This document shows, one piece after another, positions 1 to 63,493 of a stretch of 63,493 nucleotides of DNA. Positions within the stretch are counted from its first letter, which is position 1. The number at the start of each line of letters is the position of its first letter. Source of the stretch: Pelagibacteraceae bacterium AG-426-G09 (GTDB lineage: Bacteria; Pseudomonadota; Alphaproteobacteria; Pelagibacterales; Pelagibacteraceae). Under the pieces are notes generated by a model. That model was given only the letters and a program-made list of their open reading frames with translations. It was not told the DNA's origin and made no database searches. The stretch spans positions 1-63,493 of the forward strand of contig QCNR01000007.1 in assembly GCA_003210075.1 (NCBI GenBank), written 5' to 3'. Both the position numbers and the translations under genes were made by a program.

Positions 1-642
1 TTCAGCTCGAATTTTGATCCTATTGAGAAGTAAATCTCTAGGGCAATCTATATAAATTTTAACAAAATCATCCTTTCCAAAAAGTGACCTGGTATCTTTA
101 TACCAGTCTAATATTGATTTTTTTGTATACCATTTAACTTCATAGGCTCTTATAGATCTTTGTATATCGTTTGGATTAACAAACTCTATAATTTTAGGAT
201 CAAGTTTAATTAATTTTTTATAAAAGTTAGCTTGTCCTAATTTTTTTTGAATATTAATTATTTTTTTTCTCTTTTTAATATTTACTTTTGGAATTTTTAC
301 CAATCCATCTATTACTGCTTTAAAATATAAGCCTGTGCCACCAACTAATATTGGAATTTTGTTTCTTTTTTGTATTTCTTTAATTGTTTTATAAGCAAGT
401 TTTAACCATTGGCCGGTGGAGAATTTGTTTTTTATAGTTAAAAAACCATATAGATGATGTTTAATTTGTTTTCTATCCTTTGAGTTTGGTCTAGCAGTTA
501 ATATTTTAAGTTCTTTATAAACTTGCATACTATCTGCGTTAATAATTTCTCCATTTATCTTTTTTGCTAGTTTAATTGCAAAACTTGATTTTCCAGATGC
601 GGTAGCTCCTGAAATTAAAATTATTTTGGACTTCTTGTCCAT
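1..642 (-). CDS. miaA: tRNA dimethylallyltransferase MiaA (partial, C-terminus outside window)
   Basis: Transfers a dimethylallyl group to A37 of tRNAs that read codons starting with U. The reading frame opens with MDKKSKIILISGATASGKSS, which has the Walker A-type GATASGKS of this family. It is followed by INADSMQVY, LTARPN, a PILVGGTGLY motif and the C-terminal stretch YIDCPRDLLLNRI. The frame stays open to base 1, so the last part of the gene is missing here. The start codon lies 1 nt after the stop of the upstream htrA-type gene, consistent with one transcript from hflK through hflC, DUF2065 and htrA to miaA. A comparable neighbourhood of miaA and hflKC is seen in other proteobacteria. Confidence 0.93.
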   Translation of the reverse strand, partial: MDKKSKIILISGATASGKSSFAIKLAKKINGEIINADSMQVYKELKILTARPNSKDRKQIKHHLYGFLTIKNKFSTGQWLKLAYKTIKEIQKRNKIPILVGGTGLYFKAVIDGLVKIPKVNIKKRKKIINIQKKLGQANFYKKLIKLDPKIIEFVNPNDIQRSIRAYEVKWYTKKSILDWYKDTRSLFGKDDFVKIYIDCPRDLLLNRIKIRAE

Positions 643-643
643 T

Positions 644-2041
644 TTAATCTAACTTAACGCCAATATATCTTTTTTGATTTTGGTTGTTGTAAATTAATAT
701 TAAAATATTTTTTTCAGCACTTCTCAATGTGGAATTAACAACAATATTTAAGTCTCCGGGTGTATTTATATTTCTTTTTTGAGCCTCAACAATAATATTG
801 CCTATATTTAAATAATTTACAGGGCTATCATTGTCAATTTTTGATATTACAACTCCAGAAGTTGATTTAGGTAACCCTCTATCTAAAATATCTTTTTCTA
901 TGATAGGTCTGACATCAATTTTAAGACCTTCAATTCTTGTTAGTTTTGGTTTTTCTTCCTTTTTTAATTGTGGTTTAAAATCTTCGGATGTTTCTAATCT
1001 TCCAAGTGTAATTGTTTTTATTACTTCTCTTTTGTTTCTCCACACCTTAACTTTTACAGTTGTTCCAACTTCTGTTTCAGCAACAATTTTTGGTAACTCA
1101 TTCATCTCATTAATTTTTCTTCCATTAAACTCTAAAATAATATCTCCAGATTTTATACCACCTTTGTCTGAAGGGCTTCCGTCTGCAACACTTGCAACTA
1201 ATGCTCCTCTTGCTTTATCTAAGTTTTCTACTTCAGCTATTTCTTTTGTTACAGTTTGTATTCTAACACCAAGCCATCCTCTTTTTGTCTCTCCAAATTT
1301 AATTAATTGATTAATTACTTTTTTTGCACTGTTGGAGGGGATTGAAAAACCAATACCTATTGATCCAGATTGACCAAGAATTGCAGTATTAATTCCAATT
1401 ACGTCCCCATCCATATTAAATAAAGGTCCCCCAGAATTTCCTGAATTAATTGATGCATCCGTTTGAATATAGTCTTCATATCTTGATAAACCTATACTTC
1501 GATTTCTTGCTGAAATAATTCCAGAGGTTACAGTGCCTCCTAATCCAAATGGATTGCCGATCGCTATTACCCAATCTCCCACTCTTGCGGTATCAGAGTC
1601 GCCAAATTTAACAGGTAAAAAATTATCTTCGGATTTTATTTTCAATACTGCAATGTCCGATAATGGATCAGCTCCAACTATTTCAGCCTCATACTCCTTC
1701 TCACCGTTAACAGATACAAAAATATCCTCAGCTCCTTGTATAACATGATTGTTTGTTACAACTGTTCCGTCATTATCAATTATAAAACCTGAGCCTAACG
1801 CACTAGTTCTTCTCTGTTGCGGTTCACCAAAATCTTTAAACATATCTTCGAATGGTGATCCTGGTGGAAATTCAAAAGGAAAAGGGTTTGTTCTTGTTGT
1901 TATAACTTGAGTAGTAGATATATTTACTACTGAGGGCATTAATTTTTGAGCCAAATCAGCAAAAGATCCTGGGTAGTCTTTAGCTTCTACACTTACAAAA
2001 AATAAGAAGATTATTAAATTTATATAAAACTTTTTAAACAT
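644..2041 (-). CDS. Periplasmic serine protease Do/HtrA family (DegQ/MucD-like)
   Basis: ATP-independent periplasmic protease/chaperone that degrades misfolded envelope proteins. At 465 residues it has the usual length of the Do family. Residues 1-20 form a signal peptide ending VSVEA. The trypsin-like domain shows the triad His99 (TNNHVI), Asp129 (SDIAVLKI) and Ser203 (GNSGGPLF). Two PDZ regions follow; the first contains GSPSDKGGIKSGDIILEFNG, and the second, near the C-terminus, is divergent. The start overlaps the end of the DUF2065 gene by 8 bp, so the two are probably translated from one message. Location beside hflKC fits a quality-control operon. The exact paralogue name (degP, degQ or mucD) cannot be settled from sequence alone. 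Confidence 0.95.
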   Translation of the reverse strand: MFKKFYINLIIFLFFVSVEAKDYPGSFADLAQKLMPSVVNISTTQVITTRTNPFPFEFPPGSPFEDMFKDFGEPQQRRTSALGSGFIIDNDGTVVTNNHVIQGAEDIFVSVNGEKEYEAEIVGADPLSDIAVLKIKSEDNFLPVKFGDSDTARVGDWVIAIGNPFGLGGTVTSGIISARNRSIGLSRYEDYIQTDASINSGNSGGPLFNMDGDVIGINTAILGQSGSIGIGFSIPSNSAKKVINQLIKFGETKRGWLGVRIQTVTKEIAEVENLDKARGALVASVADGSPSDKGGIKSGDIILEFNGRKINEMNELPKIVAETEVGTTVKVKVWRNKREVIKTITLGRLETSEDFKPQLKKEEKPKLTRIEGLKIDVRPIIEKDILDRGLPKSTSGVVISKIDNDSPVNYLNIGNIIVEAQKRNINTPGDLNIVVNSTLRSAEKNILILIYNNQNQKRYIGVKLD

Positions 2042-2225
2042 TACTTTTTAAATACCAAATAATTACAAATCCAATAATTGCAAAAATTAATCCACCAGTT
2101 CTTAACTGAGTATTAGATATTTGATTTAATTTAGATAATATATTCTTCATTTTTGACGGAAATATAACATATAAGACTCCTTCGATAAAAAGAAACAATC
2201 CTAAAGCTATAATAAGCTCCCTCAT
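2034..2225 (-). CDS. DUF2065 small inner-membrane protein (YjeT-like)
   Basis: Short protein of 63 residues with two hydrophobic segments, at about residues 4-22 and 45-60, joined by a basic loop (PSKMKNIL). Length, two-helix layout and position directly after hflC match the DUF2065/YjeT family, whose function is unknown. It lies 9 bp after the hflC stop and overlaps the next gene, the HtrA protease, by 8 bp. The name rests on these traits rather than a catalytic motif. Confidence 0.8.
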   Translation of the reverse strand: MRELIIALGLFLFIEGVLYVIFPSKMKNILSKLNQISNTQLRTGGLIFAIIGFVIIWYLKSNV

Positions 2226-2234
2226 GTTTTTTAA

Positions 2235-3104
2235 TTATTGCTGATTTTGTTTTTGTTTTATATTCCCGAAAAATTTGAAAAATTCACTATCAGGTGAGAG
2301 TATTAATGAAGTTTCGCCACCAATTAGAGCTTTTTCATAGGCTTGCATAGCTCTATAAAATGCAAAAAACTCTGGGTCTCTTCCAAAGGCGTCTGCAAAA
2401 ATTTTATTTCTTTTACCATCACCTTCTCCTTTTAAAATTTGAGAGGATTTTTCTGCGTTTGCTAAAATTACAGTTACTTCTTTATCTGCATTAGCGGTTA
2501 TCTCAGCAGCCATCTCGGCACCTTTTGCTCTAAATTCTTTTGCTTCTCTTTCTCTTTCTGTTTGCATTCTTTTATAGATTGCGTCACTGTTTGCTTGAGG
2601 AAGATCCGCTCTTTTAATTCTAACATCAACAATTTTAATACCAAAATTTTCTGCTTCGTTATTTACACCATCTTGAATTAAGCTCATTTGATTTGTTCTA
2701 TCTGCTGATAATAATGTTTGTAATCTTTGTGTACCAAGTACACTTCTTATTCTTGAATTTATAATCGTTGACAGTCTAGATCTTGCAACTCTTTCGTTTC
2801 CAACAGAAATATAAAATTTTAAAGGGTCTACAATTTGAAATCTGGCAAAAGCATCTACAATTAGTCTTTTTTGATCAGAAGCAATAACTTCTTCTGGTGG
2901 TGTGTCTAAATTTAAAATCCTTTTGTCCAAGAAAACCACATTTTGTATAAATGGAATTTTAAAATTAATTCCAGGATTCATTATTATTCTTTTAGGATCA
3001 CCAAACTGAAGAACTATGGCTTGATTTACTTCTTTAACAATAAATACTGAAAAATAAATTGTTGCCGCTACTAGTATTACCAATGGTATTAAAAATTTTC
3101 TCAT
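2235..3104 (-). CDS. hflC: HflC, SPFH-domain membrane protease regulator
   Basis: Forms, with HflK, the membrane complex that surrounds FtsH and limits its access to membrane substrates. The 289-residue protein begins with one membrane segment (about residues 4-24). Next comes the SPFH/band-7 domain with EVNQAIVLQFGDPKRI and the family stretch RADLPQANSDAIYKRMQTER, and then an alanine/glutamate-rich helix. The start overlaps the hflK stop in an ATGA arrangement. FtsH itself is also encoded in this window (29545-31452). Confidence 0.96.
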   Translation of the reverse strand: MRKFLIPLVILVAATIYFSVFIVKEVNQAIVLQFGDPKRIIMNPGINFKIPFIQNVVFLDKRILNLDTPPEEVIASDQKRLIVDAFARFQIVDPLKFYISVGNERVARSRLSTIINSRIRSVLGTQRLQTLLSADRTNQMSLIQDGVNNEAENFGIKIVDVRIKRADLPQANSDAIYKRMQTEREREAKEFRAKGAEMAAEITANADKEVTVILANAEKSSQILKGEGDGKRNKIFADAFGRDPEFFAFYRAMQAYEKALIGGETSLILSPDSEFFKFFGNIKQKQNQQ

Positions 3105-4192
3105 TAATTAGTTACCTTTTTTTTAAGTTCAGGAAGAGGTAGATATGGAACAACCCCTGATCCAGAATTTTTATCAATTATAATTTTATCAATATCAGCT
3201 AAGACTTTTTCCATAGTTTCTAAATACATTCTTTCTTGCGTTACATTTTTTGCATTTTTATATTCATTGTAGATTGCTAAAAATCTACTTGCTTCACCTT
3301 CTGCTTTAGCAACTACTTCTTTTTTATAAGCCTCTGCAGCTTGCAAAATAACTGATGCATCACCTCGGGCTCTTGGTATTACATCATTGGCATAAGCTTC
3401 TGCTTCATTCTTTGCTCTTTCCATGTCTGCTCTTGCGGCCTGTACATCTCTAAATGCGTCAATTACTTGGTCTGGTGGATCTGCTTTTTGTGTTTGAACT
3501 TGTGTTATTTGAATTCCTGAATTATATTCATCTAAAATATTTTGAATAATTTCTTGTGTGTCTATTTCAATTTGAGACCTACCTTCTGTTAAAATAGGTT
3601 GAATATTAGATCTCGCTATCACTTCCCTCATTGCTGTCTCTGCTGCTGCTTTTACTGTTCCTTCTGGATCTTGAATTTTAAATAAAAATTTACCAGCGTC
3701 TTTAATCACCCAAAACACAGAAAAATCAATGTTAACAATATTTTCATCTCCTGTTAGCATCAAGCTTTCTTCTGGAACATCAGCTACGCTTGAAGATGTA
3801 AAGCCAGTATCTCTCTCAGATCTAAATCCAATATCCATTCTGTTAACTTTAGTTACTTTAGGTGTTAATACACTCTCAATTGGTATTGGCAGGTGATAGT
3901 TTAATCCGGGTTGAGTTGTTTTTATAAATTTTCCAAATCTTAAAACTACACCTTGTTCATCCGGTAAAACTCTATAAAGACCGCTAAGCGCCCAAAGGAT
4001 CACGACTAAAATTAGAGCTAAGATTATTGGTTTGCCTCCTGAACTTCCTCCAGGAAAAAATTTGTTAATTTTACTTTGCAAATTTTTAACAATTTCGTCT
4101 ATATTAGGTGGGGTAGGTCCTCTTCTAAAACCACCATCACCATTTCCACTAGGGGGAGATCCCCATGGACTTTGATTTTTGAAATCATTCAT
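3104..4192 (-). CDS. hflK: HflK, SPFH-domain membrane protease regulator
   Basis: Partner of HflC in the FtsH-associated complex. The 362-residue protein has a Gly/Pro-rich cytoplasmic N-terminus (QSPWGSPPSGNGDGG), a transmembrane helix at about residues 55-72, an SPFH domain starting PDEQGVVLRFGKF, and a long AEAYANDVIPRARG helical region typical of HflK. It is the first gene of the minus-strand run to miaA. A promoter with -35 at 4224-4229 and -10 at 4202-4207 ends only 9 nt before the ATG, implying a message with almost no 5' leader. Confidence 0.96.
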   Translation of the reverse strand: MNDFKNQSPWGSPPSGNGDGGFRRGPTPPNIDEIVKNLQSKINKFFPGGSSGGKPIILALILVVILWALSGLYRVLPDEQGVVLRFGKFIKTTQPGLNYHLPIPIESVLTPKVTKVNRMDIGFRSERDTGFTSSSVADVPEESLMLTGDENIVNIDFSVFWVIKDAGKFLFKIQDPEGTVKAAAETAMREVIARSNIQPILTEGRSQIEIDTQEIIQNILDEYNSGIQITQVQTQKADPPDQVIDAFRDVQAARADMERAKNEAEAYANDVIPRARGDASVILQAAEAYKKEVVAKAEGEASRFLAIYNEYKNAKNVTQERMYLETMEKVLADIDKIIIDKNSGSGVVPYLPLPELKKKVTN

Positions 4193-4201
4193 AAGTCATT
4201 C

Positions 4202-4229
4202 TATATAATGTCTTTCTGGACAAAAACAA
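4202..4229 (-). promoter_or_regulatory. Putative sigma-70 promoter of the hflK-hflC-htrA-miaA run
   Basis: On the minus strand TTGTTT (4224-4229) and TATATA (4202-4207) are separated by 16 bp. The -10 box ends 9 nt before the hflK ATG, so the start of transcription would lie about 2-3 nt from the start codon. Inferred by eye; no start-site data. Confidence 0.45.
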
Positions 4230-4277
4230 GGTAATGATACTTTGAAAAATAAATGAAAATAAGGTCTAATTGACACA

Positions 4278-5069
4278 ATGAAAGAAAATTTAGAACAAAA
4301 ACGCTTTCAAAAAAACCCCATTAAGGGAACAAAGTTCACTATTGCTATTTCAAGTGCAAAAGGAGGTGTTGGAAAATCTACTTTTGCAACTAATTTAGCT
4401 ATAGCATTAAAAAAAATAGGATGCAAAGTGGGCTTATTGGATGCTGATATATATGGTCCTTCACTACCAAAATTATTTTCAATAGAAGGAAAACCTGAAA
4501 GCGACGGACAAAATTTAAAACCAATTTTAAAGTATGACATTCAATGTATGTCAATTGGTTTTCTCACTGACGAACAAACACCTATGATTTGGAGAGGTCC
4601 GATGGTCACCTCTGCAATAAAAACTTTTACCCAAAAAGTTGCCTGGAAAGATTTAGATTTTATAATTGTAGACATGCCCCCAGGAACAGGAGATACACAA
4701 CTAACTTTCTCTCAAGAAATTAATATGGATGGAGTTATAATTATATCTACTCCACAAGAAATTGCTCTTCAAGATGTAAAAAGAGGAATAAGAATGTTTG
4801 ATAAACTCAAAGTAAATATTATTGGTTTGATTGATAACATGAGTTTTTTTATTGGAGATGATGGAAAGAAATATCCAATATTTGGTCAAGGTGGAGTAAA
4901 AAAAACTGCTGAAGAATTTAAAAAGGAATTTTTAGGAGAGATACCAATAAATTCTGAAATTGGAAAGCTTGGTGATATGGGAAAACCAATAGTTGAGAGC
5001 AAACCTGATCATGAAATATCTAAAATTTATTTAAGCCTAGCTGAAAAAATTAAATCAATTTATCTTTAA
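4278..5069 (+). CDS. Mrp/ApbC-type Fe-S cluster carrier ATPase
   Basis: P-loop NTPase of the Mrp/NBP35 family, which carries [4Fe-4S] clusters to apo-proteins in the cytoplasm. The 263-residue protein has the deviant Walker A KGGVGKST at residues 28-35, [15 protein letters not shown], the [15 protein letters not shown] Walker B region, and [13 protein letters not shown]. It lacks the N-terminal MIP18-like domain found in longer Mrp proteins. The usual CPxC cluster motif is also altered: the stretch after IDNMSFF reads [12 protein letters not shown] with no cysteines, so cluster binding by the normal motif is doubtful. It is transcribed away from hflK and overlaps the convergent thyX gene by 20 bp. 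Confidence 0.92.
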
Positions 5070-5997
5070 GGTCAAAAGCTTCCATTAATTCGTTCCACTC
5101 TCTCTTTGAAAGTCCAGACTCTTCTATATTTATTGTTTGACCTTGAATTAATTTCTTAATTACATCTTTTCCTTTAGACGATATTTCTGTTCCACCCACC
5201 CTATAATCCATGAAGGCTTCATATGTAATTGGTACCCATTTTTTTAATGTATCTAACATCGCATCTGCATATGCTCTTATTTCGTATTGAGCATGATGAT
5301 CTGCTCTAAGTCTTAAAAAGTTCATTAAATTTAATAAATCAGTTTTCCAATACCACTGTGTATATGTATTTAAAGTTAAATTCATTCTAGCTAGCTCTCT
5401 AGCTAAGCCTGTACCATTTTCATCAATTATCGACCCATCGTATCTTTCATTCAACATTATCTCATAGTTGTTATAAGTTTGTTCAGCATCACCTTTTAAA
5501 AGATCTAAAACTTTTTTAGCCTTTTCTCCCTCAAGAACGTCGCCTCTTCCTTGTCTATTACTTTGAGATTGTGCAGCTAAGTTTTGAGGAGCTGGTAAAT
5601 AAAATTCTTTATCTAATATCGAATATCTTGCTGAGTATTCATTGACGTTTGCTGTTCTATGTCTAATCCATTGTCTTGCTATAAATATTGGTAATTTAAC
5701 ATGATACTTTATTTCACACATTTCAAATGGAGTGCTGTGCCAATGTCTCATTAAGTACTTTATTAGTCCTGAGTCGGTTGAAACTTTTTTTGTTCCCTTT
5801 CCATATGAAACTCTAGCTGCTTGAACAATAGAGGTGTCATCACCCATATAATCAATAACTCTTACAAATCCATGATCTAAAATTGGTATTGCTTCATAGA
5901 GGACTTTTTCAAGCTCTGGTACAGTAACACGTTTTGTTTTATTTTCCTGTAATTGTAGCTCTTTTATTTCTTGTGATTGCTCGTTAGTTAATTTCAT
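5050..5997 (-). CDS. thyX: Flavin-dependent thymidylate synthase ThyX
   Basis: Makes dTMP from dUMP using methylene-tetrahydrofolate with FAD-mediated hydride transfer. The 315-residue protein carries the family signature [14 protein letters not shown], preceded by [14 protein letters not shown] and followed by the C-terminal [18 protein letters not shown]. It is somewhat longer than many ThyX proteins because of an N-terminal extension of about 45 residues ([15 protein letters not shown]). The gene overlaps mrp tail-to-tail by 20 bp. Use of ThyX leaves tetrahydrofolate reduced and so reduces dependence on dihydrofolate reductase. Confidence 0.97.
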
Positions 5998-6007
5998 GAA
6001 TAAAATA

Positions 6008-6035
6008 TTGAATCTATTAAAATTGGTTTTATATT
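6008..6035 (+). promoter_or_regulatory. Putative promoter of ssrA
   Basis: TTGAAT (6008-6013) and TATATT (6030-6035) are separated by 16 bp. Transcription would start near 6042, just before the hairpin sequence GTTGGTTTTCCAAC at the beginning of the tmRNA precursor. Seen by eye only. Confidence 0.45.
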
Positions 6036-6041
6036 ATTAAT

Positions 6042-6298
6042 GTTGGTTTTCCAACTATGACGATAAACGAATTTCGTAATAACCATTACGGACGTGGGGG
6101 CAGTACCCACCACCTCCACCATTTTCAACTTATGGGGGTGAATTAGGATCGACGGGTGTCTAAAAGTTATTCTTTCGTCAGGTATTGTTCCGCCTTAATG
6201 GGCTATTTTATAAATGCTAACGAAAGTTATGCACTTGCAGCTTAATTAATTTATTAATTAAGTTACGGGGTTTGGGGCACCTGGCAACAGAACGCCCC
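6042..6298 (+). ncRNA. ssrA: tmRNA, circularly permuted two-piece form
   Basis: Rescues stalled ribosomes by acting as tRNA-Ala and then as a short mRNA. The gene is permuted as in other Alphaproteobacteria. The acceptor piece comes first and ends CACCTCC-A-CCA at 6111-6121. After a short spacer (TTTTCAACTTAT) the coding piece begins GGGGGTG at 6134. These two ends pair over all seven acceptor-stem positions (G3-U wobble, otherwise Watson-Crick). The conserved GGATCGACGGGTG follows. The tag frame from 6216 is GCT AAC GAA AGT TAT GCA CTT GCA GCT TAA, giving ANESYALAA. The coding piece ends in the element CTGGCAACAGAA and the GC stem at 6274-6298. The 5' boundary of the acceptor piece is approximate. 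Confidence 0.93.
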
Positions 6299-6308
6299 TT
6301 TTTTTTTT
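6274..6308 (+). terminator. Rho-independent terminator of ssrA
   Basis: Stem GGGGC (6274-6278) and GCCCC (6294-6298) enclose the tmRNA element CACCTGGCAACAGAA region and are followed by ten T residues (6299-6308). The stem is probably also part of the folded coding piece, so termination and RNA structure share the same bases. Confidence 0.7.
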
Positions 6309-6327
6309 GAATTATATCAAAATTTTA

Positions 6328-6413
6328 TGGTGCGGTCAGAGAGACTCGAACTCTCATGGGCTAGGCCCACACGGCCCTCAACCGTGCCTGTCTACCAATT
6401 TCAGCATGACCGC
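6328..6413 (-). tRNA. tRNA-Leu(GAG)
   Basis: The reverse complement reads GCGGTCATGCTGAAATTGG... and ends TGACCGCACCA. The anticodon arm is CACGG-TTGAGGG-CCGTG, giving anticodon GAG (Leu, CUC/CUU). A long variable arm (GTGGGCCTAGCCCA region) is typical of class II tRNA-Leu. The T-arm has GTTCGAGTC and CCA is encoded. The gene is 86 nt and faces the ssrA terminator. Confidence 0.95.
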
Positions 6414-6425
6414 AATTAATGCGTC

Positions 6426-6454
6426 AGATTAAATGAATGACAATTCTATTTCAA
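6426..6454 (-). promoter_or_regulatory. Putative promoter of tRNA-Leu
   Basis: On the minus strand TTGAAA (6449-6454), a 17-bp spacer and TAATCT (6426-6431) lie just upstream. The tRNA begins 13 nt after the -10 box. Recognised by eye. Confidence 0.45.
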
Positions 6455-6471
6455 GTTGATAAGTTTTTAAT

Positions 6472-7461
6472 ATGCAGATTCCTACTGATATAAAAAAAGC
6501 AACTGATCCAATATATAAAAAAATCTCTAGTACAGTCCCTGAAATAGAATGGTTAACTCATGCTCCTTATATTTACAAAATTAACAAACTAAAGAAAGAG
6601 AAGAATGCAATTATTCTTGCACATAACTATCAAACTCCAGAAATATATCATGGTATATCTGATTTTTCAGCTGACTCCTTAGCTTTAGCTGTTGAAGCTG
6701 CAAAAACAAAAGCAGATATAATAGTTATGTGTGGCGTTCATTTCATGGCTGAAACTGCAAAACTAATGAGTCCTCACAAAAAAGTATTATTACCAGATAT
6801 GCGGGCAGGATGTTCATTATCTTCATCAATAACAGGTAATGATGTTAGAAATTTAAAAAAACAGTATCCAGGTGTTCCTGTCGTATCGTATGTAAATACT
6901 TCAGCTGATGTTAAAGCTGAAACCGATGTCTGTTGTACATCTGCTAATGCAGTCAAAATTGTTAACTCCTTGGGCGTTAACAAGGTTATATTTTTACCTG
7001 ATGATTACTTAGCTAAATATGTTGCTTCACAGACAGAAGTAGAAATAATTTCTTGGAAAGGAACTTGTGAAGTTCATGAACAGTTCAACGATGAGGAGAT
7101 TAACGAAATAAGAAAAAATAACCCCGGAATTAAAATTATTGCTCACCCAGAATGTCCACCAGATGTAATTAAAGCAAGTGATTTTACAGGATCAACTAGT
7201 GGGATGATTAAATATGTAAAAGATAAACAACCTGAAAAGGTTATGATGGTAACAGAATGTTCTATGAGTGATAATGTTCAAGTAGACAATCCAAATGTTA
7301 AATTTATCAGACCATGTAATCTTTGTCCGCATATGAAAAAAATTACACTTCCAAAAATTCTTGATTGTTTAGAGAATGAGACAAATGAAATAATCATGGA
7401 TAAAATTATAATAGAAAAAGCTAGAAATTCTGTGGAGAGAATGGTCAAAATTGGTCGTTAG
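6472..7461 (+). CDS. nadA: Quinolinate synthase NadA
   Basis: Condenses iminoaspartate with dihydroxyacetone phosphate to quinolinate in de novo NAD synthesis; uses a [4Fe-4S] cluster. The 329-residue protein has IILAHNYQTPEIYHGISDFSADS and three cysteine sites expected to hold the cluster: MCGVHF (Cys87), GTCEVH and CNLCPHM. The motif HPECPPDV is also typical. The gene is followed by nadC, whose likely start lies 4 nt after the nadA stop. No nadB (aspartate oxidase) or aspartate dehydrogenase gene lies in the window, so the iminoaspartate source must be encoded elsewhere. Confidence 0.96.
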   Translation: MQIPTDIKKATDPIYKKISSTVPEIEWLTHAPYIYKINKLKKEKNAIILAHNYQTPEIYHGISDFSADSLALAVEAAKTKADIIVMCGVHFMAETAKLMSPHKKVLLPDMRAGCSLSSSITGNDVRNLKKQYPGVPVVSYVNTSADVKAETDVCCTSANAVKIVNSLGVNKVIFLPDDYLAKYVASQTEVEIISWKGTCEVHEQFNDEEINEIRKNNPGIKIIAHPECPPDVIKASDFTGSTSGMIKYVKDKQPEKVMMVTECSMSDNVQVDNPNVKFIRPCNLCPHMKKITLPKILDCLENETNEIIMDKIIIEKARNSVERMVKIGR

Positions 7462-7465
7462 ATCA

Positions 7466-8293
7466 ATGCTTAAAATAAATCAAAAATATATAAACTCTGT
7501 AGTTAAAAAGGCTTTATCGGAAGATTTATATCCAAAAGGAGATTTAACAACGAATCTTTTACTATCTAAAAATAAGGTTATTAAAGCAAAAATTATTTCA
7601 AAACAAAATGGAATTATTTCTGGTTTAGATTTTTGTAAAACCGCGTTTAAATTAATTGATAAAGAAGTGATTTTTAATAAAAAAATTAATGACGGTAAAA
7701 AAGTAAAAAAAAATAAAGTTATTGCTGAAATAAAAGGAAAAACTAGAAATATTTTAATTGCAGAAAGAACTGCTTTAAATTTTCTTAATCATTCTTCAGG
7801 TATTTCAACACTAACAAACAAATTTGTTAAGAAAGTAGGAAAAAAAACTAAAATTTGTTGTACTAGAAAAACAACACCTAATCTTAGATTGCTTGAGAAA
7901 TATGCCGTCCAAAAAGGAGGTGGTTTTAATCATAGATTTAATTTAAGTGATGAAATATTAATTAAAGAAAACCATATAAATTCAGACAAGAGCCTAAAAA
8001 ATTTATTAACTAAAGCTATAAAAACAAAAAAAATCATTACAGTAGAAGTAGAGAACATAAACCAACTTAAACAAATTTTAGGATACAAATTTAAAAGAAT
8101 ACTTTTTGATAATATGAGTATAAAACTACTGCGAAAATGTTTAAAACTTTGCAAAAGTAGATATGAAACTGAGTATTCTGGAAATGCAAATTTGAAAAAT
8201 ATAAGTCAAATTTCTCAAACAGGTGTAAATAGAATTTCTGTTGGTTCTATAACACATAGTTCGCAAAGTTTTGACGCTACCCTATTAATTTAG
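7466..8293 (+). CDS. nadC: Nicotinate-nucleotide pyrophosphorylase NadC
   Basis: Converts quinolinate and PRPP to nicotinate mononucleotide, the step after NadA. Seen are ALSEDLYPKGDLTTNLLL at the N-terminus, the core motif AERTALNFLNHSSGIST, CCTRKTTPNLRLLEKYAVQKGGG, and ENHI with IKENH. The C-terminal repeat pattern (ILFDNMS, TGVNRISVGSITHS) is typical. I place the start at ATG 7466 (275 residues), 4 nt after nadA. An in-frame TTG at 7451 would overlap nadA by 11 bp but adds residues not expected in the family. The gene is convergent with ppdK. Confidence 0.95.
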   Translation: MLKINQKYINSVVKKALSEDLYPKGDLTTNLLLSKNKVIKAKIISKQNGIISGLDFCKTAFKLIDKEVIFNKKINDGKKVKKNKVIAEIKGKTRNILIAERTALNFLNHSSGISTLTNKFVKKVGKKTKICCTRKTTPNLRLLEKYAVQKGGGFNHRFNLSDEILIKENHINSDKSLKNLLTKAIKTKKIITVEVENINQLKQILGYKFKRILFDNMSIKLLRKCLKLCKSRYETEYSGNANLKNISQISQTGVNRISVGSITHSSQSFDATLLI

Positions 8294-8296
8294 TTA

Positions 8297-10954
8297 TTAT
8301 TTTATAAGTTCAGCTTGAGCCGCGGCAAGTCTAGCTATAGGTACTCTGTATGGGGAACAGGAAACATAATTAAGACCAATTCTAGAACACAAATATATAC
8401 TCTTTGGATCTCCACCATGTTCTCCACATATTCCAAGCTTAATATTTTTATTTTGTTTTTTTCCTTTTTGAGATGCAATTTGAATTAGATCACCCACACC
8501 ATCATCAATAGAAACAAAAGGATCTATATCAAAAATTTTATTTTCAATATAGTCATTTAAAAATTTACCACTATCGTCTCTACTAATGCCAAATGTAGTC
8601 TGCGTTAAATCATTAGTCCCAAAACTAAAGAATTCTGCATGTTTGGCAATGTCATTGGCTTTGATAGCCGCCCTTGGTAACTCAATCATTGTACCTACTA
8701 AAAAGTTTATTTTTGTTTTATAATTATTTTGAACTTTTCTTGCTGTAGTAATTACTAAATCTTTCATAATTTTAATTTCTGCTTCTGTTGAAACTAAAGG
8801 TATCATAATCTCTGGAAATGCAGATTTAATTTTTTTTCTTTTTAGCTCAATTAATGCTTCAAATATTGCTCTACATTGCATTTCATAAATTTCTGGAAAA
8901 GAAATTCCAAGCCTGCAACCCCTGTGTCCAAGCATTGGATTTTGTTCATGTAGTTCTGTAATTCTTGCTTCAATTTCATTTTTTGATAATTTTAATGAAT
9001 TAGCAACATCTTCAATATCTTTTTTACTTTTAGGTAAAAATTCATGCAAAGGTGGATCTAACAATCGTACTGTGACTGGTAGTCCTTGCATAATTTTGAA
9101 TATTTCGAAAAAATCTCTTTTCTGATGAGGTAACAATTTTTTTAAAGCTATTGCTCTATCTTCTTTCGATTTAGAAAGAATCATTTCTCTTACTGATAAA
9201 ATTCTTTCCTCATCAAAAAACATATGCTCGGTTCTGCATAATCCAATTCCCTCTGCACCAAAATCTCTTGCAACCTTGCTATCTATTGGTGTCTCAGAAT
9301 TGCTTCTAACTTTTAACTTTCTAAATGTGTCCGCCCAGCTCATTATTTTTGAAAATTCTCCAGATATTTCTGGTTTTACTGTTTTTACTTCACCCGAAAT
9401 TATTCTTCCTGTAGACCCATCAATAGTAATTATATCTCCTTCTTTAATAATATTATTTTTTGTTTTAAAAATTTTATTTTCGTAGTCAATCTCAATCTCG
9501 CTGGATCCTGATACACATGGTCTACCCATTCCTCTTGCCACAACTGCTGCGTGACTTGTCATTCCACCTCTTGCTGTAAGAATTCCTTTAGCAGCATGCA
9601 TTCCATGAATATCTTCTGGAGATGTTTCTACTCTAACTAAAATTGTACTTTGCATCATTCCATTTAACCTTTCTGCTTCACTTGAAGTAAAAACAACCTT
9701 TCCGCTTGAGGCGCCAGGAGATGCCGGTAAACCTTTAGCAATTACATTTATCTTTTCATTTTCATCTAAAGTTGGATGTAATAATGTATCTAATGAATTT
9801 GGGTCTAATCTTAGAACTGCCTCCTTTTTTGAAATCAATTTTTCTTTAACCATATCCACAGCAATCTTAACCGCAGATTTTGCAGTTCTTTTTCCAGATC
9901 TTGTTTGTAACATCCATAAAATTTTATTTTCAACGGTAAATTCAACATCTTGCATATCTTTATAATGTTTTTCCAACTTTAATAATATTTGTTTAAGTTT
10001 TCTGTAAACTGATGGCATTACTTCTTCCATTGATAATTGATTTTGATCAGAACTTATTCTTGCTTGTTTTGTTATGTGTTGTGGTGTTCTCGTTCCAGCG
10101 ACAACATCCTCTCCTTGAGCATTAATTAAATACTCCCCATAAATATCTTTTGCACCAGTAGAAGGGTTCCTGGTAAACACTACTCCTGTTGCACAATCAT
10201 TGCCCATATTTCCAAATACCATTGACTGTACATTTACAGCTGTTCCCCAATCAGAGGGGATTTGATTTAATTTTCTATAAATTTTTGCTCTATTGCTTTC
10301 CCAAGACAGGAAAACTGCGCAAATTGCTCCTATAAGTTGATCTTTAACATTTTGTGGAAATTCCTTCTTAGTTTTTTCTTTTACTAATCTTTTGAAATCA
10401 TTGATTAAATTATTCCAGTCAGCCTCATCTAGATCAGTATCAAGCAAAACACCTTTGGTTAATTTGTAATTTTCAATTAATTCCTCAAATCTATAACCTT
10501 CCACTCCTAAAACTACATTTGAATACATTTGAATAAATCTTCTATAGCTATCTTTTGCAAAACGAGGATTTGATGTTTTTTTTGCTAAAGCAAGTACTGT
10601 TTCATCGTTGAGCCCTAAATTTAAAATTGTATCCATCATTCCAGGCATAGAAACTCTAGCACCAGACCTGACCGATACTAATAATGGATTGTGCAAATCT
10701 CCAAATTTTTTTTTTGTATCTTTCTCAACTAGATAAAGTTGTTTATTTATTTGGTTAATTAATTTTGGATTTAATTTTTTTTTATTTTTATAAAATAAAT
10801 GACAAACTTCTGTTGATATTGTAAATCCAGGAGGTACAGGCAAACCTAATCTTCCCATTTCGGCAAGGTTTGACCCTTTTCCACCTAGAATATTTTTAGG
10901 CTGTTTTAAATTTTTAACATCTTTAGATTTAAAATTAAAAATAAGTTTTTTCAT
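8297..10954 (-). CDS. ppdK: Pyruvate, phosphate dikinase
   Basis: Interconverts PEP, AMP and PPi with pyruvate, ATP and phosphate; it can serve glycolysis or gluconeogenesis. At 885 residues it is full length. The N-terminal ATP-grasp domain starts NILGGKGSNLAEMGRLGLPV. The swivelling domain has the phospho-His motif GGMTSHAAVVARGMGRPC. The C-terminal barrel has GLCRTEHMF, NPMLGHRGCRLG, FFSFGTNDLTQ and the catalytic CGEHGG. It directly abuts glyS (0 bp between stop and start), so it appears to be translated from the glyQ-glyS transcript. No pyruvate kinase gene is in the window. Confidence 0.97.
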   Translation of the reverse strand: MKKLIFNFKSKDVKNLKQPKNILGGKGSNLAEMGRLGLPVPPGFTISTEVCHLFYKNKKKLNPKLINQINKQLYLVEKDTKKKFGDLHNPLLVSVRSGARVSMPGMMDTILNLGLNDETVLALAKKTSNPRFAKDSYRRFIQMYSNVVLGVEGYRFEELIENYKLTKGVLLDTDLDEADWNNLINDFKRLVKEKTKKEFPQNVKDQLIGAICAVFLSWESNRAKIYRKLNQIPSDWGTAVNVQSMVFGNMGNDCATGVVFTRNPSTGAKDIYGEYLINAQGEDVVAGTRTPQHITKQARISSDQNQLSMEEVMPSVYRKLKQILLKLEKHYKDMQDVEFTVENKILWMLQTRSGKRTAKSAVKIAVDMVKEKLISKKEAVLRLDPNSLDTLLHPTLDENEKINVIAKGLPASPGASSGKVVFTSSEAERLNGMMQSTILVRVETSPEDIHGMHAAKGILTARGGMTSHAAVVARGMGRPCVSGSSEIEIDYENKIFKTKNNIIKEGDIITIDGSTGRIISGEVKTVKPEISGEFSKIMSWADTFRKLKVRSNSETPIDSKVARDFGAEGIGLCRTEHMFFDEERILSVREMILSKSKEDRAIALKKLLPHQKRDFFEIFKIMQGLPVTVRLLDPPLHEFLPKSKKDIEDVANSLKLSKNEIEARITELHEQNPMLGHRGCRLGISFPEIYEMQCRAIFEALIELKRKKIKSAFPEIMIPLVSTEAEIKIMKDLVITTARKVQNNYKTKINFLVGTMIELPRAAIKANDIAKHAEFFSFGTNDLTQTTFGISRDDSGKFLNDYIENKIFDIDPFVSIDDGVGDLIQIASQKGKKQNKNIKLGICGEHGGDPKSIYLCSRIGLNYVSCSPYRVPIARLAAAQAELIK

Positions 10955-13021
10955 TTAGCCTTCAATTTTTGAAAAATTAAAAAAATTATCAAAGTTTTTA
11001 CACAACAAATTTAAAAGTTCTAGTCTGTTTTTTTTAATTAACTCATTTTCGTCATTAACTTTTACATTATCAAAAAAACAATTAACGTCCTGCTTGAATT
11101 TAAAAAGCTCTTTTAAACATTCCTCAAAATTATCATTTTTACCAAAGTTTACAAAATATTTTTTTGTATCCTGAATTTTTTTATATAGATTTTTTTCAAA
11201 GTCATTTTTAAATAAACCTGTATCAACAGAATTAGATAACTCTATTTTATTTTTAATTATTTCATTATTTAAGATATTTGATGAACGTTTATAAATACCG
11301 ACCACATCTCTTACAATTTCTTTTCCAATATTTCGATATAATACTTCGGCTTTTTTATATCCATTATATAATTCGTCAATATCATTTGATAAAATAGAAC
11401 TTTCAATTATATCTGATCTAATTCCTTTTTCTTTAGAATAATTTTTTAATCGATCAAGAATAAAATTATTTAATTCTTTAAGAACTTTTGTAATATCAAA
11501 TTCATAACCTTGTTCCTTATATAGAGTTAAAGAATAATTTATAATGCTTCTTAATTTAATTCGAATTTTATTTTCAACAATTAATCTAACTAAGGCAATT
11601 GTATATCTTCTTAGAGCGTAAGGGTCTCTTGATCCAGTTGGAATTAAATCTATTCCAAAAAAACCAACCAACGTATCTAGTTTGTCACTTAAAGACAGGG
11701 TAATACTGTAAAGATTTTTTGGAACTTTACTATGGAGGCCACTGGGTAAATAGTGTTCAGAGATTGACTGACAAACTTCTTTTTCAAACCCTTGGGCTTC
11801 TGCAAAATGACCACCCATAATACCCTGTAATTCAGGAAATTCTCCAACCAGATCTGATTTAAGATCTACTTTACAAATAGATGCTGCGATTTCAATTTTT
11901 TCTTTACTTATCATAAGTTCATCTGAAATTAGGGAACTTAATTTTTTTAATCTCTGAGTTTTATCAAAATATGACCCTAGTCCCTTGAAAAAATTTATTT
12001 TTTTTAAATCTGATAGTTGCTTAATTAGATTTTGTGATTTATTTCTATTCCAAAAAAATTCTGCATCACTCAGTCTCGCATCGATTACTCTTTCATTTCC
12101 TAATTTTACATACCCTTTTAAATCTTTGGTATCTGAAACTACTAAAAAAAAATTGGTTAGATTCTGTTTTTTATCAAATGTTGGGATATATTTTTGATGA
12201 TTTTGCATTGTAATAATTAAGATTTCTTTAGGAATATTCAAAAACTTTTTATCAAATTCACATAAAATTATTTTAGGTTTTTCTACAATATTAGTAATTT
12301 CATCTAATAGGTTTTCTTTTAAATCAACTAATAGATAATTTGCTTTAGATACTTTGTTTAATTCATTAATAATAAAATTTTTTCTTTTAACTTGATCAAG
12401 AATAATTTTTTTTGACTTAAAATATGCCTGATAAGATTTAAAGTTATTGAAATTTTTTGTCTTTTCTTCAAAGTCTTTATCAAGAAATGTATAATTTGAT
12501 GCTTTTAAATGATGAAAATTGAATTCAATTTTTTTCTCATCAAAAACTGCCAAAATTGATTTAAGCGGTCTACCCCAAAACATTTTATTATTTCCCCATT
12601 TCATAGATTTATTCCAATTAATTTTATCTAAAATGTTAGGTAGATTTTCTTTTAATAAATCAACTGTTTTTAATTTTTTTTCAGGTTTTTTGTAAAAATA
12701 AAACGTACCTTTTTCAGTAGATTTTGACCTTATTTGTATTTTTTTAATATTATGTGATTTTAAAAAACCTTCTAAAGCTTCTGATTTTGCATCAACTGAT
12801 GGCCCTCTTATTTCCTCAGATTTTTTTACGACATCTTTGGAAATATTTGAAAAGTTAATTATAATTCTATTAGGTGTGCAAAATGAATTGGTGGAACCTT
12901 TAACCTTAATATTATTAACCTCAAAAAAATTATTGAGGTCAAAAAATAATTTTTTAGTTGCATTAGTTTGAAGATTAGGAGGTATTTCCTCACTAAAAAG
13001 TTCTAAAAAAAAATCTGACAT
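10955..13021 (-). CDS. glyS: Glycyl-tRNA synthetase beta subunit
   Basis: Tetrameric bacterial GlyRS subunit that binds tRNA-Gly. The 688-residue protein opens with FFLELFSEEIPPNLQ and has INWNKSMKWG, the ATMQNHQKY-type stretch IITMQNHQKYIPTF, NERVIDARLSDAEFFWNRNKSQ, DLVGEFPELQGIMGGHFAEAQG and GSRDPYALRR, all of which are family hallmarks. The gene lies 1 bp after glyQ and immediately before ppdK. Lysine and asparagine content is very high, as in neighbouring genes. Confidence 0.97.
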   Translation of the reverse strand: MSDFFLELFSEEIPPNLQTNATKKLFFDLNNFFEVNNIKVKGSTNSFCTPNRIIINFSNISKDVVKKSEEIRGPSVDAKSEALEGFLKSHNIKKIQIRSKSTEKGTFYFYKKPEKKLKTVDLLKENLPNILDKINWNKSMKWGNNKMFWGRPLKSILAVFDEKKIEFNFHHLKASNYTFLDKDFEEKTKNFNNFKSYQAYFKSKKIILDQVKRKNFIINELNKVSKANYLLVDLKENLLDEITNIVEKPKIILCEFDKKFLNIPKEILIITMQNHQKYIPTFDKKQNLTNFFLVVSDTKDLKGYVKLGNERVIDARLSDAEFFWNRNKSQNLIKQLSDLKKINFFKGLGSYFDKTQRLKKLSSLISDELMISKEKIEIAASICKVDLKSDLVGEFPELQGIMGGHFAEAQGFEKEVCQSISEHYLPSGLHSKVPKNLYSITLSLSDKLDTLVGFFGIDLIPTGSRDPYALRRYTIALVRLIVENKIRIKLRSIINYSLTLYKEQGYEFDITKVLKELNNFILDRLKNYSKEKGIRSDIIESSILSNDIDELYNGYKKAEVLYRNIGKEIVRDVVGIYKRSSNILNNEIIKNKIELSNSVDTGLFKNDFEKNLYKKIQDTKKYFVNFGKNDNFEECLKELFKFKQDVNCFFDNVKVNDENELIKKNRLELLNLLCKNFDNFFNFSKIEG

Positions 13022-13022
13022 T

Positions 13023-13904
13023 TTAAATTTGTGTCTCTATCCAAACTTTGCCAATCATTTTTGTAAGTTCTCTTATTCTCGCTATGTATTCAGCCCTTTG
13101 GGCCACACTTATAACCCCTCTCGAATCTAATATATTAAAAACATGGCTAGCTTTTAAACATTGATCGTAAGCAGGTAAAGAAAGTTTTTTTTCTGTTAAA
13201 GATTTAGCTTCATCTTCAAGCATATCAAAAATTTTAAGCAAATTATCTGTATTAGCATGCTCAAAGTTATAAGCAGAGAATTCTTTTTCTGACTGATAAA
13301 ATACGTCTTTATATAGAATACCCTGATCATTCCAATTTAATTCAAATACGTTTTTTTTATTTTGAATAAACATGCAAAGTCTTTCCATTCCATATGTAAT
13401 CTCAACAGATACTGGATTACATTCAATTCCAGCCATTTGTTGAAAATAAGTAAATTGAGTAATTTCCATTCCATCACACCAAACTTCCCAACCTAATCCT
13501 GCAGCACCTAAGGTGGGACTCTCCCAGTCATCCTCTATAAATCTAATATCATGTTCTTCATGTTTAATGCCCAGTGAAGAAAGACTATTAAGAAAAAGTT
13601 TTTTAATATTATCTGGAGATGGTTTAATTAAAACTTGAAATTGATAATAGTGTTGTAATCTATTTGGGTTATCTCCATATCTTCCATCTGTTGGTCTTCT
13701 TGAAGGTTGGACATATGCGGTACGCCAAGTTTTTGTACCTAGTGATCTTAATGTTGTAGCGGGATGAAAAGTTCCCGCTCCAACTTCTAAGTCATAAGGT
13801 TGTAATATAACACAACCTTGTTTACTCCAATATTTTTGTAAATTTAATATTGAGTCTTGAAATGATAAATATTTTTTATTTGATTTTTTTTTTTTAGAAA
13901 CCAT
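13023..13904 (-). CDS. glyQ: Glycyl-tRNA synthetase alpha subunit
   Basis: Catalytic core subunit of tetrameric GlyRS. The 293-residue protein shows [79 protein letters not shown] and ITQFTYFQQ, all strongly conserved. The start overlaps the S49 peptidase stop by 11 bp. The start is at an ATG followed by a lysine-rich leader ([10 protein letters not shown]) that is slightly longer than usual. Confidence 0.97.
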
Positions 13905-14703
13905 ATTTCTGCCAAATACTTCTTTCCTCTAAAATGCTAGCAATTTTTTCTACACTTTCTTCTGAAGATGAAAGTTTTTTAGATATCCAACTTTTTGGTT
14001 TTTCAAATCTTTTAATGACAACATCTTTTCCAAATTTTTCTCTAAGAACTTGGCTAATATTTCCTATCTCATCAATAAGTCCAAGTTCTTTTGCTTTCTT
14101 TCCTGACCAAAATTCTCCAGAAAATAATTCAATATCTGAGTTTTTATTAAGTTTATTTTTTCTACTTTCCTCTACAACTTTTATAAAATCTTGATGTATT
14201 TCCATTTGTATTTTTTTTAACCTTTGAATGTCATCTGGCTTTTCTTCCATGAAAGGGTCTAATGTGCTTTTATTTTTTCCAGCTGTATATACTCTTCTCT
14301 CAACTCCAATTTTTTTTATTAAATCCTTAAAGCCAAACGAAGAAAATATTACCCCTATTGAACCAATAATAGAACTTTGATTTGCATAAATTTCATCTCC
14401 AGCACAAGCAATTAAGTAACCTCCAGAAGCCGCAACATCCTCAGCAAATACAATAACTTTTTTTTTATTTTCTTTTGCTTGTTCCCTTATAAAATTATAA
14501 ATAAGATGAGATTGAACAGGAGATCCTCCAGGCGAATTAATAGTTATCGCAACTGCTGGACTTTTTTTGATTGAAAATGCTTTTTTAATAATTTCTTCTT
14601 GTCCCGAAAAATCCAATCCTTGACGAAATTTTCCGACATTTCCTATTACTCCACTTAACTTAATATGAGGAATAATTTTTTTTTTTTTGAAAATAGAAAA
14701 CAT
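13894..14703 (-). CDS. S49-family serine peptidase (SppA/SohB-like), single domain
   Basis: ClpP-fold peptidase related to signal-peptide peptidase A. The 269-residue protein has [11 protein letters not shown], the catalytic serine Ser93 in [14 protein letters not shown], and the general-base lysine Lys145 in [11 protein letters not shown], the Ser-Lys dyad arrangement of the family. Unlike SppA and SohB it starts [11 protein letters not shown] with no visible signal peptide or membrane helix, so it may be cytosolic or peripherally bound. It is first in the run peptidase-glyQ-glyS-ppdK, with an 11-bp overlap with glyQ. Confidence 0.92.
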
Positions 14704-14770
14704 ATTAATCCATATTAGATTTTATTAATAATATAAAGCTTACTTTTAGTTGAAGAAAATGGTGCGTCAA

Positions 14771-14799
14771 TTGATAAGTGTATTAAATTTGATTATATA
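14771..14799 (+). promoter_or_regulatory. Putative promoter of polyprenyl synthase gene
   Basis: TTGATA (14771-14776), a 17-bp spacer and TATATA (14794-14799) precede the ATG at 14813. The predicted transcript leader is only about 6-7 nt. Eye-based call. Confidence 0.45.
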
Positions 14800-14812
14800 T
14801 TAACTTTATTCT

Positions 14813-15826
14813 ATGGGATCAGTAATTAAATTAAGCAAAAAAATAAATAATTCTTATTTAGAATTAAAAAAATCAGTTGAAGATAAGCTTGTAATGGTTG
14901 ATGAGAGAATTGAACAAAAGCTACAAAGCAATGTTGATTTAGTAAAAAAAATGTCATCATACCATCTGAACACTGGTGGAAAAAAATTAAGAGCTTTAAT
15001 TACTTTGGGCTCTTCAAAGTTATGTGGTTATTACAAAGGATCTAGAGATGTTAATTTTGCAGCATGTGTTGAATTAATTCATTCGGCAACTTTAATGCAT
15101 GATGATGTTATTGATAATGGAGAGATCAGAAGAGGAAAAAAAACTCTTAATAAGATTTGGGGAAATCAATCATCTATCTTGGTTGGGGATTATTTACTAA
15201 GTCGCTGTTTTGAAATGATGGTAGAGGATGGCAATTTAGAAATATTAAAACTTCTTTCATCCACTTCTGCCTTAATTTCACAAGGAGAAATTTTACAATT
15301 ACAGCACAGAGGTAATGTTGATATGCTGGAAGAAACATATTTAAAAATTATTTCAAATAAAACGGCAGCTTTATTTTTAGCTGCAGCTAAAATTGGTCCA
15401 ATTATAACAGAGAAAGAAAATAAATATAAAGATGCTTTGGAATCTTACGGTAAAAACCTCGGGCTAACATTTCAAATTGCAGATGATACTCTTGACTACA
15501 ATTCTGATCTCAAAGTTTTTGGAAAAAATATTGGAAATGATTTTTTTGAAGGAAAGGTTACACTTCCAATAATTTTACTTTTTCAAAAAATAAATGATGA
15601 CGAAAAAAAATTACTTAAAGATTTTTTCATTAAAGATAATAGAGATGAAAATGATTTAAAAATAGTTCTCGAATTAATAAAAAATCACAATGTAATTAAT
15701 GAATGTTATAAAAAAGCTGAACACTATATTAGCTTAGCATCAAACTCTTTAAATATTTTTAAAAATAGCATTGACAAGGATACATTAAGAAATTTGACTA
15801 CATTCTCTTTAGAGAGAAATTTTTAA
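14813..15826 (+). CDS. ispB: Long-chain all-trans polyprenyl diphosphate synthase (octaprenyl type)
   Basis: Elongates farnesyl diphosphate with IPP to the side chain of ubiquinone. The 337-residue protein has GGKKLRALI, the first aspartate-rich motif in MHDDVIDNGEIRRGKKT, GDYLLSRCFEMM, and the second DDxxD in FQIADDTLDYNSD. The residues before the first motif (SATL) are small, which fits a long-chain rather than farnesyl-length product. It is transcribed away from the S49 peptidase and overlaps the convergent pdxH by 4 bp. Short-chain partner IspA is encoded at 19472-20341. Confidence 0.92.
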   Translation: MGSVIKLSKKINNSYLELKKSVEDKLVMVDERIEQKLQSNVDLVKKMSSYHLNTGGKKLRALITLGSSKLCGYYKGSRDVNFAACVELIHSATLMHDDVIDNGEIRRGKKTLNKIWGNQSSILVGDYLLSRCFEMMVEDGNLEILKLLSSTSALISQGEILQLQHRGNVDMLEETYLKIISNKTAALFLAAAKIGPIITEKENKYKDALESYGKNLGLTFQIADDTLDYNSDLKVFGKNIGNDFFEGKVTLPIILLFQKINDDEKKLLKDFFIKDNRDENDLKIVLELIKNHNVINECYKKAEHYISLASNSLNIFKNSIDKDTLRNLTTFSLERNF

Positions 15827-16446
15827 GGATATAAAATTTTTTTTATCCAAGAGCTTGGATTTTTTGTATATTCTAATCTTTGATGAAGTCTCCCTTCTAC
15901 ATCTTTCCAAAACTCTATTTTATTTGGAGCAAGCAAAAATCCTGACCAATGCTTCGGTCTTGGAACATTATTTTCATCTTTAAATTTATTTTTATATTCT
16001 TCAATTTTATTTAAAAAAGCATCTCTTGTTTCCATTGGTTTTGATTGATTAGATGACCAAGCTCCTATTCTACTGAGATAAGATCTAGAATTAAAATATT
16101 CATCAGCTTCATTATTGGATATTGATGATATGTCTCCAGAAATTCGTACCTGTCTCAACAAAGATTTCCAATGAAAACACATTGATGCTTTTGGTATTTT
16201 TTTTAAATCTGTTCCTTTTTTGCTATTTAAATTAGTAAAAAAAACGAAACCTTTTTTATCAAACCCTTTTAATAGAACCATCCTAACATCTGGTTGATTA
16301 GATTCGTTTACAGTAGCTAATGCAACTGCATTTGGATCGTTAATTTCATTTTTTTCTGCTTCAGACATCCATTCTTTAAAAACAGTAAATGGATCGTCCT
16401 CATTCATGAAACAAACATCCAGGCCTAAATTGTTTTTTTTATTCAT
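15823..16446 (-). CDS. pdxH: Pyridoxamine/pyridoxine 5'-phosphate oxidase
   Basis: FMN-dependent last step or salvage step to pyridoxal 5'-phosphate. The 207-residue protein has [67 protein letters not shown] and the C-terminal [17 protein letters not shown] region. Start chosen at the ATG 16444-16446, 33 bp from the divergent aroC. Downstream end overlaps the convergent polyprenyl synthase gene by 4 bp. Confidence 0.96.
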
Positions 16447-16479
16447 AATTTCGACAAATTAAACTATATAACAGATATA

Positions 16480-17565
16480 ATGTCATTTAATACTTTTGGA
16501 AAGTTTTTTAGATTCACCACTTGGGGAGAATCTCATGGACCAGCTATAGGGTGTATCATAGATGGTTGTCCACCAAATATACAGATTAAAGCCAATGATA
16601 TTCAAAAAGAATTAAATAAAAGAAGACCAGGCCAGAGTAAATTTGTTACTCAAAGAAAAGAAAAAGATATGGTTCATATAATGTCTGGTGTATTTGATGG
16701 AAAAACAACTGGCACTCCAATATCTTTAATAATTTATAATGAAGACCAGAAATCTAGAGATTATGAAACAATAAAATCTAAATTTAGACCTGGTCATGCT
16801 GATTATACTTACTTAATGAAATATGGAATAAGAGACTATAGAGGTGGTGGCAGACAATCTGCAAGAGAAACAGCTGCAAGAGTTGCAGCTGGAGCTGTTG
16901 CTAAAAAAGTCTTAGAAAAAAAAATTGGAAAAAAATATAGAGTTGTCGGAGCTGTTACTCAAATAGGAATATTGGGGAGTAATCCAAATAATTGGGATGA
17001 TAAATTTATTAACAAAAATTCTTTTTTCTGCCCAGATAAGAAAATTTTGAAACTTTGGGAAAAGTATCTTTTAGCGGTAAGAAAATCGGGTTCATCTTGT
17101 GGAGCAGTTATTGAATTAAGAGCAAAAGGTATACCTCTAGGATTGGGAGCTCCAATTTATTCAAAATTAGATATGGACATCGCTTCTGCAATGATGAGTA
17201 TAAATGCTGTAAAGGGTGTTAATATCGGTTCTGGGATGAATTCTGCAAAATCAACAGGTGAGGAGAATTCAGATGAAATCTTTAAAAAAGGCAAACAAAC
17301 AATTTTCAAAAGTAATAATGCCGGTGGTATTTTAGGTGGTATATCAACTGGTCAAAACATAATTGTTTCGTTCGCAGTAAAACCAACTTCATCTATTCTT
17401 AAAGAAAGAAAAACTATTGATAAAAAAGGTAAAAACACCTCTATATCAGTTAAAGGAAGACATGACCCATGTGTTGGTATTAGAGCAGTACCAATTGGAG
17501 AGGCGATGATGCACTGTGTATTACTAGACCACTATCTTATGAACAAAGCACAGTGTGGGGATTAA
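16480..17565 (+). CDS. aroC: Chorismate synthase
   Basis: Last step of the shikimate trunk, converting EPSP to chorismate with reduced FMN. The 361-residue protein starts [20 protein letters not shown] and has the [35 protein letters not shown] and [15 protein letters not shown] motifs, and ends with [18 protein letters not shown]. The promoter region is only 33 bp and shared with divergent pdxH. A TATATA at 16465-16470, 17 bp after TTCATA, would put the transcript start within a few nt of the ATG. The end overlaps dxs by 4 bp tail-to-tail. Confidence 0.97.
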
Positions 17566-19472
17566 TTAGTTTTTTTTAATACTATTTTTGAATTTAAAGT
17601 GTCTATAACTTTATTCTCTATGGATAAAGAGTCTAACCCAGCAACTTTGTACATATTTTCTGGTTTATCGTGCTCAATAAATATATCTGGCAAAACCATA
17701 GATCTAAATTTAGTTTCTTTATCTAATAAATTTTTTTCATTTAAAAAATGGTTAACGTGAGAACCAAACCCACCTATGGATCCTTCTTCAATTGTGATTA
17801 TTACATCGTGATTTGTTACGATTTGCCATAATGCATTTTCGTCTAATGGTTTTGCAAATCTTGCATCAAAAACTGTTGGGAAGATTCCTTTTTTTGATAA
17901 ATTTTTTTCTGCAATCAAACATTCTTGAAGTCTTGCTCCAAAGTTTATAAGAGCAACTTGTTTTCCTTGTTTAATAAATCTTCCTTTTCCAATAATTAAT
18001 TTTTCATCTTCATTTGGCAATTCTGTACCAACTCCGTTTCCTCTAGGGTATCTAAATGCAGATGGTCTATCATTTATTTGTACTGCGGTATTAATCATTT
18101 TAACAAGTTCAGACTCATCGCTAGCTGCCATAACTACAAAGTTTGGTAGTGTTGATAAATATGTTATGTCAAATGAACCGGCATGAGTTGGCCCATCTGC
18201 TCCAACAAGACCCGCTCGATCAATTGCGAATCTTACGGGGAGTGACTGTATTGCGATATCATGAACAACCTGATCGTAAGCCCTTTGTAAAAAAGTTGAA
18301 TAAATCGCAGCAAAAGGTTTGTAGCCTTGTGTAGCCAAACCTCCCGAAAAAGTAACCGCATGTTGTTCTGCAATTCCAACATCATACATTCTCTCTGGAA
18401 ATTTTTCTGCAAAAAGATCCATTCCTGTACCACTGGGCATTGCAGCTGTCACTCCAATAATTTTACTATCTTTATGAGCATGTTTTATTAAAGTATTAGC
18501 AAACACTTTTGTGTAAGATGGTGATGAACTTTTTGTTTTTTCCTGTTTACCAGTTAAAACATTGAATTTTGAAACTCCATGATATTTATCAAATGATTTT
18601 TCTGCAAACTCATACCCTTTGCCTTTTTCTGTTTTAATATGAATAAGTATTGGTCCTTCATATTTCATTTTTTTTGCATTATCTAAAACAGAGTTAAGCA
18701 CGTCAATATCATGACCATCAATAGGTCCTACATAATAAAATCCAAGTGAATTAAATAAAGTACCCCCGGTAACCGCTGATCTAAAGAAATCCTCTGCTTT
18801 TGCTGCTTTTTTTAAAAATCTTTTTGAAAACGAAGAAATTATTAATTTAATAGTTTCTCTTAAACTAAAGTATATTTTACCAGATAAAATTTTTGCAAGA
18901 TAAGTCCTTAGCGCCCCAACAGGTTTGGCTATTGACATATCGTTGTCGTTTAAAATAACAATTAATTTTGTTTTAGATGACCCAGCGTTATTCATTGCCT
19001 CATAAGCCATTCCTGCGCTTAGCGCTCCATCACCTATGACAGCAATTACATCTTCAGATTTATTTGAAAGTTTATTTGCAGTTGCAACTCCTAAAGCTGC
19101 AGAAATAGATGTTGAGCTGTGAGCCGCGCCAAATGGATCATATTCACTTTCACCTCTTTTAGTAAAACCAGACAGTCCTCCTCCAGTTCTTAAGGTTTCT
19201 ATTTTATCTTTTCTGCCAGTTAATATTTTATGTGGATATGATTGATGGCCAACATCCCAAATTATTTTATCTCTAGGTGTATCAAATATATAATGAAGGG
19301 CCACTGTCAATTCAACAACTCCAAGGCCCGCACCTAAATGTCCACCAGTTTTTGATACAGCCTCTATCATTTTTTCCCTGATTTCCTTTGAAAGTATTTT
19401 AAGTTCTGAGTTAGTTAATTTTTTTAAGTCTGATGGAAAACTAATATTATCTAATAATTTGAAATTTGACAT
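17562..19472 (-). CDS. dxs: 1-deoxy-D-xylulose-5-phosphate synthase
   Basis: Thiamine diphosphate enzyme that joins pyruvate and glyceraldehyde 3-phosphate, the entry to the MEP isoprenoid pathway. The 636-residue protein has [36 protein letters not shown], the TPP motif [18 protein letters not shown] ending in NDNDMSI, the transketolase-like [18 protein letters not shown], and [18 protein letters not shown]. It overlaps the ispA stop by 1 bp, giving the common xseB-ispA-dxs order. Confidence 0.97.
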
Positions 19473-20341
19473 TATTTATTTCTTTCCATTATAAAATTAA
19501 TTGTTTTTCTTAATTCATCAGCTTTATGAGAATATTTTCTCAATCTAATATATATTTTATCCTTAAGTTTATTAGCATATTTAACTGAATTTTCATATCC
19601 AAGTAAACTAATTATAGTTGCTTTACCTTTTTTATTATCTTTTTTTGTTTTTTTTCCTACTAATTTTGTATTTCCTTTAAAATCAATTAAATCATCAACA
19701 ATTTGAAATAATAAACCTATATCTTTACCTAAATTAGAAAAAGAATTTATATTTTTATTATTTTTTTTAATTATTAACGGTGCTACACAACAAAACTCAA
19801 ACAGTTTTCCCGTTTTTTTTAATTCCATATTTAAAATTTTTTTTAGTGATACTTTCTTTTTTTCATAACTTAAATCTAAATATTGGCCACCCGCTATACC
19901 TGTTTGACCAGAGCATCTAGAAAGAAAATTAATTAGCTTTGATTTAGTATTATCGTCAACATTAAATTTTTTATCACTTAATATTTCAAATGCTGTTGTC
20001 AACAATGAGTTGCCTGCCAGAATTGCTGTGGACTCTCCAAATTTAATATGTGTAGAAGGTTTGCCTCTTCTTAATTTATCATCATCCATGCAAGGTAAAT
20101 CGTCATGTATAAGAGAATAGGCGTGAATAGATTCTACAGAAGCTGCTAAGAAAATTAGCTTTTTATTTTGAACTTCAAACATTTTTCCAATATCAAAAAT
20201 AATTTTAGATCTAATTTTTTTTCCACCTGGAAATAAACCGTATTTCATTGGAGCAATTAACGCTGATGAATTAATATTTGATAAATAAATATTTAGAAAA
20301 TTATTAACTCTTTTAGATAGTTTTTTTAGTTTTTTTTCCAT
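19472..20341 (-). CDS. ispA: Short-chain polyprenyl (farnesyl/geranyl) diphosphate synthase
   Basis: Makes farnesyl diphosphate from DMAPP and IPP. The 289-residue protein shows GGKKIRSKI, the first motif [20 protein letters not shown] (DDx4D form typical of type II bacterial FPP synthases), [11 protein letters not shown], and the second motif [13 protein letters not shown]. It overlaps xseB by 29 bp at its start and dxs by 1 bp at its end, so the three genes form one translational unit. Confidence 0.95.
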
Positions 20342-20567
20342 TGCTTATTATCTGATCAATTTTATCTTTTGTATTTTTTGATATTAATTTTGTTTTTTGC
20401 TGAAATTTTTTTTCTATAAAGTTGTTTAATTTAATTAATTCTTGATAATTTTGCACAAAATCCTCTAAACTCTTTTTTTCCAAGTTATCAATTATTTTAT
20501 TTGCCAAATTTTTTAATTCCTCTAAAGATTTATTTTCAATATCAGCTAGTAAATTTTTTTCATTCAT
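20313..20567 (-). CDS. xseB: Exodeoxyribonuclease VII small subunit
   Basis: Small helical subunit that joins XseA in a single-strand exonuclease. The 84-residue protein has ENKSLEELKNLANKIIDNLEKKSLEDF, NYQELIKL and a lysine-rich tail; the small size and two-helix pattern fit XseB. The xseB-ispA-dxs order is the one found in many proteobacteria, which supports the call. The tail is longer and more lysine-rich than in E. coli. Only 20 bp separates its start from the divergent Sua5/TsaC gene. Confidence 0.85.
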   Translation of the reverse strand: MNEKNLLADIENKSLEELKNLANKIIDNLEKKSLEDFVQNYQELIKLNNFIEKKFQQKTKLISKNTKDKIDQIISNGKKTKKTI

Positions 20568-20587
20568 ATATTAGTTGGTATTATTAT

Positions 20588-21523
20588 ATGAAAAACAATC
20601 TTTCAAATATTAAAAAAGCCATAAATTATCTTAATAAGGACAAATGTGTTGGTATACCTACTGAAACTGTTTATGGTTTGGCTGCAAATGCATATTCTTC
20701 AGTCGCTACAGCTAAAATATATAAATTAAAGAGGAGACCAAAAAAAAATCCTCTAATAGTTCACTACTATGATCTTAAATTTCTTAAAAATGACTGTGAG
20801 CTAAACGATTTATTTTTAAAATTATATAAAAAATATTCTCCTGGTCCTATCTCGTATATTTTAAAACTTAAAAAAGGCAGTTCAATTTCTAAGTTTGTTA
20901 CAAATAATAAAAATACTTTGGCTGTAAGATTTCCTAGACATCCTATTGCTAGACGATTATTAAAAAATTTAAATTATCCCCTGGCGGCACCTAGTGCAAA
21001 TATTTCTACTAAAATTAGTCCAGTTTCTCCAGAGGATGTTAAAGATGAGTTTGGAAAAAAATTAAGTCTAATACTAGATGGAGGTCAATCAAAGATAGGG
21101 GTTGAATCGACAGTTGTAGAATTAGTAAATAAACCACAAATTTTGAGATTAGGAGGTATATCAAAAAATCACATTAAAAACTTTTTAAATTTAAATCTAA
21201 TTTACAATAAGAATTCAAAAAAAATTAAATCACCTGGTCAAAGCAAAACCCATTATTCTCCATATATTAAATTAAGATTAAATATAAAAAAATCAGTAAA
21301 AAATGAAGCATTTATTTTAATAAAAAAAAGAAAACAAAAAAATAAAGATTTTTTTTATTTAACAAAGAAAAATAATTTAAAAGAAGCTGCTAAAAATTTA
21401 TATAAAACATTAAGATTAATTAAAAAAAAAAAATATAAAAGTATAGCAATTGAGAGAATTCCAAATGTTGGATTTGGAGAAGTTATAAATGATAGATTAA
21501 AAAGGGCATCTTATTTTAAATGA
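20588..21523 (+). CDS. L-threonylcarbamoyladenylate synthase (Sua5/TsaC family)
   Basis: Makes threonylcarbamoyl-AMP for the t6A37 modification of tRNAs reading ANN codons. I start at ATG 20588 (311 residues), because the upstream non-ATG extension overlaps the divergent xseB. The YrdC domain has GIPTETVYGLAANAY, KRRPKKNPLIVHYYD, PLAAPSANISTKISPVSP and VESTVVEL. The linker SPGQSKTHYSP and a C-terminal region put it in the longer Sua5 form rather than short TsaC. The stop overlaps the start of the ABC ATPase gene (ATGA). Confidence 0.93.
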   Translation: MKNNLSNIKKAINYLNKDKCVGIPTETVYGLAANAYSSVATAKIYKLKRRPKKNPLIVHYYDLKFLKNDCELNDLFLKLYKKYSPGPISYILKLKKGSSISKFVTNNKNTLAVRFPRHPIARRLLKNLNYPLAAPSANISTKISPVSPEDVKDEFGKKLSLILDGGQSKIGVESTVVELVNKPQILRLGGISKNHIKNFLNLNLIYNKNSKKIKSPGQSKTHYSPYIKLRLNIKKSVKNEAFILIKKRKQKNKDFFYLTKKNNLKEAAKNLYKTLRLIKKKKYKSIAIERIPNVGFGEVINDRLKRASYFK

Positions 21524-22257
21524 AATATTTAGTTGAAGTAAAAAATTTAAAAAAAAATTATTCTTCGAAGGAAGCTGTAAAAAATATTTCTTTTAACATT
21601 GAGGAAAACGAAGTTTTAGGACTGCTGGGACCAAATGGATGTGGTAAAACAACAACAATAGGAATGTTGTTAGGTTTATTAAAACCCTCTGCTGGAGAAT
21701 TAAAAATAGATAATATGAAATTTGAAAAAAATAGAATAGAGATCTTAAGCAAAATAAATTTTATATCTCCCTATATTGAGTTACCTAAAAAGCTGACAGT
21801 AAAACAAAATTTAATTGTCTATGGAAAATTATACAATATTAAAGATCTAAAAAACCGTATTGAATTTTTAACAGAAAAACTTAGGCTTAAAGAGCTTTTA
21901 AATAGAATAACTGGTGAACTTTCCTCTGGACAAAAGAATAGAGCGAGTTTAGCAAAGGCTCTTATAAATAAACCAAAGGTTTTATTTCTTGATGAACCTA
22001 CTGCATCCTTAGATCCAGAAATAGGTGATTTTGTAAGAAGTTTTTTAGAAAATTATAAAAAAGAAAATAAAATATCAATATTGTTGGCTTCTCATAATAT
22101 GAATGAAGTTAGTAGACTTTGTAAATCAGTCTTGATGATGAAAAATGGTGTTATCATAGATTCAGGAACACCTTCTTCTCTAATTGATAAACATGGGCGT
22201 AAAAATTTAGAGGAGGTTTTTCTTAAATTATCTAGAGGTGAAAATGAATTTAATTAG
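21520..22257 (+). CDS. ABC transporter ATP-binding protein (ABC-2 exporter type)
   Basis: ATPase subunit of an exporter. The 245-residue protein has Walker A GPNGCGKTT near residue 36, the signature LSSGQKNRASLAKAL, Walker B VLFLDEPTASLDPE and the switch histidine in LLASHNMNE. It is most like the DrrA/NodI/CcmA group that pairs with ABC-2 permeases, and the next gene, overlapping by 20 bp, encodes such a permease. The substrate cannot be told; drugs, lipids or polysaccharide are all possible for this group. Confidence 0.93.
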   Translation: MKYLVEVKNLKKNYSSKEAVKNISFNIEENEVLGLLGPNGCGKTTTIGMLLGLLKPSAGELKIDNMKFEKNRIEILSKINFISPYIELPKKLTVKQNLIVYGKLYNIKDLKNRIEFLTEKLRLKELLNRITGELSSGQKNRASLAKALINKPKVLFLDEPTASLDPEIGDFVRSFLENYKKENKISILLASHNMNEVSRLCKSVLMMKNGVIIDSGTPSSLIDKHGRKNLEEVFLKLSRGENEFN

Positions 22258-23035
22258 AATTTATGGTCTTTTCTTAAGACATTTTTATTTAATTACTAGA
22301 TCTTTTCCTAGGATATTAGATTTAATTTATTGGCCTACAATTCAAATAACTTTATGGGGTTTTATATCTAATTTTTTTGCTACATACAGTACATACTATA
22401 ATAATGCTGTTGGAATAATTTTAACTTGCGCAATACTTTATGACTTTTTATTCAGAACAAGTATTGGATTTAATATGCTTTTCTTAGAAGAAATTTGGAG
22501 TAGAAATTTTACAAACTTATTTATTTCACCTATGAGGATAAGTGAAATAATTGTTTCTCTTGTCAGCACTGCATTAATAAGGGCTTTAATTGGTTTGGTT
22601 CCTGCGATATTGTTAACTTCACCATTATTTGGAATTTCAATATTAAATTTGGGTTTTAGTTTATTTTTTCTTTTTTTAAGCTTATATATTTTTGGTATTA
22701 CTTTAGGTATATTGGTTTCTGCCGGACTACTTAGATTTGGTCCATCCTTTGAGAATATTGCTTGGTCGACTATGTTTCTTATCGCTCCTTTTGGCTGTAT
22801 TTATTATCCTGTTGATATTTTACCTAATTTTTTTCAAAAAATAGCTTTTGCTATGCCTTTGGTTTACATTTTTGAAGAAGCAAGAATGATACTTATAGAT
22901 CAAACAGTAAATGTAAAAAATATATATAAAGCATTTATTTTAAATTTAGTTTATTTATCAATTGCTATTAGCTTGTTTTATTATTCTTTTAATCAAGCAA
23001 GAAAAAAAGGTACATTAATAAATATTGGAGAATAG
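22238..23035 (+). CDS. ABC-2 type transporter permease
   Basis: Membrane subunit of the exporter with the preceding ATPase. The 265-residue protein has about six hydrophobic segments, including IILTCAILYDFLF, ALIGLVPAILLTSP and FLFLSLYIFGITLGILVSAG, and the ABC-2 family C-terminal stretch APFGCIYYPVDILPNFFQKIAFAMPLVY. The start may be GTG 22238 or ATG 22244, both inside the ATPase gene. The TAG stop at 23033-23035 directly abuts the 3' end of the oppositely oriented tRNA-Arg. Confidence 0.93.
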   Translation: MKMNLIRIYGLFLRHFYLITRSFPRILDLIYWPTIQITLWGFISNFFATYSTYYNNAVGIILTCAILYDFLFRTSIGFNMLFLEEIWSRNFTNLFISPMRISEIIVSLVSTALIRALIGLVPAILLTSPLFGISILNLGFSLFFLFLSLYIFGITLGILVSAGLLRFGPSFENIAWSTMFLIAPFGCIYYPVDILPNFFQKIAFAMPLVYIFEEARMILIDQTVNVKNIYKAFILNLVYLSIAISLFYYSFNQARKKGTLINIGE

Positions 23036-23112
23036 TGGTGCGCCCGCAAGGAGTCGAACCCTGAACCTCCAGAGCCGAAATCTGGCGCTCTATCCAGTTG
23101 AGCTACGAGCGC
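23036..23112 (-). tRNA. tRNA-Arg(TCG)
   Basis: The reverse complement begins GCGCTCGTAGCTCAACTGGA and ends GCGGGCGCACCA. The anticodon arm is CCAGA-TTTCGGC-TCTGG, giving anticodon TCG (Arg, CGA and probably CGN). T-loop GTTCGACTC and encoded CCA are present; length 77 nt. A TATAAT -10-like box lies on the minus strand at 23126-23131, 13 nt before the tRNA. Confidence 0.95.
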
Positions 23113-23135
23113 ATTATGTATTAATATTATAAAAT

Positions 23136-24113
23136 ATGAAAAATATCATTAATTTAATTGTTGATGAAAACTCGAATAAAAAAAGAATCGACACATTTAT
23201 ATTTGAGAAATGTACAATATTAAGTAGAACTAGAATCAAAAATTTAATTTTAGACAAAAAACTTAAAATTAACGGAAAAATTTCGAATATTCCTTCAAAA
23301 AAAATTTCCCCAGGAGATAAAGTTTCTTTAGAAGTTCCGGAGCCAAAAAAAACTTCCTTAAAACCATTTAATTTTAAGCTAGATATCATTTATCAAGATA
23401 GTGATTTAATTGTAATTAATAAACCAGCTGGAATTTCTATGCATCCTGGTCCAGGAAATTACGACAATACAGTTGTAAACGCTTTAATGAGTTACGATAA
23501 AATCAAATTATCAACTATAGGTGATGAATTAAGGCCAGGAATAATTCATAGAATTGATAAAGATACATCAGGATTGGTTGTTATAGCAAAAAATAATTTC
23601 AGCCATGAAAATATTTCGAAACAGTTCAGCGAACATTCAATTAAAAGAGTATATATTGCTTTAGTATGGGGTAAATTAAGACCGCAGTCAGGTATAATTA
23701 AAACGCTTATAACTAGAAGCTCTAAAAATAGACAATTAATGGATGTTAGTTTTATAAAAGGTAAAAGTGCAATAACTAATTATAAAACACTTAAAATTTT
23801 TAACAGCAAAAATATTCCAACCTTTAGTCTATTAGAATGTAGACTTGAAACAGGAAGAACACATCAAATAAGAGTACACATGAACTACAAAGGTAATCAA
23901 ATTGTTGGGGACAAAAAGTATAAAAAAAAATACAAAAAATTAAAAAATATTAATGAAGAGTTAAATGAAAAAATTATTAAATTAAGTAGACAATTTTTAC
24001 ATGCAAAAATCCTGGGTTTTAATCATCCAAGATCTGGAAAAAAACTTTTATTTGAATCAAATTTACCAAATGATTTAAAAATGATTATAAATGTGCTTGA
24101 AAAATCTGAATAA
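23136..24113 (+). CDS. RluD-type 23S rRNA pseudouridine synthase
   Basis: RluA/RluD-family enzyme. The 325-residue protein has an N-terminal S4 RNA-binding domain (about residues 14-75, including LSRTRIKNLILDKKLKING), then IVINKPAGISMHPG, the catalytic aspartate motif HRIDKDTSGLVVIAK, and TGRTHQIRVHM. The S4 domain and length match RluD, which modifies helix 69 of 23S rRNA, but RluC-like specificity cannot be excluded. The rluD-rpoH order occurs in other alphaproteobacteria. Confidence 0.93.
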   Translation: MKNIINLIVDENSNKKRIDTFIFEKCTILSRTRIKNLILDKKLKINGKISNIPSKKISPGDKVSLEVPEPKKTSLKPFNFKLDIIYQDSDLIVINKPAGISMHPGPGNYDNTVVNALMSYDKIKLSTIGDELRPGIIHRIDKDTSGLVVIAKNNFSHENISKQFSEHSIKRVYIALVWGKLRPQSGIIKTLITRSSKNRQLMDVSFIKGKSAITNYKTLKIFNSKNIPTFSLLECRLETGRTHQIRVHMNYKGNQIVGDKKYKKKYKKLKNINEELNEKIIKLSRQFLHAKILGFNHPRSGKKLLFESNLPNDLKMIINVLEKSE

Positions 24114-24163
24114 TTAGATGTTGTAAAAATAAAATTGTTTATTAAATAATTATAAAAATAATT

Positions 24164-25057
24164 ATGAGTAATACTAAAACATATAACTTGCCAACCCTTT
24201 CAAATGAAGGCGGACTCGGAGCTTATCTGGCTCAAATTAAAAAATTTCCTATGCTTGATGCTGAGGAAGAATATATGTTAGCTAAAAATTGGAAAAATAC
24301 CGGTAACGTTAAATCTGCTGAAAAGCTCGTTACAAGTCATCTTAGATTAGTTGCTAAAATCGCAATGGGATACAAGGGTTATGGTTTACCATTAAATGAA
24401 ATGATCTCTGAAGGAAACGTAGGATTAATGCAAGCAGTGAAAAAATTTGAACCAGATAAAGGATTTAGATTGGCAACTTACGCAATGTGGTGGATTAAAG
24501 CAGCAATTCAGGAATATATTTTAAGGTCTTGGAGTTTAGTTAAAATTGGTACTACAACAGCTCAGAAAAAATTATTTTTCAATTTAAAAAAAATAAAAAG
24601 TCAAATTGCTCCACACACAGAAGGTGATCTTCGAAATGAGGATGTAAAAAATATAGCTGAAAGATTAGATGTTAGTGAAGATGAAGTTGTTTCGATGAAT
24701 AGAAGGTTGGCAGGCAAGGAGCATTCGCTTAATGCTCCTATTGGTGAAGATGGAGATGAATGGCAAGATTGGGTAATAGATCAAACCATGGATCAAGAAC
24801 TTAAAATCGCTCAACAAGAGGAAATGGAACAAAGGAAAGATCTTTTGTCAGACTCCATAAAAATTTTGAATGATCGTGAAAAAAAAATTTTATATTCTCG
24901 AAGGTTAACTGATAATCCAAGTACTTTGGAAGAATTAAGTAAAAAATTCAAAATAAGCAGAGAAAGAATAAGACAAATTGAAAATAAGGCTTTTGAAAAA
25001 TTACAAAAACATATGTTAAACTCAGCTAAATCAAAAAATTTATTACCAGCCAATTAA
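24164..25057 (+). CDS. rpoH: RNA polymerase sigma-32 (heat shock) factor
   Basis: Sigma factor directing heat-shock promoters. The 297-residue protein has region 1.2 ([21 protein letters not shown]), region 2 with [37 protein letters not shown], the RpoH-box-like area including [15 protein letters not shown], and region 4 helix-turn-helix [16 protein letters not shown]. The 50-bp upstream gap is almost pure A/T with no clear regulatory structure. It overlaps convergent purA by 4 bp. Confidence 0.96.
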
Positions 25058-26346
25058 GTATTAAAAGGATCTTCAATTAATATTGTATCTTTTCTCTCTG
25101 GACTTGTAGATATCGTCGATACTTTTGCATCAACAAATTTTTCAATAAAATTAATATAGATTTGTGCCTTGATAGGTAATTTAGAAAATTTTTCAATTCC
25201 ACATGTTGAAGATTTCCAACCTTCAAAGGATTTGTAAATTGGCTTAACTTTAAATTGTTGTTCTGAGGATGCAGGTAAATAGTCTATTTTTTCACCATTT
25301 AATTCATAAGCTGTACAAACTTTTATCTCATCAAAATCATCAAGTACATCTAATTTAGTTAAAGCTATTCCATTTATTCCCGAAGTTTTGATAGTTTGTT
25401 TTACAAGCACACCATCAAACCAACCGCATCTTCTTTTTCTGCTAGTTACTGTTCCAAATTCTTTGCCTCTTTCACCAAGTTTTTCACCAATTTCATTTTT
25501 AAGTTCAGTTGGAAAAGGGCCTTCACCTACTCTTGTTGTGTATGCTTTTGTAATTCCTAAAATATAATTTATTGTATTTATTCCACATCCTGATCCTGTC
25601 GCCGCAGATGATGCTACAGTATTAGAAGATGTTACAAATGGATAAGTTCCATGATCCACATCAAGTAAAATTCCTTGAGCACCTTCAAATAAAATTTTTT
25701 TATTTAATTTTTTAAATTCTTCTATTTTTTTCCATATAGGTTTGCTGTATTTCAATATTTCTGGAGCTATCTTCAAAAGGTCATCTTTAAGCTTTTGTTT
25801 GCTATACTCCTCTTTGCCCATTCCTTTTCTTAAAAAATTATGATGTTCAAGAAGAGTTGTTAGCTTCAATTCTAGATTTTTTTCACATAATAAATCAATT
25901 ACTCTTATAGATCTTCGTCCAACTTTATCTTCATAAGCTGGTCCAATCCCCCTCCTAGTTGTTCCTATTTTTGCATTTTGAGTATTGTCTTCCCTTAGTG
26001 CATCTAGCTCACTATGTATTGGCAAAATCAAAGTTGCGGCTTCTGATAAAAAAAGATTATCCTCATTTATATCAACGCCTTTGTTTTTTATTTCCTCAAT
26101 TTCCTCAATTAGCGCCCATGGATTAACAACAACACCGTTGCCAATTATTGATATTTTGTTTTTTCTAACAATACCTGAAGGTAATAATCTTAGTTTGTAA
26201 GTCTTGCCATCTATAACTAATGTATGTCCAGCATTATGACCACCTTGGAATCTTATAACTACATCGGCTTCACTAGAAAGCCAATCAACTATTTTACCCT
26301 TGCCTTCGTCTCCCCATTGCGATCCAACAACTACAACATTTTTCAT
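25054..26346 (-). CDS. purA: Adenylosuccinate synthetase
   Basis: First committed step from IMP to AMP, using GTP and aspartate. The 430-residue protein starts [19 protein letters not shown] with the GTP-binding loop, followed by [43 protein letters not shown] and the C-terminal TSPERKDTI. It lies 6 bp after thiD and ends tail-to-tail with rpoH with a 4-bp overlap. Confidence 0.97.
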
Positions 26347-26352
26347 TTAAAT

Positions 26353-27156
26353 TTATTCTATAATATTAATTGAGTTAAGGTGATTAATCGGTCCATTTCC
26401 TTTTCCATATTTAGGTGCATTACTTATGGCTTTGTTTACATATTTAATTGCATTTTCACAAGATTTACTTAATGATTTTCCACATGAATAATTTACGGCA
26501 ATAGCTGAGGATAATGTGCAGCCTGTACCATGCGTGTGTTTTGATTTAATTTTTTTATTTTTAAAAACAAAAATGTTTTTTTTTTCTAAAAGAACATCGT
26601 ATATAAAATTTGATTTTAGATGACCACCTTTGATTAAAACATTGTTAGCACCTATTTTTAATAATTTTTTTCCTGCATGAATCATGTCATCTATTGAGTT
26701 TATTTTTTGATTAGTCAAAATTTCAGCTTCAGGGATATTGGGTGTAATCAAGCTTACTTTTTTAATCAATTTTTGTTTTAATATTTTTACAGCCTTTTTA
26801 TTTATTAATCTTTCACCCCCTTTGGCAACCATAACTGGATCTAATATAATTTTTTTAACCTTGATCTTTGATAAAGAATTTAACACTGTAATTATAACTT
26901 TTGTGTTACTCAACATGCCAATTTTTATTACATCCGGTCTAATATCTTTAGAAGTAAATTCAATTTGTTTTGAAATTTCAGAGGGAGGAATAGGGAAAAT
27001 TGATTTCACACCTTTTGTATTTTGTGAAGTCACGGCTGTTATTGCTGTCATAGCATATGAGCCTAGTGATGTTACTGTTTTAATATCAGCCTGTATACCT
27101 GCTCCTCCGGAAGAGTCGGAGCCAGCAATTATCAATATTTTAGATTTAATTCTCAA
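26353..27156 (-). CDS. thiD: Hydroxymethylpyrimidine / phosphomethylpyrimidine kinase
   Basis: Phosphorylates HMP and HMP-P for thiamine synthesis. The 267-residue protein starts ILIIAGSDSSGGAGIQADIKT and has SYAMTAITAVTSQNT, LDPVMVAKGG, LITPNIPEAEILT, NVLIKGGHL and GTGCTLSSAIAVNYSCG, the anion-hole motif. It sits between glmM and purA with gaps of 1 and 6 bp. A thiE gene is at 46102-46713; no thiC is in the window. Cultured SAR11 is known to lack thiC and need an HMP-type precursor. Confidence 0.95.
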   Translation of the reverse strand: MRIKSKILIIAGSDSSGGAGIQADIKTVTSLGSYAMTAITAVTSQNTKGVKSIFPIPPSEISKQIEFTSKDIRPDVIKIGMLSNTKVIITVLNSLSKIKVKKIILDPVMVAKGGERLINKKAVKILKQKLIKKVSLITPNIPEAEILTNQKINSIDDMIHAGKKLLKIGANNVLIKGGHLKSNFIYDVLLEKKNIFVFKNKKIKSKHTHGTGCTLSSAIAVNYSCGKSLSKSCENAIKYVNKAISNAPKYGKGNGPINHLNSINIIE

Positions 27157-27157
27157 T

Positions 27158-28489
27158 TTAATTTATAGATCGTTTTATAAGATTAATACATTTCTTCATT
27201 AATGTTTTATCATTTGTTTCACACATTATTCTTATTTTTGGTTCTGTACCAGATGGTCTAACTAAAATTCTACCTTTATCCTTTAGTATTTGCTTAGCAA
27301 CTATTATAGAATTTTTACAATTTTTTGAGTTAATTACTGATTTATCTTTAACATTAATATTGACAAGTTTTTGAGGAATTTTTTTAAAGTTGTTAAATAG
27401 TTCGCTTGCTTTTTTTCCTTTTCTCATAGAGTAAAGAATCTCTAACGCAACAAGTAAACCATCTCCTGTTGTTGCAAAATTCCCCAGAATTATGTGTCCT
27501 GATTGTTCTCCACCTAAATTACATTTATTAATTTTCATAGCTTTTTTTACGTATCTGTCCCCTACATTTGTTCTAATAAATTTAATTTTTTTTTCTTTAA
27601 ATAGTTTTTCAAGACCAAAATTTGTCATTAATGTACCTACGACCCCTCCCTTTAGCATTTTTTTCTTTTTCCATCTTAAAGCAATCATTGCGATTATTTG
27701 GTCTCCATCGATTATTTTTCCTTTTTCATCACAAATTATAATTCTATCTGCGTCCCCATCTAAGGAAATTCCAAGATTAACTTTTTTCCTAATAGAAAAG
27801 GATTTGATTTTTTTTGGAAAAGTTGACCCACAATTTAAATTTATGTTTAGACCATTTGGAGTAGTTCCTATATCATAAACTTTGGCGCCCAATGATTTAA
27901 ATATCTTTGGACCAGACTTATAACCTGCTCCATTAGCGCAATCTATTGCTATTTTAAGACCTTTAAGTGAAAAATTTTTTGGAAAATTACTTTTTAATAT
28001 ATTGATGTAACTTTCATTTGCATTTTCTAATCTTTTTACTCTGCCTAATACACTTGGTGTGGTTAAATGTTTTGAGATTTTTGTATCAATTAATTTTTCT
28101 ATTTTTTTTTCAATCTTATCTGATAATTTTAATCCATCAGGACCAAAAAGTTTAAGTCCGTTATCATAAAACGGGTTATGTGACGCTGTAATCATAATTC
28201 CTAGATTTGCATTCATTTTTTTTGTTAGCATAGCCAATCCGTTTGTTGGTAATGGACCAAGTGTATATACATGCATTCCAGCTGAAGCTAATCCAGATAC
28301 AAGAGCTGGTTCTAAAGTATAACCTGATAATCTGGTATCTTTTGCAATAATTGCGGTTTGCTTTTTTTTCTTTAAATTTCTAAAATATGTACCTGCGGCG
28401 AGACCAAATTTAAAAAACATATCACCATTAATTTTATTTTGGTTAACTGTTCCCCTAATTCCATCTGTACCAAAATATCTTTTTCTCAT
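27158..28489 (-). CDS. glmM: Phosphoglucosamine mutase
   Basis: Converts glucosamine-6-P to glucosamine-1-P for peptidoglycan and LPS. The 443-residue protein opens RKRYFGTDGIRGTVN and has the phosphoserine loop MITASHNPFYDNG (Ser103), metal loop SLDGDADRII, GGEQSGHIILG and the C-terminal phosphate-binding RPSGTEPKIRIMCE. The start overlaps the folP stop by 4 bp. The ftsH-folP-glmM order is conserved widely in proteobacteria. Confidence 0.97.
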   Translation of the reverse strand: MRKRYFGTDGIRGTVNQNKINGDMFFKFGLAAGTYFRNLKKKKQTAIIAKDTRLSGYTLEPALVSGLASAGMHVYTLGPLPTNGLAMLTKKMNANLGIMITASHNPFYDNGLKLFGPDGLKLSDKIEKKIEKLIDTKISKHLTTPSVLGRVKRLENANESYINILKSNFPKNFSLKGLKIAIDCANGAGYKSGPKIFKSLGAKVYDIGTTPNGLNINLNCGSTFPKKIKSFSIRKKVNLGISLDGDADRIIICDEKGKIIDGDQIIAMIALRWKKKKMLKGGVVGTLMTNFGLEKLFKEKKIKFIRTNVGDRYVKKAMKINKCNLGGEQSGHIILGNFATTGDGLLVALEILYSMRKGKKASELFNNFKKIPQKLVNINVKDKSVINSKNCKNSIIVAKQILKDKGRILVRPSGTEPKIRIMCETNDKTLMKKCINLIKRSIN

Positions 28490-29541
28490 GTGTTAAATAA
28501 AATTTTATTAAATACTTTTATTGATTGTTTAATTTCATTCACATTGTGTACTCTTAAAATTTGAACTCCTTGCAAAAACGCGTGAATGCTAGATGAAGTA
28601 GTTCCTCCAATTCTATCTATGCTATCGTTTTTACCCGCTATATCTTTAATAAATTTTTTTTTTGATATTCCTAACATTACTGGAAATCCGAGTGAGTGGA
28701 AAATAGAAATTTGATTTAATATAGTAATATTATGTTTCAAATTTTTACCAAAACCAATGCCTGGATCTAAAATTATATTTTTATGATTAATTTTATTTGC
28801 CTTTATAAATTCTATTTTCTTTTCAAAAAAATCATATATATCCAAAACAACATTTTTATATTTGGGATTTTTTTGCATTGTTTTTGGTGTTCCTTGCATA
28901 TGATGCAAAACAAATGGTGTTTTAGATTTCTTTAATACATTTACCATTTCTTTATCATGATTTAATCCTGACACATCATTGAGTAGATTTATTTTAAATG
29001 GTATTGCCTTTTTTAAAATAAAACTTTTTCTGGTATCTACAGAAACACAAATTCCCTTTTTTTTTGCATATTTTATTTTTGATCTAATTCTCTTCCATTC
29101 AATTTTACTATCAACAGTATCTGAGTTTGGCCGAGTTGACTCACCTCCAATATCAATAATATCAGCACCTTCATTTATAAATTTTTTTATTTGTTTGTTT
29201 GCAGCTTTTGATTTTAAGTACTTGCCTCCATCAGAAAAACTATCTGGTGTAGCATTTAGTATGCCCATTAATAAAGGATAGGTTTGAAATATTATTTTTC
29301 TTACATTTTTTACTTTAGTAATATTTTTTATATCTTTAGTTACCTTTTTTTTTAATTTTGGAGGAAGTTTTTTAATATCTTTAAGTTTGATTATTTTCTT
29401 TTTTTTTCTTGTAATTAATTCTATCGAATCAAATGAAATAAATTTGTTACCATTTAATGGGAGACTGATTTTTTTTTTTACTTTTTCTTTTGAAATTTGA
29501 CCATAATAAAAATTACACGCTCGTGTGTAATATTTTATCAT
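28486..29541 (-). CDS. folP: Dihydropteroate synthase with N-terminal extension
   Basis: Joins pterin pyrophosphate and p-aminobenzoate in folate synthesis. The TIM-barrel core starts around residue 93 with LLMGILNATPDSFSDGGKY and includes IDIGGESTRPNS, SVDTRKS, LNDVSGL, LDPGIGFGKN and LGISKKKFI. In front is an extension of about 90 residues (YYTRACNFYYGQISKEK...), which matches the longer form seen in some alphaproteobacteria and is not a frameshift. It lies 3 bp after ftsH. Confidence 0.94.
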   Translation of the reverse strand: MIKYYTRACNFYYGQISKEKVKKKISLPLNGNKFISFDSIELITRKKKKIIKLKDIKKLPPKLKKKVTKDIKNITKVKNVRKIIFQTYPLLMGILNATPDSFSDGGKYLKSKAANKQIKKFINEGADIIDIGGESTRPNSDTVDSKIEWKRIRSKIKYAKKKGICVSVDTRKSFILKKAIPFKINLLNDVSGLNHDKEMVNVLKKSKTPFVLHHMQGTPKTMQKNPKYKNVVLDIYDFFEKKIEFIKANKINHKNIILDPGIGFGKNLKHNITILNQISIFHSLGFPVMLGISKKKFIKDIAGKNDSIDRIGGTTSSSIHAFLQGVQILRVHNVNEIKQSIKVFNKILFNT

Positions 29542-29544
29542 TAA

Positions 29545-31452
29545 TTAATGAACTATTTTAGGTTTTAATCCAATAGACCCAAGTGCTGAGTCTTTGTTAT
29601 CATCATCTTTTGCAAGATCTTGTTTACTCTCAGGATACTTATTTTTATTAATTATGTCCTCTATTTCTTCACCAGTTAAAGTTTCATACGTTAGCAATGC
29701 CTTAGCTATTTTATGCAAATCTTCAATTTTATCAGTTAGTATTTTTTTTGCATGATTATAACCTTCATCCACTAATTTTCTTATTTCCTTATCAATTTTT
29801 TGTGCCACAGCTTCTGAAACACTTTGTGTTTGAGTTACAGACCTGCCTAAAAATACTTCTTCTTGATTTTCTCCGTATTCAACTGGCCCCATTTCTTCGC
29901 TCATTCCATACTTTGTAACCATTGCCCTAGCTAGTTGTGTAGCTTGATTTATATCTGAACCATTTCCACCGCCTGCTCCTGTTGTTATATTATCTTTACC
30001 AAAAATCAGCTCTTCAGCAACTCTGCCTCCAAAACAAACTGCCAATCTTGCTTTAAGATATTTTATTGAGTATCCATGTTTATCTCTCTCTGGTAAATTC
30101 ATAACCATACCAAGGGCTCTTCCTCTAGGTATAATGGTAGCTTTATGAATTGGGTCATAATGAGGTAGCATATTAAAAGAAACTAATGCATGCCCTCCCT
30201 CATGATATGCTGTAAGCTTTTTTTCATCCTCGGTCATCACCATTGATCTTCTTTCAGCACCCATCATTACTTTATCTTTAGCATCTTCGAATTCTTGATA
30301 AGTAACTATTCTCTTATTTTTTCTTGCAGCCAATAAAGCGGCTTCATTTACTAGGTTCGCTAAATCTGCTCCAGAAAAACCTGGAGTACCTCTTGCTACC
30401 GTTCTCAAATTTACGTCTGGTGACATATTAATTTTTTTTGCATGAACTTTTAAAATTTTTTCTCTACCAATTATATCAGGATTTGAAACAACCACTTGTC
30501 TATCAAATCTTCCAGGTCTCAGTAAGGCAGGATCAAGTACGTCAGGTCTGTTGGTTGCTGCAATAATAATTACACCTTCATTGGTATCAAACCCATCCAT
30601 TTCTACTAAAAGCTGGTTAAGAGTTTGTTCTCTTTCGTCGTTTCCTCCACCAAGACCAGCGCCTCTACTTCTTCCTACAGCATCGATTTCATCTATAAAA
30701 ATAATACATGGTGAATGTTTCTTTCCTTGTTCAAACATATCTCTTACTCTAGAAGCTCCTACTCCAACAAACATTTCAACAAAATCAGATCCTGATATTG
30801 TAAAAAATGGAACTCCAGCCTCTCCTGCAATTGCTCTTGCTAGTAATGTTTTACCAGTTCCCGGGGGACCAACTAATAAACATCCTCTTGGAATTTTTCC
30901 ACCAAGCCTACTGAATTTTCTTGGATCTTTTAAAAATTCAACAACTTCCTCTACTTCTTCTTTAGCTTCCTCTACTCCAGCCACATCTTTAAAAGTAACT
31001 TTGCCTTTAAGCTCATTCATCAACTTTGCTTTAGATCTTCCAAAACCCATTGCTCCACCTTTTCCTCCTTGCATTTGTCTCATAAAGAAAATCCAAACGG
31101 CTATAAGTAGAAGCATCGGAAACCACGACAGAAGTACACCTAAAAGTGACGGCATTTTTTCTTCTTTTGGCGAAGCTGAAATACTTACACCTTTGTCAGA
31201 TAATTTTTCTATTAAATTAGGATCATTTGGAACATATGTGGTAAACTTTTGTCCATTAGAAAATACACCATTAACATTATTTCCTTGAATCTCAACTTGA
31301 ACTACTCTTCCGTTTTCTACTTCCGATAAAAATTCAGAGAATATTATTTTATCATTTTGTTTAAAAGAGCCTTGTGGGTTTTTAAACATATTATACAGTC
31401 CTACAGTAAGTAAGACTATAATCGCCCACATCGCTAAATTTTTTAAGTTCAT
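29545..31452 (-). CDS. ftsH: ATP-dependent zinc metalloprotease FtsH
   Basis: Membrane-anchored AAA+ protease. The 635-residue protein has two membrane segments (about residues 5-22 and 103-124), Walker A GPPGTGKT at 195-202, Walker [12 protein letters not shown], the SRH region [18 protein letters not shown], and the zinc site HEGGH at 417-421. It probably works with HflKC encoded at 2235-4192. A 65-bp gap separates it from tilS and may hold its promoter; I could not pick out a clear one. Confidence 0.98.
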
Positions 31453-31517
31453 ATTTAAATATATATAACCTAATTAAGAATTATTATAAAATAAACAAGT
31501 GTCAAATTGTGGCAAAT

Positions 31518-32588
31518 TTAACGTTTTTTGGTTTTTTCTTTAATAACGACCACAGAATTATGTATTTTTTCAATAATTGTGCCACCTAATGTCGCTTTAA
31601 AATGATCTTTGTTTGCAAATTCATTTATAAGATTCATAATTTTTTTTCCTCGCGGAGGATAATTTCTTTGACTTATGTTTTTTAATAATTTTGATAGAGA
31701 TCTAAAAACTATCTCATCTGAAAGTGAAAAAAAATTTGAGTTAATTAAATATTTATTTTTACTATAAATAACGTTTTCAGTAATATTTTTATCAACTATA
31801 TGGTTTATTGCTTTGTTGGTTGATGAGAGATTTTTTAAAGTCAGTTGTAATTTTTTAAAATCTAAACCTTGATCTTTTAAACTATATATTAATTTTCTTA
31901 TTTTGACTCTCTGAAACTTTTCCATATCATTAGATGGATCTTCCAGATAAAAATTGAATACTTTTTTTGAAACATAAATTAATTTTTCTTTATTTAAACT
32001 TAATAAAGGTCTAATTAATTTTAGTGTTTTTCCTTTTATAATAAATTTTTTTTCATTTTCAAAAAAAGATGAAAGACCTTCTGTTCCAGAGCCTCTAAGC
32101 AATCTACTAAAAAAAGTCTCATATAAGTCATCTTGATGATGTGCGGTAATAATATTTTTAATATTGGATTTAATACACTTATTAAATATAAGTTCATATC
32201 GCTTTTGTCTTGCTAAACTTTGTATATTTGAGACAGGTTTTTTACCTACCCACTTTAAAATCTTTAAATGAATGTTTTGAAAATTTAAATGTTTTTTTAC
32301 TAATTGAGCCTCTTTATAAGATTCTTCTCGCAAACCATGATCTACTAAATAAAAAAAAAGTTTAATATTTTTGTCATTTTTATATTTAAAACATGACAAC
32401 AGAAAGCATAATGCCATACTATCAGGGCCACCAGAAATAGATATGGCAATTTTGTTAGAATAATTTAAATTTTTGAAATTCTTTTCAAATATTCTATAAA
32501 TTTCTAAAATCTTTTTATCTTTAAGAATTTTTTTAAAATTTAAATTTTTAGATTTTATCCTTTTTACACTCAAACTTTTTTTCTTCAT
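31518..32588 (-). CDS. tilS: tRNA(Ile)-lysidine synthase
   Basis: Adds lysine to C34 of tRNA-Ile(CAU) so that it reads AUA. The 356-residue protein has the PP-loop ATPase motif SISGGPDSMALCFLL near residue 50, LVDHGLREES, ARQKRYELI, ITAHHQDDLYETFF and RPLLSLNKEKL. The C-terminal domain is short compared with E. coli TilS. The chosen ATG lies inside the 3' end of cpoB with a 41-bp overlap, so initiation may depend on cpoB translation. Confidence 0.95.
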   Translation of the reverse strand: MKKKSLSVKRIKSKNLNFKKILKDKKILEIYRIFEKNFKNLNYSNKIAISISGGPDSMALCFLLSCFKYKNDKNIKLFFYLVDHGLREESYKEAQLVKKHLNFQNIHLKILKWVGKKPVSNIQSLARQKRYELIFNKCIKSNIKNIITAHHQDDLYETFFSRLLRGSGTEGLSSFFENEKKFIIKGKTLKLIRPLLSLNKEKLIYVSKKVFNFYLEDPSNDMEKFQRVKIRKLIYSLKDQGLDFKKLQLTLKNLSSTNKAINHIVDKNITENVIYSKNKYLINSNFFSLSDEIVFRSLSKLLKNISQRNYPPRGKKIMNLINEFANKDHFKATLGGTIIEKIHNSVVVIKEKTKKR

Positions 32589-33540
32589 ATTTTGCTTTTT
32601 GAAGAATAGATTGGGTTGCTTCAGGATACTCTTTTTCTAAACTCGTTATCATCATGCAGCCTTGTTCTTTTTCTCCAATTTGTACCAATGATACACCTAA
32701 TTTTAATAAATTATCAGGTGCTTTTTCACTTTTTGGATATTTCTGATAACCTTCTAAATAAGCAGATGCTGCATCTACATATAATTGTCTAATTCTGAAA
32801 GTTTCTGCAAACCAATATTGTGCATTTCCTGCAAGTTCATGATTTGGATTAGTTTGTACAAACTCTTTTAAAGCTCTTTCTGCAGTATTGTAATCGCCAA
32901 CTTTTAAAAAGCTTGTGGCAAATTCATATTGTTTTTCTGGAGAAGCTTCAGGCAACAACTTTTCAACACTCTCTACGTTTTCTAAAATTACTGTTGATGT
33001 AGAGTCTATTGACTGAGTTTGTTGAGTTGTAGCAGATGTAGTCATATCCTTATATGAAATGCTACCTAAATCTTGTGGCTCTGAAGAGCCTGGTAATATT
33101 TTATCTTGCTCTGAAATATTTTCTGTTAAGTTTTCTGCACCTTTGCTTACAACATTACCCACAGTTTTTTCAACTTGTTCAAAACGAAGTTGATTATCTG
33201 ACTGTAGTTTTGTTAATCTATTAGAAAGTTTATCAAGTTTAAAATTAATTTCCTCGAATTTGTTCGTTAAATCTCGAAATTGATTTTCAATTTCAGAAAG
33301 TTTTAATAAATGTCTAGTTAACGCTTCCTCAGAATTATTTCCTGTTAAAGTCTCTGAATTATCATCGGTGTTTTTCTTCTCAAATGAATCAGAATAAACA
33401 GCTCTTTCTAAAGTTTTTATATCTTGTTTTAAAGCTTCTAAGACTTGCAACACATTTTCATTATCAGCATTAACAACATTATAGTTTAAGCTTGAAAATA
33501 AAATAACAATAAATATTTTATAAATATATTTTTTATACAT
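32548..33540 (-). CDS. cpoB: Tol-Pal system protein CpoB (YbgF)
   Basis: Periplasmic protein that links peptidoglycan synthesis with Tol-Pal-driven outer-membrane constriction. The 330-residue protein has a signal peptide (cleavage near NVVNA, residue 25), a coiled-coil region with LSEIENQFRDLTNKFEEINF at about 85-130, a Ser/Thr/Gln-rich linker, and C-terminal tetratricopeptide repeats (KQYEFATSFLKVGDYNTAERA; HELAGNAQYWFAETF). It follows pal but after a terminator, so it likely has its own promoter. Confidence 0.94.
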   Translation of the reverse strand: MYKKYIYKIFIVILFSSLNYNVVNADNENVLQVLEALKQDIKTLERAVYSDSFEKKNTDDNSETLTGNNSEEALTRHLLKLSEIENQFRDLTNKFEEINFKLDKLSNRLTKLQSDNQLRFEQVEKTVGNVVSKGAENLTENISEQDKILPGSSEPQDLGSISYKDMTTSATTQQTQSIDSTSTVILENVESVEKLLPEASPEKQYEFATSFLKVGDYNTAERALKEFVQTNPNHELAGNAQYWFAETFRIRQLYVDAASAYLEGYQKYPKSEKAPDNLLKLGVSLVQIGEKEQGCMMITSLEKEYPEATQSILQKAKYEEKKFECKKDKI

Positions 33541-33545
33541 CCTAT

Positions 33546-33574
33546 TTATTAGTTTTTAGATACAATGATGGCAA
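33546..33574 (-). promoter_or_regulatory. Putative promoter of cpoB
   Basis: Minus-strand TTGCCA (33569-33574) and TAATAA (33546-33551) with 17-bp spacing. The -35 box overlaps the T-tract of the pal terminator. The -10 box ends 5 nt before the cpoB ATG, so the transcript would be leaderless or nearly so. Confidence 0.4.
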
Positions 33575-33611
33575 AAAAAAGACCCATCACTCTAAATTGA
33601 AGTAATGGGTC
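33573..33611 (-). terminator. Rho-independent terminator after pal
   Basis: Minus-strand RNA forms an 11-bp stem, GACCCATTACT paired with AGTGATGGGTC (one G-U pair), with a 9-nt loop at 33581-33611, followed by eight U residues (33573-33580). The wobble position would be an A-C mismatch on the plus strand, so the element is directional and ends the tolQRAB-pal message. Confidence 0.9.
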
Positions 33612-33632
33612 TTAATAAATTTATAATTTTAA

Positions 33633-34115
33633 TTAGTTTGCCTTAACAGTAACTGATCTTCTATTTTTTGACCAAGCTAATGGGTTAGATCCAGAATCTA
33701 CTGGTCTTTCTTTTCCATAACTTATTACAGAAATTCTATTTTCTGAAATTCCATATGTCATTAAATAATCTTTGGCAGCATTAGCTCTTCTTTCACCTAA
33801 TGCTAAGTTATATTCTCTAGTTCCTCTTTCGTCAGCATGTCCTTCTAGCACTACATTGATATCAGAATTTTTTCTTAGCCAAGCTGCTTGCTTTCTTAAT
33901 GTATCTCTTGAAGCAGTAGTTAAAACTGACTCGTTGGTTGCAAAGAACACTCTATCAGGTACTCCATCAGCTAAATATTCTACTGTGTCTGTTCCTGTGT
34001 AAACATCGCCTTGAATTTGTGAATCAATTTTTGCTGCTTTTTGTGCACAAGCAGAAAGCAATAATGCAAAAACTGAAGCTAAAATTAATTTGTAAGTTGA
34101 CTTATTAAATATCAT
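33633..34115 (-). CDS. pal: Peptidoglycan-associated lipoprotein Pal
   Basis: Outer-membrane lipoprotein that binds peptidoglycan and TolB. The 160-residue protein has a lipoprotein signal with lipobox LLLSAC (Cys22) and an OmpA-like domain with VFFATNESVLT, VVLEGHADERGTREYNLALGERRA and VISYGKERPVDSG. A strong Shine-Dalgarno AAGGAG lies 4 nt before the ATG, which is rare among the genes here. A 7-bp inverted repeat sits in its leader region at 34144-34161. Confidence 0.97.
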   Translation of the reverse strand: MIFNKSTYKLILASVFALLLSACAQKAAKIDSQIQGDVYTGTDTVEYLADGVPDRVFFATNESVLTTASRDTLRKQAAWLRKNSDINVVLEGHADERGTREYNLALGERRANAAKDYLMTYGISENRISVISYGKERPVDSGSNPLAWSKNRRSVTVKAN

Positions 34116-34143
34116 ACTGCTCCTTAAATTCTTTTATATACCT

Positions 34144-34161
34144 ATTAGTTTCACAACTAAT
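34144..34161 (-). repeat. Inverted repeat upstream of pal
   Basis: ATTAGTT-TCAC-AACTAAT is a perfect 7-bp inverted repeat with a 4-nt centre in the 104-bp tolB-pal gap. On the minus strand it reads ATTAGTT-GTGA-AACTAAT. It may be an operator, part of an mRNA hairpin, or chance in AT-rich DNA. Confidence 0.4.
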
Positions 34162-34219
34162 TAAATCTTTCAAGATAAGAAATCAACCGAAAATATTAGA
34201 AAATTTTACTATATATATG

Positions 34220-35569
34220 CTAATTACTCAGCAATGAGGACCAAGATGGGTCTGAAGCGTCAGTTTCAGTTATAACCTGTCTCTCATTATAGCCGGTTAG
34301 ATCAATTGACCATAACTTTGCTGAAAAACCTTCTCCGTCACTATTTGATTTTGTCTCTCTATAAAAAATCAGAACCCTTCCATTAGGCGACCATGATGGT
34401 GCTTCCTGATAATAATTTTCAGTAAGTAATCTTTCACCAGTTCCATCTGTTCTCATAACTCCAATATAAAATTTACCTTTATGAAGTTTAGTAAACGCTA
34501 TTAGATCGCCACGAGGAGACCATACTGGAGTTCCATATAAACCATTTCCAAATGAAATTCTTTTTACTTTCGAGCCATCACTTTTCATAACATAGATTTG
34601 TTGGTAACCACTTCTGTCAGAATTAAAAGTTATAAATTTTCCATTTGGAGAATAAGAAGGGGAAGTGTCAATTGATGGATGATTTGTTATTCTTTCAACA
34701 ATTCTGTTTTCTAAATTCATTGTATAAATATCTGAATTTCCGTCCTTTGCAAAACTCATAATAATTTTTTTACCATCAGGTGAAAATCTTGGAGCAAATG
34801 TCATCCCAGGAAAGTCTCCCACTACCTCTTGTATTCCAGTTTCAATATCAAGTAGATAAACTCTGGGTAAATTTTTAAAATAAGATAAATAAGTAACCAT
34901 CTGGTTAGTGGGATTGAATCTAGGCGTTAATACTAATTCATTTCCTAAAGTTAGATATTTAGTGTTAAATCCATCTTGATCCATTATTGCTAATTTCTTT
35001 ACTCTTTTTGTCTTAGGTCCTTCTTCAGAAACATAAATAATTCTTGTATCAAAGTATCCTTTTTCACCAGTCAATCTTTCATAAATTTTATCTGAAATTA
35101 TATGTCCTATTCTCCTCCAATTATTAGGAACAGTCGTAAAAGCCAAAGCTAAAATTTCTTTAGCAGCCAAAACATCCCACAATCTAAATTCGACTCTAAC
35201 TTTTTCATCTTGAAATTCTACCTTACCAGTAATTAATGCTTGAGATTTAATTAATGACCAGTCTTCAAATCTTGGCTTTAAATGCGCTACATCTGGTTTT
35301 TGTAAAAATGCTTTTTTTTCTAAAGGATTAAATAATCCGGTAGTTCTTAAATTGTTTTCTATAATTAAAGATATTTCTTCACCAATTTTGTCGATCTTGA
35401 CTTCTTTTTTAAAAGCTTCAGTAGTTTCTTTATCAGAATAAAGTGAGGATACAGCTATTGGTAAAGGATTTAAATTTCCTCTTGTAATATCAACTTCAAT
35501 TAATGCATAAAGATTTGAATGAAATATAATTCCAATGATTATTAATGTTATGAATTTAAATTTTTTCAC
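34220..35569 (-). CDS. tolB: Tol-Pal system beta-propeller protein TolB
   Basis: Periplasmic protein that shuttles between TolA and Pal. The 449-residue protein has a signal peptide (to about residue 22, SNLYA), an N-terminal domain with [21 protein letters not shown], and a six-bladed propeller with repeated SPDGKK, SPNGKF, SPRGDL and SPNGRV WD40-like motifs. It overlaps tolA by 1 bp. Confidence 0.97.
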
Positions 35570-36378
35570 TATCCCTCAAGCATTTCTCTAGCATCAAAGT
35601 TTAATTGTAAATCTTTCCACTTTTCATAACCAGTTGTTGGGACTCTTAGTGGTTGGCAAAGTTGTATGGCTCTTAAAGCGCTCTCAGCTAATACTTTGTA
35701 AAATCCCTGCCCTGGTTTGTTCATTCTAGCATGATCTAATATTTCAGATTTAATCACAGATCCATCCGGTTTAAGTTTCAATTTTATTCTCACTAATAAA
35801 TTTTCATTGTAAGGTAAACCTAAAGGAATACTCCAGCAACCAAAAATTTGAGCTTTTAGGGCATCTTCCTCATTTAATGTCAAGCCCGATAGTTTCATTG
35901 TTTCGTCTTTAGACTGAGTTATTTCATCATTTTTTACATTAGTTTCAGCGAAGTTTTCTTTTGATTTATCTATAAGGGCAGCAATATTATTTGGGTCAAA
36001 TAACTCCTTTTTTTCAAATTCTGATACTTGTTTTGCTTTATTATCATCTATTTTGGGATTTTGCTTTTCTTTCTCTATTTTTTTTACTTTCTCGATTTCT
36101 TGATCAGGTAATGGAATAGTATCAGGTTTTTCTTTTTTAACTTTTTTAGGTGGAGCCTGTTCTGAAACTAGTTTTTCTTTTTCTTTTTTTACTTTTTCAA
36201 TAATTTTTTCTGCTTTTGGTGCAAAAGGAATATTAGTTTGATCTGTTATTTGAATTAATTCTACAGAAACTAATGGAGGAATATCTATTGGTTTTTTGGC
36301 TATAAAAGGGAAACTCAAAATTGCAACAAAAATTACTGAAATATGAAATAAAAACGATAAAATTAAGTTTTGTGGCAT
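35569..36378 (-). CDS. tolA: TolA-like energy-transducing protein
   Basis: Spans the periplasm to couple TolQR proton flow to TolB/Pal. The 269-residue protein has one N-terminal membrane helix (about residues 5-25), a lysine/glutamate/proline-rich helical middle region, and a C-terminal domain with [35 protein letters not shown] and [18 protein letters not shown]. Such a short TolA with poorly conserved middle is usual in alphaproteobacteria. The position between tolR and tolB decides the name over TonB. Confidence 0.92.
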
Positions 36379-36382
36379 TTTT

Positions 36383-36799
36383 CTATCTGTCTTTGTATGG
36401 TTCAGATATCAGCGCAACTTTGGTAAATCCAGATCCAGACAACATGCCCATTATCTCAAGCACTCTTCCATAGTTTATAGCTTTATCTCCCCTGACATAA
36501 ATCCTAGTATCAGTTCTATTTTTAGAAACAGCTAGAATTTTTGCAGTCAAACTATCAATCTCTACTTTAGCCTCTTGAATAAATATTTCTCCTTTTGAAT
36601 TAATTGTCAATGTTAATGGTTCTTGTTCTTCAGGTAATGAGTCGGCTGAAGTTTCTGGAAGGTCTACTTGGACTCCAACTGTTAAAAGTGGAGCAGTAAC
36701 CATGAATATAATTAATAAGACTAACATTACATCTACAAATGGAGTAACATTGATCTCACTCATAGGTTCTCTAGATGATCGACCAAGTTTAAATGCCAT
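36383..36799 (-). CDS. tolR: Biopolymer transport protein TolR (ExbD family)
   Basis: Proton-channel partner of TolQ. The 138-residue protein has MSEINVTPFVDVMLVLLIIFMVTAP, in which the aspartate in the membrane helix (FVDVMLV) is the proton-carrying residue, and a periplasmic domain with RGDKAINYGRVLEIMG. It lies 1 bp after tolQ and 4 bp before tolA. Confidence 0.96.
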   Translation of the reverse strand: MAFKLGRSSREPMSEINVTPFVDVMLVLLIIFMVTAPLLTVGVQVDLPETSADSLPEEQEPLTLTINSKGEIFIQEAKVEIDSLTAKILAVSKNRTDTRIYVRGDKAINYGRVLEIMGMLSGSGFTKVALISEPYKDR

Positions 36800-36800
36800 A

Positions 36801-37475
36801 TTAAATTATTGCCAAAAATCTTTTTGAGAAGTCTTCTAATTTATTGGAATATTTTCGTGCGTCACTATTAAATTTGTTGTAAGCGACTACAGCAGGAATT
36901 GCTGCAAGCAAACCTAAAGCGGTTGCGAAAAGTGCTTCCGCAATACCCGGCGCAACAATTGCTAAACTTGTGTTTCTTGAAATTGCTATTGATTGAAATG
37001 AATTCATTATACCCCAAACCGTCCCAAATAATCCAATAAAAGGAGCGGTTGCACCTACAGTAGCCAAGAAAGTGAAATTTTTTTCAATAACAGACATTTG
37101 TTTCTCTATATTTGTGGCCATGATATTTGTTAATCTTTCACTAAGATTTGATTTAGATCTAGATTTTAAAACAGTTTGCATAGAGTCTTTAAAAACCATT
37201 GCCATAGGATCATCCATTTCAGAAGGTAAGTTATTATAAAATGTTTCTGCAGATTTAGATCTCCAAAATTTCTCTTCAAATTCTAAAGTGGATTGATTTA
37301 TTTTTTTAAACATTCTAAATTTTTCAAATATTATCGCCCAAGAATAAATAGATGCCGCTATCAACATTAAAATTACTAATTTTACAATTATATCTGCTCT
37401 AATAAATAGATTAAGGATTGAGAAATCTGCGCTTGAGGTTAATCCAACAGCTTGTGTTGCTATATCTGCTTCCAT
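36801..37475 (-). CDS. tolQ: Proton channel protein TolQ (ExbB family)
   Basis: Inner-membrane motor subunit. The 224-residue protein has three membrane helices, with LVILMLIAASIYSWAIIFEK near residue 34 and the conserved pair FLATVGATAPFIGLFGTVWGIMNSF and IAEALFATALGLLAAIPAVVAYN. It is first of the tolQRAB-pal run. The 54-bp upstream gap separates it from ruvC; ybgC, commonly before tolQ, is missing, and so are ruvA and ruvB. Confidence 0.96.
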   Translation of the reverse strand: MEADIATQAVGLTSSADFSILNLFIRADIIVKLVILMLIAASIYSWAIIFEKFRMFKKINQSTLEFEEKFWRSKSAETFYNNLPSEMDDPMAMVFKDSMQTVLKSRSKSNLSERLTNIMATNIEKQMSVIEKNFTFLATVGATAPFIGLFGTVWGIMNSFQSIAISRNTSLAIVAPGIAEALFATALGLLAAIPAVVAYNKFNSDARKYSNKLEDFSKRFLAII

Positions 37476-37529
37476 TGAACTCTTCTCACACTAAAATGTG
37501 TCATGAATATGACTCTATGATGTACGATT

Positions 37530-38021
37530 TTATTCGCTTTTATAAGTGTTATAATAATAACTTGCTATTAATATAGCATCGGCCTTGTTAGAGTCTTTTT
37601 TTCTTTTTAATTTCTCTGAAACTTTTGGGAATATCTCAATTGCTCTCGATCGGCTTGCATCTTTAGAAGTTTTAATTAAATTAAAGTATTTTTTCCATTT
37701 TGTTGGTCTTACGAAATGTATGGGTAGTTGCATTCCAGAACAAATGCCTTTAATGACACCAAAAGATTGTCCAAAATTGAACATACTAGTCACACCTTGA
37801 CCAGGCATAGCGGTAACATGTTCTACGACAACACATGCTTCTTCCTTATTAATTTGAGATAAACGTGATTTTATTTCGTTAAATAATTGATTTCCATTAA
37901 CTTGCTTTTTATTCTTTTTTCCATCAGCCATTGAGGGCATTTCAATTACATCAATAATTTTCCCATCCTGCAAGAAACAAATACCTCCTGATATTCCTGG
38001 ATCTATTCCTATTATAAACAT
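37530..38021 (-). CDS. RuvC-like Holliday junction resolvase, phage-type sequence
   Basis: RNase H-fold nuclease expected to cut Holliday junctions. The 163-residue protein has acidic residues Asp7 (IGIDPGISG), Glu67 (VVVEHV) and Asp148 (NKADAILIASY), fitting the RuvC active site. Its middle motif FNFGQSFGVIKGI and RPTKWKKYF is of the kind found in phage and mitochondrial/phage-like RuvC proteins rather than classic RuvC, which has a different hinge and a DAADALAVA-like end. It abuts yebC with no gap and occupies the normal ruvC site, but ruvA and ruvB do not follow. Confidence 0.85.
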   Translation of the reverse strand: MFIIGIDPGISGGICFLQDGKIIDVIEMPSMADGKKNKKQVNGNQLFNEIKSRLSQINKEEACVVVEHVTAMPGQGVTSMFNFGQSFGVIKGICSGMQLPIHFVRPTKWKKYFNLIKTSKDASRSRAIEIFPKVSEKLKRKKDSNKADAILIASYYYNTYKSE

Positions 38022-38747
38022 TCAATCAATAAATTTAACGTTACTATAGACACTCTGAACATCATCATCTTCTTCTATGCTCTCTAAAAAATTTATTATG
38101 TTCTCTTTATCATTTTTATTTATATCTATATAAATTAATGGAATCCATTCAATAGATGTTGAAATAAAAGAATCTATATCATTCTCTAATATTTTTTTTA
38201 CTTTATAAATATTTTCTTTTTCACAGTGAATTTCATGAAATTCTCCATCATAAGATATACAATCTTCAGCTTCAGCATTTATTGATAGGTTGAGAATTTT
38301 ATCTTCAGATATTTTATTATAATCTATTTTAATAACTCCTGTTTGTTTAAAATTGTGGGATGAAGATCCTTGTGTTCCAAAACTTCCTCCGTTTTTCTGA
38401 AATAATGTTCTGATAGACGAAGCTGTTCTATTTTTATTATCCGTCAATGTATCAACAATCACTGCAATATTTTTTGGTCCAAAACCTTCATATCTTATAT
38501 TTTCAAAATTTGATTGATCTCCAATTTCCGACTTATCTATTGCTCTATCAATATTATCATTTGGCATATTGGCTGCTCTAGCAGATTGAATAGCGGCTCT
38601 AAGTCTTGGGTTCATTTCAGGATTTTTGTCACCAAGTTTTGCTGCTACGGTGATCTCTCTAGAAATTTTTGAAAATATCTTAGATCTAATCTTGTCAGCT
38701 CTTCCTTTTTTATGTTTTATACCTGCCCAATGAGAATGACCTGCCAT
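38022..38747 (-). CDS. yebC: YebC/PmpR-family transcriptional or translational regulator
   Basis: Conserved cytoplasmic DNA/RNA-binding protein; some members have been implicated in relief of ribosome stalling at proline stretches. The 241-residue protein opens AGHSHWAGIKHKKGRADKIR and has ANMPNDNIDRAIDK, NIRYEGFGPKNIAVIVDTLTDNKNRT, RTLFQKNGGSFGTQGSSSHNF. It is followed directly by the ruvC-like gene, the usual partner. Confidence 0.96.
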   Translation of the reverse strand: MAGHSHWAGIKHKKGRADKIRSKIFSKISREITVAAKLGDKNPEMNPRLRAAIQSARAANMPNDNIDRAIDKSEIGDQSNFENIRYEGFGPKNIAVIVDTLTDNKNRTASSIRTLFQKNGGSFGTQGSSSHNFKQTGVIKIDYNKISEDKILNLSINAEAEDCISYDGEFHEIHCEKENIYKVKKILENDIDSFISTSIEWIPLIYIDINKNDKENIINFLESIEEDDDVQSVYSNVKFID

Positions 38748-38751
38748 AATT

Positions 38752-39558
38752 TTATTTTGTATTATTTAATACACCTCCCATAATAAAACTTTTAATATTT
38801 TTGGCAAAACCAGTCTCTTCATATATCTCAACTATTACTCCAGAAATAGATGCCTCTCCCTTTGAGGGGAAATGTTTAATCGAGTCCTCTTTGAGAAATC
38901 TATTAATAGAATTATTTTTATCCATTCCTATTACTGAGTCATAATCACCACACATTCCTGCGTCTGTTATATAACCAGTTCCACCTTTTAATATTCTTGC
39001 ATCATTAGTTGGAACATGTGTGTGCGTTCCTACTACTAATGAAGCTTTGCCATCTAAAAAATGTCCAACCGCCATTTTTTCACTAGTTATTTCTCCATGA
39101 ATATCAACTACTAAACAATCATAATTTTTTTTTAGTTTGTTATTTTCTAAAAAACTTTTTAAAGCTGTAAATAAGTCGTCACATTTTTTCATAAACACAT
39201 TTCCCATTAAATTTAATACTCCTACTTTGAGACCTTTTCTCGAGTTAGAAATTACAAAACCTTTTCCAGGTAGACTATTATCCATATTTAATGGTCTTAA
39301 AAGTTTAGGATTCTTTGTTATAAAGTTATATGTTTCTTTTTGATCCCATATATGATTACCACTCGTTATAACATCAACTCCACAAGATAAAAATTCTTCA
39401 AGAATGTTTTGTGTTATACCCACACCTTCGTCAGCAGCATTCTCACCATTAACAATTGTAAAATCAATGTTTTCTTGTTTTATTATTTTTTGTAAATTTT
39501 TTTTTATCGCATTGCACCCTGTCTGCCCAACTACATCGCCTAAAAATAATATTCTCAT
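38752..39558 (-). CDS. YmdB-like metallophosphoesterase
   Basis: Calcineurin-like phosphoesterase of the TIGR00282/YmdB family; Bacillus YmdB hydrolyses 2',3'-cAMP. The 268-residue protein has LFLGDVVGQTGCNAI, VNGENAADEGVGITQ, TSGNHIWDQKETY, VDIHGEITSEKMAVGHFLDG and VVGTHTHVPTNDARIL, which supply the two-metal site. Gaps of 4 bp to yebC and 1 bp to the cyclo-ligase gene indicate cotranscription. Confidence 0.9.
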   Translation of the reverse strand: MRILFLGDVVGQTGCNAIKKNLQKIIKQENIDFTIVNGENAADEGVGITQNILEEFLSCGVDVITSGNHIWDQKETYNFITKNPKLLRPLNMDNSLPGKGFVISNSRKGLKVGVLNLMGNVFMKKCDDLFTALKSFLENNKLKKNYDCLVVDIHGEITSEKMAVGHFLDGKASLVVGTHTHVPTNDARILKGGTGYITDAGMCGDYDSVIGMDKNNSINRFLKEDSIKHFPSKGEASISGVIVEIYEETGFAKNIKSFIMGGVLNNTK

Positions 39559-39559
39559 T

Positions 39560-40099
39560 TTAAATCTTTTTTTCAGTAATTATTCTATCAAGTTTTTTAT
39601 CAAATTTATTAACTGGAAGTTTTTTAATTTTCTGAAATGAAAAGGCAAGTCCAATTTTAATTATTTTTTTTTTCTTTGAATTTTTTTCAAAATATCTATC
39701 ATAAAAGCCGCCACCATAACCAAGCCTATTGCAATTTTTATCATATCCTACTAATGGCACAAAAATTATATCAGGTACAATTTTATTTAAAGAATCAAAA
39801 GGTTCTAGAATTCCTAGTCTGTTAATTTTTAAAGGATTTTGAGAATTATATTTATGAAAGTTCATTTGAAAATTATTTTTAATTACTGGAAGACAAATTG
39901 TATAATTTTTACTTTCTAAAAATTTTAAAAGATTTAAACAGTTATATTCATAATTAATAGGCATATATCCTCCAATTATTTTGGTTTTCTTATATTTTTT
40001 TTTGATTATTTCGTAAATTTGAAAAATATTTTTTTCACTTATATCAAAATATTTTTTTTTTCGTTTATCGATTAATTTTTTTCTTAAAATTTTTTTCAA
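39560..40099 (-). CDS. 5-formyltetrahydrofolate cyclo-ligase
   Basis: Recycles 5-formyl-THF to 5,10-methenyl-THF. The 179-residue protein has IIGGYMPINYEYN, NRLGILEP and the C-terminal PDIIFVPLVGYDKNCNRLGYGGGFYDRYF, the family signature. The fau/ygfA-zapA neighbourhood is conserved in proteobacteria, although the 6S RNA often found between them has no room here (19-bp gap). Confidence 0.93.
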   Translation of the reverse strand: MKKILRKKLIDKRKKKYFDISEKNIFQIYEIIKKKYKKTKIIGGYMPINYEYNCLNLLKFLESKNYTICLPVIKNNFQMNFHKYNSQNPLKINRLGILEPFDSLNKIVPDIIFVPLVGYDKNCNRLGYGGGFYDRYFEKNSKKKKIIKIGLAFSFQKIKKLPVNKFDKKLDRIITEKKI

Positions 40100-40118
40100 A
40101 AAATATTCTTATTATTAA

Positions 40119-40553
40119 TTATGAAATATTATTTTTACTCATAAACTCTTCTATTTGGTTTGAGGCATCGTCTATAATTTTTTCATAACCATTATTTAAA
40201 TTTTCCAATTCATTTTTAAAATTTTCTTGTTCCTTTTGTAAATTGTTTATTTCTTTATCTTTGTTTTCTTTATAACTATACACAAGTGACTTTAATTCTC
40301 TAAATTTTGATTTTAAATTTTCAATTTCAATCTTTTTCTCTTCAATTTTTTTTTTTGTCTCAAAGTATTCATCCATTAAAGTTATAGAAGTAATTAATAA
40401 AAGTTTGCTTTCACCTAAATTACCAAGTTTTGATTTAAGACCTTCAAATTTTTGCGTTAAGTTTTGTGATAACTCTTCTAAATGCTCCTCTTGTCCATCT
40501 TCACAGGACAAAAGAAACTCCTTACCATTAAATTTTATATTTACATTTGCCAT
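40119..40553 (-). CDS. zapA: Cell division protein ZapA
   Basis: FtsZ-bundling protein. The 144-residue protein begins [26 protein letters not shown], the N-terminal ZapA fold, then KLLLITSITLMDEYFE and a long coiled coil (about residues 60-135). It is longer than E. coli ZapA by the C-terminal coil. It overlaps the upstream coiled-coil gene by 13 bp, so the two proteins may act together. Confidence 0.88.
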   Translation of the reverse strand: MANVNIKFNGKEFLLSCEDGQEEHLEELSQNLTQKFEGLKSKLGNLGESKLLLITSITLMDEYFETKKKIEEKKIEIENLKSKFRELKSLVYSYKENKDKEINNLQKEQENFKNELENLNNGYEKIIDDASNQIEEFMSKNNIS

Positions 40554-40870
40554 TTGTCTATTTCTTCAATTAAATACTCTGTCTCTTGATTTAATTCATC
40601 AATTTTTTGGTTAAATTCAACTTGTTTTTTTTGGTCCTTTTTTTTACTATTTTCAAGGTCCTGAATTTTATTTTGTGCATTTTGCAACTCTTGGGCCAAA
40701 GATTGGTATTTTTCCTCTAATTTATTTTTTTCAATTTCTAATTGATTTTTATGATCTTTTAATTTCTCTATTTCTAGTTGCTCTTTATTTTGAGTTTGAG
40801 AAACATCAAAGTTATTCAGTTTATTTAACAGTTCGTAAAATTTTTTTTCTTTTTCCTGAAAAGATTTCAT
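40541..40870 (-). CDS. Coiled-coil protein of unknown function upstream of zapA
   Basis: 109 residues made almost entirely of charged heptads ([40 protein letters not shown]), with no membrane segment or signal. Small coiled-coil proteins (DUF4164-like) occur next to zapA in alphaproteobacteria, and this is a plausible match but not proven. The 13-bp overlap with zapA suggests coupled translation and a role in the division ring. First gene of the run down to tolQ. Confidence 0.7.
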
Positions 40871-40922
40871 ATATATAACTATATTATTAAATTGTACTAT
40901 CAGAGTCTACATAGGTCTAAAC

Positions 40923-42926
40923 TTGAATAAAATTAACAAAGAATTAGCTAATGCAATTAGATTTTTATCTATTGATGCGGTTCAAAAAGCAAATTCTGGC
41001 CATCCTGGCATGCCTATGGGCATGGCCGATGTATGCACAACACTATTTAAATATTTTTTAAAATTTGATCCAAACAACCCTAGCTGGATTAATAGAGATA
41101 GATTTGTTTTATCGGCAGGTCATGGATCAATGTTGTTATACTCAATTTTATATTTAACAGGTTACAAAAGTATAAGCTTAAATGACATTAAAAACTTTAG
41201 ACAATTAAATTCAATATGTGCTGGACATCCTGAGTATCATCCAAATTCAGGAATAGAGACTACAACTGGTCCTCTAGGACAAGGCATATCAAATGCAGTG
41301 GGTTTTGCTATTGCTGAAGAAATTTTGAAAAAGAAAGCTGGAAAAAATATAATAAATCATAAGACATATGTTATAGCTGGAGATGGATGTTTAATGGAAG
41401 GCATAAGTCATGAAGCTTTAAGTTTAGCAGGTCATTTAAAATTAAAAAACCTCATTCTGTTGTTTGATAATAATTCAATTTCAATTGATGGACCAACTAA
41501 ATTAGCTGTTTCTGATGACCACCGAAAAAGATTTAACAGTTATGGTTGGGATTTTTTAGAAATAAACGGACATAAAGATAAAGAAATATTTAAAGCATTG
41601 AAAAAAGCACAAAATTCAAAAAAACCAATTGCTATTTCATGCAAAACAACAATCGGATATGGCTCTCCAAACAAAGGTGGAAAAGAAACCTCTCATGGAA
41701 GTCCATTGGGTGAAGATGAAATAAAATTAGTTAGAAAAAAATTAAAATGGAAAAATGACCCTTTTATTATTCCAGACTATTTAATGAGTGAATGGAGAAA
41801 AATAGGAGATAAAGCTTCTAAAAATGCAAAACTAAATCAAAAAAAATATCAAAAAGAATTATCTAAAATGGGGTGGCTAGGATGGTCTTTATCAAACAAA
41901 TTTAATAAAAATATTCCACATAATAATAATCTAGTAAAAAATAAAATTTATGCAGCAATAGAAAATGCTCAATTAGAATATCTAAAATCCTTGGAGCCTA
42001 TTGCAACTAGAAAATGTTCCGAAAAATTTTTAGAAATTATTTCTAAAATACCAAATGTAATTGGTGGTTCAGCAGACCTAGCTGGATCAAATAATACAAA
42101 AACCAAAAACCATAAAATAATAAAACCTGGAAACTTTGATGGAAACTATATTCATTATGGTGTAAGAGAACATGCAATGTGTGGTGTAATGAATGGTATA
42201 TCACTGCATAGTGGTTTAATTCCTTATGGTGGAACTTTTTTAATTTTTAGTGATTATTGTAAACCATCTATAAGACTAGCAGCCATGATGAAACAAAGAG
42301 TAATTTATGTTTTTACTCATGACTCTATTGGACTTGGAGAAGATGGACCAACTCATCAACCTATTGAACAATTAACTAGTTTAAGGTCAATACCAAATTT
42401 AAATGTATTTAGACCATCAGATTTAATTGAAACTTTTGAATGTTGGCAGATTGCTCTTGAAAATAAAAATACACCAAGCGTAATTGCGCTAACAAGACAA
42501 AAAATAAATCCAGTTCGAAAAAAAATTAGTAACAAAAATCTATCCATAAGTGGTGCTTATGAAATTTTAAGAACTAATGATAAAATAAAATTAACAATAT
42601 TATCTTCTGGCTCCGAAACAAGTATGGCATGCGATATTAGTCATAAATTAGCCACACAAAGTATTTATTCAAAAGTTATTTCAATGCCTTGCCAAGAATT
42701 ATTTGATAAGCAAAAAGAAGATTATAAAAGAAAAATCTTGAACGAAACTGATCTGGTTATATCAATTGAAGCTTCTGAAACAGATTTTTGGAAAAAATAT
42801 ACAGGTAAAGATGGATTAAATTTTGGAATAAAAAGTTTTGGAAAAAGTGCGCCGTATAAAGAAATATACGATGATTTTGATTTAAGTGTTGAAAGCATAA
42901 CAAATAAAATTAAAGAAAAATTATGA
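40923..42926 (+). CDS. tkt: Transketolase
   Basis: TPP enzyme of the pentose phosphate and ribulose pathways. The 667-residue protein starts at TTG 40923 (no nearby in-frame ATG). It has [33 protein letters not shown], the TPP motif [18 protein letters not shown] ending in [32 protein letters not shown] and [18 protein letters not shown]. It overlaps gap by 4 bp and leads the tkt-gap-pgk-aldolase operon, divergent from zapA. Confidence 0.97.
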
Positions 42927-43930
42927 AAATAAAAATTGGTATTAATGGAATGGGTAGAATAGGACGAATGATCGTTAGATCTATAGTTGAAAATAATTAC
43001 TCAAACATTGAAATTAAGCATATAAATAATAGGACAAATTCAGAAATTTGTTCAAATCTATTAAAATATGATTCCATTCATGGAAAATTTAATGCTGATG
43101 TAAAATTTGATAAAAATAATTTGATAATTAATAATAATAAAATTTCTTTTGGCCAGGAAACAGAGCTTGAAAATATAAACTGGAAAAAATTTGATGTTGA
43201 TCTTGTTTTAGAGTGTACAGGTAAATTTAATTCAAAAGAAAAATTATTGGCACATTTAAAAAATGGTGCAAAAAAAGTAATAGTGTCTGCCCCATGTAAA
43301 GATGCTGATAAAACAATAGTATTTGGAGTAAACGAAAAAAAAATAAATAAAGCAGACAACATAATCTCTGCGGCATCATGTACTACAAACTGTCTTGCGC
43401 CTGTAGCTTATGTGCTGAATGAAAATTTTGAAATTGAAAAAGGATTTATGACAACTATTCATTCTTTTACAAGTGATCAAAGGATTTTGGACAATTCCCA
43501 CAAAGATCCGAGAAGAGCAAGATCTGCAAGTCAATCAATTGTTCCTACTTCTACCGGGGCTTCAAAAGCTATTTGGGAAATTATTCCCTCTCTTAAGGGT
43601 AAGCTAGAAGGTGTTGCACTTAGAGTTCCAACACCAAATGTATCATTAATTGAACTAGTTTTTTGTACAAATAAAGAAGTGAGTATAGAAAAAATTAATT
43701 CAGCGTTTAGAAAATTCATTAAAAGCCAAAGTAAAAAAATTATTGAAATAAGTGATGAAAAACTTGTGTCTATAGATTTCAATCATAACTCAGCATCATC
43801 AATTATAGATAGCTCACTAACAAATATTGTTGGAAAAAAAATGGGTAAAATTTCCGCCTGGTATGACAATGAGTGGGGTTTTTCCAACAGAATGTGTGAT
43901 ATTGCAGAATATATTCACAAAAATTCTTAA
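42923..43930 (+). CDS. gap: Glyceraldehyde-3-phosphate dehydrogenase
   Basis: Oxidises G3P to 1,3-bisphosphoglycerate. The 335-residue protein has the Rossmann motif [11 protein letters not shown], catalytic [22 protein letters not shown] and the C-terminal [12 protein letters not shown]. At the end of the second strand, where NAD-dependent enzymes carry IND with an Asp that binds the adenosine ribose, it reads HINNRTNSE. Asp is replaced by Asn and followed by Arg, which may favour NADP(H). The stop overlaps the pgk start by 1 bp. Confidence 0.96.
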
Positions 43931-45108
43931 TGAATTATATCAAAGATAATAAGGATCTTAATGGCAAAATAGTTTTGTTAAGACTCGACTTAAACGTTCC
44001 TATTAATAATGGAAAAATAACTGATGAAACTAGAATAAAAAAAATTTTACCAATATTTAAATATTTAATAGAAAAAAAATCAAAAATAATTGTAATTTCT
44101 CACATAGGAAGACCAAAAGGAGAAATAAATAAGGATTTGTCTTTAAAAAAAATTTGTGAAAATTTGGAGAAAAAACTTTCAAAAAAAATTAAGCTTGTAA
44201 AAGAGAATATTTACGAACTTAAAAAATCAAACCTATTCATAAAGTCTGAGGACCAAATAATATTTCTTGAAAATATAAGATTTTATAAAGAAGAGGAGGA
44301 TAATGACAATAATTTTTCAAAACAACTTGCTAGTCTTGGAGATATATTTGTTAATGATGCATTCTCCTGTTCACACAGAGCACATGCATCAGTATGTAAA
44401 ATAACTAAATTTATACCTTCATATGCTGGTTTGCAATTGGAAACAGAGATAAATGCATTAAAAAAAGTTACTACAGAAATTAAAAAACCAATAAGTTGTA
44501 TTGTTGGTGGATCAAAAATATCAACTAAAATTTCAGTTATTAGAAATTTAATTCCTAAATTTGACAATATTATAATTGTTGGTGGGATGGCTAATAATAT
44601 TCTTAAATATAAGGGTCATGTAATTGGAAAATCTATACAGGAAGAAAATTGTGAAGAAATTATAAACGATATTTTTAAATTGTCTAAAAATCACTCATGT
44701 TCTATCATTATTCCACAGGACGTTGTTGTTGGAAAAACAACTAAAGATGATGCAAAAATAAAAGAACTTCACCAAGTTAGTGATGATGATTTAATTTTAG
44801 ATATTGGTCCTAAAACAATAAAGAACATTAGTAATATAATCGAGGTTAGTAAAACTATTTTATGGAATGGACCAGCTGGCTATTTCGAAAATTCTAATTT
44901 TGCAAAAGGAAGTTTTGAAATCGGAAAAAAAATTGCTGAAAGAAATAGACTAGATGAAATCTTTTCAGTAGTAGGAGGTGGAGATACTGTTGCTCTAATA
45001 AATAATATTGGGATTTTCAATTCTTTTAATTTTGTTTCAACTGCTGGTGGAGCATTTTTAGAATATCTTGAAGGTAAACAATTGCCTGGTATAAAGGCAC
45101 TTAACTAA
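43930..45108 (+). CDS. pgk: Phosphoglycerate kinase
   Basis: Transfers phosphate between 1,3-bisphosphoglycerate and ADP. The 392-residue protein has LLRLDLNVPINNGKITDETRI, VISHIGRPKG, FLENIRFYKEEE, VNDAFSCSHRAHAS, CIVGGSKISTKI, LWNGPAGYFE and VGGGDTVALI. The substrate-loop reading SCSHRAH is normal. One-base overlaps (TAATG) on both sides show tight coupling with gap and the aldolase. Confidence 0.97.
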   Translation: MNYIKDNKDLNGKIVLLRLDLNVPINNGKITDETRIKKILPIFKYLIEKKSKIIVISHIGRPKGEINKDLSLKKICENLEKKLSKKIKLVKENIYELKKSNLFIKSEDQIIFLENIRFYKEEEDNDNNFSKQLASLGDIFVNDAFSCSHRAHASVCKITKFIPSYAGLQLETEINALKKVTTEIKKPISCIVGGSKISTKISVIRNLIPKFDNIIIVGGMANNILKYKGHVIGKSIQEENCEEIINDIFKLSKNHSCSIIIPQDVVVGKTTKDDAKIKELHQVSDDDLILDIGPKTIKNISNIIEVSKTILWNGPAGYFENSNFAKGSFEIGKKIAERNRLDEIFSVVGGGDTVALINNIGIFNSFNFVSTAGGAFLEYLEGKQLPGIKALN

Positions 45109-46118
45109 TGTCTGAACTTAATAAAATTGCCTTAAAAATTATATCAGAGGGAAAAGGTATTCTTGCTGCAGATGAAAGTACCGGTACAATGACTAAAAGG
45201 CTTGAGGCCGTAAACGTCAAATCGAATGAAGAAAATAGGCTTAACTTTAGAAAGACACTTTTTACATCTGAAAGTATGAAAAAATGTATTGGTGGAGTAA
45301 TACTATATGATGAAACAATTAGACAATCTGCTGGCTCTATAACTATTCCAGAATTGATTAGTCAGAGTGGCACTGTTGTAGGTATAAAAGTTGACACGGG
45401 AGCGAAGCCCTTGGCTGGTTCACCTAATGAAAAAATTACTGAGGGTCTTGATGGTTTAAGAGAAAGATTAAAAGAATATTATAAGTTAGGAGCAAGATTT
45501 ACTAAGTGGAGAGGTGTTTATTCTATTTCAGATAAATTTCCAAGCAAGTTATCAATTCACTCCAATGCTCACGCTTTAGCAAGATATGCTGCTTTAGTTC
45601 AAGAATGTGGCATGGTTCCTATCATTGAACCTGAGGTACTAATGGAGGGAAACCATTCGGCTCAAGTATGTTATGAAAAAACCTGCGATGTCATAAAAAA
45701 ATGTTTTGAAGAGTTGATCCTTAATAAAATTGATTTAACCGGAGTTATATTAAAACCAAATATGGTTTTGGATGGAGCCAAAAATATTAAAAAAATTAAA
45801 AGCGAACAAGTTGCACAACTTACTTTAAAATGCCTTGAAGAATCGGTTCCTAGAGAAGTTCCTGGAGTTGCCTTTTTATCTGGTGGACAAAGTGAAATAG
45901 AAGCTACAGAAAACTTAAATGTGATAAATAAAGCTAATAATACAAAATTTATTATGACTTATTCATATGGAAGAGCTTTACAACAAAGTGCTCTAAAACA
46001 TTGGTCATTAAATATTAAAGATACCTCTGGCACTCAAAAAGTTTTTAATCATCGAGCAAATTTGTGTTCACTTGCTGCTCAAGGAAAATGGTCTAGAAAT
46101 CTTGAAATTCAGAGCTAA
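45108..46118 (+). CDS. Class I fructose-bisphosphate aldolase
   Basis: Schiff-base aldolase of the eukaryote-like class I family. The 336-residue protein has GKGILAADESTGTMTKRL, GVILYDETIRQS, GIKVDTGAKPL, KWRGVYSI, the Schiff-base lysine in GVILKPNMVLDG, and VAFLSGGQSEIEATENLN. No class II (zinc) aldolase is seen here. Linked with tkt, gap and pgk, it likely serves gluconeogenesis and the lower glycolytic pathway. Confidence 0.95.
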   Translation: MSELNKIALKIISEGKGILAADESTGTMTKRLEAVNVKSNEENRLNFRKTLFTSESMKKCIGGVILYDETIRQSAGSITIPELISQSGTVVGIKVDTGAKPLAGSPNEKITEGLDGLRERLKEYYKLGARFTKWRGVYSISDKFPSKLSIHSNAHALARYAALVQECGMVPIIEPEVLMEGNHSAQVCYEKTCDVIKKCFEELILNKIDLTGVILKPNMVLDGAKNIKKIKSEQVAQLTLKCLEESVPREVPGVAFLSGGQSEIEATENLNVINKANNTKFIMTYSYGRALQQSALKHWSLNIKDTSGTQKVFNHRANLCSLAAQGKWSRNLEIQS

Positions 46119-46713
46119 ATTTATTTATTTAATATCTCCTAACAAAATTTACACTAATTTTTTTTGTGATTTAAAAAAAGTTTTAGACACAAATAAAGTT
46201 GAATTTTTTCAACTTAGGCTAAAAAAGATTCCTAGACCTAAAATTATTAATATTTCAAAAAAGATTAAAAAAATATGTAAAAATTTAAATGTAAAATTTA
46301 TTATAAATGACGATCCAATGCTTGCTAAAATTGTTAAAGCTGATGGGTGTCACCTAGGTCAAAATGATATGCATATTAAAGATGCAAGAAAAATAATTAG
46401 AAACAAAATCATTGGTATAACCTGTAACAATTCAATTAAAAAAGTTAAAGACGCATTAAAAAATAAGGCAGATTATATTGCTATAGGAGCTTTTAATTTA
46501 AGTAAAACCAAAAAAGTAAAATTTAAAGCAACAATTTCAGATTTAAAAAAAATCAGAAAGCTCTCAAAAATACCAATAATTGCTATAGGAGGAATCAATC
46601 AAAACAATTATAAAAAACTTTTGTTGAATAAGGCTGACTTTTTAGCTATCTCAAGCTTCATTTGGAGAAATAAAAAATTAAAACCTGTAGAGGCAATAAA
46701 AAAACTAAAATGA
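46102..46713 (+). CDS. thiE: Thiamine-phosphate synthase (ThiE/TenI family)
   Basis: Couples HMP-PP with thiazole phosphate. Visible motifs are FFQLRLKK, FIINDDPMLAKI, ADGCHLGQNDMHI, IIGITCNNS, YIAIGAF...SKTKK and IPIIAIGGIN, matching ThiE in order. The frame has no ATG near the 5' end; I favour TTG 46102 (KFRAKFIYLISPNKI), 17 bp inside the aldolase gene. A TTG at 46072 would also keep the frame open. Sequence is more divergent than typical ThiE, so a TenI-like role is possible. Confidence 0.82.
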   Translation: MKFRAKFIYLISPNKIYTNFFCDLKKVLDTNKVEFFQLRLKKIPRPKIINISKKIKKICKNLNVKFIINDDPMLAKIVKADGCHLGQNDMHIKDARKIIRNKIIGITCNNSIKKVKDALKNKADYIAIGAFNLSKTKKVKFKATISDLKKIRKLSKIPIIAIGGINQNNYKKLLLNKADFLAISSFIWRNKKLKPVEAIKKLK

Positions 46714-47270
46714 AAATATCAGGCAACGAAATTAAAAATGGAATGATAATTGAACACAATAATGATTTGTGGGAAGTATTAAAAACTCAACATGTCAAAC
46801 CTGGAAAAGGTGGTGCTTTTAATCAAGTTGAAATGAAAAGTATTAATAAAGAAACAAAATTAAATGAAAGATTCAGATCAAGTGATAGTGTTGAAAGAGC
46901 AATCGTGGAAGAGAAAAACTATAATTTTTTATATGAAGATAAGGGAGAATTTTACTTTATAGACAATAAAACCTTTGAGCAAATAGTTATAAAAAAAGAG
47001 TTGCTTGGAGAAAAATCTAAATTTCTTATTGAAAGCTTAGAAGTTAAAATAGGTATTTATAACGATCAGCCAATTAAAATAGATCTACCAAAACAAATAG
47101 AATGTAAAATAGATAGCACAGATGCATCAATTAAAGGACAAACTGCAGCATCTTCTTATAAACCTGCTCTACTTGAAAATGGAGTTAGTGTACAAGTGCC
47201 TCCATTTATAGAAAGTGGTGATAGCATTTTAGTTGATACAAGAACCATTGAATATATTAAAAAAGTTTAA
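46710..47270 (+). CDS. efp: Translation elongation factor P
   Basis: Relieves ribosome stalling at polyproline. The 186-residue protein has GMIIEHNNDLWEV, the tip-loop HVKPGKGGAFNQVEMK with modifiable Lys33, and the C-terminal domains with YDKGEFYF-like and GVSVQVPPFIESGDSILVDT motifs. The loop sequence PGKGGA is of the lysine (EpmA/B-type) class, but the modifying enzyme is not in the window. The start overlaps thiE by 4 bp. Confidence 0.96.
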   Translation: MKISGNEIKNGMIIEHNNDLWEVLKTQHVKPGKGGAFNQVEMKSINKETKLNERFRSSDSVERAIVEEKNYNFLYEDKGEFYFIDNKTFEQIVIKKELLGEKSKFLIESLEVKIGIYNDQPIKIDLPKQIECKIDSTDASIKGQTAASSYKPALLENGVSVQVPPFIESGDSILVDTRTIEYIKKV

Positions 47271-47273
47271 ATC

Positions 47274-48008
47274 ATGAAATCTATTTCGCCAATTTTAAAT
47301 ATTATGATCAAAGCCTGCGAAAAAGCATCTAAAATATTAATACGTGATTTTGGTGAAGTTGAGAATCTTCAAGTATCTACAAAAGGGCCAAAGGATTTCG
47401 TAACAAATGCTGATAAAAAAGTTGAAGAAATACTAATTAAAGAATTATCCAAAAAAAAATTCTCAGTTATAAGTGAAGAGACTGGAAAAATACTTAAAGG
47501 GGACACAAATAATTTTTGGATTATTGACCCAATAGATGGTACAACTAATTTCTTACATGGTATTCCACATTTTTGTATATCTTTAGCATATATAAGTGGT
47601 CATGAAATCTTGTCAGGTGTTATTTTTGATCCTATTAAAAATGAAATTTTTTTTGCTGAAAAAGATTCAGGTGCTTTTTTTAATAGTCAAAGAATCAGAG
47701 TTTCCAAAAAGAAAAATTTAGATGAGTGTTTGTTTGCATCAAATTTATCTGGAGTAAAAAATATCGACTTAAATTTAAGAGTTAGCGGAAGTGCCGCGCT
47801 AGATCTTGCGTATGTAGCAAGTGGAAGGCTAGATGGGTTTTATCAAAAAAATCTAAATATTTGGGACATTGCGGCTGGTGCACTAATCTTAAAAGAGGCT
47901 GGTGGCATAATTAGCCCTTTTGATGTTACAAAAATTAAAAATCATTCAATTACTGCCTCCTCAGAAATTATATCTAAAGATTTAACCAAATTGCTTAAAA
48001 ACTTTTAA
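47274..48008 (+). CDS. Inositol monophosphatase family protein (SuhB-like)
   Basis: Mg-dependent sugar/inositol phosphatase family. The 244-residue protein has [20 protein letters not shown], the metal motif [19 protein letters not shown] and [16 protein letters not shown]. It could hydrolyse inositol-1-phosphate or act in rRNA-related processes like E. coli SuhB. Position 3 bp after efp indicates cotranscription. Confidence 0.93.
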
Positions 48009-48036
48009 TTGTTTTATAGAAATCATTTGCTATAAA
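48009..48036 (+). promoter_or_regulatory. Putative promoter of rpmE, giving an almost leaderless mRNA
   Basis: TTGTTT (48009-48014) directly follows the previous stop, and TATAAA (48031-48036) follows after 16 bp. The rpmE ATG is at 48043, 6 nt after the -10 box. The two boxes overlap the arms of the perfect inverted repeat at 48011-48038. Confidence 0.45.
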
Positions 48037-48038
48037 AC
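48011..48038 (+). repeat. Perfect 9-bp inverted repeat before rpmE
   Basis: GTTTTATAG and CTATAAAAC are exact reverse complements, 10 bp apart (AAATCATTTG), filling most of the 34-bp gap and ending 4 nt before the ATG. It could be an operator over the promoter or, if transcribed, a hairpin over the start site. Confidence 0.6.
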
Positions 48039-48042
48039 CGCT

Positions 48043-48267
48043 ATGAAAAAAAAAATTCACCCTAAGTATCATAATATAAAAGTTCAAATGACTGATGGGA
48101 CTCAGTTTGAAACTAGATCTACATGGGGAAATGAAGGTGATACACTTAAACTAGAAATTGATCCAAAATCTCACTCTGCTTGGACGGGTGGAAAACAAAA
48201 AATTCTTGATAAAGGAAGAGTAAGTAAATTTAATAAAAAGTTTCAAAACTTCAGGTCTTCAAAATAA
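48043..48267 (+). CDS. rpmE: 50S ribosomal protein L31, zinc-free form
   Basis: The 74-residue protein starts [28 protein letters not shown] and ends with [12 protein letters not shown]. It has no cysteine, so it is the C-minus type usual in alphaproteobacteria. There is no Shine-Dalgarno sequence; instead the promoter and inverted repeat directly abut the start. Confidence 0.95.
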
Positions 48268-48273
48268 TTTAAA

Positions 48274-48840
48274 ATGTCAAATGCACCATTAATGCCAGTT
48301 GCTACAGCTGTATGGTTGGTTGAAAATACCTCATTAACTTTCAAACAAATAGCAGATTTTTGCAAAATGCATGAAGTAGAAATTAAAAGTATTGCTGACG
48401 GAGAGGTTGGCAAAGGTATTGTTGGGTATAATCCAGTTATATCAGGTCAATTAACTAAAGAAGAAATAGATCTTTCTAGTAAAGATGAAAATAGACCGTT
48501 AAAGCTTTCGGAGAATGAAATAAAAATAAGTGTTGAAAATAAAAAAGATAAAAAATATGTACCGTTATCTAAAAGACAAGACAAACCTGACTCAGCATTA
48601 TGGTTATTAAAAAATCATTCAAAATTAAAAGACTCACAAATTGCAAAATTAGTAGGAATTACTAGTGCCTCTGTAAAAGCAATTAGAAATAAAAGTTATT
48701 GGAATTTTAATAACTTGAATCCTAAGGATCCTGTTGCTATGGGATTATTTTCACAAAAGGATCTATTGGAGTCAATAGAAAAAGCTGAAAGACGGATTAA
48801 AAGAGAAGAAAAGTCAAAAAAAAATAATCAAAAAACTTAA
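48274..48840 (+). CDS. DUF1013 cell-cycle regulator (TrcR-like)
   Basis: The 188-residue protein has LMPVATAVWLVENTSLTFKQIADFC, MHEVEIKSIADGEVGKGIVGYNPV and KPDSALWLLKNHSKLKDSQIAKLVG with a second helix-turn-helix-like ITSASVKAIRN. These match DUF1013, a family confined largely to alphaproteobacteria, members of which (TrcR) were reported as cell-cycle transcription regulators. The lysine-rich C-terminal tail is unstructured. Located 6 bp after rpmE. Confidence 0.88.
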   Translation: MSNAPLMPVATAVWLVENTSLTFKQIADFCKMHEVEIKSIADGEVGKGIVGYNPVISGQLTKEEIDLSSKDENRPLKLSENEIKISVENKKDKKYVPLSKRQDKPDSALWLLKNHSKLKDSQIAKLVGITSASVKAIRNKSYWNFNNLNPKDPVAMGLFSQKDLLESIEKAERRIKREEKSKKNNQKT

Positions 48841-48889
48841 AGAAAAAAATAGACAAAATATTAATATGATGTTAGTTAATCGTTTTTTT

Positions 48890-48902
48890 GGAGGTTGTTA
48901 TT
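48890..48902 (+). promoter_or_regulatory. Shine-Dalgarno GGAGG and AUU start of rpsU
   Basis: GGAGG at 48890-48894, 5-nt spacer, ATT at 48900-48902. Strong Shine-Dalgarno motifs are scarce in this window (pal is another), so this one decides the start. AUU starts are best known from infC, where they allow feedback on initiation. Confidence 0.6.
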
Positions 48903-49094
48903 AAAATAGAGGTAAAAGATAATAATGTTGAACAAGCACTGAGAGTTTTAAAAAGAAAACTCCAAAAAGATGGTTTCTATAAAATAATTAAATTAAAAAA
49001 TACTTACGAAAAACCTTCAGAAAAGAAAAAAAGAATTTTACAAGAAAATATAAAACGAGTTAAAAAGCTTAACAAACTAAGAAATAGAATTTAA
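48900..49094 (+). CDS. rpsU: 30S ribosomal protein S21, apparent AUU start
   Basis: The 64-residue protein (KIEVKDNNVEQALRVLKRKL, KLKNTYEKPSEKKKR) is S21. No ATG lies near the start. A perfect GGAGG at 48890-48894 is 5 nt before ATT 48900, which gives exactly the six residues before DNNV that other S21 proteins have. The alternative TTG at 48888 would lie on the GGAGG itself and have no ribosome-binding site. Four nt separate the stop from tRNA-fMet. Confidence 0.88.
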   Translation: MKIEVKDNNVEQALRVLKRKLQKDGFYKIIKLKNTYEKPSEKKKRILQENIKRVKKLNKLRNRI

Positions 49095-49098
49095 TTAC

Positions 49099-49175
49099 CG
49101 CGGGGTGGAGCAGCCTGGTAGCTCGCAAGGCTCATAACCTTGAGGTCGGCGGTTCAAATCCGTCCCCCGCAACCA
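49099..49175 (+). tRNA. Initiator tRNA-fMet(CAT)
   Basis: Begins CGCGGGG and ends CCCCGCA-A-CCA, so position 1-72 is the C-A mismatch typical of initiator tRNA. Anticodon arm CAAGG-CTCATAA-CCTTG gives CAT. The three usual G-C pairs are here A-U, G-C, G-C (AGG/CCU). T-loop GTTCAAATC and CCA are encoded. Four nt follow the rpsU stop, suggesting joint transcription. Confidence 0.95.
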
Positions 49176-49178
49176 ATT

Positions 49179-49871
49179 TTATAGCCTAAATTTTGATTTT
49201 TTTGTGTCTATCAAGAAACCTTTTACAGTATCGGTTGTAAGTTTATTGAAATTTTTTCCAAACTTTTCAATTTTTTCAATTATATTTGGTGGCACAGTAA
49301 TTATTTGACAACCAAGTTGTTTTGCCTGAATATAATTGTAAGGCTCTCTAGTACTTGCCCATAGTATCTCAACATTTTTATAATTTTTTGAAATTTTTAT
49401 ACTTTCTTTAAATTGAGGAATCGGATCTTTTCCGACATCAGACATTCTGCCAGCAAAAATTGAAATTATTACTTTTGTTTTTTTATTTATATTTTTCAAA
49501 ATTTTTTTTGTTTGCTTTGAAGTATAAACTGCTGTTATATTTAATTTAATTTTATTTTTATTGAGATTTTTTATTACTTTTCCAGTAAACTTTCCCTGAG
49601 AATTCGTTACTGGAACTTTAACAAAAACGTTTTTACCCCACTTACTTATTTTTTTTCCTTGCAAAATCATATTTTTATTATCATCAGCAAAAACCTCGCA
49701 TGATACTGGTTTTGTGGTAATTTTTAAAATTTGTTGAGAATATTTTGAATAATTTTTGGCACCAGCTTTTCTCATTAAACTTGGATTTGTTGTAAATCCT
49801 TTAACAATCTTTTTTTTATTGAATTTTCTAATTAAATTAATGTCAGCTATATCGCAAAAGATTTTGGTCAA
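49179..49871 (-). CDS. Transaldolase / fructose-6-phosphate aldolase family protein
   Basis: The 230-residue protein has FCDIADINLIRKF, VKGFTTNPSLMRKAG, SCEVFADD, the Schiff-base lysine region FVKVPVTNSQGK, ITAVYTSKQ, SIFAGRMSDVGKDP and ILWASTREPYNYIQA. This is the short transaldolase/FSA class. The sequence alone does not fix whether it acts as transaldolase or F6P aldolase; with tkt present, transaldolase is plausible. It lies 1 bp after pntB and ends 3 nt from the tRNA-fMet 3' end. Confidence 0.87.
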   Translation of the reverse strand: MTKIFCDIADINLIRKFNKKKIVKGFTTNPSLMRKAGAKNYSKYSQQILKITTKPVSCEVFADDNKNMILQGKKISKWGKNVFVKVPVTNSQGKFTGKVIKNLNKNKIKLNITAVYTSKQTKKILKNINKKTKVIISIFAGRMSDVGKDPIPQFKESIKISKNYKNVEILWASTREPYNYIQAKQLGCQIITVPPNIIEKIEKFGKNFNKLTTDTVKGFLIDTKKSKFRL

Positions 49872-49872
49872 T

Positions 49873-51267
49873 TTATAAACTCTTTACAATTTCCTCTGTC
49901 ATTTTTTTGGCATCTGCAAATAACATTAATGTATTATCTCTATAAAATAAATCATTATCAATTCCCGCATAACCTGGTGATAAACTTCGTTTTACAAATA
50001 ATACTGATTTACTTTTCTCTACATCTAGCACTGGCATTCCATATATTGGACTTTGTGGATCTGATTTTGCGACAGGATTTGTCACATCATTTGCTCCAAT
50101 TACGTATGCTACATCGCAATTTGCAAAATCATTATTAATTTCCTCTAACTCAAAAACTTCATCGTAAGGAACATTTGCCTCAGCTAATAATACGTTCATA
50201 TGTCCAGGCATTCTTCCTGCAACTGGATGTATTGCATAAGATACCTTTACCCCATTTTTTTTTAAGGCATCTACCATTTCTCTTAATGCATGTTGTGCTT
50301 GAGCAACAGCCATACCATAACCCGGAACAATAATTACTGAAGATGCATTTTTCATAAGAAATGCTGCGTCATCAGCATTCCCATTTTTAACTGGTTTCTG
50401 TTCTTTATTTTGTGAAGTTGAAGTTTGATCAGTTGCACCCCAACCACCTAGAATTACGTTAAAGAACGATCTATTCATTCCTTTACACATTATATAAGAA
50501 AGTATTGCTCCTGATGATCCGACTAAAGCACCTGTAATAATTAAAGCTGTGTTTTCCAAAGTAAATCCAATTCCAGCGGCTGCCCAACCTGAATATGAAT
50601 TTAACATTGATATAACAACTGGCATATCTGCGCCTCCAATTGGAATTATTAACAAAACCCCTACTAGAAAAGATATTATTAATAATGTCCAAAATATATT
50701 TGCTGATTGACTTACACACAAATAATAAGTCAAAGATATAATTGTTAATCCTAAAATTAAATTTATGATATGCTGTCCTCTAAAAGTAATTGGCGATCCA
50801 GACATTATTCCTCTTAATTTTAAAAATGCGATTATTGAGCCTGAAAAAGTAATTGCTCCAATAGATGCACCGAGAGACATTTCTATTAAACTTGCAAGCT
50901 TTATGTTTCCTACTATTCCTAAATTAAATGCTTCTGGTTTTAAAAATGCAGATATCGCTACAAAAACTGCGGCAAGACCAACAAGACTATGAAAACCCGC
51001 AACAAGTTCTGGCATTGCTGTCATTGGGATTCTAAATGCTATAAATGCACCAATTGACCCACCAATAAGTAAGAAAATTAAAACATAGACAAATCCTGGC
51101 CCAAAATTTCCTACAGATAAAAAAGTTACTATAATAGAAATTGCCATACCAGCAATTCCAAAAAAATTTCCTTGTCGAGAAGTTTCTGGTGAGGATAGTC
51201 CTCTTAAAGCTAAAATAAATAAAATTCCTGAAATTAGATAAAATAGTGCTGATAAATTAGCTGACAT
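49873..51267 (-). CDS. pntB: NAD(P) transhydrogenase beta subunit
   Basis: Proton-translocating transhydrogenase subunit with the NADP(H)-binding domain III. The 464-residue protein has about nine membrane segments, then a soluble domain with VIIVPGYGMAVAQAQHALREM, VSYAIHPVAGRMPGHMNVLLAEA, DVAYVIGANDVTNP and MPVLDVEKS. Together with the two alpha parts it is a three-gene enzyme as in Rhodospirillum. Confidence 0.97.
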   Translation of the reverse strand: MSANLSALFYLISGILFILALRGLSSPETSRQGNFFGIAGMAISIIVTFLSVGNFGPGFVYVLIFLLIGGSIGAFIAFRIPMTAMPELVAGFHSLVGLAAVFVAISAFLKPEAFNLGIVGNIKLASLIEMSLGASIGAITFSGSIIAFLKLRGIMSGSPITFRGQHIINLILGLTIISLTYYLCVSQSANIFWTLLIISFLVGVLLIIPIGGADMPVVISMLNSYSGWAAAGIGFTLENTALIITGALVGSSGAILSYIMCKGMNRSFFNVILGGWGATDQTSTSQNKEQKPVKNGNADDAAFLMKNASSVIIVPGYGMAVAQAQHALREMVDALKKNGVKVSYAIHPVAGRMPGHMNVLLAEANVPYDEVFELEEINNDFANCDVAYVIGANDVTNPVAKSDPQSPIYGMPVLDVEKSKSVLFVKRSLSPGYAGIDNDLFYRDNTLMLFADAKKMTEEIVKSL

Positions 51268-51269
51268 GT

Positions 51270-51572
51270 TTATTTCTTCTTTTTCTTATACATTTGCAAC
51301 ATCCGTTGCGTAACAAGGAAGCCACCAAAAATATTTACTGCTGCTAAAATTATTGCAAGAAAACCAAATATATTCGAAGTTTCAAAAATATCTTCTGATA
51401 CGCCAGCCAAAGCTGCTATAATTGCCCCAACAATTATTACTGATGAAATTGCATTTGTTACTGACATCAGTGGCGTATGTAATGAAGGTGTAACGCTCCA
51501 TACAACATAATAACCAATAAAAATTGATAAAATAAATATACTTAATCTGAATATAAAAGGATCTATTTCCAT
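51270..51572 (-). CDS. NAD(P) transhydrogenase alpha-2 subunit (membrane part)
   Basis: 100 residues with three to four membrane helices (FILSIFIGYYVVWSVTPSLH; MSVTNAISSVIIVGAIIAAL; IFGFLAIILAAVNIFGGFLV) and the conserved LHTPLMSVTNAIS and FLVTQRML motifs of the PntA C-terminal domain. It overlaps the alpha-1 stop by 1 bp and is 2 bp from pntB. Confidence 0.95.
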   Translation of the reverse strand: MEIDPFIFRLSIFILSIFIGYYVVWSVTPSLHTPLMSVTNAISSVIIVGAIIAALAGVSEDIFETSNIFGFLAIILAAVNIFGGFLVTQRMLQMYKKKKK

Positions 51573-52660
51573 TATTTTAACTTCGTTTTTTCAATTATTT
51601 CGTCATCTAAATTTATTTCAAAGGTTTTTTTTTCTTTATCAAATAAATTGTTTATGAAATTAAACATATTTTTTGAATAAAGATTTGAAGCAGAGACTGG
51701 TAATTTGTTTAATATATTTTTTTCACCCATAATTTTTATACCTTTGTTATCTATAATCTGGTCAACTTTTGTCAATTCTGAATTTCCACCTTGTGATGCG
51801 GCTAAATCATATATGACAGATCCATTTTGCATAACATCAATCATATCTTTTTTTATTATTATCGGAGCCTTTTTGCCTGGAATTAATGCAGTACATATTA
51901 CAATGTCAATTTTTTTTAAAGTTTCTTTTAATAACTCTTCTTGCTTTAATTTAAAACTTTCAGATGCCTCTTTTGCGTATCCTCCTTCTGTCTCTAAATT
52001 CTCTGAACCTTCAACAATTAAAAATTTTCCTCCTAAACTCTCAACTTGTTCTTTTGAAGCCAGTCTTACATCTGTGGCGTAAACTATTGCCCCCATTCTT
52101 TTTGCGGTTGCAATCGCTTGTAAACCAGCAACTCCAGCTCCAACAATTAAAACTTTAGCTGCTGAAATAGTTCCAGCCGCAGTCATCATCATAGGTATAG
52201 CTTTTTGGAAATAAGCGAAAGAGTCTATTACCGCTTTATAGCCAGCTAAATTAGCTTGGGAAGATAAAATATCCATAGATTGAGCTCTTGTAATTCTTGG
52301 TAAAAGCTCTAATGAAAAACAATTAACTTTTTTTTCAATTATTTTTTTCAATCTTTCATCGTTTCTATAAGGATCTAAAACACCTATTAATATTTGATCC
52401 TTCTTAAGTTTTTTTAAATTTTCATCATTAGGAATATTCATTTGCAAAATTACATCTGAGCTCTGTATTACCTCTTCATCAGTTTTTAAAATTTTTACTC
52501 CTTCTGCCTCATATACTTTATCTAAAATTCCTAAATGAGATCCGTAATCTTTTGTTAAATATACATCTAAACCCAAAGATTTATATTTTTTTACAATTTC
52601 AGGTGTCACTGAAATTCTTTGTTCTGATTTTCTGTTTTCTAAAGTTGAGCCAACAATCAT
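51572..52660 (-). CDS. pntA: NAD(P) transhydrogenase alpha-1 subunit (NAD-binding)
   Basis: Soluble NAD(H)-binding domain I. The 362-residue protein has ENRKSEQRISVTPEIVKKY, GVLDPYR, LELLPRITRAQSMDILSSQANLAGYKAV, VLIVGAGVAGLQAIATAKRMG, and ICTALIPGKKAPI and YDLAASQGGNSE. It is separate from the membrane part, unlike E. coli PntA. Confidence 0.96.
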   Translation of the reverse strand: MIVGSTLENRKSEQRISVTPEIVKKYKSLGLDVYLTKDYGSHLGILDKVYEAEGVKILKTDEEVIQSSDVILQMNIPNDENLKKLKKDQILIGVLDPYRNDERLKKIIEKKVNCFSLELLPRITRAQSMDILSSQANLAGYKAVIDSFAYFQKAIPMMMTAAGTISAAKVLIVGAGVAGLQAIATAKRMGAIVYATDVRLASKEQVESLGGKFLIVEGSENLETEGGYAKEASESFKLKQEELLKETLKKIDIVICTALIPGKKAPIIIKKDMIDVMQNGSVIYDLAASQGGNSELTKVDQIIDNKGIKIMGEKNILNKLPVSASNLYSKNMFNFINNLFDKEKKTFEINLDDEIIEKTKLK

Positions 52661-52669
52661 TATATTAAA

Positions 52670-52780
52670 TTATAAAAGAAAAAGAGCAAGCAAAGCCAAA
52701 ATAAAGACAATTGCAACACTTCCCCAAAGTACAAACTTTGTAAAACCTTCCCAGGTTTTTTTATGATTTTCACTATTCAT
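52670..52780 (-). CDS. aa3-type cytochrome c oxidase subunit IV-like mini protein
   Basis: A 36-residue reading frame: MNSENHKKTWEGFTKF then a single membrane helix (VLWGSVAIVFILALLALFLL). The HxKTxEGFxKFxxWG pattern followed by one helix matches the bacterial COX4_pro_2 (aa3 oxidase subunit IV) family. The gene begins 1 bp after the rpmJ stop and ends 9 bp before pntA, so spacing supports a real gene. Confidence 0.83.
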   Translation of the reverse strand: MNSENHKKTWEGFTKFVLWGSVAIVFILALLALFLL

Positions 52781-52781
52781 C

Positions 52782-52907
52782 TTATTTTTGTCTAGCTTTA
52801 AATTTGGGATTTTTTTTATTGATTATATATACTCTTCCTCTTCTTCTTACCATTTTTGAATTAAGGTCTCTTTTTTTTAAAGATTTCAATGAACTAGCTA
52901 TTTTCAT
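52782..52907 (-). CDS. rpmJ: 50S ribosomal protein L36, zinc-free form
   Basis: A 41-residue frame: [40 protein letters not shown]. This is L36 of the cysteine-free (YkgO-like) type normal in alphaproteobacteria. It starts 4 bp after the epimerase stop and is followed at 1 bp by the COX4-like gene. Confidence 0.94.
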
Positions 52908-52911
52908 AAAT

Positions 52912-53799
52912 TTATTTTTTTTGAGATTTAATAAACGAATTTATATAATCTTTCAAATGTATTTTTCCAAATTTTTTGTATACTTTATTTGAAAAAGAAA
53001 TATTCGTTAGCGCAGAGGCGTATCTTTCTCCTTGTCGTTTAGGTAAATAAGATATTTTACACTTAAACATTCGAGCAACATCCAATATTGAGTAAATTTT
53101 TTTATTTGAAATTGAATAATGCCTTGATTTATTTTTTTTCCAAGCCTCAAAACATATGTTGATTGTGTCAGATATATGTGTGAATCTCCTTGTTTGATTT
53201 CCAGGTTTTACAACCGTTAAAGGGACTTTTTTTCTATATTGATTTTCAAAAATTCCAATTACAGTTGCCATATCGCCTGAGCAGATCTGTCTTGGCCCAT
53301 AAACATTATAAAAATATATGACATCATATTTGAAACCGAACCAAGTCTTAAAATTTTCTAAAAGTTCTAAATTTTTTGACTTTGTAAACGCGTAAGGTGA
53401 AAGATTTTTATCTGCACCTTCATTTCCGAGACTTGCTGAAGTTGCAGAATAAATTAATTTAATATTATTATCTAGACAAAACTTAAAAACTTCTTTGGTA
53501 CCTATAGTATTAGATTCATAGCATTGATTAAATTTTTCAAAACTTTGATATATTCTTGCAAATTCGCCGAAGTGAAATATCGAATTTATATTGTTTGTGT
53601 AATTTTTTAATATTTTTTTAATATTTTTTGTGTCGTTATTTAAATACTTAACTCTAGAACTTCTAATATGATTTTTTTTTGTTCCACTTGAATAATTATC
53701 CAAGCTTATTAATTTAAATTTAGTTTTTTTTATAAAATGCTCAATTAAATTGGAACCTACAAACCCGGCCCCTCCTGTTACTACAATTATTTTTTTCAT
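52912..53799 (-). CDS. NAD-dependent sugar-nucleotide epimerase/dehydratase
   Basis: Extended short-chain dehydrogenase acting on a nucleotide sugar, UDP-glucose 4-epimerase-like. The 295-residue protein has [49 protein letters not shown], the active-site pair in [10 protein letters not shown] (YxxxK), and [21 protein letters not shown]. The ATG is clear, and lies about 11 nt downstream of the 5S rRNA 3' end, with no room for a terminator. The exact substrate is unknown. Confidence 0.88.
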
Positions 53800-53810
53800 T
53801 GGGATATTTT

Positions 53811-53929
53811 AGCCTGGCAATGTCCTACTCTTCCATGTCTTAAGACAAAGTACCATCGGCGCAGAAAGGCTTGACTTCCGAGTTCGGAATGGGATCGGGT
53901 ATTACACTTTCGCAATAATTACCAGGCAA
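53811..53929 (-). rRNA. 5S rRNA (orphan in this window)
   Basis: The minus strand begins TTGCCTGGTAATTATTGCG and ends GACATTGCCAGGCT, closing helix I (GCCTGG with CCAGGC). It contains the conserved CCGATCCCATTCCGAACTCG and GCGCCGATGGTACT segments. No 16S, 23S or tRNA is next to it: the left neighbour is the epimerase gene and the right is the polysaccharide island. Ends are approximate by a few nt. Confidence 0.95.
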
Positions 53930-53933
53930 TGGT

Positions 53934-53961
53934 TTTATACATTAATTGAAAAAATTGTAAA
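53934..53961 (-). promoter_or_regulatory. Dedicated promoter of the orphan 5S rRNA
   Basis: Minus-strand TTTACA (53956-53961), 16-bp spacer, TATAAA (53934-53939). The start of transcription about 7 nt downstream falls on the 5' end of mature 5S. Directly upstream is a 9-bp A/T inverted repeat (AAACTTTAA-TTT-TTAAAGTTT, 53959-53979), which could serve as an UP-like element. Confidence 0.6.
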
Positions 53962-54062
53962 CTTTAATTTTTAAAGTTTTTAAAGATAATAGATTAATAA
54001 ATCATTAGTTTTTGTGTTTAATTAATATTGGAAATTTTATTATCAAGAATTCGTTGGTTAGT

Positions 54063-55328
54063 TTATTTTATAAAGTTCAAAAATAGAAATCCAACATAAA
54101 ATAAATTTAATATAAATATATTTTTAAATGAAAAATAATTTTTTTTAAAATCTAAATCGAAAATAGTTAGAAATAAAAAAATTAAAAGTGGGTCATAATA
54201 TTTATGGTAAATTGATAATTGTGGATTTGCCAGGATTAAAATTAAAATTAAAATTATATTATCAATTTTTCTTTTTTTTACTAAAGTTAAATAAACGACT
54301 GGCATTGCATAAAAACAAATTAAATAAAACAATATATTGTTTTGAAAAAGGAAATTTGAAGCCTTAAAAAAAATACCACCACCTGTAAATAATAATTCAT
54401 AATTAAAAAATATTATATTTAAAAATACAAAAGAAATTATAAATATTAATTCTTTTATATTTATATTTTTTAAATAAAATTTATCGCTGAAATTTTTAAT
54501 AAAGGGCAACAAATAAAAAAATATTAATGAACCGATTATTAAAATTTTATTTGAATAATTTAAGTTATTTTTTACTCCAAATGAATTTAGCTCATTGCCC
54601 GGAGTTAAGCCAGGATTAATAAAAAAAACTTCTAGAATAAACAAATAATAAAAGGCAGGAAAAGCTAAAATAAAGTTTATGATTAAGTAATTTAATATTT
54701 TTTTATTTTTTACAAGATCATTATAAAATTTAAATAAAAAGAAAATTCCAAATAAACAAAAATTAATACTAAAGTATGATGATATTGCTAAGAAAAATAC
54801 ATTTAAATAACAAAAAATAACTTTTTTATTCTCACTAAAATATTTTAAATAAAAATAAACACAAATTACAAAAAAGTGAAATCCTATTATTCTACTATCT
54901 GGCCAAACACTTAACGATCTATAGACTGGTGATAAGAAAAAAATAAGAGAAATAGCAAACAAATAATTTGAAGAAATATTTTTAAATTTTATTCTTAAAC
55001 ATTTATAAAAAAACAATATTGAAATAATTGAAAAATTAAAAAAAATAAATCTAATTATCCAATCACTTAATTCAATTTTATAAAGTAAAGACAATAAGAT
55101 TATAATTAACGGGGAATGTCTCTCTCCATATTTATCAAAATTTAAAAATGTTTGGTTAAAATCATTTAAAAAAAGCTCAATTAAATTCTTATAGCCTAAA
55201 AAATCCTGATAAGCCCCACCAGTAGAGTTTTCATTTATATAAAAAGCAGATAAAAATATTAAATAATAAGAGCTGAATAAAATGATTTTTGTTTTATTAT
55301 TTTGTTTATTTAAAAAAGAAATTGTCAT
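54063..55328 (-). CDS. Polytopic membrane protein of polysaccharide island, possible GT-C glycosyltransferase
   Basis: 421 residues with about ten or more membrane segments (for example IILFSSYYLIFLSAFYI; FIFFNFSIISILFFY; NYLFAISLIFFLSPVYRS). A loop after the first helix contains GGAYQDFLGYKNL, and a later KYGERHSPLIIILLSLL. This resembles GT-C-type lipid-sugar transferases in overall layout, but no catalytic motif is certain. It is oriented toward the 5S promoter region, and ends 101 bp from the -35 box. Confidence 0.6.
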   Translation of the reverse strand: MTISFLNKQNNKTKIILFSSYYLIFLSAFYINENSTGGAYQDFLGYKNLIELFLNDFNQTFLNFDKYGERHSPLIIILLSLLYKIELSDWIIRFIFFNFSIISILFFYKCLRIKFKNISSNYLFAISLIFFLSPVYRSLSVWPDSRIIGFHFFVICVYFYLKYFSENKKVIFCYLNVFFLAISSYFSINFCLFGIFFLFKFYNDLVKNKKILNYLIINFILAFPAFYYLFILEVFFINPGLTPGNELNSFGVKNNLNYSNKILIIGSLIFFYLLPFIKNFSDKFYLKNINIKELIFIISFVFLNIIFFNYELLFTGGGIFFKASNFLFQNNILFYLICFYAMPVVYLTLVKKRKIDNIILILILILANPQLSIYHKYYDPLLIFLFLTIFDLDFKKNYFSFKNIFILNLFYVGFLFLNFIK

Positions 55329-55388
55329 AATAACTTTTTATTTTATAGTACAAATTATATACATACTTATAAGTTTTACATAAATCAA

Positions 55389-56093
55389 ATGATCGAAAAA
55401 AATAATATTGAAATTTTAATACCAACTCTTAATGAAGAAGGTAATATTGAAGAAACAATAAGCAATCTCAAAGAAAGAGGATATAACAACATAACTATTA
55501 TTGATGACAATTCATCAGACAATACCGTAAAAATCTCTAGAGAAATGGGATGCAAGGTAATTGAAAACTTAACTCGAGTGAGATTAGGTTTTGGAAAATC
55601 TCTTATAAAAGCATTCGAATTATCATCATCGGATTATTGCTGTATTTTTGACGGTGATAATTCTTTCGATCCAGACTCTTTAAATATAATGAAAAATAAA
55701 ATTAATGAAAATTTTGATTTCGTATTTTGTTCAAGATATAAAGATAATAATACAAGTGAAGATGATACAGTTGTAAGAAAACTAGGAAACTATTTTTTTA
55801 CAAATTTTGTTAATATACTTTTTAAAATAAATACTACTGATGTCTTGTTTCTTTATGTAATCAGTAAAAGAGAAAATTTTCTTACTTTAAAACTAAACTC
55901 TCATGATTTCGGGATTTGTACGGAAATTCTTCTTAAATCATATCTTAATTTCAATTGTGCAGAAGTTTTATCTCTTGAAAGAAAAAGAAAATTTGGAAAA
56001 AGCAAGGTAAATGCAGTCTATGACGGATTTAAAATATTGATGAACATTCTCCATTATTATATTAAAAGTTTTTCAAATAAAAAATTGATTTAA
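55389..56093 (+). CDS. Family 2 glycosyltransferase (dolichyl-phosphate mannose synthase-like)
   Basis: 234 residues of GT-A fold with ILIPTLNEEGNIEETISNLK, ITIIDDNSSDNTV, and the nucleotide-sugar metal motif IFDGDNSFDPDSL. It then has FDFVFCSRYKDN and a C-terminal KRKFGKSKVNAVYDGFKI, as in DPM1-type enzymes. There is no membrane segment in the C-terminal region. It likely moves a sugar from a nucleotide donor to a lipid carrier. First gene of the plus-strand cassette to 61270. Confidence 0.9.
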   Translation: MIEKNNIEILIPTLNEEGNIEETISNLKERGYNNITIIDDNSSDNTVKISREMGCKVIENLTRVRLGFGKSLIKAFELSSSDYCCIFDGDNSFDPDSLNIMKNKINENFDFVFCSRYKDNNTSEDDTVVRKLGNYFFTNFVNILFKINTTDVLFLYVISKRENFLTLKLNSHDFGICTEILLKSYLNFNCAEVLSLERKRKFGKSKVNAVYDGFKILMNILHYYIKSFSNKKLI

Positions 56094-56095
56094 AA

Positions 56096-57118
56096 ATGAA
56101 AAAAATTGCTTTTATAACAGGTGTTACTGGTCAAGATGGTTCATATCTCGCGGAACTTTTGCTAAGCAAAAAATATATTGTACATGGTTTGTTAAGGAGA
56201 ACAAGTTTTTTAAATTTAGATAGAATTCAAGAGATTATCGATAGGTATGAATCAAAAGGTTTATTAAAACTTCACTATATAGATCTTACTGATACATCCA
56301 GCATAACAAATTTAATAATAAAATATAAACCACATGAGTTTTATAATTTAGCATCGATGAGTCATGTAGGAATTAGTTATTTTACAGGAGAGGCCACTCT
56401 AAACATAAATGCAATAGCAACTTATAGAATTTTAGAGTCTATACTTAAAAATCATAAAAAATGTAAATTTTATCAGGCATCATCAAGTGAAATGTTTGGT
56501 TCAACTCCACCACCACAAAATGAAAAAAGCCCCTTTAATCCACAAAGTCCATATGGAATATCAAAAGTAGCAGCATACTATACAACTAGATATTTTAGAC
56601 AAGCCCATGGATTATTTGCATCGAATGGAATTTTATTCAATCATGAATCACCAAGAAGAGGATTAAATTTTGTTACTAGAAAAATAACACATTCACTTGC
56701 TAGGATATTATCTGGTTATGAAAAAAAAATTTATCTTGGAGATATATCTACTAGAAGAGATTGGGGTCATTCTAAAGATTACGTGAGAGGAATATGGATG
56801 ATTTTACAACATAAAAGACCAGAAGATTTTGTATTATCAACAGGGAAGAATTATTCAATTGAAGACTTTGTAAAAAAAACTTTTAAAATACTTGGTTTAA
56901 ATTGGAAAAAATTTGTATCAACAAATAATAAAAACTTCTTAAGACCATCTGAAGTTAGAAACCTTCAAGGTAATAGCAATAAAGCAAGAAAATTATTAAA
57001 ATGGAAACCTATTTATAATTTAGATACTCTTTGTTTAGATATGCTTAAAAGTGATTTAAAACTTTATGGCATGACTTTAGAACAGGCTAAGGAAAAAGCA
57101 AAAAAAATATCAAAATAA
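56096..57118 (+). CDS. GDP-mannose 4,6-dehydratase-like protein, divergent paralogue
   Basis: 340 residues. NAD(P) motif [20 protein letters not shown], then LLRRTSF, DLTDTSSITNLI, FYNLASMSHVGISYFTGEATLNINAIA, SSSEMFGSTPP, catalytic YxxxK in [35 protein letters not shown] and RRDWGHSKDYVRGIW. It belongs to the Gmd family but departs from the canonical Gmd at 62203-63240 in the substrate regions (SYFTGEATLNINA in place of [13 protein letters not shown]). It may act on GDP-mannose or another GDP-hexose/heptose. Confidence 0.85.
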   Translation: MKKIAFITGVTGQDGSYLAELLLSKKYIVHGLLRRTSFLNLDRIQEIIDRYESKGLLKLHYIDLTDTSSITNLIIKYKPHEFYNLASMSHVGISYFTGEATLNINAIATYRILESILKNHKKCKFYQASSSEMFGSTPPPQNEKSPFNPQSPYGISKVAAYYTTRYFRQAHGLFASNGILFNHESPRRGLNFVTRKITHSLARILSGYEKKIYLGDISTRRDWGHSKDYVRGIWMILQHKRPEDFVLSTGKNYSIEDFVKKTFKILGLNWKKFVSTNNKNFLRPSEVRNLQGNSNKARKLLKWKPIYNLDTLCLDMLKSDLKLYGMTLEQAKEKAKKISK

Positions 57119-57123
57119 ATTAA

Positions 57124-58191
57124 GTGATATACCAAATTAAACCAGTTATTGGAAAATTAGCAAAAAAAAATATCATTAAATACATAAAGAATGATAATTG
57201 GATTACAGAGTTTAAACATACTTCTATTTTTGAAAAAAAGTTTTCAAAATTTACAAATTCAAAACATTGTATAGCTTTTCCCAATGGAACATTGACAATG
57301 TATGCTATTTTGAAATGTTTAAATTTAAGAAAAAATTCTGAAGTGTTAGTTTCTAATTATACAATGGTTGCAACTGCAAATGTTGTTAAAATGGCTGGTT
57401 TAAAGTTAAGATTGGTTGATATATCAGAATACGATTTATGTATGTCTCCAAAAGATTTATTAAAAAAAATATCAAAAAATACAAAAGTTGTAATTTATAC
57501 TCAGATGAATGGAAGGGTTGGTCAAATTAATGAAATTTCTAAGATATGCAAAAAAAGAAAAATCCATTTAATAGAGGATTCTGCCCATGCCATTGGTAGC
57601 TTTTACAAAAGAAAACATATTGGAAACTCTGGGATAGCAAGTTCCTTTTCATTTAGTATGCCAAAATTGATTACCATGGGACAAGGTGGTGCAATAATTA
57701 CAAATAATAAACTATTTGCTAAAAAATTAAGATTATTTAAAAATTTTGGAAGAAAGACAGATGGAATAGATGTGCATAATTATTTGGGATATAATTTTAA
57801 AATTACTGACTTGCAGTCAATATTGGCAACTTCGCAATTAAAAAATATTAAAGAGAGAATAAAATTGAAAAAAGAAATTTTTCAAAGATATTTGAATAAC
57901 CTGAAAGGAAATAAAAAAATAAAAATGATTCCAATGAAATCTTATGAAACACCTTGGTCTGTTGATATATATTTTAAAGGTACAAAAAAAGTCAAAAAAA
58001 TTTTGAAAAAGAATAATGTTTTAACAAGATACGTTTATCCACCATTAAACAGTCAAAAAATATATAAAAATTTTAAAGGTCTTCCTGTATCAAATGAATA
58101 TTGTAAAAATGGATTATGGCTTCCTTCAAGTCTTGATATTAAAGCTAAAGATATAGACAGAATTTGCTCAATATTAAATAAATACATCTAG
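57124..58191 (+). CDS. DegT/DnrJ/EryC1 family sugar aminotransferase
   Basis: PLP enzyme that aminates a keto-sugar nucleotide. The 355-residue protein starts at GTG 57124 and has FPNGTLTMYAILKCL, VLVSNYTMVATANVV, YTQMNGRVGQI, LIEDSAHAIGS (Asp152, His155) and the PLP lysine Lys181 in SFSMPKLITMGQGGA. With a Gmd-type dehydratase just upstream it could make a perosamine-like 4-amino sugar, although family members also act as dehydrases. Confidence 0.9.
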   Translation: MIYQIKPVIGKLAKKNIIKYIKNDNWITEFKHTSIFEKKFSKFTNSKHCIAFPNGTLTMYAILKCLNLRKNSEVLVSNYTMVATANVVKMAGLKLRLVDISEYDLCMSPKDLLKKISKNTKVVIYTQMNGRVGQINEISKICKKRKIHLIEDSAHAIGSFYKRKHIGNSGIASSFSFSMPKLITMGQGGAIITNNKLFAKKLRLFKNFGRKTDGIDVHNYLGYNFKITDLQSILATSQLKNIKERIKLKKEIFQRYLNNLKGNKKIKMIPMKSYETPWSVDIYFKGTKKVKKILKKNNVLTRYVYPPLNSQKIYKNFKGLPVSNEYCKNGLWLPSSLDIKAKDIDRICSILNKYI

Positions 58192-58203
58192 AAAATAAAA
58201 AAA

Positions 58204-59409
58204 ATGAAAATACGTAAAAAATGTTTATCTTGTAAGAATTTAAACTTAAAAGAAATTATAAATTTAGGCTCACATTCATTTGCAGATAGGTTTATTGAAA
58301 AAAAAAATTTCCATAAAAAAGATCCAACTTATCCATTAATAATAGATTTTTGTATTAAATGTAATTTTATACAATCTAGAGTTATAACAAATCCTAAAGA
58401 TAGATATTCAAATATTGATTATTCTTATACTGCATCAAATTCAAAATATTCTAAAAATCACTGGAGGGATTATGCAAATACTTTGGATAAGAAATTCAAT
58501 TTAAAAAATAAAAAAATTTTAGAAATTGGTTCTAATGATGGTTATTTATGCAAATTATTTAAAAAAAAAGGTGCAATAGCAATTGGTGTTGATGCATCAA
58601 AAGTTATGACCAAACTTTCCAGAAAAAATAATATTAAATCTATAAATTCAATATTTAATAATAAAGAAAGTAAAAAAATTAAAAAAAAACTTGGATTATT
58701 TGATTTTGTTATCGCGAATAATGTTTTTAATCATGCGGATGATCCATCAAATTTTTTAAAAGGAGTATTTAATATACTAAAAAAAAATGGCTTATATATA
58801 TTTGAGCAGCCAGATTTTGCCATAGGTGCTGTATCTTTAAAATTTGATCAAATCTATCATGAACATGTATCCTATTTTACATCTAAGAATATTAAATCAA
58901 TTCTAAATCATAATAATTTTACTTTAATTGAGATGAGCAGAAATAAATATCATGGTGGTAGCTTAAGATCAGTTGCATCAAAAAGTAATTCTAGTATATG
59001 GAAAACTAATTTCAATTTAAATAAATTTAAAAATTATAATAAAATTTATAAGGTAAAATTTTATTTAAGTATGATGCGAAAAATAAATAATAAAAAATTT
59101 TTATTTTTAAAAAAATTAAATAATCTTATTCTCAAAGGTTACACAATATGCGGTATAGGGGCCGCTGCTAAATCTAACACTTTTTTAACATTTTATGGTC
59201 TTAATAATAAAATTCTTCAATTTATCACAGATGCATCAAAATATAAAAAAAATAAATTTACGCCATATACCAGGATCCCTATTAAAGACGATTTAGAAAT
59301 TAAAAAATATAAAAAAATTGCTTGTATAATTTTATCTTGGAATATAAGTAATTTAGTAATTAACAAGATCAAAAAAATGAATAAAAAAATTAAAATTTTA
59401 TACACCTAA
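58204..59409 (+). CDS. Sugar C-methyltransferase, class I SAM-dependent
   Basis: 401 residues in three parts. An N-terminal zinc site has Cys7, Cys10, Cys50 and Cys53 (CLSC, CIKC). The SAM domain has ILEIGSNDGYLCKLFKKKGA and GVDAS. A C-terminal domain has HEHVSYFTSKNIKSIL, KYHGGSLRSVAS and CGIGAAAKSNTFLTFYGL. The layout is that of TylCIII/NovU-type enzymes that methylate carbon of keto-deoxysugar nucleotides, so a branched sugar is predicted. N- rather than C-methylation is not excluded. Confidence 0.87.
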   Translation: MKIRKKCLSCKNLNLKEIINLGSHSFADRFIEKKNFHKKDPTYPLIIDFCIKCNFIQSRVITNPKDRYSNIDYSYTASNSKYSKNHWRDYANTLDKKFNLKNKKILEIGSNDGYLCKLFKKKGAIAIGVDASKVMTKLSRKNNIKSINSIFNNKESKKIKKKLGLFDFVIANNVFNHADDPSNFLKGVFNILKKNGLYIFEQPDFAIGAVSLKFDQIYHEHVSYFTSKNIKSILNHNNFTLIEMSRNKYHGGSLRSVASKSNSSIWKTNFNLNKFKNYNKIYKVKFYLSMMRKINNKKFLFLKKLNNLILKGYTICGIGAAAKSNTFLTFYGLNNKILQFITDASKYKKNKFTPYTRIPIKDDLEIKKYKKIACIILSWNISNLVINKIKKMNKKIKILYT

Positions 59410-59413
59410 AATT

Positions 59414-59800
59414 ATGAAATATAGAAAATTAAAAATTAGCTTTCAGGATAAGCGTGGGACAATTAAAGATATTTTTTATAAAAATAATATACAACATGTG
59501 GCTATAATTAAGTCAAAGCCTAATACAAGAAGAGGAGATCATTATCATAAAAAGACTACACAGTGGATGTATATTACTAAAGGATCTTTAGAATACTGGT
59601 ATAAACCATTAAAATCAAAAAAAAGACCAAAAATGAAATTACTAAAAATTGGAGATTTAGTTGAAACACCTCCCAATGAAATGCATGCTCTTAAAATTGG
59701 TAAAGATGGAAATGAATTTATTGTATTTACAATTGGCAAAAGAGGAGGGAAAGATTATGAGGGAGATACTTACCGATTTAAACCTACACTAATTAAGTAA
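59414..59800 (+). CDS. Cupin-fold protein 1, possible sugar isomerase/epimerase
   Basis: 128 residues with a cupin core: KRGTIKDIF, RRGDHYHKKTTQWMYITKGSLEYWY, KIGDLVETPPNEMHAL and EFIVFTIGKRGGKDYEGDTYR. HYHKK plus the EMH motif give typical metal or sugar-binding positions. Similar to FdtA/WxcM and RmlC-like proteins that isomerise or epimerise keto-sugar nucleotides. Substrate unknown; lies 4 bp after the methyltransferase gene. Confidence 0.8.
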   Translation: MKYRKLKISFQDKRGTIKDIFYKNNIQHVAIIKSKPNTRRGDHYHKKTTQWMYITKGSLEYWYKPLKSKKRPKMKLLKIGDLVETPPNEMHALKIGKDGNEFIVFTIGKRGGKDYEGDTYRFKPTLIK

Positions 59801-59803
59801 TTA

Positions 59804-60220
59804 ATGCATAAAATATTTTCAAAAATTAAAAAAAAAAAATTAATTCATGTGTTTTATAAATCAAAGACAAATTTAGACAGAATTAATTTATCACCTAATA
59901 ATGAGTTTTTGCAAGCATCTATAATAAAATTTAAAGATAAAAAAATAATTAAATCTCATCATCATTTAAAGCATAGTATAATTAAATCAAAAAGACCTAT
60001 TCAAGAGTCATGGATTTTGTTAAGAGGAGCAGCTAAGTTAACATATTTTGATATCAATAATACAAAACTTAAAACATTTTTAATGAAATCGGGTGATATA
60101 TCAATAACATTCCAGGGAGGTCACGAGTTACAAATTTTAAAAAAAAATAGTATATTATGTGAGTACAAAACTGGACCTTACAATGGTACTTCAAAAGATT
60201 TAAAGTATTTTAAAAAATAA
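59804..60220 (+). CDS. Cupin-fold protein 2, companion of the preceding gene
   Basis: 138 residues with KIIKSHHHLKHSI, ESWILLRGAAKLTYFDINN, KSGDISITFQGGHELQIL and CEYKTGPYNGTSKDLKYF. It has the cupin HHH...H layout and the C-terminal EYKTGPYxG pattern found in other polysaccharide-locus cupins. It follows cupin 1 by 3 bp; the two differ greatly in sequence, so they are not a recent duplication. Function unknown. Confidence 0.7.
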   Translation: MHKIFSKIKKKKLIHVFYKSKTNLDRINLSPNNEFLQASIIKFKDKKIIKSHHHLKHSIIKSKRPIQESWILLRGAAKLTYFDINNTKLKTFLMKSGDISITFQGGHELQILKKNSILCEYKTGPYNGTSKDLKYFKK

Positions 60221-60223
60221 ATA

Positions 60224-61270
60224 ATGATACTGCCCTTAGAAACCTTTAGAGGAATTTTTGCTCTAATAATTGTCTTACATCATTTAAAAATTGATACGTT
60301 TGTTCAAAAATCGAATTTAATTATAAATGGTGGCTTAGTTGTTGATTTTTTTTTTGTTCTAAGTGGGTTTGTAATAAGTTTAAACTATATTGAAAAAATT
60401 AATTCAAAAATAGATCTAATTAATTTTCAAAAGAAAAGATTTTTAAGGCTTTATCCCCTACATCTATTAACACTACTAGTTTTTATACTCATTGAAATAA
60501 TAAAAATAATAGTCGAAAATTATACAAATTTACAAACAACATATGCGCCATTTACAGGTTTTAATAATTTTTATTCTTTGATTGCTAATATTTTTCTTTT
60601 ACATGGATGGTACGGGTGGTCTTTTAATTTACCAAGTTGGTCAATATCAACAGAGTTTTATACATATTTTATTTTTGCTTTAGTGGTATTAAATACAAGA
60701 TATAAACTTTCTATATTCATTTTATTAATTTTATTATCTTTATTGTTATTTTATCTAAACAATATTGGTTTTGCAAATCTTGATAACTTTATTTATCCAA
60801 CCAGATGTATATATAGTTTTTTTCTTGGCTCATTAGTTTATTTAATTTATGAAAAATTTAAAAAAAATATCTCTCAATTTTATTCATTGATAATGATAAT
60901 CCTATGTATTTTATTAATATATTTTAGTGATTATTTAATTTTAAATAATAAATATATTTTTGCTCCGCTATTATTTGGTTTAACAATTTTGTTCATTTCT
61001 TGCCTAAAAAATAATTCAATTTTATATAGAATATTATCTAATAGATATACAGTATACCTTGGTACAATAAGTTATGGCGTATATATGATACATTTTGGAT
61101 TAGTATGGTTTTTCAGACAGTTTTGCAGATTTGTTCTAAATATTCCAGAAAATGATAATTATTTAGTATTTAATAGTTATATTGGTGAAATTTTTACTAT
61201 TATTTTTGTATTATTAGTAATCTATTTATCTCACTTATCATTTAAATATTTTGAAAATAAATTTAAATAA
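60224..61270 (+). CDS. Acyltransferase family 3 membrane protein
   Basis: O-acyltransferase, probably acetylating surface sugars. The 348-residue protein has about ten membrane helices and motifs LETFRGIFALIIVLHHL, VVDFFFVLSGFVISLNY, FLRLYPLHLL, NLPSWSISTEFYTYFIFA and YLGTISYGVYMIHFGLVWFF, all seen in AT3 proteins. It has no SGNH domain. Last plus-strand gene of the cassette and convergent with fcl with no gap. Confidence 0.92.
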   Translation: MILPLETFRGIFALIIVLHHLKIDTFVQKSNLIINGGLVVDFFFVLSGFVISLNYIEKINSKIDLINFQKKRFLRLYPLHLLTLLVFILIEIIKIIVENYTNLQTTYAPFTGFNNFYSLIANIFLLHGWYGWSFNLPSWSISTEFYTYFIFALVVLNTRYKLSIFILLILLSLLLFYLNNIGFANLDNFIYPTRCIYSFFLGSLVYLIYEKFKKNISQFYSLIMIILCILLIYFSDYLILNNKYIFAPLLFGLTILFISCLKNNSILYRILSNRYTVYLGTISYGVYMIHFGLVWFFRQFCRFVLNIPENDNYLVFNSYIGEIFTIIFVLLVIYLSHLSFKYFENKFK

Positions 61271-62206
61271 TTATTTTTTACTTTTTAAAAAGTTATTATA
61301 AGTATTCTCAAATGCATCGTCAAAATCATATTTTGGCTTCCAGCCATATTTTTTTGCTAAACTTATATCTAAAAGTTTTTTTGGCATACCGTCTGGTTTT
61401 GATTTATCATATTTAATTTTTAAATTTACATTCATTTTTCTCATTAAAAATTTTGCATACCAAATAATTGGATAATCTTTGCCGATACCAATATTAATAA
61501 ATGGCTCTTTTATCCTTTTATTCATAAAAAAAATTAAAGCATCTGCAAAATCATCCACGTACATAAGCTCTCTTCTCGCTTTTCCTGATCCCCATACTTC
61601 AAAATATTTTTTATTACGGACTTTGGCATTATAAATTTTTTTTAGAAGAGCAGGATAAAAATGAGAACTTTTCAAATTATAATTATCATTTGGTCCATAC
61701 AAATTAGGGGGCATTAAACCTTTGTAGCTAATTTTGTGAATTTTACTGTAATACTCACACATTTTTAAACCAGCGATTTTAGCAATAGCATATGCATCAT
61801 TTGTTTCTTCAAGTAATCCTGTGAGTAATTGATTTTCTTTCATTGGTTGTTTGCTAAGTCTAGGATAAATGCAGCTTGAACCTAAAAGAAATAAATTTTT
61901 TACTCCTGCCTTAAAGGATCCATGAATTAAATTGTTTTGGATTTGTAAATTTTCATAAATAAATCTATCCTTATATTTCTGATTTGCATAAATACCACCT
62001 ACTCTAGCAGCTGCTATAATTACTAAATCAGGTTTTATTTTTTTTAGAAAATTAAAAGTTTCTCTTTGTTTAATAAGGTCTAATTTTTTTTTTTTTGTTA
62101 CAATGATATTTGTATAATTATTTTGTAGTAGTTTTTTATAGATTGCTGAGCCGACCATACCTCTATGACCTGCTAAATAAATCTTGCTTCCCTTAGATAA
62201 TTTCAT
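61271..62206 (-). CDS. fcl: GDP-L-fucose synthase
   Basis: Epimerase/reductase that turns GDP-4-keto-6-deoxymannose into GDP-L-fucose with NADPH. The 311-residue protein has [41 protein letters not shown], the YxxxK in [29 protein letters not shown] and [19 protein letters not shown]. It overlaps gmd by 4 bp and works directly after it. Confidence 0.96.
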
Positions 62207-63240
62207 TTGAGATAATCTAGCTCTTTTTCTATCATCTCATCAACTAATTGATTAAGATTAGTCTTAGGGTTCCACTTTAGTTTTGACCTTGCTTTTTTTG
62301 ATTCTCCAAGAAGTGTGTTTACTTCTAATGGCCTATAATATGCCTTATCACATGCTATTATAACATTTTGGTTAATATCTTTTGCCACTTCTTTAATTCC
62401 TTTTCCATGCCAAGAAAGTTTAATTTTTAATTTTTTTGCTACCATATTAATAAAGTTTTTTACACTAGTCTGTTTTCCGGTAGCTATAACATAATCATCA
62501 GGTTTTTTTTGTTGCATCATTAGCCACATAGCTTCTACATAATCTCTAGCATGACCCCAGTCTCTTCTTGAATATAAATTTCCTAAATATAATTTTTTTT
62601 GTTTTTTTAATTTTATTTTGCACATTGCTTGAACTATTTTTTGGGTAACAAATGTTTCTCCTCTTCTTGGGCTTTCATGATTAAACAAAATACCATTGCA
62701 AGCAAAAATATCATACGCTTCTCTATAATTAATTGTTATCCAGTGCGCATATAGTTTTGCTACACCATATGGACTCGCTGGATGAAATGGTGTCATTTCA
62801 TTTTGAGGAATTTTTTCATTCTTTCCATAAAGTTCAGAAGTGCCTGCTTGGTAAAATTTAGTTTTTTTTTCTAATTTATTAAACCTTATTGCTTCAAGAA
62901 TTCTTAAAGATCCCAGGCCATCAGCATTAGCTGTATACTCTGGCGAGTCAAAGGAAACTTGTACATGAGATTGAGCTGCTAGATTATAAACTTCATCAGG
63001 TTTGATTTGATTAATCAGTCTGGTCACTGACAAAGAATCAGTTATGTCCCCATAATGCAAAATAAAACTTCTTTTTTTAATATGGGGATCTTGATAAATA
63101 TGATCAATTCTATAAGTATTTCTTGAAGAGGATCTTCTTTTAACCCCGTGTACAATATATTTTTTTTTTAATAAAAATTCAGATAAGTAAGATCCATCTT
63201 GTCCTGTTATTCCAAAAATTAATGCTACTTTTTTTTTCAT
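62203..63240 (-). CDS. gmd: GDP-mannose 4,6-dehydratase
   Basis: First step from GDP-mannose to GDP-L-fucose. The 345-residue protein has [126 protein letters not shown] and [15 protein letters not shown], all canonical for Gmd. Paired with fcl downstream. Confidence 0.97.
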
Positions 63241-63307
63241 GTTTATACTTTAAATAAACTATTTATTTGTATTCGTAAAGAAATACAGTTGACTTAATGT
63301 TGCCATA

Positions 63308-63493
63308 TTAAATATTCAAATTTTTACAAAAATTTTTTAGTTGATTTTTTGATATATTTATATCAATTCGATTTACAAGTTTTTTGTTTGATAATGTAAA
63401 TGAATCTTCACTTGATTTGATAAATGTAATTTTTCTATAGAAAGTCTTAGAAAGCCATTCTGTAATTTCTGATACATAGATTTTTTTTGACAT
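63308..63493 (-). CDS. Unidentified protein, C-terminal part at window edge
   Basis: 61 residues readable (MSKKIYVSEITEWLSKTFYR ... LKNFCKNLNI) up to the last base. The first codon is ATG (63491-63493), so this may be a complete small protein or the end of a longer one. No recognised motif. It reads in the same direction as gmd with a 67-bp gap, which contains a possible gmd promoter area but no convincing boxes. Confidence 0.4.
   Translation of the reverse strand: MSKKIYVSEITEWLSKTFYRKITFIKSSEDSFTLSNKKLVNRIDINISKNQLKNFCKNLNI

Follow-up and report, generated by a model that had tools for sequence, protein, structure and literature searches.

In Pelagibacteraceae, the single 5S rRNA gene, in the assembly of Pelagibacteraceae bacterium AG-426-G09 as in its relatives, probably leads a transcription unit of its own, with a sigma-70-type promoter at its 5' end, read-through into the next gene, and cleavage at its 3' end. 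The promoter would be composed of TTTACA, a gap of 16-17 nt, and TATAAA, together with UP-like AT-rich stretches, and RNA polymerase would start at the mature 5S 5' end or within 1-2 nt of it. Because initiation would occur at the mature 5' end, no 5' cut from a 23S-5S precursor would be needed. Transcription would then continue into the next gene, usually rpmJ (ribosomal protein L36), or, in other species and in the DNA studied here, through a sugar epimerase, rpmJ, and pntA. The 3' end of the 5S would most likely be produced by cleavage, e.g. by RNase E, in a short AU-rich spacer, which would also release an mRNA whose leader is very short. The position and conservation of the promoter, the missing 23S linkage and precursor stem, the gene order, and the RNase E gene are direct observations.

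The 5S locus and its putative promoter

The window, i.e. the whole stretch of DNA analysed (63,493 nt), is the entire contig C7 of a 1.16 Mb assembly in 38 contigs, which is 87% complete. The sole 5S gene of this assembly is on the minus strand (53812-53926, 89.8 bits to Rfam RF00001), and the anchor and the end of the terminal stem place its first base at 53927. An rRNA search of all 63,493 nt found neither 16S nor 23S, and the 16S gene of the genome lies on a different contig (C10:7832-9306); the preliminary description of a 5S without 16S or 23S neighbours in the window is thus borne out. The stretch of C10 in which 23S would be expected, 5000 bases ending at base 7500, consists of N, so that 23S is not readable there. 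The idea of a genome without 23S was dropped for this reason, and the missing 23S matches in several relatives possibly have the same cause. Elsewhere in the window, a tmRNA of the permuted two-piece alphaproteobacterial type was seen on the plus strand (6004-6413); at its end, as given by ARAGORN, it shares a few bases with a tRNA-Leu that runs convergently.

The features of the locus, in window positions, are as follows.

53812..53927, minus strand: 5S rRNA gene (Rfam RF00001, 89.8 bits, with anchor/terminal-stem end)
53927 and 53812, minus strand: 5S terminal-stem pair, G 53927 (predicted +1 and first stem base) with C 53812, from the stem end
53956..53961, minus strand: -35 element TTTACA, by position; family-conserved at -34 to -29
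53934..53939, minus strand: -10 element TATAAA, 6 nt ahead of +1
53967..53982, minus strand: UP-like AT-rich stretches (-40 to -55), of low family-wide GC; putative function
53800..53811, minus strand: AU-rich 12-nt spacer from the 5S 3' end to the next start codon; candidate 3' processing site
52912..53799, minus strand: NAD-dependent sugar epimerase/dehydratase, 295 aa, between 5S and rpmJ (ORF; PF01370, E 2e-28)
52782..52907, minus strand: rpmJ (ribosomal protein L36), 41 aa, 4 nt past the epimerase (ORF; PF00444, E 5e-16)
52670..52780, minus strand: COX4_pro_2 small protein, 36 aa, 1 nt past rpmJ (ORF; PF07835, E 8e-10)
51572..52660, minus strand: pntA, transhydrogenase alpha subunit (PF05222/PF01262)
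51270-51572 and 49873-51267, minus strand: two further same-strand ORFs after pntA
54063..63240, strand not assigned: edge of a polysaccharide island (HVR2-type), upstream of the 5S promoter and running to the contig end (ORFs and Pfam)

Read along the minus strand, TTTACA (53961-53956) is followed by a 16-nt spacer, TATAAA (53939-53934), 6 nt, and G 53927. The geometry given in the preliminary description, with TTTACA-16-TATAAA placed for a start at the mature 5' end, therefore stands, with two corrections: the 5S gene is on the minus strand, and +1 is predicted at 53927 instead of 53934, which is the end of the -10 element. When sequences were simulated with matching dinucleotide composition, roughly 1 in 10,000 had exact TTTACA and TATAAA at such a geometry. 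The site was absent from the output of a generic sigma-70 scan, which accepts only -10 elements ending in T; this is not counter-evidence.

Conservation was scored as mismatches out of 12 to TTKACA/TATAAW at the expected geometry, three or fewer counting as a good promoter, for 122 Pelagibacteraceae 5S loci (120 non-redundant) and 20 loci from a second family of the same order. Among the 120 loci, 77 had 0-1 mismatches and 116 had three or fewer, the other four scoring poorly (4-6 mismatches). Across 105 control anchors upstream in the same loci, three or fewer mismatches were reached in a mean of 11% and at most 19%, and in the second family, whose 5S is linked to 23S, all 20 loci had 5-8 mismatches (good promoter in 0/20). 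Promoter-like matches in the AT-rich region are as common as in shuffles, as would be expected if the hexamers were a chance match in AT-rich DNA; the position-specific conservation over 120 loci, set against the controls and the linked family, refutes a chance origin, which retains next to no probability.

Of the Pelagibacteraceae loci, 94-97% carry the T pair at -34/-33, and all readable ones have G at +1. Pairwise identity is 32-36% in the upstream flanks (-120 to -35), about random for AT-rich DNA, and 64% in the -35 block. The 120 loci come from relatives and hence are not independent; their unalignable flanks show that they diverged long ago. Family-wide GC falls to 4.6% at -43 to -40 and 13% at -55 to -52 against a background of 25%, and from their position these two stretches resemble both halves of an UP element. 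The features of a sigma-70-type promoter are thus present: -35 and -10 hexamers, a spacer of 15-18 nt, and a purine at +1. Overall, comparative sequence analysis argues strongly for a 5S promoter conserved across the family. The use of the promoter, the exact start site, the shared transcript, and the cleavage are predictions, with the mature 5S ends taken from the stem.

In a DNA search with the promoter and the 5S start, the matches listed from named genomes included only Pelagibacteraceae/Pelagibacterales records, and the DNA was assigned to SAR11 on this basis. The 5S promoter differs in sequence from that of 16S: 26 genus members, including the present genome, have CTTGATTT...TATAAGC as a conserved element ~200 nt ahead of their 16S gene. 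The predicted 5S start is the first base of the 5S gene. A 5S stem shortened by 1 nt (GCCGG) might have shown whether the promoter position follows the start of the gene; it was set aside as uninformative since an internal deletion preserves the geometry regardless.

Separation of the 5S gene from 23S

No 23S match was found upstream of 5S in any of the 120 Pelagibacteraceae loci, for which up to ~1-1.5 kb of upstream DNA was available (<900 nt for 7 of them). In the second family, the 23S 3' end is ~90 nt before 5S in 20/20 loci, and the 5S flanks pair with a mean of -15.6 kcal/mol (-6.4 when shuffled). The same test for a precursor stem in the Pelagibacteraceae 5S flanks gave -3.2 kcal/mol, with -3.7 for shuffled sequences, i.e. 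the stem is absent. In other families of the class, 23S is found just upstream of 5S in 27 of 29 loci. Of the remaining two, L194 has no 23S match, and L214 shows an unusual order in which a 23S match starts ~330 nt downstream of 5S, with none upstream and a tRNA-like stretch in between (genome G388). Linked 23S and 5S with a precursor is the common state; therefore, as judged from these sequences, the Pelagibacteraceae arrangement looks derived. This fits with the single rRNA operons reported for subclades IV and V (PMC7318151) and for HIMB59 (PMC3815206).

Where a single contig carries both genes, 23S lies upstream of 5S on a common strand at a distance of 21-62 kb in seven Pelagibacteraceae genomes, and in four further genomes 16S and 5S share a strand at 44-49 kb. 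Polysaccharide genes are located between 23S and 5S in relatives. In the window, the right flank was likewise proposed to be a sugar island, and polysaccharide genes do fill 54063-63240: the Pfam content includes a glycosyltransferase, a DegT aminotransferase, a C-methyltransferase, and an acyltransferase, and dehydratase-like ORFs were recognised by eye. The split of the rRNA operon by an island, as previously suggested, is supported by these 11 genomes. That SAR11 HVR2 separates 5S from 16S-23S, also mentioned in the preliminary description, has been published since 2007 (PMC2217521, PMC3815206, PMC7318151) and is established SAR11 biology rather than a new result.

Given the collinear order of 16S-23S, island, and 5S in most genomes, the 5S could in principle be cut mainly from a very long transcript that starts at 16S-23S or island promoters and passes through the island, with the local promoter being minor. 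This appears very improbable: the distance is 21-62 kb, the island beside the 5S carries plus-strand ORFs (55389-61270), opposite to the 5S strand, the precursor stem is gone in Pelagibacteraceae, and the promoter is conserved to the nucleotide. A non-collinear genome (G051, locus L043) also has an intact 5S unit. Here, ~440 kb separate 5S from a 23S match, the two being on different strands, and the promoter and rpmJ are retained; the 23S matches of this genome are fragments. In an Arctic isolate, the 23S-5S distance is ~880 kb, which was reported as a translocation of 5S (PMC12421898). Therefore, from the arrangements in these two genomes, the 5S unit seems to be autonomous.

The assembly, with 38 contigs, 87% completeness, and an unreadable 23S region, leaves room for a normal 16S-23S-5S operon elsewhere, in which case the 5S at 53812-53927 would be an assembly artefact or a silent spare copy. 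Of the 108 family genomes with a match, only two deviate from exactly one 5S, and single-contig genomes also have just one; the split had already been published for isolates (PMC2217521). Such a spare copy is hardly credible.

Genes behind the 5S gene

An ATG lies 6-38 nt past the 5S end in 117/120 Pelagibacteraceae loci, a tight downstream gene being missing in the other three. The next gene is rpmJ in 77 loci (median gap 13 nt) and a sugar epimerase in 40 (median gap 9.5 nt), and rpmJ follows the epimerase in 18/18 epimerase genomes examined. The order in the window is 5S, 12 nt, epimerase, 4 nt, rpmJ, 1 nt, COX4_pro_2 protein, and then pntA. No terminator-like hairpin was found on the minus strand between 49100 and 54100 of the window, the only region scanned, and in the other Pelagibacteraceae loci the gaps from 5S to the next gene are too short for a terminator. 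Thus, 5S and rpmJ share a strand with short gaps throughout the family, with no terminator detected in the window, as expected of a shared unit. A private rpmJ promoter is hard to fit because rpmJ begins a few nucleotides after a constrained RNA gene, and co-transcription of 5S and rpmJ would be the simplest reading of the gene order. The 5S seems to be part of a mixed rRNA/mRNA unit and not to stand alone.

Since the next gene begins 12 nt on, the 5S requires 3' processing or an undetected terminator. The preliminary description had 5S supply relying on its own promoter instead of processing; for the 5' end this is supported by the family-wide conservation and the lost precursor stem, and the 3' end must be treated separately. 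An RNase E gene was found in 14/14 genomes searched, and RNase E is a plausible candidate for the 3' processing enzyme. Alternatively, the promoter is real and a terminator of a factor-dependent or unusual kind ends its transcript at the 5S 3' end, with rpmJ and the epimerase being transcribed in some other way. The 5S is required in far larger amounts than the L36 mRNA, which would agree with termination at this point, and rho-dependent stops carry no distinct sequence mark, so that factor-dependent termination after 5S would be invisible to a sequence scan. This explanation is nevertheless rather unlikely, as the median of 13 nt to rpmJ leaves no space for a promoter of its own, the spacing is tight in 117/120 loci, and the window scan found no terminator-like hairpin. 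Under read-through, the excess of 5S over L36 mRNA makes it necessary to postulate cleavage, attenuation, or fast mRNA decay.

The slot between 5S and rpmJ holds several kinds of sugar genes, among them two epimerase types; therefore, the island extends past 5S up to rpmJ. In one genome (G069, locus L238, C4:25860-28500), three sugar genes are stacked after 5S (GDP-mannose dehydratase-like, epimerase-like, and epimerase), with no rpmJ within the stretch read. In another (G188, locus L237), ~870 nt without a nearby same-strand ORF start follow the 5S before rpmJ, and G220 resembles it directly after 5S. Farther downstream, relatives of the COX4_pro_2 (PF07835) protein are present in the rpmJ-pntA gap of most genomes checked. 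The 'pntA motif', a candidate RNA, was placed in this gap in HTCC1062 (PMC2704228). Because the COX4_pro_2 ORF occupies the same gap, the conservation of the motif may be partly coding.

Island position and relation to known systems

In the second-family loci inspected, polysaccharide genes predominate directly after 5S. The content of the island is known from one genome (G148), in which 40 ORFs extend over ~50 kb behind 5S and include epimerases/dehydratases (7), UDP-glucose dehydrogenases (3), glycosyltransferases (3), a nucleotidyltransferase, and a dTDP-sugar isomerase; ~5 kb of other genes follow, then rpmJ, and pntA 2 kb on. In seven genomes of this family with 5S and rpmJ on one contig, both genes share a strand and rpmJ follows 5S at a distance of 54-78 kb, with pntA ~2 kb past rpmJ. 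Since the island lies between the rRNA genes and rpmJ-pntA in both families, the 5S is on opposite sides of it: before the island in the second family and behind it in Pelagibacteraceae. The earlier wording of an operon split by an island holds for the split and hides the island of the second family on the other side of 5S.

Either the 5S moved or an island was inserted at two places beside it. One possible scheme, put forward tentatively and somewhat short of an even chance, is that the 5S crossed a shared island slot to the rpmJ side and came to lead a mixed operon which sugar genes repeatedly entered. The 5S would have left its place behind 23S, which is kept in the second family; initiation would then set its 5' end, and 3' cleavage would finish the 5S and release the L36 mRNA. 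Surface-sugar genes inserted repeatedly between 5S and rpmJ would thereby come under an rRNA promoter. In second-family loci L358-L370, rpmJ comes after a small basic ORF that itself lies behind a tRNA, and a TATAAA-like box is present; pntA is ~2 kb farther on. An origin of the 5S promoter in an ancestral promoter of rpmJ was considered, and this evidence was too weak to support it.

The published HVR2 descriptions likewise show a sole 5S parted from the other rRNA genes by a polysaccharide island and, in the portions of text available, concern its position alone, making no mention of a promoter, a loss of the precursor stem, or a 5S-rpmJ unit (PMC2217521, PMC3815206, PMC7318151). Meyer et al. 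in 2009 placed rpmJ before pntA in HTCC1062, with 5S or rmlB often annotated beside the pntA motif in metagenomic DNA, and described no promoter or shared transcript, whereas here the order 5S-(epimerase)-rpmJ-pntA is family-wide (PMC2704228). Unlinked bacterial rRNA genes, with 16S apart from 23S-5S, are found in Borrelia (PMC3037291) and in a survey (PMC7761764). These bacteria also have separate rRNA transcription units, yet their 5S stays with 23S, while in SAR11 the 5S is the separated gene. The 5S RNA itself is like that of the canonical 16S-23S-5S operon; the Pelagibacteraceae gene differs in being unlinked to 23S, in lacking a precursor stem, and in having a putative promoter of its own at the gene start. 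Eukaryotes and some archaea have unlinked 5S genes with their own promoter and a start at or near the 5' end. Here, by comparison, the promoter would be of the bacterial sigma-70 type, and the 5S runs straight into protein-coding genes. No report of a SAR11 5S promoter or of 5S-rpmJ co-transcription was found in the open literature searched, which does not prove that none exists. Beyond the preliminary description, the 5S seems not to stand alone, and it is on opposite island sides in the two families.

SAR11 are among the most abundant cells of the ocean, with one rRNA set each. A promoter of its own would uncouple the 5S from 16S-23S and so pose the question of how the three rRNAs are kept in matching amounts. 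If true, the placement of 5S directly ahead of rpmJ would make for an uncommon rRNA/mRNA unit, and transcription of surface-polysaccharide genes from the 5S promoter would link cell-surface variation to ribosome synthesis.
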